Source of the DNA: Armatimonadota bacterium
GTDB lineage: Bacteria; Armatimonadota; Fimbriimonadia; Fimbriimonadales; ATM1
Length of the DNA stretch: 33,245 nucleotides
Assembly: GCA_021324165.1 (NCBI GenBank)
Contig: JAJPJR010000005.1
Coordinates: 1-33,245, forward strand
Reading direction: 5' to 3'
The notes beneath the pieces were generated by a model, which was not told the DNA's origin, did no database searches, and saw only the letters and a program-made list of their open reading frames with translations. Shown here piece by piece: positions 1 to 33,245 of the stretch (position 1 is its first letter; each line of letters opens with the position of its first letter). Both the position numbers and the translations under genes were made by a program.

Positions 1-729
1 AAGCACGGCAACCCTTGCGGCGCGGCCTGGACAACCGATCCGATCGAAGCGTTCGAAACCGCCAAAGCCGCAGATCCGGTTTCAGCTTTCGGCGGAATCG
101 TGGCGATTCCCGGCCCGTTGGGTGCTCCGCTCGCCCAAAGCATCGCCGCAAAAGGAAACTTTTTCGAAATCATCGCCTGCCAAAGCGCCAGCCCAGAGGT
201 CTTAAGGCTGTTCGAAGCCCGCGCCGGATGGGGGCAGGATGTTCGGATCATCGAGTGTCCTTTGCTCCCCGAACAACCGTACTTGGATTTGCGAACTGTC
301 CGAGGCGCCGCCCTCGCGCAAACCTCCGATGCAGCCGATTCCGAAACCTGGACCGAGCCGACCAGCCGCAAGCTCGAACCCGGCGAGATTCTTCCGCTCA
401 AAGCCGCCTGGATTTGCGCAAAGCACGTCAAATCCAACGCGATCGTGGTGTGCGATAAAAACGGGCTGATCGGGGTCGGCGCCGGACAGATGAACCGCGT
501 GAAGTCGGTGCGGCTCGCGCTGGAGCAGGCGGGGGAGCGGGCGCGGGGCGCTGTGCTCGCGAGCGATGCGTTTTTCCCGTTCGCCGACAGCATCGAAGAG
601 GCCGCCAAATGGGGCATCGCGGCTGTGGTTCAGCCCGGGGGCTCCAAGAAAGACGAAGAGGTCATTCAAGCCGCCGAGCGGCTGGGAATCAAAATCGCTT
701 TGACCGGAACAAGGCATTTTCGACACTAA
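1..729 (+). CDS. purH: Bifunctional AICAR formyltransferase / IMP cyclohydrolase (PurH), 3' part
   Basis: This is the C-terminal 242 residues of PurH, which catalyses the last two steps of purine biosynthesis, AICAR to FAICAR to IMP, in the cytosol. The frame is open from the first base of the window and begins with KHGNPCG, the family's K-H-x-N-P-C-G signature whose Lys and His are the formyltransferase catalytic residues. The rest is the AICAR transformylase domain, ending in the canonical block around SDAFFPFAD, a QPGGS loop and the terminal TGTRHFRH. The N-terminal IMP cyclohydrolase domain lies outside the window. The full enzyme is usually a little over 500 residues, so about half is seen here. 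No frame disruption is visible. Confidence 0.97.
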   Translation, partial: KHGNPCGAAWTTDPIEAFETAKAADPVSAFGGIVAIPGPLGAPLAQSIAAKGNFFEIIACQSASPEVLRLFEARAGWGQDVRIIECPLLPEQPYLDLRTVRGAALAQTSDAADSETWTEPTSRKLEPGEILPLKAAWICAKHVKSNAIVVCDKNGLIGVGAGQMNRVKSVRLALEQAGERARGAVLASDAFFPFADSIEEAAKWGIAAVVQPGGSKKDEEVIQAAERLGIKIALTGTRHFRH

Positions 730-814
730 ACTTTCATGCCTGAACCAATTGAAAGGTTGAAATCATCTAAAAGGGTGTGCGACACTAATCGCAACTCGCT
801 ACAGGAAACATAAA

Positions 815-1123
815 ATGGCACAAGAAAACAGCGGAATGGACCTCCCGGTGATCGTCGGAGCGGTGGTGGTGGGCCTCATCGCCGTAGTGGTGTTCTATTT
901 CACCAAGGCCGAGCCGGTGATTCCGGCCGCGCCGGTCGTCCCCTCGAAGCAGATGCCCACGGTGACCGCAACCGCACCCGTAATGAAAGACACCCAAGGC
1001 ACCGTCAACGGAAACGTGGCGAGCGCAGCCAGCAGCGGAGGCGGCGGAGGCAACACGGGAGGAACGAACGATCCCCGCGTGAACGTCCGCAGGCCGGTAG
1101 TCGCGGGCGGCCCAGGCGGCTGA
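815..1123 (+). CDS. Small single-pass membrane protein with Gly-rich tail
   Basis: This 102-residue protein is not recognised as a named family. Residues 1-9 are polar, residues about 10-29 form one hydrophobic segment (VIVGAVVVGLIAVVVFYF), and the remainder is Pro/Val/Thr-rich followed by a run of glycines and a short basic stretch. The topology suggests a membrane anchor with a flexible tail; no catalytic motif is seen. The start follows AGGAAA about seven bases upstream. The gene stands alone between purH and a strong terminator at 1147-1182, so it is probably monocistronic. The matching reading frames on the opposite strand look like shadows. Confidence 0.7.
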   Translation: MAQENSGMDLPVIVGAVVVGLIAVVVFYFTKAEPVIPAAPVVPSKQMPTVTATAPVMKDTQGTVNGNVASAASSGGGGGNTGGTNDPRVNVRRPVVAGGPGG

Positions 1124-1146
1124 GCAAAGTTAGAAACCGGATTCGA

Positions 1147-1182
1147 AGCGGCCCCGGCACGCGCTGTCGGGCCGCTTTTTTT
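1147..1182 (+). terminator. Rho-independent terminator after the small membrane protein
   Basis: AGCGGCCC at 1147-1154 pairs with GGGCCGCT at 1168-1175 as eight perfect pairs, continued after a one-base bulge by GGCA/TGTC. The stem is followed at once by a run of eight T residues. The hairpin begins 23 bases after the stop codon of the preceding gene. Confidence 0.85.
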
Positions 1183-1272
1183 GCCCCTGCCGGATGAACT
1201 CAACGGTCGAAAAGTGGGATACTCTGCGAGATCTCCCGATCGGATCGAGAGAGGTTTGGAGGTTCTCTGCTG

Positions 1273-1539
1273 ATGCCCCTTCCCCCGGTGTTGCATGTCG
1301 GTTTTCGCAACTACATTGTGTCTGAGCATGTTCTGGCGATTATCAGCGCCGACTCCGCACCCATGCGCCGCCTGGTTCACCAACTCAAAGGGTCGCAGCA
1401 GTTGATTGACGCGACCCAGGGCCGAAAAACCAAGACTTTGTTGTTCATGACGGGGTCGTGCGTCGTCCTGTCCGCAGTTTCTCAAGAAACGCTCGCCAAA
1501 CGGCTTGGCGCCGCCGAACTGGAGGGCGGCGAGGAGTGA
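1273..1539 (+). CDS. remA: RemA/DUF370 family regulator
   Basis: This 88-residue protein matches the RemA (DUF370, extracellular matrix regulatory) family in length and key blocks: the N-terminal VGFRNYIVSEHVLAIISADSAP, the central IDATQGRKTKTLL and the terminal VVLSAVSQETLAKRL. In Bacillus RemA is a ring-forming DNA-binding activator of matrix and osmoprotection genes. That role is known for the family and only inferred here. The ATG follows GGAGG at about 1257-1261. Its stop codon overlaps the GTG start of mreB, so the two are translationally coupled. RemA genes are more often found beside gmk, so this position ahead of a cell-shape operon is unusual. Confidence 0.85.
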   Translation: MPLPPVLHVGFRNYIVSEHVLAIISADSAPMRRLVHQLKGSQQLIDATQGRKTKTLLFMTGSCVVLSAVSQETLAKRLGAAELEGGEE

Positions 1540-2585
1540 ATTTCAAGGAGCTCTTCGCCAGCCTGTTCTCCTATGCCACCGAGGATTTGGGAATTGACCT
1601 CGGAACCGCCAACACCCTCGTGTACGCCGAAGGCCGCGGCATCGTGCTTCGCGAGCCGAGCGTGGTGGCGGTGGACAGCGAAACCGGCACCGACCTTGCG
1701 GTAGGAGAGGAGGCCCAAAGGATGCTCGGGCGGACCCCAGCCTCCATCACAGCCATCAGGCCGCTTCGCGACGGGGTGATCGCCGACTACGACTTGACGC
1801 AGGCCATGCTGCGGTATTTCATTTCGAAAGCCTCGAGCAAACGGTTCGCGTTCCGCCGGGTGGTGGTTGGAATTCCGAGCGGAGTTACCGAAGTGGAGCG
1901 GCTGGCAGTCATCGAGGCTTGCCGAAAGGCTGGCGCCGGCCAAGCGTTCGTGATCGAAGAGCCGATGGCCGCGGCGATCGGATCAGGGCTGCCCGTTTCC
2001 GAGCCCACCGGATCGCTCATCGTGGACATTGGCGGAGGCACCACCGAAGTTGCGATCATCTCGCTGGCGGGAATTGTCGCCGCTCGGTCCATCCGCGTAG
2101 CGGGAGACGAGCTGGACGAAGCAGTTGCAAACTATGTGCGCCGAGCGTTCAACTTGTATATCGGCGAGCGGAGCGCCGAAAAGGCCAAGATCGAGGTGGG
2201 AGCGGCCTATCCGCTGGAAACCGAACTCACCACCGAAGTTCGAGGGCGCGACCTGGTAACCGGCCTTCCCCGAAGCTGTGTGATCTCGAGCGAAGATGTG
2301 CGCGTGGCGATTCAAGATCAGCTCGCGGCCATCGTGGAGGCGGTTAAACTTACGCTCGAAACGTCGCCGCCCGAACTGTCTGCAGATATCATTCACCGAG
2401 GAATCTTTTTGGCAGGAGGTGGAGCGCTTTTGCGCGGATTAGATCGGCTGATTTCGGATGAAACGGGCATCCCGGTGCTGATCGCGAACGATCCCCTTGG
2501 GTGTGTGGTGCTGGGAGCAGGAAGGGTGCTCGCGGCGATCCGCGAAAACCCCCAGCTGCGCAAAGTGCTGGTCAAATCAAACTGA
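1536..2585 (+). CDS. mreB: Rod shape-determining actin homologue MreB
   Basis: MreB is the bacterial actin that polymerises under the inner membrane and guides the peptidoglycan elongation complex. The protein has 349 residues, normal for the family. It shows the phosphate-1 loop in LGIDLGTANTLVY, the central VIEEPMAAAIGSGLPV, the phosphate-2 loop in VDIGGGTTEVAII and the adenosine block in FLAGGGALLRGLDRLI. I chose GTG at 1536 because it overlaps the remA stop codon, follows GAGGAG/GGAGGG, and gives the usual short N-terminus; a longer upstream frame would add 26 Arg-rich residues that lie inside remA. It is followed without a gap by mreC. Confidence 0.96.
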   Translation: MNFKELFASLFSYATEDLGIDLGTANTLVYAEGRGIVLREPSVVAVDSETGTDLAVGEEAQRMLGRTPASITAIRPLRDGVIADYDLTQAMLRYFISKASSKRFAFRRVVVGIPSGVTEVERLAVIEACRKAGAGQAFVIEEPMAAAIGSGLPVSEPTGSLIVDIGGGTTEVAIISLAGIVAARSIRVAGDELDEAVANYVRRAFNLYIGERSAEKAKIEVGAAYPLETELTTEVRGRDLVTGLPRSCVISSEDVRVAIQDQLAAIVEAVKLTLETSPPELSADIIHRGIFLAGGGALLRGLDRLISDETGIPVLIANDPLGCVVLGAGRVLAAIRENPQLRKVLVKSN

Positions 2586-3394
2586 TGCGCCAAACTCGAC
2601 CGGTGTGGGTGATGCCGGCAGCCCTGCTGATCATCGGCTGGGCTCTCGGGCTTCTTCAATCTGCAGCGAAGGCTCGTCAACAGACCGACGTCGTGTCCGA
2701 GGTTGTCTCGCTGCCGGTGATGCCCGTCGCCAACGCGATGAACTGGACGGCCAACTGTGTCAGCGATTTTGCTTACGGAATCTTTCATGCACGATCGCTC
2801 CGTCAGCAGGTGCGCGGCCTTGAAGATCGGCTGAACGAAAACCAGCAGCTGCCCGACAGGATCACCCGTTTGGAACAGGAGATTACGCGGCTGCGGGGAA
2901 TGCTCGGCATGGCACAACAAACTTCGCACAAAAGCGTTTATGCCGACATCGTAAGTTTTTGGCCCGAAGAGTATAAGATTGAACTCAACGTCGGAGCGAA
3001 GGACGGCGTTCGAGCGGGCGATCCCGTCATCCATTCAACCGGTTTAGTCGGCCAAGTTTCGCTGGTTTCGTCCAACCGATGCTTCGCGATTCTGGTTACG
3101 CATCCCCGATTCAGCGTCGGCATTCGAGTGAAGCGGACGACGTCGCAGGAGATCGGAATCGCACGAGGGCGCGGAGATCAAAGAATGGTTGTGGAGTTTC
3201 TAACCGGCGAAGCCGACGCGCAAGCTCAAGATGCGGCGATTACCGCAGGACTCACTGACCTGTATCCCGAAGGGATTTTGGTGGGCAGATTGATCGAAGT
3301 ATGGACGGATCATTCCACAGGCAATAAAGGCGCATATCTGGCTCCCGCAGTGAATTTCAACAAAATCCGCGAAGCGCGGGTGCTGATTCGATGA
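2585..3394 (+). CDS. mreC: Rod shape-determining protein MreC
   Basis: MreC (269 residues) is a bitopic membrane protein that links MreB to the peptidoglycan synthesis machinery. Residues about 9-24 (VMPAALLIIGWALGLL) form the single transmembrane segment. Residues about 70-105 form a coiled coil of spaced Leu/Ile with many charged residues. The rest is the two-barrel periplasmic domain, with the typical VGAKDGVRAGDPVI and GLVGQVSLVSSNRCFAILVT blocks. The ATG shares one base with the mreB stop codon (TGATG), so translation is coupled. The C-terminus lacks the long Pro/Gln-rich tail seen in some MreCs. Confidence 0.93.
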   Translation: MRQTRPVWVMPAALLIIGWALGLLQSAAKARQQTDVVSEVVSLPVMPVANAMNWTANCVSDFAYGIFHARSLRQQVRGLEDRLNENQQLPDRITRLEQEITRLRGMLGMAQQTSHKSVYADIVSFWPEEYKIELNVGAKDGVRAGDPVIHSTGLVGQVSLVSSNRCFAILVTHPRFSVGIRVKRTTSQEIGIARGRGDQRMVVEFLTGEADAQAQDAAITAGLTDLYPEGILVGRLIEVWTDHSTGNKGAYLAPAVNFNKIREARVLIR

Positions 3395-3879
3395 TCCGCA
3401 CCGTGATCATCGCCGCGGCTTATTTCATTATCGCTTGCGCAGCGGATATTGCGCTTTCTCCGCGAATGATGTTCGGAGTGATCCGGCCAAGTTTTCTGCT
3501 CACGGCTGCGATCTGTCTTTCCGCAAAAGCGACGTATGAATCTGCTGCGGTGATCGGATTCTTTCAAGGTCTTCTGCAAAGCGCTGCGATCGGTGATAAA
3601 CGGTTCGCCGAGATCGCCGCAGGGATTGCCGCGTGCATGCTGGGCACGCGGCTGTGCTCGCGCGACCTGGAATTGACTCCAGTTACTGCTGCGGGCGTGG
3701 TGGGGATTTGCACAGTCTTGGCCCGGATTATTGAACTGTTTGTGGGGCTGCCGCCGAATCCAAACAACATCTTCGGTTGGGTTCCGGCTACAATAGGAAT
3801 TGCGATCTATAACGGCCTGTGCGCTGTTCCGATGTACTTTGTCATGAGGAAAGTTCCGCTTACGGCCGCCCGCGCATAA
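3391..3879 (+). CDS. mreD: MreD-like rod shape membrane protein
   Basis: This 162-residue, strongly hydrophobic protein has about five predicted membrane segments and starts inside the mreC stop codon (ATGA overlap of four bases). Length, topology and position directly after mreB-mreC are what is expected of MreD, the integral membrane partner of MreC in the elongasome. MreD sequences diverge quickly, so the assignment rests more on context than on motifs. No pbp2 or rodA gene follows; the next gene is an unrelated glutamate dehydrogenase with its own ribosome binding site. Confidence 0.8.
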   Translation: MIRTVIIAAAYFIIACAADIALSPRMMFGVIRPSFLLTAAICLSAKATYESAAVIGFFQGLLQSAAIGDKRFAEIAAGIAACMLGTRLCSRDLELTPVTAAGVVGICTVLARIIELFVGLPPNPNNIFGWVPATIGIAIYNGLCAVPMYFVMRKVPLTAARA

Positions 3880-3905
3880 TTTCAGAAACGCTACGGAGGA
3901 TTCGA

Positions 3906-5183
3906 ATGTCGGAAACCATCGGCGCCGCCAAACCCCAAAAGCCGAACGTGCTCGATATGGCGCGCCAGCAGCTTTACAATGCCGCCAAGTATTTAGACTT
4001 GGACGACGGCCTGCTGAAAGTTCTATCGCTTCCAAAACGCCAACTCATCGTGAACTTTCCCGTGGTGATGGACAGCGGGCACGTGCGCGTGTTCGAGGGA
4101 TATCGCGTTCAACACAATCTGACCCGAGGTCCGACAAAAGGCGGCATCCGTTATCATCCCGACGTAAACCTCGATGAAACCACCGCGCTGGCGATGTGGA
4201 TGACCTGGAAATGCGCCATCGTAGACATTCCTTATGGCGGCGCAAAAGGCGGCGTGAAAGTTGATACGAAAAAACTCAGCCGCCGCGAACTTGAAAAACT
4301 CACCCGTAGATACGTTTCTGAAATCAACATCGTTTTGGGACACGATACCGATGTTCCTGCACCCGACATGGGCACAAACGCCCAGGTGATGGCGTGGATC
4401 ATGGACACGTATTCCATGCAAAAAGGTGCGACCGTTACCGGAGTCGTAACCGGCAAGCCGATTCCGCTCGGCGGGTCGCAAGGCAGAGAGGAAGCAACCG
4501 GCCGCGGGGTGATCACTTGTGCGCACGAAGCGTGCAAATTTACGAACATGTCGTTCGACGGCGCGCGCGTGGTTGTTCAAGGATTTGGAAACGTGGGCAG
4601 CAACGCCGCCGCGATCGCTCAAGAAACAGGCGCCAAAGTGATCGCCGTTTCCGACGCAAGCGGCGCAATTTATAACCCGAACGGACTGCCGGTTCGAACT
4701 TTGATGCAGCGATATGCCGAACGCGAAGGCGGAATTTGCGAATATCCCGAATGCGACAAGATCACCAACGATGAGATGCTCGCATTGGATTGCGATATCT
4801 TGATCCCTGCCGCCACAAGCGAACAGATTCATGCCGGAAACTGCGAGAAAATCAAAGCGCGCATGATCGTGGAAGGCGCCAACGGCCCAACAACGCCCGA
4901 CGCGGAAGATTATTTGACCGACAAGGGCGTGCTGGTTGTGCCCGACGTGTTGGCGAACGCAGGCGGCGTTGTGGTCAGTTATTTCGAATGGGTGCAAGAC
5001 CTTCAAGCGTTCTTCTGGGAGGAAGGCGAAGTGAATGCGAAACTCGAAAAAATCCTCCGCAACAGTTTCCAAAACGTGGTTTACACCATGCTGCAGCATA
5101 AATCCAACATGAGGGAGGCAGCGTACATCGTGGGCGTCAAACGCGTGGCCGATGCCACCGTTACAAGGGGGATTTACCCATAA
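3906..5183 (+). CDS. gdhA: Glutamate dehydrogenase (Glu/Leu/Phe/Val dehydrogenase family)
   Basis: This 425-residue cytosolic enzyme interconverts glutamate and 2-oxoglutarate plus ammonium with NAD(P). The N-terminal substrate domain carries [12 protein letters not shown] and [12 protein letters not shown], where Lys114 of GGAKGG is the expected catalytic lysine, and [15 protein letters not shown]. The Rossmann domain begins at [15 protein letters not shown]-terminal blocks include [11 protein letters not shown] and [20 protein letters not shown]. The length and motifs fit the hexameric GudB/RocG-type subfamily. ATG 3906 is preceded by GGAGGA at 3895-3900; an upstream in-frame extension would run into mreD and is rejected. 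Cofactor preference cannot be read reliably from sequence alone. Confidence 0.95.
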
Positions 5184-5197
5184 ACCCACCCCGCGGG

Positions 5198-5203
5198 TAT
5201 AAT
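5198..5203 (+). promoter_or_regulatory. Candidate -10 box ahead of rpsR
   Basis: A perfect TATAAT lies 28 bases before the rpsR start codon. A possible -35 element (TTTACC at 5173-5178) is spaced 19 bases away, longer than optimal, and falls inside the end of the glutamate dehydrogenase gene. The assignment is by pattern only. Confidence 0.4.
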
Positions 5204-5230
5204 CCGCACCCTTCCAACCGGAGCAGCACA

Positions 5231-5641
5231 ATGACCGACGAAACAACAGAGATCATCGAACAAGAAGCGGCTGAGCCTGCCGATGCCGCGGCTCCTGCCG
5301 AAGCCGACGAAAAACGGCGCCCCGCTGGCGGAGGCAAAGATGCCAAAGCCCGAACAAAAAGATTTCGGAAAGTGAGTTTCCTTACTCTCAACAAAATCAA
5401 TTACGTGGATTATAAAGACACGTCGCTTTTGCGAAGATTTGTCAACGATCAAGGAAAAATTCTTTCGGCGCGGCAGACGGGCAACACTGCCGGTCAGCAG
5501 CGCATGGTTGCGCGGGCAATCCGCCGAGCAAGAGAGATGGCGCTCATTCCGTTCGTAATGATTGATGCATCGGTGGATCGAAGGTCTGCGGGCGGTTCGC
5601 GCCCGCCCCGCCGTTCGGATCGCGGTTCGCGAGGCGACTAA
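5231..5641 (+). CDS. rpsR: 30S ribosomal protein S18 with terminal extensions
   Basis: Residues about 42-112 form the S18 core: [23 protein letters not shown], then [30 protein letters not shown]18 binds 16S rRNA on the platform of the small subunit next to S6. The protein has 136 residues against the usual 75-80. The excess is an acidic Glu/Ala N-terminus of about 35 residues and a basic Arg/Ser/Gly tail of about 22 residues. The Cys pair found near the start of some zinc-binding S18s is absent. The usual neighbours rpsF, ssb and rplI are not here. The end overlaps the next gene by about 77 bases. Confidence 0.92.
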
Positions 5642-6209
5642 CACGGTCCGCCCGGTCTGCTGCATCGTCCTCATCGTTCTGGTTCTTGCGGGCTGCGGTT
5701 CGAATTCCGGCTATATGCCGCTTGCACCTAACCGCGAGTGGCGCTATTACGCGCGGTCGCCAGAAGGCGACAAAGTGATGAGTGTCAAAGTCGTCGGCCC
5801 GATCCGCGTGGGCAACGTGGATGGCTGGCTTCTGACCGGACCCGGCGGCTCTTCGCGCTTGGCGTGGTCAAACGGCGTGCTCATTGCGTCCGAGCTCAAC
5901 TCCGTGCGGTTCGATCCGCCGATCACGCTTCTCGATCCATCGGAAAAGACAACGGGCTGGAACTATTCAGGAACGGCGATGGGCCGCATCGGGTCATCGC
6001 AAATCGAAGCGGTTTGCAAACAACGCCCCGACACCATCACCGTCGGCGGCGTCTCGAAGTCCACGCTGCATGTAACAATCCAGTTTCGATTGGGGAGCGC
6101 AAACCTGTCGCTTGAAACGTGGTATGCAAGCGGAGTGGGAATCCTGAGGCAAGAGCAGCTGACAAACGGAAACCAGGTCGCCGCTCTCGATTGGATCAGC
6201 AACCGCTAA
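5565..6209 (+). CDS. Predicted lipoprotein of unknown function
   Basis: This 214-residue protein has an Arg-rich N-terminus, a hydrophobic stretch and a lipobox (VLVLAGC) near residue 44, followed by GSNSG, so it is predicted to be lipid-anchored on the outer face of a membrane. The mature part is beta-rich with an early [18 protein letters not shown] segment, a pattern seen in many hypothetical lipoproteins. No catalytic motif is visible. ATG 5565 lies inside rpsR in another frame and there is no downstream ATG before the signal peptide, so either the overlap is real or an unusual start (CTG 5586) is used. It ends in a four-base convergent overlap with the next gene. Confidence 0.7.
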
Positions 6210-6556
6210 GTGCCGAGAGTCTTTTTGCACGCCGGACACGAAGGCAGTTCGGACGAATAAACGTTGTGACAATAAGGACACAACACATTGTCGCCGTGAA
6301 TGACCGGTTCATCTTCAATAGACTTTAGTTGTTCCTTTTGATCAATTTCGTGGAGCGAGCGCAGATCGTATTTATCGCGCCGAATCCGTTTCCAAATGCC
6401 CGCGAAAAGTTCGAACGCGACCAAACCCAGCCAGATCCAAGCTAAGATCGAAACAGCCGTCCAGAGCGCCGATCTGCGTGCAAATTCAAAAGACAAAAGC
6501 AGCCCAATTGCTCCGAGTGCAGCCGCGGCAGCGAATCGAGCCGTTCGAATGAACAT
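6206..6556 (-). CDS. Two-TM membrane protein with C-terminal zinc ribbon
   Basis: This 116-residue protein has two hydrophobic segments near the N-terminus (about residues 7-23 and 32-52), a charged linker and a terminal zinc-ribbon pattern CPYC...CPAC at about residues 93-111, which should place a zinc-binding domain in the cytoplasm. No specific function is recognised; such ribbons often mediate protein contacts. It is encoded convergently with the upstream lipoprotein and divergently from the sugar dehydrogenase, so it is probably transcribed alone. Confidence 0.75.
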   Translation of the reverse strand: MFIRTARFAAAAALGAIGLLLSFEFARRSALWTAVSILAWIWLGLVAFELFAGIWKRIRRDKYDLRSLHEIDQKEQLKSIEDEPVIHGDNVLCPYCHNVYSSELPSCPACKKTLGT

Positions 6557-6593
6557 CCGACTCTAAGAATAACCGATCATGTATGCTTCGGTT

Positions 6594-7760
6594 ATGAAGC
6601 GGCTTTTTGCGGGCTTCGGCGGCGTCGCGGCGGCTTGTCTCATCAGCTGCACGGCAGGGCGTACGGGCATTCGAACCAACACCGCTCGCGCTCCGATCAG
6701 CGATCATCCTGTCCAGCGCTCGAGTTCAGAAAGTTATCGCGTGGAAACCGTTGCTGCCGGGCTCACCGTTCCGTGGGCCATCGCGTTTCTTCCTGATGGC
6801 CGGGTGCTGATTACCGAACGCCCTGGCCGAATTAGGGTGATGAAAAACGGCGTGCTCGATCCCAAGCCGATGCTTGCGCTTGAACAGGTGATCAACGCAG
6901 GCGAAGGCGGCCTGATGGATATCTCCATCCATCCGAAGTTTTCACAAAACGGGTTTGTTTATGTTTCTTATGTTGCCAACACTCAGCCGCCGACGGTGCG
7001 CGTAGTTCGGTATGTGGAACAGAACGGACTGCTGCAAAACCCGCGCATCATTGTCGGCGGAATTTCGGCATCAATGCTCCATTGCGGATGCAGAGCGCGC
7101 ATCGGCCCCGATGGCAAACTTTACATCACCACCGGCGAAAAGTTCGAACGCAACCGCGCGCAAGATCTGAACGATCTTTGCGGAAAAACGCTCCGCGTGA
7201 ACGACGACGGAACCATCCCCAACGACAATCCGTTCGTAGGCAATCCGAACGCGCGTCCTGAAATCTGGTCTTACGGGCACCGAAACTCGCAAGGCATCGC
7301 TTGGCAGCCAGGCACAGGAACGATGTTTCAAAGCGAGCACGGCCCCAGCCAGTCCGACGCACCAGGCGGCGGCGATGAAATCAACGTGGTGCAAAAAGGC
7401 AAGAACTACGGATGGCCGGTGATTCACCATCGCCAAACGCACGAAGGCATGGAATCCCCTATCGCCGAATACACTCCGGCGATCGCTCCCGCCAGTGCGG
7501 CTTTTTGTTCAGGAAAAATGTTTCCCGAATGGAAGGGCGATCTTTTTGTCGGATGCCTGAAAGGCGAACGGCTGCTGCGATTGCAACTTCAAGGCACAAA
7601 AGTCATCGGCCAAGAATTCATGTTTCAAAACCGGTTCGGGCGCATCCGCGAAGTAGAGGAAGCCCCCGACGGTTCGATCTGGTTCACCACATCGAACCAA
7701 GACGGCCGCGGCTCGCCGCGCGAAGGCGACGACAAGGTTTTCAGAATCGTTCGCAATTAG
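6594..7760 (+). CDS. PQQ-dependent sugar (glucose/sorbosone) dehydrogenase family lipoprotein
   Basis: This 388-residue protein belongs to the GSDH beta-propeller family, which oxidises sugars with PQQ in the periplasm. Family blocks seen are VPWAIAFLPDGRVLITERPGR, EGGLMDISIHPKF, ARIGPDGKLYITTGE, WSYGHRNSQGIAW, EHGP followed by GGGDEINVV, and the terminal EEAPDGSIWFTTSNQDGRG. The N-terminus is a signal peptide with a lipobox-like LISC near residue 20, suggesting an anchored protein. I chose ATG 6594 over 6579 because it starts directly with MKRLF and gives a standard signal peptide. In the H-x-G-x-R block two positions are Cys (HCGCR) where Gly or Asn is common. The true substrate is unknown. 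Confidence 0.88.
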   Translation: MKRLFAGFGGVAAACLISCTAGRTGIRTNTARAPISDHPVQRSSSESYRVETVAAGLTVPWAIAFLPDGRVLITERPGRIRVMKNGVLDPKPMLALEQVINAGEGGLMDISIHPKFSQNGFVYVSYVANTQPPTVRVVRYVEQNGLLQNPRIIVGGISASMLHCGCRARIGPDGKLYITTGEKFERNRAQDLNDLCGKTLRVNDDGTIPNDNPFVGNPNARPEIWSYGHRNSQGIAWQPGTGTMFQSEHGPSQSDAPGGGDEINVVQKGKNYGWPVIHHRQTHEGMESPIAEYTPAIAPASAAFCSGKMFPEWKGDLFVGCLKGERLLRLQLQGTKVIGQEFMFQNRFGRIREVEEAPDGSIWFTTSNQDGRGSPREGDDKVFRIVRN

Positions 7761-8878
7761 GTTTTAAAAAACCGCGGCATGCGCTCGCTCGCCGATGGCA
7801 GTTGAGGAAACCTCGCGTGCGGTTCGGTTTGATACCAATAAGCAACCGAACTGTAATCGTTCTGCTGCAGATTGGCGTGCCCGTGCTCGATCGAAAACCG
7901 GATGCTTTTTCGAAACAAAACCGGATCGTGAATGTGCAGCCGATAACTGGTCAGCGCCCGGCGGTCTTTGTGCTTTGCATCATGTTCGTGAATGCTGGTT
8001 CCGGCGAAAAGATAGGTTCGGTTGTGCATGCCCCACGCTTGGGTCAGATAGTCTTCGCTGCCCGTTCCGTGCAAGTTGGGCGGCCATTCCTGCCCATCCA
8101 AAAAGAACATGTCGTCGCCTTCGCCCCACCACGTAAGTTCGGGCACTTTGTATTCAAATTCGCCGAATTTCCTTGTCCAGGGTGTGGGGTCAATGTTTTC
8201 TACGCTCAAGTTGCAGCCCACATAATGGCCTCTGCCCTCGGCATGCAGAATCAGATAGTTCTCTTTGTCGCTTAAGTTGGGATCGGACATATGATTCCAA
8301 TAATGTTCGCCCCGCGATGCAAGCGGCCCGCCCTGAACCAATGTGGGATACTCCTGGCGGTATTGTGCATGGAAGCGCAAGGTGTCCTCTTCCAAACTAT
8401 CGAGCTCGTCATAATCAACGTAATAGTAAAAACTGTCGCAAAGCAGTTCGCTTTGGTTTTCCACCGATATTTTCATTCCGCGTTTGAACGGCATCGCAAA
8501 ATAGCAGTTTAGGGCGATGCCTCCGCCGACTTCTCCTTCGTTGTCATCGTGCGTAACGGTGTTGAACGCGGCGTTTTCAAAACTCCGTGCAATTCCATGT
8601 CCCAAGCAGAAAAAATCGCCCATCGGCACTTCGATGCTGGGGTGCTCCTCGCCATCCCACCATGCGCGAAGCACCATATTACGCAGATACATCCGGTCGC
8701 GATGATTGATCGTGAACCACAGATGACGAATCACTCCTGCTCCGCCGACTTCGGCCAAGGTCTTGGTTTCGCCTGGCTCGAAACTGATCCAATCTTTGTT
8801 TCCGCCCGTAACATCCCAGCTCGATGCGCGCATCGAACGTCCCGAGCGCGGATACATCAAGTTTTCCAAGTCTGCCAT
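7757..8878 (-). CDS. DUF2961 / GH172-like glycosidase, cytosolic form
   Basis: This 373-residue DUF2961 protein has no signal peptide. DUF2961 includes glycoside hydrolase family 172 (alpha-D-fructofuranosidase and D-arabinofuranosidase activities), beta-jelly-roll enzymes that assemble as oligomers. The hallmark WWGEGD gives Glu253 and GTGSEDY gives Glu275, the two glutamates expected to be catalytic in the family; their 22-residue spacing is one more than in the paralogue at 10012. Other blocks are GAGVIRHLWFTI and PMGDFFCLGHG. I chose ATG 8878; an in-frame extension upstream is a shadow of the neighbouring gene. It begins 10 bases after a frameshifted DUF1579-like gene and is probably cotranscribed with it. 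Substrate is not predictable. Confidence 0.88.
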   Translation of the reverse strand: MADLENLMYPRSGRSMRASSWDVTGGNKDWISFEPGETKTLAEVGGAGVIRHLWFTINHRDRMYLRNMVLRAWWDGEEHPSIEVPMGDFFCLGHGIARSFENAAFNTVTHDDNEGEVGGGIALNCYFAMPFKRGMKISVENQSELLCDSFYYYVDYDELDSLEEDTLRFHAQYRQEYPTLVQGGPLASRGEHYWNHMSDPNLSDKENYLILHAEGRGHYVGCNLSVENIDPTPWTRKFGEFEYKVPELTWWGEGDDMFFLDGQEWPPNLHGTGSEDYLTQAWGMHNRTYLFAGTSIHEHDAKHKDRRALTSYRLHIHDPVLFRKSIRFSIEHGHANLQQNDYSSVAYWYQTEPHARFPQLPSASERMPRFFKT

Positions 8879-8888
8879 GTGCCAGAAG

Positions 8889-9331
8889 TTACCGCTTTTT
8901 GTAAACGTCCGCGCAAAACGTGTGCCACTGATCTTCCAACGGCCCCCGCTGTTCGATAACCGAACTCCATTCTCCACCGGCCTCATCGAAACTAAACCGG
9001 TTGCGCAGCACTGCTTCCTTGCTTGCGAAAATAAACTCAATGGAGTTTTCATCACGCGTACCCACGCCGATCGTTTCGCTGAACTGTCCGCCGAACACAT
9101 CCAGCCAATGGCAGACGTATTTTTTCTTTTCGTGATTGAATCCGATGTAAACATGCGCTTCATATTTCGGCGGAGATTCTATATCCACCATCGTGATCCG
9201 AACGAACTGATGATTCAGCACCCACTCAACCCTGGCGTCGTTATAAACGGTTCGGCTCACAAACTGCGTTCGATGCGCCATTCTCCGATCAATTTGTCGA
9301 GCAATGCGTCGTTAAACGATTCTTGATTCAT
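8889..9331 (-). pseudogene. DUF1579-like protein broken by a one-base frameshift
   Basis: Reading from ATG 9331, the first frame gives MNQESFNDALLDKLIGEWRI then ERSL and a TGA ending at 9257. The continuing frame gives SRTVYNDARVEWVLNHQFVR and runs on to 8889 as a convincing lipocalin-like protein. Adding one base beside the T-run at 9261-9263 joins them into a single protein of about 147 residues with an uninterrupted GEWRIERS-F-VSRTVY segment. The fold resembles the DUF1579 family, beta-barrel proteins of unknown role. It precedes the GH172 gene by 10 bases. The break may be a genuine mutation or a sequencing or assembly error. An intact downstream start at 9281 would produce only the C-terminal 130 residues, with the first eight in the wrong context. 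Confidence 0.75.
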
Positions 9332-9356
9332 TTCCTAATCCGCAGCGAGTATCCCT

Positions 9357-9401
9357 CAAATAAAGTCATCGAGGCCGGTGCGGCGTCGCATCGGCCCCGA
9401 C
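9357..9401 (-). terminator. Strong hairpin terminator downstream of the 102-residue gene
   Basis: Read on the minus strand, a 13-pair GC-rich stem (9387-9399 with 9370-9382; one G-T pair and one A-C mismatch) closes a four-base loop, and T-A and G-T pairs extend it. It is followed a few bases later by CTTTATTT. It lies 27 bases after the stop codon at 9428, so the riboswitch-controlled unit probably ends here. Confidence 0.65.
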
Positions 9402-9427
9402 GTTTGCGTTGATCAAACGGCGCGAGG

Positions 9428-9736
9428 CTAACTGGGGGTGCGCGTTTGATCTCCGTTTTTGTTGCGCTCGGCTTTTTTGTGCCGAGCGAGCACGCGGCGT
9501 GCAAGGTCCAAGACCTCACTGTTGAGGCGAGCCAACCGCAGCACTCTCCTTTCCATGCGATCAGCTTCGTCATCTAACGTATCGCGGCTCAGCATTTTCG
9601 CGCCCATGCCCATTTGGTCGGCATGTCGGCGAATGTCACGCGATACCTGGATGAGTCTGCGCGCTTTGCGAATCGGGTGCCAATCAGAACGAGCGATTTC
9701 GGAAACCTCGTTCCGGACTTCGAACACAGTCAGCAT
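9428..9736 (-). CDS. Orphan 102-residue helical protein under a c-di-AMP riboswitch
   Basis: I do not recognise this protein. It is basic, almost entirely predicted alpha-helix, with no signal peptide and no membrane segment. A heptad-like stretch (about residues 55-85, with ADRMERRVLRLARLNSEVLD) suggests a coiled coil, and the last 15 residues are polar and disordered. ATG 9736 is preferred over ATG 9760 because GGAGG at 9742-9746 sits five bases upstream. The leader carries a ydaO/yuaA-class riboswitch at 9810-9910 and the gene is followed by a terminator, so it is a single-gene unit. Known genes of this regulon are mostly wall hydrolases and potassium or osmolyte transporters, so a soluble helical protein would be unusual. 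Confidence 0.75.
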   Translation of the reverse strand: MLTVFEVRNEVSEIARSDWHPIRKARRLIQVSRDIRRHADQMGMGAKMLSRDTLDDEADRMERRVLRLARLNSEVLDLARRVLARHKKAERNKNGDQTRTPS

Positions 9737-9741
9737 TGCAA

Positions 9742-9764
9742 CCTCCACGATAGTCGTCATGGAG
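9742..9764 (-). promoter_or_regulatory. Hairpin that can mask the ribosome binding site
   Basis: On the minus strand CTCCA at 9764-9760 can pair with TGGAG at 9747-9743, and an inner CGA/TCG can pair within the loop. The 3' arm overlaps the GGAGG ribosome binding site at 9742-9746 of the downstream gene. It could therefore be the expression platform of the riboswitch, acting on translation. This is inference from sequence. Confidence 0.45.
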
Positions 9765-9809
9765 CCTTATCGAATGCACCTCGTTGTGCTCCCGATATGC
9801 TCTCGATCT

Positions 9810-9910
9810 GCCTGCGGGGTTAGCTGACGGGTTAGGGCCAAGAGATACCCCTCCTCGCACGGGCCGAAGGATGCACCCCATAAACTTGGGTCCCCCGCTC
9901 CAAACAAGCG
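9810..9910 (-). promoter_or_regulatory. c-di-AMP riboswitch (ydaO/yuaA class)
   Basis: Read on the minus strand the conserved blocks occur in order: GCGGGGGACCCA, then TGGGGTGCATCC, a variable hairpin, GGGGTATCTCTTGGCCC, and CCCGTCAGCTAACCCCGCAG. The P1-type pairing GCGGGG with CCCCGC closes the aptamer, with weaker outer pairing GCTT/AGGC. This matches the ydaO/yuaA consensus, known to bind cyclic di-AMP and usually to switch genes off when it is abundant. A TATTAT -10-like box lies just upstream at 9938-9933, with no good -35. The downstream gene is at 9736-9428. A c-di-AMP cyclase is not in the window. Confidence 0.93.
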
Positions 9911-10011
9911 TTTGGATTCGGCGTCTAATCTAATAATACCCCCATGCCGCCCGAAAAGTGTCGCCGAATCGGTCTAAAATGACTGTTCATCTTGGGAGGT
10001 TTCTTGCGCAA

Positions 10012-12051
10012 ATGAACTCGGGCTGCAGGTATTTCGCGTTGCCGCTGGTTGTCCTTACGTCTGCCGCCTCGGCTGCGTCCGAGGTTTCCATCCGCTCGCT
10101 TCTTTTGGAGATGCCCGACTTGGAGCGCCTTGCTCACGTTTCAAAGCCCGCTTACACCATGGCGCAGGCAAGCAGTTATGACCGCGCGGCCAAATCCCCA
10201 ACGGAAAACTGGTTCGCCAACGCCGATTGGGGGCAGTTTTTGCGCGTCGAAAGAAGACAAGGGCACAACGAATACGTCATGGCCGATTTGAAAGGCCCCG
10301 GAGCGGTGATGCGCATCTGGTCGGCAAACCCTGCAGGCACGCTTCGAATCTACGTTGACGGTCAAGAACTTCCAGAACTGATCATTCCGTTTTCCGATCT
10401 GTTGGGTTCCAAAAACCCCGACTTCCCGCCGCCCTTCACAGGTGTGCACGGCCAAGGATGGAACTGTTACTATCCGATTCCATATCAAAACAGTTTGAAA
10501 ATCACGCTGGACGATGTGGGAGGCGATCCACGCAGAGTTTATTATCACGTCGGCTATCGAACGTATGAGCCGGGTGTGGTTGTTCGCAGTTTTTCGTTGG
10601 CCGCCGTCAAAGATGCATCCAAAGTCGCAGAAAAAGCCGCAGCAAAACTGCTCGATCCGAAGCCTGTTTCGAGCATCAAACAACAAGTCACCAACGAAGA
10701 GCAGACATTGCAGCCGGGCGGCATCGTTTCGGTGCGCACTCCCGAGGGTGCCGGTTTCATCAGCCAACTTTTGGTGCGCGCCAACGCAGAGGATGTGAGC
10801 GAACAGCCAGAAGATCTGCTGCGAACCATACAGTTCGAAGCCGATTTCGACGACGAACATTGCATTGACGCGCCGCTCGGAGATTTTTTTGGGTTCGCTC
10901 CGGGGTTCCGGGCCAGTGCATCGCTTCCGATGAGTTCGTTTGCGGAAACCGGTTTTCTGGAATCGCGATGGGTAATGCCGCAATCCGAAACAGGAAGGAT
11001 GTTTTTCATCAATCGCGGCACGCATCCGGTGCAGTTGAACCTTCAAATCACCTGGATTCCAAGGGCGTGGACGCCCGATACGATGCACTTCAAAGCCAAA
11101 TGGCGCCGCGAAACTTTGAAAACCAGACCGTTTCGCGATTGGACACTTCTCGATGCGGCAGGAACCGGACGCTATGTCGGCACCACGTTGTGCGTTGCAA
11201 ACCCGGTGAGCGCATGGTGGGGCGAAGGTGACGAAAAGGTGTACGTGAATGGCGAAACGTTTCCTTCGACCTTCGGCACAGGCAGCGAAGATTATTTCGG
11301 TTACGCGTGGTCGTCCAGCCAGCTTTTTCAACAGCCATATCACAATCAACTTAGGTGCGATGGCCCCGGCAATCGCGGATACACGTGCGTAAGCCGATAC
11401 CAAATCAGCGACGATATTCCGTTCACCACCTCGCTTCGCTTCGATCTTGAAATCTGGCATTGGGCCGATGTACTCGCCGATTTTGCGGATGTCGCATTCT
11501 GGTATCAACTCCCTGGCGGAAGCGATACGTTTCAAGCGCCGAATGCCGCATCGTTTGCGATCTTCCCGCTGCCCGAAATTCCGCACATCAAAGGCGCAAT
11601 CGAGGGCGAATCGCTCAAACTGATCAGCAGCACAGGCGGCCAAATCGAAAATCAAACTCTGGATGAAAGGTGGTCGGGAGCAGCCCAAGTGTGGTGGCAC
11701 GATCCTTCGCCGGGAGATAAAGCGATTTGGGAAATCCCAAGCGCAAAACTTGGCGCCATGCGGCTCAAGGGACAGTTTTGTATTGCAAGAGATTATGGAA
11801 TCGTGCAGCTGTATTGGAACGGTCAAAAACTCGGCTCGCCCGTGGACTTTTATAGCGACTCTTTGTCCGTGCGTTTGATTGACTTCGGCGAGGTTGAAGT
11901 TCGAGAACGGAACGAACTTCAGGCCGAAATTGTTGGTTCCAACAACTCCGCTATCAAAAAGCACATGTTCGCAATTGATTATCTGCTGTTGGGGGAAGGC
12001 GGCTCTCGAATGCCGCAAGCCGCACTCGGCCGTCTTATGCAAAGGAGATAA
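10012..12051 (+). CDS. Secreted DUF2961 / GH172-like glycosidase with extra C-terminal domain
   Basis: This 679-residue protein has a signal peptide (hydrophobic residues about 7-22, ending TSAASAA). The DUF2961 region spans roughly residues 50-510, with GPGAVMRIWSANP, APLGDFFGFAPG, WWGEGD (Glu405) and GTGSEDY (Glu426). The 21-residue spacing of the two glutamates equals that of the characterised GH172 catalytic pair as I recall it. Residues about 540-670 form an additional beta-rich domain, possibly carbohydrate-binding. I chose ATG 10012 because GGGAGG precedes it at 9994-9999; an upstream GTG would add 18 polar residues ahead of the signal peptide. The RidA-like gene starts three bases after its stop codon. 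Substrate unknown; fructan or arabinan sugars are possible. Confidence 0.87.
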   Translation: MNSGCRYFALPLVVLTSAASAASEVSIRSLLLEMPDLERLAHVSKPAYTMAQASSYDRAAKSPTENWFANADWGQFLRVERRQGHNEYVMADLKGPGAVMRIWSANPAGTLRIYVDGQELPELIIPFSDLLGSKNPDFPPPFTGVHGQGWNCYYPIPYQNSLKITLDDVGGDPRRVYYHVGYRTYEPGVVVRSFSLAAVKDASKVAEKAAAKLLDPKPVSSIKQQVTNEEQTLQPGGIVSVRTPEGAGFISQLLVRANAEDVSEQPEDLLRTIQFEADFDDEHCIDAPLGDFFGFAPGFRASASLPMSSFAETGFLESRWVMPQSETGRMFFINRGTHPVQLNLQITWIPRAWTPDTMHFKAKWRRETLKTRPFRDWTLLDAAGTGRYVGTTLCVANPVSAWWGEGDEKVYVNGETFPSTFGTGSEDYFGYAWSSSQLFQQPYHNQLRCDGPGNRGYTCVSRYQISDDIPFTTSLRFDLEIWHWADVLADFADVAFWYQLPGGSDTFQAPNAASFAIFPLPEIPHIKGAIEGESLKLISSTGGQIENQTLDERWSGAAQVWWHDPSPGDKAIWEIPSAKLGAMRLKGQFCIARDYGIVQLYWNGQKLGSPVDFYSDSLSVRLIDFGEVEVRERNELQAEIVGSNNSAIKKHMFAIDYLLLGEGGSRMPQAALGRLMQRR

Positions 12052-12054
12052 ACG

Positions 12055-12447
12055 ATGGGAGATCGGATTCTGATCACCGGCTGTTCGCCTTATGAGCGCA
12101 CCGTGGGATTTTCTCGAGCGGTGAGAGTCGGCAAGTTTGTGTTTGTGGCAGGCACTGCGCCGATCAATGCCGACGGCCGAAGCGCCGCCCCAGGCGATGC
12201 GTACCTTCAAATGCACCGCTGTCTTGAAATCATCAAACAAGCGTTGGAAAAAGCAGGCGCAAAAATCGAACACGTGGTTAGAACGCGCATCTTCATCACC
12301 GACCGTGCGAGTTACGGCCCTGTCTGCCGAGCGCATTCCGAGGTGTTTCACGATATCCGCCCCGCGGCCACGATGGTTCTTGTTGACCGGCTGCTGGAAG
12401 ACGAATGGTTAGTCGAAGTAGAAGCCGAAGCGTATATCGAAGATTGA
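12055..12447 (+). CDS. RidA/YjgF-family protein lacking the canonical arginine
   Basis: This 130-residue protein is a Rid-family trimer-forming protein (VGKFVFVAGTAPINADG, YLQMHRCLEIIKQALEKAGA, VVRTRIFITD, terminal EVEAEAYIED). RidA itself hydrolyses reactive enamine/imine intermediates using an Arg in a P-A-R-S motif. Here the corresponding residues are P-A-A-T (Ala105), so it probably belongs to a Rid subgroup without that deaminase activity, or acts on another ligand. It follows the secreted GH172 protein by three bases and is presumably cotranscribed, though a functional link is not obvious. Confidence 0.9.
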   Translation: MGDRILITGCSPYERTVGFSRAVRVGKFVFVAGTAPINADGRSAAPGDAYLQMHRCLEIIKQALEKAGAKIEHVVRTRIFITDRASYGPVCRAHSEVFHDIRPAATMVLVDRLLEDEWLVEVEAEAYIED

Positions 12448-12461
12448 CTGCCAGGAATTAA

Positions 12462-13517
12462 CTACTGCCGCCTTGCCTGCTCGAATAACAAAAACTCCGA
12501 CAACGTTTCGGAAGTCAGCATTCCAACGATCTGCCCATCGCGAATCACCAAAATCGGGGTGTTTTGCGTTTGTGAAAACTTCTCCAACGCTTCCTCCAAC
12601 GGATCGCTCGGCGACATCTGCGCGTAATCCCGGCGCATGAATCCAGCCACATACGCATTCGCCGCACCCGAAGCCATTCCGCGCACGATGTCGGCTCGCG
12701 TCAGCACGCCCAAAGGTTCAGTTCCAAAAACAACAGGAAAGTCATGCTGAGTGCCTTTCAGCAAAAGCTTCGAAACTTCTTCCAGCGTATCGTTGTGCGC
12801 AACCGTAGCAAAGCTTGTTTTCATCGCATCGGAAACTTTCTTCCCTTCAAGGAGCGAATGGCTGTACGACGCCGCCAACTCTTGACCCGCTCCCAAAAAA
12901 ACAAAAATCGCGATCAGCACAACTCCCAGCCACCCCGTAATCACTCCGACCACAAACCCGATCATCGCCAGCGTCTGGCCGATCTTTGCGGCGATCGAAG
13001 TGGCTTTCCACTCGGGCATGATCATGCCGAGCGCCGCCCTGAGCACACGCCCCCCATCCATCGGAAACGCTGGAATCATGTTGAAAACCGGGAGAATCAC
13101 ATTGGCAATGAACAGCCCTGACTGTATGGACAAATTCCACAACGGCGCCGAAACCGAAGGCAGATGTCCGTCGCTTGCCATCACCACGGGCCACAAAATC
13201 AGCGCAATGACGACGTTCACCATCGGCCCGGCCAGCGAAATCCAAAACTCCTGCTTCGGTTTCGGGCGGTCAATAAACATCGCCACACCGCCGATGGGAT
13301 ACAACGTAATGTCCCGCGTCCTAACGCCAAACCTCTTCGCAACAAGCGCATGGCCCAACTCATGCAGCACCACGCAAACAAACACTCCAAGAATCATGGC
13401 GGCGCTCTTTGCCAGCCCGCCTTCCTCGGCCGCCATAAACAGCCACAAAAACACCAGCAGAAACGTGAAATGGATTCGGATGGGGATGCCGGCTATTGTG
13501 GCGATTCTAAACGACAT
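12462..13517 (-). CDS. Site-2 protease family zinc metalloprotease with CBS domains
   Basis: This 351-residue integral membrane protein is an M50 (SpoIVFB/S2P-like) intramembrane protease. HELGH at residues 52-56 supplies two zinc ligands and the catalytic Glu, and [12 protein letters not shown] with Asp154 supplies the third ligand. About six membrane segments cover residues 10-225. Two CBS domains follow (about 232-345), which in related proteins sense adenine nucleotides. Such enzymes cut transmembrane substrates to release regulators, but the substrate here is unknown. It is convergent with the RidA-like gene and divergent from the hydrolase, so it is probably monocistronic. Confidence 0.93.
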
Positions 13518-13577
13518 GTGAGGCGCGAAACCAGTTTAGGTGTAGAGAATAGCACGTTAAGGTAGTTTGTGCAGAGA

Positions 13578-14798
13578 ATGAAATCAGGCGGCTTGCGGCT
13601 GCAAATCCGAATCGCTCCCATCCTGCTGGTCTCAGCAGCGGCCATCTCGGCTTCCGCTCAACTGCCCAAAATCACCGAAGCGCCCCCGCCCACCACCGAG
13701 TTCACAACTACGGCCCGGCCCCCGTCCGACCCTAATGTCCAAGAGGCCATTCTCAGGTTCCCAAGCGCAATCACAACCGCGATCAAAGAAAACAACACGG
13801 TAGAAGTCGAACTGTACACGCCGCGTGACGCTCCAAAGCCGATGCCCGTGGTCATCGTGCTGCACTATTGGGGCGCATCGGATCTTCAAACCGAAGAACG
13901 GTTGGCGCGAAAACTCAACGAAAAAGGGATCGCTGCGGCGATTCTCGTTCTTCCCTATCACATGAGGCGATCGCCGCCCGGAGTTCGAAGCGGCGAAGCC
14001 GCCATCACTCCCGATGTCTCCGCGCTCATCGAAACAATGACCCAAGCCGTGATGGATGTGAAGCGCCTGATTGACTACATCGTATCCAACAACGAATACG
14101 ATGCCAAACGGATTGCGCTTTCTGGTGTGAGCCTGGGCGGAATCGTCGGCGCGCTTTGCACGGGCGTAGATTCAAGAATCTCCGCAGCCGCGTTCGTGCT
14201 GGCAGGAGGCGATCTGGCGCACCTTCTGTTCAACAGCACGGTTACCATGGATGTACGCAGAGATCTTCGCAAAAAAGGGTATGACGAACAACGCCTGCGT
14301 ACCGCTCTTCAACCCATCGAACCCCTGAACTTCGCGCGACCAGAAATCGGCGATTCCATTCTGATCGTCGGCGCTCGCTACGATCAAGTTGTGCCGCCCG
14401 TTGACACGCAAAAGCTCGAAGCCGCATGGAACGCAAAGCATCGCATCACGCTTGATACCGGCCATTACGGCGGAGTGCTGGTCGAGCGAAGGCTGTATCG
14501 CTCCATCGCGGACTTTTTCGATTCCAAGTTTATTCACTCAAACGCAGCGCCTCCACGATCGTTTTCCACCCCCACCGTCCGGATCGGCATCAGTTACGCT
14601 ACGGACTACGGCCTAACCGTTGGAGCCGGACTCGATCTGCTGCGAACCCGCTCGCGCGATGCGCACCTCACCGGGTTCATCACGCCTGTTGGCCCGCTGC
14701 TCTATGGAGCAAAAGAGATCGGGTCGGGTCTTTCGGTTGGGCTGCTGTTGGGAAAGCACGGCCCAGCCGTCGGCTTGATCTGGAGCATCGTTTTGTGA
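13578..14798 (+). CDS. Secreted alpha/beta hydrolase
   Basis: This 406-residue protein begins with a signal peptide (residues about 8-28, ending ISASA). The alpha/beta hydrolase fold shows VVIVLHYWG, the nucleophile elbow GVSLGG (Ser185), ARYDQVVP with Asp269 and DTGHYGG with His296, forming a full catalytic triad. It resembles dienelactone hydrolase or esterase-like enzymes acting outside the cytoplasm. The last 75 or so residues are Gly-rich, beta-like and atypical for the fold. I chose ATG 13578; a GTG three codons earlier is also possible. Its stop overlaps the GTG start of the following acetyltransferase by four bases. Confidence 0.88.
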   Translation: MKSGGLRLQIRIAPILLVSAAAISASAQLPKITEAPPPTTEFTTTARPPSDPNVQEAILRFPSAITTAIKENNTVEVELYTPRDAPKPMPVVIVLHYWGASDLQTEERLARKLNEKGIAAAILVLPYHMRRSPPGVRSGEAAITPDVSALIETMTQAVMDVKRLIDYIVSNNEYDAKRIALSGVSLGGIVGALCTGVDSRISAAAFVLAGGDLAHLLFNSTVTMDVRRDLRKKGYDEQRLRTALQPIEPLNFARPEIGDSILIVGARYDQVVPPVDTQKLEAAWNAKHRITLDTGHYGGVLVERRLYRSIADFFDSKFIHSNAAPPRSFSTPTVRIGISYATDYGLTVGAGLDLLRTRSRDAHLTGFITPVGPLLYGAKEIGSGLSVGLLLGKHGPAVGLIWSIVL

Positions 14799-15556
14799 AT
14801 ATCACCAGCCAGATTCAACACAACTCCATCTCCGCCTATCTTGCACTTGCCAAACACGCTCCAGGTTTTCGCATTTTGGAAACAGGAGCGTACACGATGG
14901 TCACCAGCGAGTTCCAGCATCCCATCGGAAACTTCGTTGTGTCGCTGAATCTCGATGATTCCGCGATCATCGAACTTGCTGCCATCGCCAAACGCAACGC
15001 GCCCCTTCGAATTCACCAGTTTCCCGATGACAAACCGTTGGATCTTTCGTACCGCCTCGCCGACCGCGGCATCGTAGAACATTACTCGTTACTGATGATG
15101 GTGCAACCGCATCCTTGGGTCAGCGACGGCCCTGAACTGCATCGCGCAACACGAGAACAAACCTCAATGGTGATGCAGTTTGTGTTCGAAAACTTCTTTT
15201 GGATGACACCGCCGGCAATGCGATCAACACTCCGCATGCTCTTAGAATCCATGGCGAAAACTGAAGGTGAGCATTACTTCATTCAACAAGATGATGAGAT
15301 TGTGGCCGCCGCATCGCTGCTGGAAACCGGAAGCATCGGGGGCATTTACAACGTGTGCGTCCACCAACGGCATCGGGGCCGAGGGATCGGCAGGGGCCTG
15401 GTAAGTTCGATCGCCGACATCGCCTCGCTCAAAAGGCTGAAGCCCGCCCTGCAGGCCGAGCCTGGCTTAGAGGGGTTCTACTCGGCCTTGGGCTTCGATA
15501 CGGTTGGCCGAATCCGCGTGTTCGGCGCCCCAGAAGCCCGAAAGCCCGCTCGCTGA
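14795..15556 (+). CDS. GNAT-family N-acetyltransferase
   Basis: This 253-residue protein has an unassigned N-terminal half and a C-terminal GNAT domain (about residues 115-245). The acetyl-CoA pyrophosphate-binding motif Q-R-H-R-G-R-G-I-G is at residues 191-199, preceded by the typical beta strand GGIYNVCVH, and followed by a terminal FYSALGFDTVGR block. The acceptor substrate cannot be told. The GTG start overlaps the stop of the hydrolase, so both are likely translated from one message. Confidence 0.88.
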   Translation: MNITSQIQHNSISAYLALAKHAPGFRILETGAYTMVTSEFQHPIGNFVVSLNLDDSAIIELAAIAKRNAPLRIHQFPDDKPLDLSYRLADRGIVEHYSLLMMVQPHPWVSDGPELHRATREQTSMVMQFVFENFFWMTPPAMRSTLRMLLESMAKTEGEHYFIQQDDEIVAAASLLETGSIGGIYNVCVHQRHRGRGIGRGLVSSIADIASLKRLKPALQAEPGLEGFYSALGFDTVGRIRVFGAPEARKPAR

Positions 15557-15645
15557 CGTGGTTTTCGCCCAAAATGTCGCTATAGCAATCCTGGGTTTCT
15601 CAAAAATCAGGTATAAGATTTGCAGCATTGGCTCTCTGGGGCCGT

Positions 15646-15651
15646 TATAAT
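15646..15651 (+). promoter_or_regulatory. Candidate -10 box ahead of the pseudopilin gene
   Basis: A perfect TATAAT lies 15 bases before the GTG start at 15666. No -35 element at ordinary spacing is evident (TTGCAG is 20 bases away). If used, the transcript would have a leader of less than about 10 bases. Confidence 0.35.
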
Positions 15652-15665
15652 GTCGGGTAAGGGAA

Positions 15666-16544
15666 GTGAAGTCAAGCCGGCCTGAAGCGTTTACCCTGAT
15701 CGAGCTGCTCGTCTCATTGACAGTGGTGGCGATCCTGGCCGCCATTCTATTCCCTATTTTCCGCTCCGCGATGGATGCCGCGAAGAAATCCCAATGCATC
15801 CAGAACATGCGCCAAGTGGGCGAGGCGTTCCAAACGTATCTGGTGGATTACGACGAGCGCGTGCCTCCTGTCTCCTACACCGAATCGCTTCCGGGAGACT
15901 CGACCGAGAACCGGTCTTGGGTGCAAAACCTGCTTCCTTATGTAGGAACGCTAAGTCTGTTTTACTGCCCAGCCGATCTTGGCCGCGACGACATGTCCGA
16001 CAGGCCGCGTTCGCTCGATGCGCATTCCGACCCAGGACAAGAGTTTTTCGAATCCAGCATCCGCACCGACTTTGGATACAACTATCTATATCTGGCTCCC
16101 CTCAGCCGCAACGCAAAAGATATCTGGGTTTCCAACACACAAAAACTTTCGCGCATTTCCGATACTTCGTCCACGTTGTTATATGTTGATTCGGTCTGGG
16201 ACCGCGATCTTTCCGGAAGGCCGCACGGAGGCGGCAGCTACATCGTGGTTCCGCCGTGCCGCTACATTCTGCTCAACGGCAAACCGAAAGACACGTTCGA
16301 ATTTGCACAAGATACCAAACTGTATTTCGGTCCGAAGCCCGAAGGCTGGCACGATGAATCGCTCAAAGATTGGCTTGTGTACGGCGGAGCGTGGCCGTGG
16401 CACAACTCCAAGTTTAATGTGCTGTTCCTAGACGGCCGCGCGAAAACGCTCACCTTAGGCGCGCTGACCGATGGGTGCAATTTCAAACCGTATTGGCGCG
16501 GCAACATCACTTCGCGGGAGAACTACCTGTGGGACCTCGATTGA
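15666..16544 (+). CDS. DUF1559-type pseudopilin (prepilin N-terminal motif, H-x9-DG)
   Basis: This 292-residue protein has a short basic leader and the prepilin peptidase motif at residues 8-14 (A, then FTLIELL), followed by a hydrophobic helix to about residue 29. Cleavage would fall after Ala8 instead of the usual Gly. The C-terminal domain ends with the H-x9-DG motif (from WHNSKF to FLDG), typical of the large families of type II secretion/type IV pilin-like proteins in Planctomycetota, Verrucomicrobiota and Armatimonadota. It is exported through the membrane and its partner is unknown. GTG 15666 is the only plausible start. No secretion ATPase or peptidase is nearby. A small membrane protein overlaps its end. 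Confidence 0.9.
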   Translation: MKSSRPEAFTLIELLVSLTVVAILAAILFPIFRSAMDAAKKSQCIQNMRQVGEAFQTYLVDYDERVPPVSYTESLPGDSTENRSWVQNLLPYVGTLSLFYCPADLGRDDMSDRPRSLDAHSDPGQEFFESSIRTDFGYNYLYLAPLSRNAKDIWVSNTQKLSRISDTSSTLLYVDSVWDRDLSGRPHGGGSYIVVPPCRYILLNGKPKDTFEFAQDTKLYFGPKPEGWHDESLKDWLVYGGAWPWHNSKFNVLFLDGRAKTLTLGALTDGCNFKPYWRGNITSRENYLWDLD

Positions 16545-16765
16545 AAAGTTCCGGGTTTTCCAAGCCGGTGTATTGGGTCGTGCTTTTCGGCGTGATGCTC
16601 TGCACAGGCGGGTTCGCCTTTGGCATCGCTTCTTGGGCAACTTCCAATCCTGAACCCCGCACTTCAGCGTTGCAATCTCCCCGCGCAACCGACGATGTTT
16701 TCGCCCCGCCCGGCCCCTCCGCGTACGATACGATCACGCCGTACAAAGGCCGAACGCGCAACTAA
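16529..16765 (+). CDS. Small single-pass membrane protein
   Basis: This protein of about 78 residues has one transmembrane segment (YWVVLFGVMLCTGGFAFGIA) and a Pro/Ser/Arg-rich tail, with no recognised motif. The start is uncertain. GTG 16529 has CGGGAG eight bases upstream and overlaps the pseudopilin gene by 16 bases; TTG 16541 overlaps the pseudopilin stop codon and gives a 74-residue protein. An ATG cannot be found near the membrane segment. It ends in a four-base convergent overlap with the phosphomannomutase gene. Context suggests cotranslation with the pseudopilin. Confidence 0.55.
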   Translation: MGPRLKSSGFSKPVYWVVLFGVMLCTGGFAFGIASWATSNPEPRTSALQSPRATDDVFAPPGPSAYDTITPYKGRTRN

Positions 16766-18105
16766 GCGCGGATCATCTTCAGCAGCTGCTCGGTTTTCTC
16801 TCTAACCAGTTCGGCGTTGCCGCGGCTTTCCACGTTCAGCCGCACAACAGGCTCTGTGTTGCTTGCCCGAACGTTAAACCGCCACTCATCGAACTCGATC
16901 GAAAGCCCGTCGGTTTCATCCAGTTTCCCATCTGCAAAAGTTTCGCGAATCCGTTTCATGACGGCATCTACATCGTCCACCTTGCTGTTCTGCTCGCCGC
17001 TGCAAGGATATTTTCTCTCCATTTCGCCCACCATCTGTCCAAGCGTTTGATTCGAACGGCTGAGCAGACGAGCGACCTGCAAAAACGGAATCATGCCCGA
17101 ATCGCAAAACCAATGCGACCTGAAGTAGTGGTGCGCGCTCATCTCGCCGCCATAAATCGCATTTTCTTTCCTCATCCGCTCTTTAATGAACGCGTGCCCT
17201 GTCTTGCAGCAAACAGGGCGGCCGCCCAGACTCGTTACAATGTCAATGGTGTTCCAAATCAGCCTTGGGTCGTGAATGATCGTTTCGCCAGGATGATGCA
17301 TCAACATGTCACGCGCCAGCAATCCGACAATGTAATACCCTTCGATGAACGAACCGTTTTCATCAAAGAAAAAGCATCGGTCGTAATCGCCGTCCCACGC
17401 AACGCCGAAATCGAACTTCTCAGCCTTCATCCTCTCCACTGTCGGCTTTCTGCTCGATTCTAAAATCGGGTTGGGCACGCCGGTGGGAAACGTCCCATCG
17501 GGCTCAAACCGCATCTCCACAATCTCTAACGGCAGATGCGGCTCCAGCGAGCGCAGCGCAACTCCCGCGCACCCGTTGCCCGCATCGCACAACACGCGCA
17601 TCGGCCGCAAACTCTGTGCCGGCACAATGTTCAAAAGATGTTGGACAAACTCGGAATAAACATCCCTTCGGTTCACCGATCCGCTTCCGGTGCGGCTGAA
17701 ATCCCGCTCCCGAGTCCTTCGCTCGATTTCCCACAATCCCGAATCGCCGCTGATCGGCTTGCTCTGTTCGCGAACGATCTTCATGCCGTTGTATTCAGGA
17801 GGATTGTGCGACGCGGTAACCATTACGCCCGCATCAAATGCGTCATTTGCTGTGGCGAAATAAACCATTTCGGTTCCGCACAAACCGATGTCGGTTACAT
17901 CAACACCCGCCATTGTGAACCCGTTCGTCAAACCGTCTACGATGCCGCGGCTGCTCGTGCGGATGTCGTGTCCAATCACCGCGGTTTTTGCGCCGGTTTC
18001 ATCGGCAATCGCGCGGCCGATGCGTTCGGCAATCTCGGCGTTCAGTTCGCTTGGCACAATGCCGCGAATGTCATACGCCTTAAAGCACGCCAATCTCTCT
18101 GTCAT
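16762..18105 (-). CDS. manB: Phosphomannomutase / phosphoglucomutase
   Basis: This 447-residue member of the alpha-D-phosphohexomutase family interconverts hexose 6- and 1-phosphates in the cytosol for nucleotide-sugar, polysaccharide and glycan synthesis. All four signature loops are present: TASHNP with the phosphoserine Ser99, the metal loop DGDYDR at 238-243, the sugar loop GEMSAHHYF, and the phosphate loop RASNTEPVVRLNVE. GEMSAHHYF is typical of the PMM/PGM group instead of the phosphoglucosamine mutases. I chose ATG 18105; the TTG before it adds nothing. It lies 11 bases downstream of the cysteine desulfurase gene and is likely cotranscribed. Confidence 0.93.
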   Translation of the reverse strand: MTERLACFKAYDIRGIVPSELNAEIAERIGRAIADETGAKTAVIGHDIRTSSRGIVDGLTNGFTMAGVDVTDIGLCGTEMVYFATANDAFDAGVMVTASHNPPEYNGMKIVREQSKPISGDSGLWEIERRTRERDFSRTGSGSVNRRDVYSEFVQHLLNIVPAQSLRPMRVLCDAGNGCAGVALRSLEPHLPLEIVEMRFEPDGTFPTGVPNPILESSRKPTVERMKAEKFDFGVAWDGDYDRCFFFDENGSFIEGYYIVGLLARDMLMHHPGETIIHDPRLIWNTIDIVTSLGGRPVCCKTGHAFIKERMRKENAIYGGEMSAHHYFRSHWFCDSGMIPFLQVARLLSRSNQTLGQMVGEMERKYPCSGEQNSKVDDVDAVMKRIRETFADGKLDETDGLSIEFDEWRFNVRASNTEPVVRLNVESRGNAELVREKTEQLLKMIRA

Positions 18106-18116
18106 CAAAAAACGTT

Positions 18117-19247
18117 TTACCCTATGCGCCGCGTTATCACATCCGCTGCCTGTTTTGTGCGCTTTGCCGCTTCCATCGCGTCTTCGATTTCAGAATGTGC
18201 GCCGAAACTAAATCGCAGCGCCGACTTTGCCTGAGTCTCGCTCATCCCCATTGCAATGAGCACATGCGAGGGTTCGATGCTTCCGCTGGAACACGCCGAC
18301 CCCGAAGATGCGTCCACCCCCAAACGATCCAAATTAATCAGCATCGCTTCGGATGATGCGCCCCGAATCGTAAAATGTGCATGGCCGGGCAGGCCGTTTT
18401 TCACGCTCCATTCAACCGCTTCGATGCGCATCGCCTGCACGAACGCGTCGCGGACGGACTGAATTCTTTCTGCGCGACCCGGGTCTTCCATCGCCTCCTT
18501 CACCGCTTCGGCAAACCCGACGATTCCTGCCACGTTCTCGGTTCCAGCCCTCATTTCGCGCTCCTGGCCGCCGCCGAACAAAATCGGTTTGATCGCGGCG
18601 CCTGCCCGAATGCGAAGCGCGCCGACGCCTTTGGGGCCATAAATCTTGTGGGCCGAAATCGCCGTCGCGTCGGGAGTTTCATCCAGCGGCAGAAGCCCGA
18701 ACGATTGAACCGCATCGCAAAAAAACAACGCTCCAAACTTTTGGCAGATCTCCGCGATTGTCGCAACGTCGTTCAGTGCGCCGGTTTCATTGTTTGCGCT
18801 CATCGCCGCAACCATGCACACGTCATCGCTCATCGCATCAAATAGGGCGTTCAAATCCATTTGTCCGTCAGACGTCAACGGAATTTTTTCAACGGAAAAT
18901 CCCAGCGAGTTCAGCCGGGGCCCGCATTTCAGCACGCACTCGTGTTCGCCCGCCGAAAACAGAAACCGTTTTCGGTTCGTGCATCCAGCCGCCGCACCGA
19001 AAATCGCCAAGTTCGCCGCTTCGGTGCCCGAGGACACGAACACAATCTCGCCCGGCAGACACCGCATCGCGCGGGCGATTACGTCCCTCGCCTCATCAAT
19101 CGCTTGTCGCGCGGCCCGCGCCCCTTCGTAAAGGCTGCTCGGATTGTGAAACTTTTCCCGCAGCCACGGCTCCATCGCCGCCGCTGCCCGCGCCGAGACG
19201 GGAGTGGTGGCCGCATGGTCGCAATAAAGCCGGGATCCGATCCGCAT
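18117..19247 (-). CDS. Cysteine desulfurase (NifS/IscS-type)
   Basis: This 376-residue PLP enzyme removes sulfur from cysteine as an enzyme persulfide, for Fe-S clusters or thiolated tRNA. It starts with LYCDHAATTP. It has His102 in SAGEHE, Asp178 and Gln181 for PLP, the Schiff-base lysine Lys201 in SAHKIYGPKG, and the catalytic Cys319 in SSGSACSSG followed by EPSHVL. No iscU, mnmA or rrf2 gene adjoins, so the sulfur acceptor is unclear. It is divergent from the DUF1003 gene across 47 bases and lies upstream of the phosphomannomutase. Confidence 0.93.
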   Translation of the reverse strand: MRIGSRLYCDHAATTPVSARAAAAMEPWLREKFHNPSSLYEGARAARQAIDEARDVIARAMRCLPGEIVFVSSGTEAANLAIFGAAAGCTNRKRFLFSAGEHECVLKCGPRLNSLGFSVEKIPLTSDGQMDLNALFDAMSDDVCMVAAMSANNETGALNDVATIAEICQKFGALFFCDAVQSFGLLPLDETPDATAISAHKIYGPKGVGALRIRAGAAIKPILFGGGQEREMRAGTENVAGIVGFAEAVKEAMEDPGRAERIQSVRDAFVQAMRIEAVEWSVKNGLPGHAHFTIRGASSEAMLINLDRLGVDASSGSACSSGSIEPSHVLIAMGMSETQAKSALRFSFGAHSEIEDAMEAAKRTKQAADVITRRIG

Positions 19248-19294
19248 AGAGCCCCTATTCTAACGGATTGCGCAAATCGAGTAACTTCGCCCTC

Positions 19295-19798
19295 ATGAAT
19301 CCGCAACTCGATAAGGTCGTTTTCGAAAACATCAACGCGCTTCGGGCACACCGCCTGCAGCACCAGCGCAAACGAACGCTGCAAGAAAGAATCGCCGACG
19401 TCATCACCGACTTCTCGGGCAACATGAAGTTCGTTTACCTTCATTCGCTGTGGTTTGTGGCATGGATTCTTCTCAATGTCCACGTTTTGCCCATCAAGCC
19501 GTTCGATCCCTACCCGTTCAACTTTCTAACGATGATGGTGTCGTTGGAAGCGATCTTTCTTTCGACCTTCGTGCTCATCAGCCAAAACCGTATGGCCGAT
19601 GAGGCAGATTCGCGCTCAGAACTCGACTTGCAAATCAACCTTCTTGCCGAGCGTGAAGTAACGAAGCTTATCTGCATGGTGGATGCGATTGCCGATAAAC
19701 TTGGGATTGAGCTCACCGATGAAGAAACCCGCGAAATGGAGCAGAAAGTGATGCCCGAAGAGGTGCTGGAAGAACTCGACCGAAAAAAGAGTGACTAA
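19295..19798 (+). CDS. DUF1003 family membrane protein
   Basis: This 167-residue protein has the DUF1003 pattern: a basic N-terminal helix with RTLQERIADVITDFSGNMKF, two membrane segments (about 44-62 and 74-94) separated by a short PFDPYPFNFL turn, then SQNRMADEADSR and an acidic helical tail. The function of the family is unknown. I chose ATG 19295; the in-frame TTG at 19268 would add nine residues. It ends convergently with motB in a four-base overlap. Confidence 0.85.
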   Translation: MNPQLDKVVFENINALRAHRLQHQRKRTLQERIADVITDFSGNMKFVYLHSLWFVAWILLNVHVLPIKPFDPYPFNFLTMMVSLEAIFLSTFVLISQNRMADEADSRSELDLQINLLAEREVTKLICMVDAIADKLGIELTDEETREMEQKVMPEEVLEELDRKKSD

Positions 19799-20661
19799 CG
19801 GCCCGAGATTCCGAATTTCGGTTTGATTTCGGCTTGAATCGGTTTTGAAATTGGTGAACCGCCAAGCACTTTATCTTCCATCCATTTGTAGGGCAGCAAA
19901 ATGGTCACGCGGCGGTTAGTAAAATTCAAAGGGTCAGAAGGCACACGCAGCCTGCGCGCGGCAAAACCCCGCACCGCCAGCACGTTGTTTTCGGAGAGCC
20001 CGCCTTCGCGCATCACATCGAGCGTCGAGCGCGCGCGGTCTTGTGAAAGGTCCCAGTTGTCATAAACAGCGCCCGGCGAATACGGCCGTGCGTCCGTGTG
20101 GCCGTCTATCACCACATTCTGATTCGCCTTCGTAAGCAGCGCGCCTAACTTCATGAACAGCGTGCGCGCAACAGGGCGCACCACGGCGCTTCCCGATTCA
20201 AAAAACACCGAGCCCGCACCTTCCATCACGTTAATCACCAGCCCTTCCTCGGTCATTTTCAGTTCGATGTTTTTTTCCAGTCCTTTCAGATCAGGAGTTT
20301 TTTCAATGGTCTGTTCCACCTCCGCGCGCAGCTTGGCCATTTTATCAATGTCTGCATCGCGGGTCTTTGCCTGATATCCGTCGCTCGTACCGCCCTGGGT
20401 CCCTCCCGTTTTGCCGTCTTTTTGGTTCAAAAACGACACCATGCTGTTGCCCCGCGCCTCTTTTTCAAAGTTAAACGGATCTTGAAAGTATCCAGCAATA
20501 AGCTTTCTGGTTTCCTGATCCAATCCCAAAATCCACATCACCAAAAAAAACGCCATCATCGCAGTCATGAAATCTGCGAATGCAACTTTCCATGAGCCGC
20601 CGTGGTGGCCGCCGCCCCCTTTTTTGATTTTCTTTACAATAATCGGTTGCTGGTCGGGCAT
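19795..20661 (-). CDS. motB: Flagellar motor stator protein MotB
   Basis: This 288-residue protein has a short basic cytoplasmic N-terminus, one transmembrane helix with the proton-binding Asp30 in FADFMTAMMAFFLVMW, the plug region after it, and an OmpA-like peptidoglycan-binding domain (about residues 155-255), including IDGHTDARP, NWDLSQDRA and FTNRRVTILL. MotB anchors the MotA/MotB stator to the wall and conducts ions, and the Asp favours protons. It starts directly at the motA stop codon (TAAATG), so the two are coupled. No other flagellar genes are in the window. Confidence 0.94.
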   Translation of the reverse strand: MPDQQPIIVKKIKKGGGGHHGGSWKVAFADFMTAMMAFFLVMWILGLDQETRKLIAGYFQDPFNFEKEARGNSMVSFLNQKDGKTGGTQGGTSDGYQAKTRDADIDKMAKLRAEVEQTIEKTPDLKGLEKNIELKMTEEGLVINVMEGAGSVFFESGSAVVRPVARTLFMKLGALLTKANQNVVIDGHTDARPYSPGAVYDNWDLSQDRARSTLDVMREGGLSENNVLAVRGFAARRLRVPSDPLNFTNRRVTILLPYKWMEDKVLGGSPISKPIQAEIKPKFGISGR

Positions 20662-21516
20662 TTATGCGGCTTCCTTCTGTCTTACGCCCGTTTCCATTTC
20701 GGTGAAACTTGGCCGCATTTCTGGATCAATGTTTCTGCGCGCAAACTCGATGCATGTGATCGGGCTTTCGCCCCTCGCAAAACTAAAAAGCGCATACCGA
20801 ATGCAGTGCAGATACTGCATCGTGGCTTTGGTACGTGCGTTGATGGATGTCGCAATCGGCCCCAAAACTCCATAGCAAAGCAAAACGCCCAGCATCGTTC
20901 CGACAAGCGCAGCCGCAACGTGATGCCCAATCGAAGCGGGATCTCCCCCGATGGATCCCATCGTAATAATCACTCCCAAAACCGCGGCCACAATCCCGAA
21001 TCCAGGCATCGCATCGCCGGTGGTTTGAACAACGTGGCCTGTGTGTTCCATCTCGTGCTGCAACACCTCCAGGTCTATTTCCATCATCTCCATCAGGTCG
21101 TGCGGCGATACGGCGCCCGTCAAAATCACCTTCGAAGTGTCACAAAAAAACGCCATCGCCTGCTCGTTGTTCGCAAGCTCGGGGCATTTCTTAAAAAACT
21201 CGCTGTCTTCAGGATGCTCGATGTGCGATTCGAGCGCAAGCAGACCGTCGCGCCGTGCCAAATTGAACATCTGAAACAGCATTTTCAAAAGCGACAAATA
21301 CGTCTGCTTGTTATAAGGAATCGGCTTGAGAGTGCCCATCACCTCTTTGATCAGGTGGCCGAGAAAGCTGGGCGGATTGCTCACCAAAATCGAACCCAAA
21401 GCCGCCCCGACGATCACAACGATCTCCGAGATCTGAATCAGAACGCCCACCTGGCCGCCGGCCATAATAAAGCCGCCCAGGACCGCGCCCAGAACCACGA
21501 TGAGGCCGATGATCAC
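20662..21516 (-). CDS. motA: Flagellar motor stator protein MotA
   Basis: This 284-residue protein has four membrane helices in the MotA arrangement: two near the N-terminus, a long cytoplasmic loop (about residues 55-165), and the PGFGIVAAVLGVI helix with its conserved Pro, followed by GTMLGVLLCYGVLGPIA. The loop has the Arg/Glu-rich RRDGLLALESHIEHPED segment that contacts the rotor. The GTG start at 21516 gives the standard IIGLIVVLGAVLGGF opening. It is the first gene of a motA-motB pair and a 57-nt repeat overlaps its first base. Confidence 0.94.
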   Translation of the reverse strand: MIIGLIVVLGAVLGGFIMAGGQVGVLIQISEIVVIVGAALGSILVSNPPSFLGHLIKEVMGTLKPIPYNKQTYLSLLKMLFQMFNLARRDGLLALESHIEHPEDSEFFKKCPELANNEQAMAFFCDTSKVILTGAVSPHDLMEMMEIDLEVLQHEMEHTGHVVQTTGDAMPGFGIVAAVLGVIITMGSIGGDPASIGHHVAAALVGTMLGVLLCYGVLGPIATSINARTKATMQYLHCIRYALFSFARGESPITCIEFARRNIDPEMRPSFTEMETGVRQKEAA

Positions 21517-21572
21517 GGGTTCTCACCTGCGTGAGGGGGAAAGAATGCTCGCATCCGAGTCTAAGTATCGGC
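21516..21572. repeat. 57-nt dispersed repeat, copy 1
   Basis: This segment matches 23481-23537 with one mismatch (T/C at position 5). Bases 21521-21572 are identical. It contains three small palindromes: CTCAC/GTGAG, ATGC/GCAT and CCGA/TCGG. The repeat abuts the first codon of motA and so forms its leader. Confidence 0.9.
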
Positions 21573-21674
21573 AGTTCACCGCTTCCAACTGAGGGAGAGG
21601 ACGCTCAACAGTTCCTGTCAATTGATAAGAATTCACGTGAGGTTTTGCGCGCCGCGCGGGCACTCACAAACTTC

Positions 21675-22577
21675 CTACGCCGCGCGTCCGGTGTCCGAAA
21701 CTTTCCGCCGCGAAAACAGACGAGCGAAAAACTTTTCTATTCTTCGGGAGCTTCGGTGACACCAGCCGCTCCACCTGTCCAAAGCCCTCAGCATGAACAT
21801 CGGCGGATGCAATTCCACGTCGGAAAAACTCACCTTCGCTCCCGCAATCGGCAGCCGTTCCGGCCTGCGGTGGGTCTTGAACACATAGTCCCAAACCGCG
21901 AATCCCCAAAAACCCACAACTGCAAGGTTGCAGCTCGGCCGCCAATGGTGCATCAAATGAAAACTGTAGATTCTGCGGCCCAATCGCCCAAACCGCCCTT
22001 CAGTGAACGGCTTCCAAAACATCTCATACGGCAGATGCGTGATTGCGTGCCACATTTCGTAACCACAGTATTGAAGAGTGACCGCAGCGATGACCGAAAG
22101 CACAATCGGCGCCTCGGGAAAAATCAACTTGAACGGCAGCGCCAACAGCACCATAAAAATGCCGTAAAAAATCGAAATCGAATAAAAAGGAAACATCATG
22201 GACTCTTCCTGATGCTCTTCGACAACCGGAAACTGATTCTGCACCTCGACCAGCGCGTTCGGATTGTCGGGGCGCACCGGCGCCTTCACCGAAGTCAAAC
22301 CGTGATGCGTTGTGTGCGCACGATGCATCGAAGCCATGAAAGGCAAAACAGCCGAATGAAGCAGATAGCGGTGATAAAAATACTCGAACGCGCTGAGAGG
22401 AATTCCAAACAGAAACGTCCAAAACACGATCCACCAAGGCTTTCCTGCTTCCACCGCGAAGGCGTGCGGCGCGAGCAGCCGAAACGCAATCAGTGCCAAA
22501 GCAACCTGTGCAACCGTAAACAAAGCAAACGACACGTACGGCACGCGGTGATTCTTTTCTTGCAGATGATTGTCCAT
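21675..22577 (-). CDS. Fatty acid hydroxylase / sterol desaturase family membrane protein
   Basis: This protein of about 300 residues has four or five membrane segments and the His clusters of the membrane di-iron hydroxylase superfamily: HRYLLH, HRAHTTHH, HAITH and HLMHH. These enzymes hydroxylate or desaturate lipids using oxygen. The exact substrate is unknown. I prefer ATG 22577 (MDNHLQEKNHRVPYV) because the earlier ATG at 22610 sits in the loop of a 10-bp hairpin; either is possible, as neither has a good ribosome binding site. It follows the RRM gene on the same strand. Confidence 0.85.
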   Translation of the reverse strand: MDNHLQEKNHRVPYVSFALFTVAQVALALIAFRLLAPHAFAVEAGKPWWIVFWTFLFGIPLSAFEYFYHRYLLHSAVLPFMASMHRAHTTHHGLTSVKAPVRPDNPNALVEVQNQFPVVEEHQEESMMFPFYSISIFYGIFMVLLALPFKLIFPEAPIVLSVIAAVTLQYCGYEMWHAITHLPYEMFWKPFTEGRFGRLGRRIYSFHLMHHWRPSCNLAVVGFWGFAVWDYVFKTHRRPERLPIAGAKVSFSDVELHPPMFMLRALDRWSGWCHRSSRRIEKFFARLFSRRKVSDTGRAA

Positions 22578-22597
22578 AAATCTTTGATTGAGAGCAC

Positions 22598-22625
22598 GCT
22601 GCCCGTCCATTTGAAGACGGGCAGC
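22598..22625. repeat. Perfect 10-bp hairpin between the RRM and hydroxylase genes
   Basis: GCTGCCCGTC at 22598-22607 pairs with GACGGGCAGC at 22616-22625 around an eight-base loop. No T-run follows on either side, so it is not a typical terminator. It covers one possible start codon of the downstream hydroxylase gene and might act on its translation or on mRNA stability. Confidence 0.7.
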
Positions 22626-22671
22626 TGACGTTGTTGGTTTCCGGCATGCGCCGGTTCTAAGCTTTAGATAT

Positions 22672-22938
22672 TTATCTTCGGCGTCCTCCGCCCGAATAGT
22701 TCGAGCGATTTTCGCGCGGCCGCGCTTCGTTCACCATGATTTTTCTTCCGTCAAGATCTTTGCTGTTGGTCGCTTCGATCGCGGCCGACAGTTTGTCTTC
22801 GCTCACATCAACGAACCCAAACCCTCGCCCATCTACGATGCGTGCGTTGCTGCCGCCGAACTCAGAAAAGAGCGCTGCGAGTTGAGATTCGTTCACCGAA
22901 TAAGGCAGATTGCCCACATAAACGGTTTTATTTGCCAT
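22672..22938 (-). CDS. Small RNA-binding protein with one RRM domain
   Basis: This 88-residue protein is one RRM with both ribonucleoprotein motifs, VYVGNLPY (RNP2, residues 6-13) and GRGFGFVDV (RNP1), followed by an Arg/Gly/Ser tail. Such bacterial glycine-rich RRM proteins bind RNA and are often induced by cold; the role here is inferred. A clear GGAGG precedes the ATG by eight bases. The upstream 259 bases hold hairpin elements but no gene. Confidence 0.92.
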   Translation of the reverse strand: MANKTVYVGNLPYSVNESQLAALFSEFGGSNARIVDGRGFGFVDVSEDKLSAAIEATNSKDLDGRKIMVNEARPRENRSNYSGGGRRR

Positions 22939-23073
22939 GAAATGGCCTCCATTTTTGATTAGATTGTTCCGGTTCCAAACAGCTGAGAGATCGAAAATGA
23001 ACCGGCCCGGAGGCGTGAATCAAGGTGCGATGTCAGAGAGATTTCGAACAGTAACACCATCATGATACCCGAT

Positions 23074-23101
23074 CCCTCTCCCTTGCGCCTGCGGGAGGGG
23101 G
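23074..23101. repeat. REP-like hairpin
   Basis: CCCTCTCCC...GGGAGGGGG with the core CCCTTGCGC(C)TGCGGGAG forms an imperfect GC-rich palindrome. It shares the TCCCTTGCGC core with the element at 26324-26355, suggesting a dispersed REP-type family. Confidence 0.6.
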
Positions 23102-23140
23102 TGCCTTCTTAAGTGCGCGAGGCTCGCACGAGCGATGAGT

Positions 23141-23181
23141 TGCCCGTGGCACGATGCCGCGCAGATACCAAAGCACGGGCA
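23141..23181. repeat. Eight-base inverted repeat with 25-base loop
   Basis: TGCCCGTG at 23141-23148 pairs with CACGGGCA at 23174-23181, with a nested GGC/GCC hairpin inside. No gene spans it. It may be a REP-type element or a structured leader near the RRM gene; function not known. Confidence 0.5.
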
Positions 23182-23197
23182 CCCCCTAAGCCCTTCT

Positions 23198-23480
23198 TCA
23201 ACGCGTCACGATCACGGTGATCTCGGGCGAGATCAATCGCAGTCTTGGAGCACAATAGGCAGGCGGAATCTTCTCTTTCTCGGCCTCACCACTCAACCCC
23301 ATCACCTGCTCGTGATACACGATTCGCAGCCGATAACTGCCCGGCGACAAGATGAATGCCGAACGAATCGGCGGGCTCTCACAAGCGAGCGACTTTCCCG
23401 GTGCGACCTGAAAGGCAGAGTTGCCATCTCGATTCCGAGTTCCGAATCGAGCCGCCCCAACTTTCCCTTTCGGAGACAAG
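23198..23480 (-). pseudogene. C-terminal remnant of an unidentified protein, cut at the repeat
   Basis: The last 65 or so residues are protein-like: FQVAPGKSL, then FILSPGSYRLRIVYHEQVMG and a terminal APRLRLISPEITVIVT block, a beta-sandwich-like ending seen in many secreted hypothetical proteins. The frame runs on upstream to 23596, but that part is encoded by the 57-nt repeat (23481-23537) and has no such character. No start codon with a ribosome binding site is visible. The simplest reading is a gene truncated by a rearrangement at the repeat. Confidence 0.55.
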
Positions 23481-23537
23481 CGGGCTCTCACCTGCGTGAG
23501 GGGGAAAGAATGCTCGCATCCGAGTCTAAGTATCGGC
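23481..23537. repeat. 57-nt dispersed repeat, copy 2
   Basis: This is the second copy of the repeat at 21516-21572, in the same orientation, one mismatch in 57. It borders the truncated remnant at 23198-23480. Confidence 0.9.
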
Positions 23538-24019
23538 TTCTGGGGCCTAATGATTGAGGCGCTTTGGGGTTCTTTGGTGACTTGAAATCCTAACAATTCA
23601 TCGCAGTTTCGCTGGCGGGGATTCTATCTATTCTATTCATTATCTCGTGTCTTGCCACATTCATTCTCTCAATTCTCTCCGTTCTCGTCATCATCTGTAC
23701 TTTGCACGCTCCCGCGATTCTCGAACGAGTGGTTCGTTGAAGAGATTGAGGCGTGTGCGAAAACATCCTTGCAATGCACCTATAGTGTTGGAGGAGACAG
23801 GTTTTCAACCATCGGGAGGCAGCATCGAGGTCAGTAGTCAACGGGCAGCCGGTGGTACGAAGCGTGGTGCGCAAGGAAACCTGAGTCCGCGTGCATGGCA
23901 CGGTTCGTTGATCACTCGGCGAATTCTGCTGTTCACTCGACAGAGGTTTGTCACTCACTGCTAAACCCTCCGGGCCTGTCAGCGCCACCCGCCCCCGTCC
24001 ACGTTGGTAAATTCGGGTT
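23538..24019. other. Gene-free interval, 482 bases
   Basis: No convincing coding region is seen on either strand; the open frames here are of low-complexity composition without protein-like patterns. Bases about 23625-23700 are pyrimidine-rich with recurring TCTATT and ATTCTCT words. The remainder is featureless apart from the promoter region expected for the gene at 24020, for which no clear boxes were found. Confidence 0.6.
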
Positions 24020-25084
24020 ATGAGAGTGGATCGAGACAAGTTGATATGGCCATTGTATGAGCTAGTTGGCCTCTTTGAAAATACCGGTCTGGAGGATGTT
24101 TTGCGCGCCTACATAGATGCAGGTAAAGCCACAACTTGGGATGGAGCGCTAATCGATTTTCACTTTGCCAGCCTGCACGAGGTCATTCCGGAGATCAACC
24201 AAGATGCCGGCAAACTCTTCACCTTTGATGACGCTTGGCAAGGCGATACCGCGGAACGAATGAGAACTTGCCTCAGACAGTTTCATCAGCAGCATCCCCC
24301 GACCCCTGCGTCGTTCCAGATCCAACTCGACATCGCAGACCAGTTCATCTATCAACCGATTTCCCAACCCGTCATTGAGAAATTGGGCCTTCCGGTCGCC
24401 CTCGCACTTGAAGTCATGCTCCTTCGGGCGTACGAGTGCCTTAAGTCAACAAACATTCTAATGCAGCATCCGCTGATCGAACATCGTGTGACGCTTGCCA
24501 TGGCACAAGAGGCACTGATTCTCTGGAAGAAGTTCTGGAACGAACCGGCGACAGTTCTAGATTTTGAAAGACTGTCCCACTTTGGTAGGCTGAAAGATGA
24601 CGAAGCGACGAAACAGTGGCAAGAAAAGACATTCCGTACTGTGGACCCTGACTTGCTGGGGACTATAGACAAAACGAAGAAAGTGCTCCAAGATCTAAAT
24701 TGTGATCCGGACGACCCGGGAACAAGAAGGCGCATCAGGGCGCTTAATCCAGGCTTCCCGTGGCAAAAGATGGTGATCCTGGATGAACACGAAAAGGAGA
24801 CGTTTGGGATCAGACCCGCCTATCGGTACAAAGACGTGTTTGGAGATCGAAACATCGTGGCGCATTCCCTCCCCCGCTGTTGGGACTCGTACGTCCGTAT
24901 TGAGCAAGGAGAACTGAAGCGGGTGTGTGGGCCAACCGATGAGCCTTCGCCACCGCATTACATGGCGATGTTCATCTGGTCTGACTTCTTTGAAGCTCTG
25001 CGCGCGATGCGTGAGACACTGGAAACCGACTACGCTCTTTGGCACCATATCCTGTATGCACCCACTCTAGAGGTGAACACTTAG
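24020..25084 (+). CDS. Unknown protein with a HEPN-like R-N-x3-H motif
   Basis: I do not recognise this 354-residue protein by family. It is soluble, mainly helical, without a signal peptide. Near the C-terminus GDRNIVAHSLPR gives R277-N278-x3-H282, the Rx4-6H pattern of HEPN-type RNases, and upstream helices at 125-150 and 155-175 could belong to the same bundle. The pattern also recalls DUF5677-type proteins. The rest has no catalytic motif I can name. Codon use is more AT-rich than neighbours and the gene stands alone in a repeat-rich area, which suggests horizontal origin. A ribosome binding site is not obvious. A single motif is weak evidence, so the function is open. Confidence 0.7.
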   Translation: MRVDRDKLIWPLYELVGLFENTGLEDVLRAYIDAGKATTWDGALIDFHFASLHEVIPEINQDAGKLFTFDDAWQGDTAERMRTCLRQFHQQHPPTPASFQIQLDIADQFIYQPISQPVIEKLGLPVALALEVMLLRAYECLKSTNILMQHPLIEHRVTLAMAQEALILWKKFWNEPATVLDFERLSHFGRLKDDEATKQWQEKTFRTVDPDLLGTIDKTKKVLQDLNCDPDDPGTRRRIRALNPGFPWQKMVILDEHEKETFGIRPAYRYKDVFGDRNIVAHSLPRCWDSYVRIEQGELKRVCGPTDEPSPPHYMAMFIWSDFFEALRAMRETLETDYALWHHILYAPTLEVNT

Positions 25085-25146
25085 GCACATCCAGTTGCGG
25101 CTTCAACTAAAGCGGTGCAGACAAACCGCGATGCATTGTATCCAAT

Positions 25147-26304
25147 TCACTCCGGCTTCCAAGATTTCCAGTACGCATCGTCCTCGATCTCGACCGCATT
25201 TTGCGTCAAATACAGCGGCCTGAACGTGTCCAGCATCACCGCCAACTCTTCCGTTCGCGTTGCGCCTAAAGATGCCTCCGCGATTCCAGGCTGCGGTCCA
25301 TGCGGAATCCCCAAAGGATGCAGCGTGATCGAGCCTTCCTCGATCCCTTTGCGCGATCCGAAGTTCCCGTTCACGTAATACAAAATCTCATCGCTGTCAA
25401 TGTTCGAATGCACATAAGGCACGGGCACTGCTTCGGGATGATAATCCAGCATGCGCGGGCAGAACGAACAGACCACATAGTTGCCAGCCTCAAACGTCTG
25501 ATGCGTCGGCGGAGGCATGTGCAATTTGCCTGTGATCGGCGAAAAATCGTTGATGTTGAACGCCCATGGATACACATATCCATCCCATCCAACCACGTCG
25601 AACGGATGATAATCATAACTGTATTCGGTCAGATCGCCGCGCGCGCGCACTTGCACTTTGAAATCCCCTTTCTCATCGTGCGTTTTTAGTTCCACGGGCG
25701 GACGGATGTCCCTTTCGCAATACGGAGCGTGCTCCAAAAGCTGACCGTAGTTGTTGCGATACCGTTTTGGAATCTCGATGTGCGTGGCCGATTGAATGCA
25801 GATCATTCTTTGCGGAACGGAATCCATGCGAATGCGATAAATCGTTCCGCGCGGAATTACCAGATAATCGCCTGGCTTGTAGGGCACATCGCCGAACATG
25901 GATTCCAAAACGCCGCTGCCATCGTGCATAAAAATCAGATCGTCGCCGTCGGCGTTCTTGAAAAAATAATCCATCTGTTCGGCTGCAACGGCTTGCTGCC
26001 AAAGCACATCGCTGTTTCCCATCAGCGGAATGCGTCCCGTTATGGGATCGCCGCACGGCTTCAGCCTGGCGGTTTTCAGGTGCCTGTGCCTCAGCGGTTC
26101 GTGCTTCAGATAGGTGGGCTCCACGCTGCCGAGCGCTTTCCATCCGCTCACGCGGGTGGGCATGTTGATGTGATAGGCGATGCTCTGGATTCCGCTGAAG
26201 CCGTGAACGCCGAGCACCTGCTCGCTGTAAAGCCCTCCATCGGGCTTGCGGAAGGCGATGTGCCGCTTGGGCGGCAGTTTTCCAAGTCTCACATATCGCG
26301 GCAT
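25147..26304 (-). CDS. hmgA: Homogentisate 1,2-dioxygenase-like protein
   Basis: This 385-residue cupin enzyme belongs to the homogentisate dioxygenase family, which opens the ring of homogentisate in tyrosine/phenylalanine breakdown using Fe(II). Family blocks are DYHPFDVVGWDGYVYPWAFNI, NYVVCSFCPRMLDYHP, VPYVHSNIDSDE and HPLGIPHGPQPG. Candidate iron ligands are His299, Asp305 or Glu306, and His335. The spacing of the human ligands (6 and 30 residues) would put Asp305 at the Glu position. The protein is shorter than typical HmgA (about 430-440), with little N-terminal extension. No fumarylacetoacetase or maleylacetoacetate isomerase gene is adjacent, so the pathway cannot be confirmed. Confidence 0.88.
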   Translation of the reverse strand: MPRYVRLGKLPPKRHIAFRKPDGGLYSEQVLGVHGFSGIQSIAYHINMPTRVSGWKALGSVEPTYLKHEPLRHRHLKTARLKPCGDPITGRIPLMGNSDVLWQQAVAAEQMDYFFKNADGDDLIFMHDGSGVLESMFGDVPYKPGDYLVIPRGTIYRIRMDSVPQRMICIQSATHIEIPKRYRNNYGQLLEHAPYCERDIRPPVELKTHDEKGDFKVQVRARGDLTEYSYDYHPFDVVGWDGYVYPWAFNINDFSPITGKLHMPPPTHQTFEAGNYVVCSFCPRMLDYHPEAVPVPYVHSNIDSDEILYYVNGNFGSRKGIEEGSITLHPLGIPHGPQPGIAEASLGATRTEELAVMLDTFRPLYLTQNAVEIEDDAYWKSWKPE

Positions 26305-26323
26305 ACCAAAAAGAATTATGACT

Positions 26324-26355
26324 CCCCCTCCCTTGCGCTTGCGCGAGGGAGGGGG
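26324..26355. repeat. REP-like GC-rich palindrome
   Basis: CCCCCTCCCT at 26324-26333 pairs perfectly with AGGGAGGGGG at 26346-26355, and GCGC pairs with GCGC inside. It lies between the starts and ends of two minus-strand genes, 20 bases from the hmgA start, and could act as an mRNA barrier. It shares a core with 23074-23101. Confidence 0.75.
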
Positions 26356-26392
26356 CAGGGGGAGGGAGTGCGAGCCTTGGAGGATTCCAGCA

Positions 26393-26626
26393 TCAGAAGT
26401 CGTGTCCTTCTATATCAAAGTGACTCGGTGGTAGTTGGAGATCACGACAATGCGCCAGAATTTGAGACTTAGGCAGGGGCTCGTCGTTGACCAGCACGAT
26501 CAGGTGCAACTTGCGGTCGCCATATTGACGGGAAAGCCGCCACATGGCTTCTTCGTCGCATGTTATCGCGAGCTTTTCAATATGCGCAAACCCCTGGGCT
26601 CGCTCGAAAAACTCACGGATAGTCAC
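26393..26626 (-). CDS. Small protein of unknown function, partner of the HicB-like gene
   Basis: This 77-residue protein is not recognised. It is predicted alpha/beta, with REFFERAQGFAHIEKL, a strand-rich DRKLHLIVLVNDEP and a terminal helix. It carries no HicA double-stranded RNA-binding signature. The GTG at 26626 starts four bases after the stop of the HicB-like gene and abuts AGGGG, which is very close. The tight spacing suggests a two-gene unit, perhaps of toxin-antitoxin type, but no toxin motif is evident. Confidence 0.6.
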   Translation of the reverse strand: MTIREFFERAQGFAHIEKLAITCDEEAMWRLSRQYGDRKLHLIVLVNDEPLPKSQILAHCRDLQLPPSHFDIEGHDF

Positions 26627-26630
26627 CCCT

Positions 26631-26933
26631 CTACGCGACTTTTAGCACAAATCCAACTCGATCGTCCGGCGCCTCGCAGTGATCGTCTAAATATCTCCCA
26701 GAAGCCACCGCTTCGTTGAACCGCTCTCGAATGTCGTCAGGTGCGGGAGGAATCTTCCCTATCAAATCCTCCTTCAGCCTCTTTGACTCCTCCCGATACG
26801 CACGAACCAAAGCGTTGATTCGCTTCCGGACGGTTTGTAACGTCGGGCCCGAGGTAACCAGGTTGTGCTCGATCCCGTGCGCCACCCAAACCCCCTCGTC
26901 CATGAACACCACGAAGTTAACCCTGCCGCTCAT
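26631..26933 (-). CDS. HicB-like small protein
   Basis: This 100-residue protein begins with VNFVVFMDEGVWVAHGIEHN and TSGPTLQTVRKRINALV, which resembles the beta-beta-beta-alpha partial RNase H fold of HicB-type antitoxins (E-D-G-x-W-V-A...G-x-T-L pattern). The C-terminal half is helical and charged, without a recognisable DNA-binding motif. I chose ATG 26933 because GGAGG precedes it by eight bases; an in-frame extension would start earlier without a site. It is the first gene of a two-gene unit. Confidence 0.6.
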   Translation of the reverse strand: MSGRVNFVVFMDEGVWVAHGIEHNLVTSGPTLQTVRKRINALVRAYREESKRLKEDLIGKIPPAPDDIRERFNEAVASGRYLDDHCEAPDDRVGFVLKVA

Positions 26934-27014
26934 CTCAACTGCCTCCAACCACATTATATAACAAAAACGTTTTCCGGCCAAATACCCAATTTTCTTAGGC
27001 ATTTGGACTCATTT

Positions 27015-27048
27015 CTTTAGAAATCCTAAAACCTGACTTTAGAATCCT
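27015..27048 (+). promoter_or_regulatory. Two direct repeats upstream of the ECF sigma gene
   Basis: CTTTAGAAATCCT at 27015-27027 and CTTTAGAATCCT at 27037-27048 differ by one base. Their starts are 22 bases apart, about two helical turns, on the same face of the helix. They lie 50 to 80 bases before the sigma factor start and might be an operator or the sigma factor's own promoter region. This is a pattern only. Confidence 0.4.
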
Positions 27049-27096
27049 GCATAATCTCCACCGTCTTCCCCGGAAGAACAGGGGAGGGTATGCCAA

Positions 27097-27663
27097 ATGA
27101 CACAAACCATAAATTCGACCGAAAGAGAGTTGATTCAAAAGGCAGCCGCCGGCTGCAAACCCGCCTTCGACCAGCTGGTCGAAGCCCACTACCGCGTGGT
27201 TTTCGCCCACGCCAACAGGCTGCTCCGCAATCCCGACGACGCCAGCGACGCCACCCAGGTGACCTTCATGAAGGCGCACCGATCGCTCAAGGAGTTCGAC
27301 CAGCAGAGGCCGCTCAGGCCGTGGCTGCTCCGCATCTGCACCAACGCTTGCACCGACATCCTGAGAACCAGAACCCGCGCCGCCGACCCGATCGAGGCGC
27401 TGGAATACAAACTCCAAAGCGATGATAAGCCCGCCGAGGACGCCGAACGGTCGGAGGTCAGCGACCAAGTCCGCCGCGCCGTAAGAAGGCTGCCTGAAAA
27501 GTATCGAAAGATCATCCTGCTCAGGCATTACGAGCACATGGAAGTCGAGGAGATCGCCGAGAGGCTTGGAGCGCCGGAAGGCACCGTAAAAAGCTGGCTC
27601 TTCAGAGCGCGTGCGATTCTGAAGAAAGATTTGGAGCCGACGCTCGCAAGCGCGGCGGCGTAA
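27097..27663 (+). CDS. ECF-type RNA polymerase sigma factor
   Basis: This 188-residue sigma-70-like factor has region 2 at about residues 20-90 (AFDQLVEAHYRVVFAHANRL, then DDASDATQVTFMKAHRSL and RPWLLRICTN) and region 4 at about 120-178 (VRRLPEKYRKIILLRHYEHM, EEIAERLGAPEGTVKSWLFR). It redirects RNA polymerase to a specific promoter set. No anti-sigma factor gene with a membrane segment is next to it; the next gene is an unrelated nucleotidyltransferase on the other strand. ATG 27097 follows a GGGGAGGG stretch by 10 or so bases. Confidence 0.93.
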   Translation: MTQTINSTERELIQKAAAGCKPAFDQLVEAHYRVVFAHANRLLRNPDDASDATQVTFMKAHRSLKEFDQQRPLRPWLLRICTNACTDILRTRTRAADPIEALEYKLQSDDKPAEDAERSEVSDQVRRAVRRLPEKYRKIILLRHYEHMEVEEIAERLGAPEGTVKSWLFRARAILKKDLEPTLASAAA

Positions 27664-27665
27664 GT

Positions 27666-28238
27666 TTAGGCTTGCGCCTGGTTGAGGATTTCATCCCACA
27701 AGTCCAGCAACTCATACTGCCCAAGCCACTTCGTTATGTAATCAACTTCCAGATCATTCCTTCGCACCTCATATAATCGCATCAGATCGTTCCACTGTCG
27801 GTCGCTCACCCGGCCGCCGAGATCGAACCAACGACACTTTGCGATGATCATGTCTTCCGCCGATGAGAACGGAATCAAGACTCCCTGTCTCAAATCTATG
27901 AGTTTGGAACGATTCAACCGTTCAAAATCCCAATCTTCCACAGCCACGAAGTTATCAATTTTGAACACCAGCGTCAGGTGAATGAGTTGAAACGTTGAAA
28001 ACACCTTCCTTTCGTTGAGCGCTTTGTAATACTCGTCTTCGATGATTTGAAACTCATTCGGCAGCCGTTTCAAGAAGAGTTCCGCCTTCTCAGGGGGTAT
28101 GTCCACCAGGAGGTCTGCGTCGTTCGTGTGCCTCTGTTCTCCCCACGCGCTTGACGCCAGCGATCCCCCAACCAGGTGCCTGATTCCCAATTGCGCTAAG
28201 AAATCACTGTAATTTGCCAGGAGTTCCAGTTCTGTCAT
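27666..28238 (-). CDS. Nucleotidyltransferase-fold protein
   Basis: This 190-residue protein has the nucleotidyltransferase pattern: GGSLASSAWGEQRHTNDADLLVD (G-S...D-x-D) at about residues 24-46, then RQGVLIPFSSAEDMIIAKCRWF. Similar genes are hypothetical NTases of the DUF6036/AbiEii-like group that may transfer nucleotides to RNA or protein targets. The start overlaps the previous 68-residue gene by 35 bases, so coupling is likely. It lies at the 3' end of a tag-orf68-NTase set. Function not proven. Confidence 0.8.
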   Translation of the reverse strand: MTELELLANYSDFLAQLGIRHLVGGSLASSAWGEQRHTNDADLLVDIPPEKAELFLKRLPNEFQIIEDEYYKALNERKVFSTFQLIHLTLVFKIDNFVAVEDWDFERLNRSKLIDLRQGVLIPFSSAEDMIIAKCRWFDLGGRVSDRQWNDLMRLYEVRRNDLEVDYITKWLGQYELLDLWDEILNQAQA

Positions 28239-28410
28239 GTCTGTCGGCTGCTGCCTGGACCCGACGCACCACCGAAATCATTTCGAACGTGCGCAAAAGT
28301 CTTTTCTGGGGAGAGAGACCCCGCAACAGCTGGATGAGCGTTCGATGGGCTTCGAGGCTGGTGTCGGCTAAATCGGTTCGCTTGAGAACCTTTCGATGCG
28401 GCATTTTCAT
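28204..28410 (-). CDS. 68-residue helical protein paired with the nucleotidyltransferase
   Basis: The sequence DLADTSLEAHRTLIQLLRGL followed by SPQKRLLRTFEMISVVRRVQ resembles a short helical protein type that I recall seeing encoded just before nucleotidyltransferase genes in several phyla; its function is unknown. It is basic and has no enzyme motif. ATG 28410 is chosen; a second ATG at 28404 is possible. It overlaps the NTase gene by 35 bases and begins 14 bases after tag. The pairing hints at a regulator or antitoxin-like partner. Confidence 0.65.
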   Translation of the reverse strand: MKMPHRKVLKRTDLADTSLEAHRTLIQLLRGLSPQKRLLRTFEMISVVRRVQAAADRHDRTGTPGKLQ

Positions 28411-28424
28411 TCAGGATACCGGTT

Positions 28425-28994
28425 TCATTTCAGCGTCTTGCAGACTTTCCACCTGGGACAATCCACCAAGTGATCGTTTACCAATCCCACCGATTGCATG
28501 AACGCATAGACGATCGTCGAACCCACGAACTTAAACCCGCGTTTTGAAAGATCTTTGCTCAGCACCCTCGAGATTTCGGTTTCGGAAGGGACCTGGTTCA
28601 ACGCTTCCCACGCGTTTTGAATCGGCTTGCCATTGACAAACGCCCACACGTAGGCGTCGAACGATCCGAACTCCTTTTGAATGCGTAAAAACGCCGCAGC
28701 ATTCAAAACGCTCGCTGCGATTTTCGCGCGGTTGCGAATGATCCGTTCGTCATCGAGAAGTTCTGCCTGCTTTTTTGCTGAAAACCGCGCAACCTTCTGC
28801 GGATCGAACCCTCCATACGCTTTGCGATAGCCTTCTCTGCGGTTTAGGATCGTAGACCAGCTTAATCCTGCTTGGGCGCCTTCAAGAATGAGCATTTCGA
28901 AAAGATGCCGATCGTCGTGGCTTGGCACTCCCCATTCGTTGTCGTGATAAATGCGATACGCATCGCTCGATTCGGCCCACGCACATCTCGGCAC
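28425..28994 (-). CDS. tag: DNA-3-methyladenine glycosylase I
   Basis: Tag removes 3-methyladenine from alkylated DNA, starting base excision repair. The protein has 189 residues, the family's normal length. Cys4, His17, His175 and Cys179 match the zinc-binding set of E. coli Tag in number and place. Glu38 in LILEGAQAGLSW corresponds to the base-binding residue. Other blocks are YHDNEWGVP and STIVYAFMQSVGLVNDH. It heads a possible three-gene minus-strand operon with the 68-residue protein and the nucleotidyltransferase, and is divergent from the large secreted protein at 29105. Confidence 0.95.
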   Translation of the reverse strand: MPRCAWAESSDAYRIYHDNEWGVPSHDDRHLFEMLILEGAQAGLSWSTILNRREGYRKAYGGFDPQKVARFSAKKQAELLDDERIIRNRAKIAASVLNAAAFLRIQKEFGSFDAYVWAFVNGKPIQNAWEALNQVPSETEISRVLSKDLSKRGFKFVGSTIVYAFMQSVGLVNDHLVDCPRWKVCKTLK

Positions 28995-29104
28995 GGCTGG
29001 AGTCTACTTCGTTCGGCAAGCCCTGGCGGGTTATCTGATGACTGAACCGGCGGCGAAACTAACGGCGCCATTGCCCTCAAGGCCAAATCTGCTAAGATAT
29101 CTCC

Positions 29105-31186
29105 ATGATCGCGTTTGCGCTTTTGCTTGTCGCGGACCCGGCCATAAACTATAGTTCGGATGCTGTGCGCCTGGAAAAACTGCTTGCGGATATCGGCAAG
29201 CAAACGGGTCAAACGCTGCGCTGCAGCGCGAACATCGCGGCCGAGCCGATCATCATTGACGTGCACGACGTTCCCTTTTCCGTTCTAAAAACAAAATTGG
29301 CCGACTTCATCGGAGGATCGTGGAAAGACAACGAACTCACCTTGTCCTCTGAAGATCTGCTGCGCCAGCAGCGCGCCGATCAAAAACGCATCGAAGACGA
29401 TCTTAATGCGGAAATTGAAGAAGCCGCAAAAGCCGCAGCCAACTTTCCGGCGTTCGACGATGCCGAGGCCAAAAGGCTGATGGGAAATGAGCGCATCAAC
29501 CAGCTGCCGGAAGCGGATATGTATGCCGAAGTGAACTATTTATCAAAGTCGAATCCCGCCGCACGATTCGCGGTGAAACTGTTGAAAAAAATCGGCGCAC
29601 AAACGCTTGCACAAATCGGCATTTCAGAACGGGTGGTTTATTCCGACAAACCCACGAGAATGCAGCGCGCGATCCCGATTACAGCCCTCGAAGATGTCGC
29701 CCAACTGCAAAAAGACGCGGCATTGATGTCGGCGGTCGCAAAACAGATGAAGTACGAACACTCCTATTACGGCGGGCTGCCGGGCGTGGGTCAAGGCGAT
29801 GCGGAAAGGCCGAACAAACTGCTGTTCGCCCTCACCCGCCGATCGCCCGCCATCATTCGCTACACCTTAGTTTTGGCCGCTGAGGACGGCACTACGATCC
29901 TCGATTGCGAGAACGCACTCCCCAGCGATTGGACCGCCAACTCACCGAATCTCGGCAAAGGAACCAGGCTTCAAATAACCGACGATCTGGATTCCCTTGC
30001 GAAACTGCAATCCGAAGTGGGCGTTGCGGCGGCTGGGGGAGGTTCCCGAAAGGCTTCCGATGGCACGATGATCAGCTTCGGCACCTACACACTTCAATCG
30101 GAACTTGATGGAGTAACACAAGACCGGGGTTTCGAAAAAATCCTTTCCGACCCCGTTGAAAACGATCCGATCGGACTCGTATGCGGAGAACTGATTCGAC
30201 AATGGGCGAAGAACAAAAACTGTCAGCTGTTGGCAACGATTCCGGATGACAGCGTCTTTCAGTTTTGTTCGCTGTTCAAATGGCGCCGAATTCGTACGGA
30301 TAACGACGTTCAACTTTACTTTTCTGATCCAACTGTAGGTCATTCTGGAGCGCCCTATTGCGACGTTGCATCCGACAACGAATGGCTGATCATGAAGCCG
30401 AGGTATTACTCTTGGGTGCGATCAAGCAGGTTCGATCGCGCCGCTGCACGCAATATGATTCAGTCGGTCAAGTCGAAAGGCACCGCGACAGTGGACGATG
30501 GAGTTCTGTTCTGCACAAAAACGAATTACTCCTCGTCTGGTTTTGGCCTTGCGAAGCTGTCCATTTCGCACGCAAATCCTTCGGTTGATCGCATCCAGGT
30601 GGAAACGGTGCTGAGATCTCCCGTAAACTTTTTCGCCGCGTTGGGTCAGTCGCGGTGGAAAAACGTTGTTGGACAAAGCCTTCGGCTGGGGAGTCTGCCG
30701 CCGGAAGCGAAAGCGATTGTTGTTCGGTGGGTTTTTTCCGCCAGCGGAATGCGAAAGAGTTCTCAAGATTGGTATTCCTATGAAAGAGTAACACCGGCCA
30801 CATCCGATCCCACAGAAATCTTTGCAGACGGAATCCCCGAGAGCTGCATTGTGAATGTAAGTGTGGTGCAGCGCCCGGCAATGATCGCAAAAACAAACAC
30901 CCGGCATGTGATCGGGATGAGCGTCTTCGACTACGCAGAATTCAGTTCGAGAAGCTCATACAAGTTGAACGAAAGGGGCGACGTTCGAACCATCGAATCG
31001 GTGATGCCCGTAACTCAGAACTGGTACACGATTACGGTCTCGCTGCCCGGCGATTACGTTGTCGAACGGACGATGACCGAAATGGTTCCCGCGCCTGGTG
31101 CAGCGTTTGTGGCGTTAGACCAGATTCCGAACGAACTGAAAAAGGCGATTGAATCTGCCAAAAAAGACCTCGGCATCGGCGGCTGA
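29105..31186 (+). CDS. Large secreted protein of unknown function
   Basis: I do not recognise this 693-residue protein. It begins with a short hydrophobic segment (IAFALLLVADPAI), which may be a signal peptide, followed by a region (residues about 20-80) reminiscent of the secretin/TonB short N-terminal fold (LADIGKQTGQTLRC, IIIDVHDVPFSVLKTKL). A charged helical segment follows at 90-135, then long beta-rich stretches with scattered cysteines and no catalytic pattern. It is divergent from tag and convergent with the membrane-anchored gene at 31262-31849. ATG 29105 lies near the start of the hydrophobic stretch; no good ribosome binding site is seen. Confidence 0.8.
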   Translation: MIAFALLLVADPAINYSSDAVRLEKLLADIGKQTGQTLRCSANIAAEPIIIDVHDVPFSVLKTKLADFIGGSWKDNELTLSSEDLLRQQRADQKRIEDDLNAEIEEAAKAAANFPAFDDAEAKRLMGNERINQLPEADMYAEVNYLSKSNPAARFAVKLLKKIGAQTLAQIGISERVVYSDKPTRMQRAIPITALEDVAQLQKDAALMSAVAKQMKYEHSYYGGLPGVGQGDAERPNKLLFALTRRSPAIIRYTLVLAAEDGTTILDCENALPSDWTANSPNLGKGTRLQITDDLDSLAKLQSEVGVAAAGGGSRKASDGTMISFGTYTLQSELDGVTQDRGFEKILSDPVENDPIGLVCGELIRQWAKNKNCQLLATIPDDSVFQFCSLFKWRRIRTDNDVQLYFSDPTVGHSGAPYCDVASDNEWLIMKPRYYSWVRSSRFDRAAARNMIQSVKSKGTATVDDGVLFCTKTNYSSSGFGLAKLSISHANPSVDRIQVETVLRSPVNFFAALGQSRWKNVVGQSLRLGSLPPEAKAIVVRWVFSASGMRKSSQDWYSYERVTPATSDPTEIFADGIPESCIVNVSVVQRPAMIAKTNTRHVIGMSVFDYAEFSSRSSYKLNERGDVRTIESVMPVTQNWYTITVSLPGDYVVERTMTEMVPAPGAAFVALDQIPNELKKAIESAKKDLGIGG

Positions 31187-31261
31187 CGTTCACCTGCCGC
31201 GGCGCGCACGAAAGGCTCAAAAACAGTACGACCAAGCTAAACAAAGAAAAAACCGCTCTCG

Positions 31262-31849
31262 TCATTGTTTAACCTTCGGCATCATCGCTCGAACCGATAA
31301 CATCGTGTCGTCTTGCGAAACGTAGTATTTTTCGATTCCACGATTCAGCAGCCACGGACCCACCTCGTGCCATGCTTTTTCCAAGCGTGCCGACAAGCCA
31401 GGCATCACGTCGGGGTACTTCAAATCGGCGTACGCAAACATCATGGCATCGAACAGCGGAAATCGCATTTCACCGTTTTCGACGAAAGCCATACAATCAA
31501 AGGTTGCGGTCGTTCCGTCGCTTTTTGAAATCGTGATGGTGATCACACCTTTGTTTGCTCCTGCGTACACCGTGGCCGCGGAGCCCGCCTTCGCACCCGA
31601 TAGCAGCGGGCGCAAAAACTCATCATAGAACGCATTGAAAAGACCAAGATTAAAGTCAGTGACTTTGCGGTCCTTTTCCAGTGAACGATCATAGAGCCAT
31701 TCCAACTCTCCCGCAACAAGGTGATCGCCTAAGATTTTGGCCGCGTCAACCGGGGCGGGCGGCCTCTTGACTGCCCACCACAAAACAGCCGCCGCCACAA
31801 GAACACAAAGGCCTGAAATGATCTTGGTTCGCTGCGATGCGAACTTCAA
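31262..31849 (-). CDS. Membrane-anchored protein of unknown function
   Basis: This protein of about 195 residues has one transmembrane segment near the N-terminus (IISGLCVLVAAAVLWWAV), then a soluble alpha/beta-like domain. No motif is recognised. I chose TTG 31849 because it lies just after the stop of the Cys-rich gene and follows a GGGGG stretch; a longer frame would encode an Arg/Thr-rich N-terminus overlapping that gene. It is the last member of the minus-strand operon with the Cys-rich protein and the pseudopilin. Confidence 0.65.
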   Translation of the reverse strand: MKFASQRTKIISGLCVLVAAAVLWWAVKRPPAPVDAAKILGDHLVAGELEWLYDRSLEKDRKVTDFNLGLFNAFYDEFLRPLLSGAKAGSAATVYAGANKGVITITISKSDGTTATFDCMAFVENGEMRFPLFDAMMFAYADLKYPDVMPGLSARLEKAWHEVGPWLLNRGIEKYYVSQDDTMLSVRAMMPKVKQ

Positions 31850-31850
31850 A

Positions 31851-32222
31851 CTAACCCCCGCTTCCGTTGCAAGGATTCGGCTTGCAAGTGTGGTGCTGGC
31901 TCCCAGGCGCAAACAAGCAGCAGAAATACCCGGCTTTGTAGTCCGTGTACTCGTCCGGCTCCGTTTGCGGTTCACATCCACTGCATTCACCGCCGGAGCA
32001 AGTGAAAGTGTGATACAGCCATTGGCAACAGCCGCCAGTAACGTTCACACAATCGGAAATGCCAGCCCCGGAAGTTTTGGTGCAGCCGTCGGGACAATCG
32101 TAAGCGACGACGTTTTGGCAGGGAACGGGAAAGTAGATCCTTTGCCAGCAGGCAGCAAGCACCAGCCTTGCGATCACCGCTGCGCTTACGATCACGATTG
32201 TAACTCTTAGATACGATTTCAT
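31851..32222 (-). CDS. Small secreted Cys-rich protein
   Basis: This 123-residue protein has a signal peptide (YLRVTIVIVSAAVIARLVLA) and then 14 cysteines in the mature part, including two CC pairs, which implies a disulfide-stabilised secreted domain. No family is recognised. The ATG has GGAGGA nine bases upstream. The gene sits between a pseudopilin and a membrane-anchored protein and two genes after a CxxC thioredoxin-like gene, so oxidative folding by that protein is a reasonable guess. Confidence 0.75.
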   Translation of the reverse strand: MKSYLRVTIVIVSAAVIARLVLAACWQRIYFPVPCQNVVAYDCPDGCTKTSGAGISDCVNVTGGCCQWLYHTFTCSGGECSGCEPQTEPDEYTDYKAGYFCCLFAPGSQHHTCKPNPCNGSGG

Positions 32223-32234
32223 TGCTGATTCCTC

Positions 32235-32828
32235 CTATTTTTCCGAATCCAGATTGAAGATGTTGGAATCGCAAGAAGCATACGCAGACCAGAAAAACGT
32301 CTGCAACAGGCCCCCGTTCAAATCAATGAAAGCGATACGTTTTTTCACTCTCGGAGCATAAAGGTTCACGCTCCCCCAATCGTTGTGATTGATGTCGGCA
32401 ACTAACGGCGCACGGGTTCCATAGCGTTCAACCAACTGTTGGTACCAATTCGGACCACAACTCGGGTTATATCCCGCTACGTATTCATACTGCGGCACAT
32501 AACGATCGCTGCCCGTTCGTTTCGGGGCGGGGCAGCGCCAGGTCTGTTCGTCGCAAATCAACCACCTGCCGGTTTTGATATCTACCGGCCACGAAGGCAA
32601 GCCGAGCCGCGCCAAGTCACCAGCAAACCCTTCCGATCCGCCGTTGTTCAATCGGTAAACCATCATCGCGTTCCAAATTTTGCTCATGTGCGATGCGCAG
32701 ATTCCTTCCTGCGATTTGCGCCGAATCGGCCCCGCAACCGCAACAATCAGCGCCGCCAAAACCAGGATGATCGCAATCGAAACCAACAGTTCGATCACCG
32801 AGAAACCGCGGTTTCTAACGCTTCGCAT
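32235..32828 (-). CDS. Pseudopilin-like protein with prepilin peptidase motif
   Basis: This 197-residue protein has a short basic leader and the prepilin motif RG-FSVIELLVSI at residues 7-17, cleaved after Gly8 by a prepilin peptidase, followed by a hydrophobic helix to about residue 33. The C-terminal domain has several aromatic and Cys residues (Cys at about 44, 92, 99) and no H-x9-DG motif. It may be a minor pseudopilin. The start overlaps the thioredoxin-like gene by 14 bases; no secretion machine is seen. Confidence 0.85.
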   Translation of the reverse strand: MRSVRNRGFSVIELLVSIAIILVLAALIVAVAGPIRRKSQEGICASHMSKIWNAMMVYRLNNGGSEGFAGDLARLGLPSWPVDIKTGRWLICDEQTWRCPAPKRTGSDRYVPQYEYVAGYNPSCGPNWYQQLVERYGTRAPLVADINHNDWGSVNLYAPRVKKRIAFIDLNGGLLQTFFWSAYASCDSNIFNLDSEK

Positions 32829-33177
32829 AATCCTCGACCTCCTTTAGCGAAGGGCTGTCCTGTTTCCAAATCAGCCTTAGGTTTGAATCGTACACATAAA
32901 CTCGGGGGATAAACGCCGCATTCAACGCCTTATGAATTCTGCCGCCCAAATCCGACACGAAATCCACCTTCGCCTTTGCCGAAATCGCTGCCTTCGCAGC
33001 TTCATCCGGTGCCTGCAAGTAAACCACAACCACGCGTACGTCCAACTCGGCCAGCCTGTCCAAAACCGACAGCAATGACCGGCGCACGCACGATTGGCAG
33101 TCGCCGCTAAGAATCACAGCTAAACGCCGGCCGCTGAGGGGGGGGGGGGCGTGAACGAGAGGGAGAAGAAAGCCCAA
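32815..33177 (-). CDS. Thioredoxin-like protein with CxxC, start uncertain
   Basis: The protein of 120 residues as drawn has a hydrophobic start, then RRLAVILSGDCQSCVRRSLL with a C-x-x-C at Cys27/Cys30, a central helix and strand DVRVVVVYLQAPD, and the terminal FIPRVYVYDSNLRLIWKQ block, consistent with a thioredoxin-like fold in an extracytoplasmic setting. The reading frame stays open to the end of the window, so the true start may lie outside; TTG 33177 is only a placeholder. The first 40 or so codons pass through G-rich, possibly unreliable sequence. It overlaps the pseudopilin by 14 bases. Confidence 0.6.
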   Translation of the reverse strand: MGFLLPLVHAPPPLSGRRLAVILSGDCQSCVRRSLLSVLDRLAELDVRVVVVYLQAPDEAAKAAISAKAKVDFVSDLGGRIHKALNAAFIPRVYVYDSNLRLIWKQDSPSLKEVEDYAKR

Positions 33178-33245
33178 AACCGGGTCTTGAAGGAGGGAAA
33201 GTCGGGGGGGGCGGGAGCCAGCCGAGGGGCGAAGAAACCCCAGGC
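33138..33245. other. G-run-rich window end, possibly low-quality sequence
   Basis: A 12-base run of G (33138-33149) and an 8-base run (33204-33211) occur with G/A-rich text unlike the rest of the window. Homopolymer errors here would shift the frame of the thioredoxin-like gene's N-terminus. Confidence 0.5.

Follow-up and report, generated by a model that had tools for sequence, protein, structure and literature searches.

A c-di-AMP riboswitch is paired with a family of small helical proteins in a class of Armatimonadota

The role of a signal has often become clear from the genes under its riboswitch. For c-di-AMP, published work names K+ and amino-acid transporters and genes for wall remodelling and the osmotic response as targets (PMC7266159), and the ydaO riboswitch of B. 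subtilis is an OFF switch that acts by transcription termination (PMC5575661). Here we analysed a 33,245-nt stretch of DNA from an Armatimonadota bacterium (the window), in which a preliminary description had placed a ydaO/yuaA riboswitch in the minus-strand leader of a gene for a 102-residue protein. The element shares with the RF00379 (ydaO/yuaA) class a full-length aptamer, the conserved core, a predicted loop:tail pseudoknot and its position before a start codon. It differs from the published examples in its target, a small helical protein instead of a transporter or a wall or osmotic gene, and from the B. subtilis ydaO copy in its leader, the platform of which looks translational rather than built for transcription termination.

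An Rfam covariance search matched RF00379 at 9795-9933 on the minus strand (88.5 bits, E 1.2e-19, against a gathering cut-off of 38 bits; model positions 1-134 of 134), and the three conserved ydaO/yuaA blocks that had been picked out earlier were all found, aligned to the conserved core of the model. RF00379 is the sole Rfam family to reach its cut-off in the whole window. At the level of sequence this confirms a genuine full-length c-di-AMP riboswitch, and its aptamer would be expected to bind c-di-AMP. The genome encodes a diadenylate cyclase (DAC; PF02457, E 7e-35), as do 108 of the 113 genomes of the class. On another contig, the 2.33 Mb assembly carries a second RF00379 copy (L049; G000:C56:24529-24663, minus strand), behind which no clear target was found; the SurA-like gene that stands behind similar copies in relatives was not detected there. 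The features of the locus are collected in Table 1.

Table 1. Features of the riboswitch locus, in window coordinates.
Feature	Position	Strand	Basis or remark
c-di-AMP riboswitch aptamer RF00379, complete	9795..9933	-	Rfam covariance search
Pseudoknot 5' half (predicted), loop CTCTTGG	9838..9844	-	7 pairs with 9800-9806
Pseudoknot 3' half (predicted), aptamer 3' tail TCGAGAG	9800..9806	-	pairs with loop 9838-9844
Anti-Shine-Dalgarno CTCCATGA	9757..9764	-	pairs with 9750-9743
Shine-Dalgarno arm TCGTGGAGG, SD GGAGG 9742-9746	9742..9750	-	hairpin with anti-SD
Gene for 102-residue basic helical-hairpin protein, stop included	9428..9736	-	homologues, selection, structure model
Possible terminator: GC-rich hairpin, moderate U tract	9361..9402	-	z -2.39

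The gene starts 58 nt behind the aptamer on the same strand, a placement that is kept in homologues. Its start, ATG 9736, has a GGAGG Shine-Dalgarno (SD) at 9746-9742 and matches the starts of homologues (MLTVFEVR or MLTVFDVR); a 110-residue reading from ATG 9760 was favoured neither by the SD nor by the homologue alignment. Of the "strong terminator" described earlier on the far side of the gene, the strong GC hairpin (9402-9361) stands, but its U tract is only moderate and a consensus terminator scan gave no hit here, leaving a terminator that is plausible. DUF2961 genes lie on both sides of the locus, one downstream (7757-9163, minus strand) and one divergent (9958-12051, plus strand). Because a start at the first GTG of the divergent ORF would leave only 25 nt to the riboswitch, translation of this ORF probably begins at an internal site near 10012.

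As a lone query, the window protein found matches in 10 of 61 relatives in its order, its own genome counted, and the nine non-self matches are 31-52% identical to it. A 12-row profile extended this to 34 matches in 31 of the 113 genomes of the class and gave none outside the class in the remaining phylum genomes searched (291 in all), so that the helical-hairpin family appears confined to one class of Armatimonadota. Members share the consensus MLTEFEVRR...P.RKAR.LL.LAR..., with K24 invariant, and 26 of 27 are strongly basic (pI 10.3-11.9). The encoded protein is conserved and under purifying selection, with dN/dS of 0.11-0.18 in four close pairs; by these comparisons of sequence it is a real gene. 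It had been called an orphan, which it is not, having a homologue family spread through its class. The statement that it belongs to no recognised family was borne out: sequence searches of Pfam, NCBIfam, PHROG, PADLOC and PDB returned no family relative at a meaningful score, and a single-protein scan of genome contigs for distant relatives found nothing. Nor does the protein, soluble by sequence, fall in the known ydaO target classes (wall hydrolase, or K+, osmolyte or amino-acid transporter). The proposal of a new kind of c-di-AMP effector therefore stands in the sense of a new kind of riboswitch target, a protein without a recognised family. At three loci the gene is duplicated in tandem downstream of a single riboswitch: L159 (G099:C2:119712-120365, minus strand), L014 (G033:C26) and L177 (G070:C63).

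Is the riboswitch a regular companion of this family? Nine of the ten matches from the single-sequence search (window protein counted) lie 21-110 nt behind RF00379 on the same strand, and of the 34 profile matches 29 are likewise found behind it, one tandem second copy included; profile A2 took in rows picked for following a riboswitch, a bias from which the single-sequence search is free. The chance expectation for such a placement is about 5e-5 per gene. Of the 84 genomes with the riboswitch, 31 have the family, against 0 of the 29 without it (Fisher p 2e-5). Five homologues lack RF00379, and a search at these for a sub-threshold copy found none. Further downstream, the genes differ by genus (DUF2961, GroES-like, TrpG-like, MFS, Tad1-like or none obvious; some of these identities were read by eye). 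Since the neighbours vary between genera, the link between riboswitch and family is more than a retained gene block, and the pairing persists amid a changing neighbourhood. Taken over the sequences compared, the conservation of this pairing across many related Armatimonadota is real.

To place the family among other targets, we turn to similarity clustering of the genes behind all 137 RF00379 copies in the 113 genomes. The helical-hairpin family is the commonest assignable first gene (28/137), ahead of hisB (23/137, one checked as IGPD); 16 Tad1-like proteins lie within about 1.3 kb downstream of a riboswitch, and the other recurrent targets are a second small family (10), an MFS transporter (9), a third small family (8) and SurA-like proteins (4). 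These counts are lower bounds, because 24 riboswitch copies fall in no recurrent cluster. The gene hisB, for imidazoleglycerol-phosphate dehydratase, stands behind the riboswitch in 23 genomes with a leader of roughly 220-380 nt (e.g. L013, L020, L021, L048, L050), an arrangement that would, unexpectedly, connect histidine synthesis with c-di-AMP. In 9 genomes the gene behind the riboswitch encodes the MFS transporter (L066, L022, L062, L119 and others), and the order riboswitch, helical-hairpin gene, MFS-like gene is apparent in two (L145 in G068, L131 in G094).

The second small family, of about 120-140 aa, has no detectable relation to the helical-hairpin family and bears a conserved PFMEFSS-like C-terminal motif in most members, e.g. 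L067 (G021:C1:165698, minus strand), L068 (G050:C1:2523209, plus), L047 (G015:C1:57540, minus) and L171 (G066:C6:943701, minus). The third consists of B-type helical ORFs of about 90 aa (MSFVSQIMRKASIVERS...), which in one genus lie between the riboswitch and a Tad1-like gene (L053, L072, L037, L025, L073, L074, L056, L166). These match the window family weakly but in register (residues 6-52, E 0.00056, probability 30%) and are possibly its distant relatives; no homology was found between the family and C-type small ORFs or Tad1-like proteins. In one genome, G004, small ORFs stand behind three of the four riboswitches.

How might the riboswitch act on the gene? A hairpin able to cover the GGAGG site had been proposed as a sign of translational control, and the window leader does hold one (9764-9757 with 9750-9743, 8 pairs). 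Among the 13 leaders long enough for such tests (36-108 nt), pairing of a C/U-rich segment with the SD averaged -10.8 kcal/mol against -7.5 in shuffled sequences, pairing of the aptamer tail with the leader averaged -14.6 against -10.6 (0 of 500 shuffles as good in either case), and a leader paired better with its own tail than with others' tails (p 0.0008), p values that are optimistic because the shuffles preserved base composition rather than dinucleotide frequencies and because the sequences are not independent but related. Over 134 riboswitch copies, the predicted pseudoknot pairing of loop and tail was better for cognate than for swapped partners, and compensatory changes are seen (GCUCUUG:CAAGAGC, UGGUUCUUG:CAAGAACCG, CCUUGGU:AUCAAGG). 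In eleven cases the leader measures only 21-30 nt, which leaves no room for a separate terminator and makes translational control likely; these short leaders carry a variable yet conserved hairpin directly before the SD, a second platform unlike that of the long leaders. The conserved pseudoknot tail, the anti-SD pairing and the short leaders together support translational control, and since the tail bases can enter either the pseudoknot or the pairing with the leader, but not both, repression by the ligand is predicted. In line with this, 15 of the 25 leaders modelled showed reduced SD accessibility once the pseudoknot formed, in a calculation without tertiary energy and with modest controls. 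These models suggest that the family leaders most likely act by translational control, OFF at high c-di-AMP. In the case of the window copy, the family-wide pairings favour translational control, and modelled accessibility, the same with and without the pseudoknot (0.18 vs 0.19), favours neither direction.

The opposite arrangement, an ON-type switch in which binding of c-di-AMP frees the ribosome site and turns on synthesis of the protein, is unlikely, though several observations would fit it. Modelled accessibility rose upon pseudoknot formation in 4 of the 25 leaders; the SD-proximal hairpin of the short leaders shares a CC with the pseudoknot tail and could be opened by the ligand; and induction would suit a sponge or sink. 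Against it are the larger number of leaders with lowered accessibility, the long-leader tail:leader pairing that competes with the pseudoknot, and the OFF behaviour of B. subtilis ydaO (PMC5575661). In one version, the conserved aptamer motif AACCUC would pair with the SD; its variants, judged by eye, seem not to covary.

A sponge role brings in two phage cyclic-nucleotide sponges, the anti-CBASS protein Acb2 and Tad1 (Thoeris anti-defence 1). The AlphaFold model of the window protein (mean pLDDT 93) has helices at 4-16, 21-51 and 55-98, which is the order of the Acb2 protomer, with one short and two long antiparallel helices (PMC12043709), and the two proteins are similar in size. Tad1 homologues (PDB 8kbb, E 6e-8) are chromosomal in 67 of the 113 genomes, though none was matched in the window's own, and in related genomes they share the riboswitch regulon with the helical-hairpin family. 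Two of the 16 Tad1-like genes near a riboswitch are directly behind it and most are behind a small ORF; examples are G059:C8:182719-183021 (minus strand; L046), G048:C1:203267-203569 (plus; L071) and G051:C2:498348-498653 (minus; L074). A Tad1-like protein was also modelled, but poorly (pLDDT 57), and the model was left out of the analysis.

These likenesses could mean that the helical-hairpin protein is itself a cyclic-dinucleotide receptor or sponge like Acb2, which we consider improbable. The window protein is chromosomal and has no sequence relation to Acb2 that we found: no Acb2 chain was matched when profile A2 was compared with PDB, although small helical families diverge fast. Fold searches of PDB and viral models gave generic helical bundles (UvsY, Z 10.6; best Foldseek E 0.82 and 0.34), all in a range common for such bundles and with Acb2 absent among the matches listed; as they gave nothing else, we claim no fold relative. 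Neither sequence nor fold evidence favours membership of the Acb2 family. Helical hairpins are a common fold, the family has no profile similarity to Tad1-like proteins, and an OFF-type switch would produce a sponge just when c-di-AMP is low, which makes little sense. Equally doubtful is the wider proposal of a Fimbriimonadales circuit in which the riboswitches would control their own c-di-AMP-binding proteins (helical-hairpin and Tad1 homologues), derived from or ancestral to sponges, that buffer or relay the messenger.

Least probable of all is a role for the 102-residue frame as a regulatory upstream ORF or leader peptide of the next gene (DUF1579-like/DUF2961), which would then be the real target: a DUF2961 gene is next in the window, a similar protein is next in G005, and a few genomes have a family gene before other riboswitch targets such as MFS or Tad1-like genes, but about 85-100 conserved residues under purifying selection, a confident predicted fold, downstream genes that change between genera and a GC hairpin ahead of the next gene all speak against it.

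We therefore favour a single-gene, OFF-type translational c-di-AMP switch that makes a soluble, basic adaptor or regulator, with a probability of roughly 60%. The aptamer, the gene, their conserved link and the anti-SD and pseudoknot pairings of the family are its observed parts, from which we infer ligand binding, the direction of the switch and the function of the protein. At high c-di-AMP, the aptamer would close and lock its 3' tail in the pseudoknot, the anti-SD would pair with the SD, and the small protein would not be made. At low c-di-AMP, the free tail would instead pair with the segment around the anti-SD, exposing the ribosome site. In other bacteria, low c-di-AMP goes with K+ or osmotic and envelope stress. 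The product, a predicted soluble, basic three-helix hairpin protein, is probably an adaptor or regulator made at low c-di-AMP, most likely binding protein or nucleic acid, and may serve adaptation to that state. This reading rests on its being small, basic, not membrane-bound by sequence and usually without a conserved neighbour, and on the multiplication of small ORFs of this kind together with the riboswitch in G004; with no conserved partner gene to go by, the proposed function is conjecture.

While the riboswitch class is already known, the target family, the class-wide association and the translational platforms appear new in the open-access literature, in which we found no paper that joins Armatimonadota and c-di-AMP riboswitches and no studies of the c-di-AMP biology of the class. 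A known second-messenger riboswitch thus marks an undescribed family as its commonest assignable target in an entire class. The pairing suggests that the c-di-AMP signalling network has a branch not described before, and the helical-hairpin family, the Tad1-like proteins, hisB and the MFS transporter make up a list of candidates for new c-di-AMP-dependent functions.
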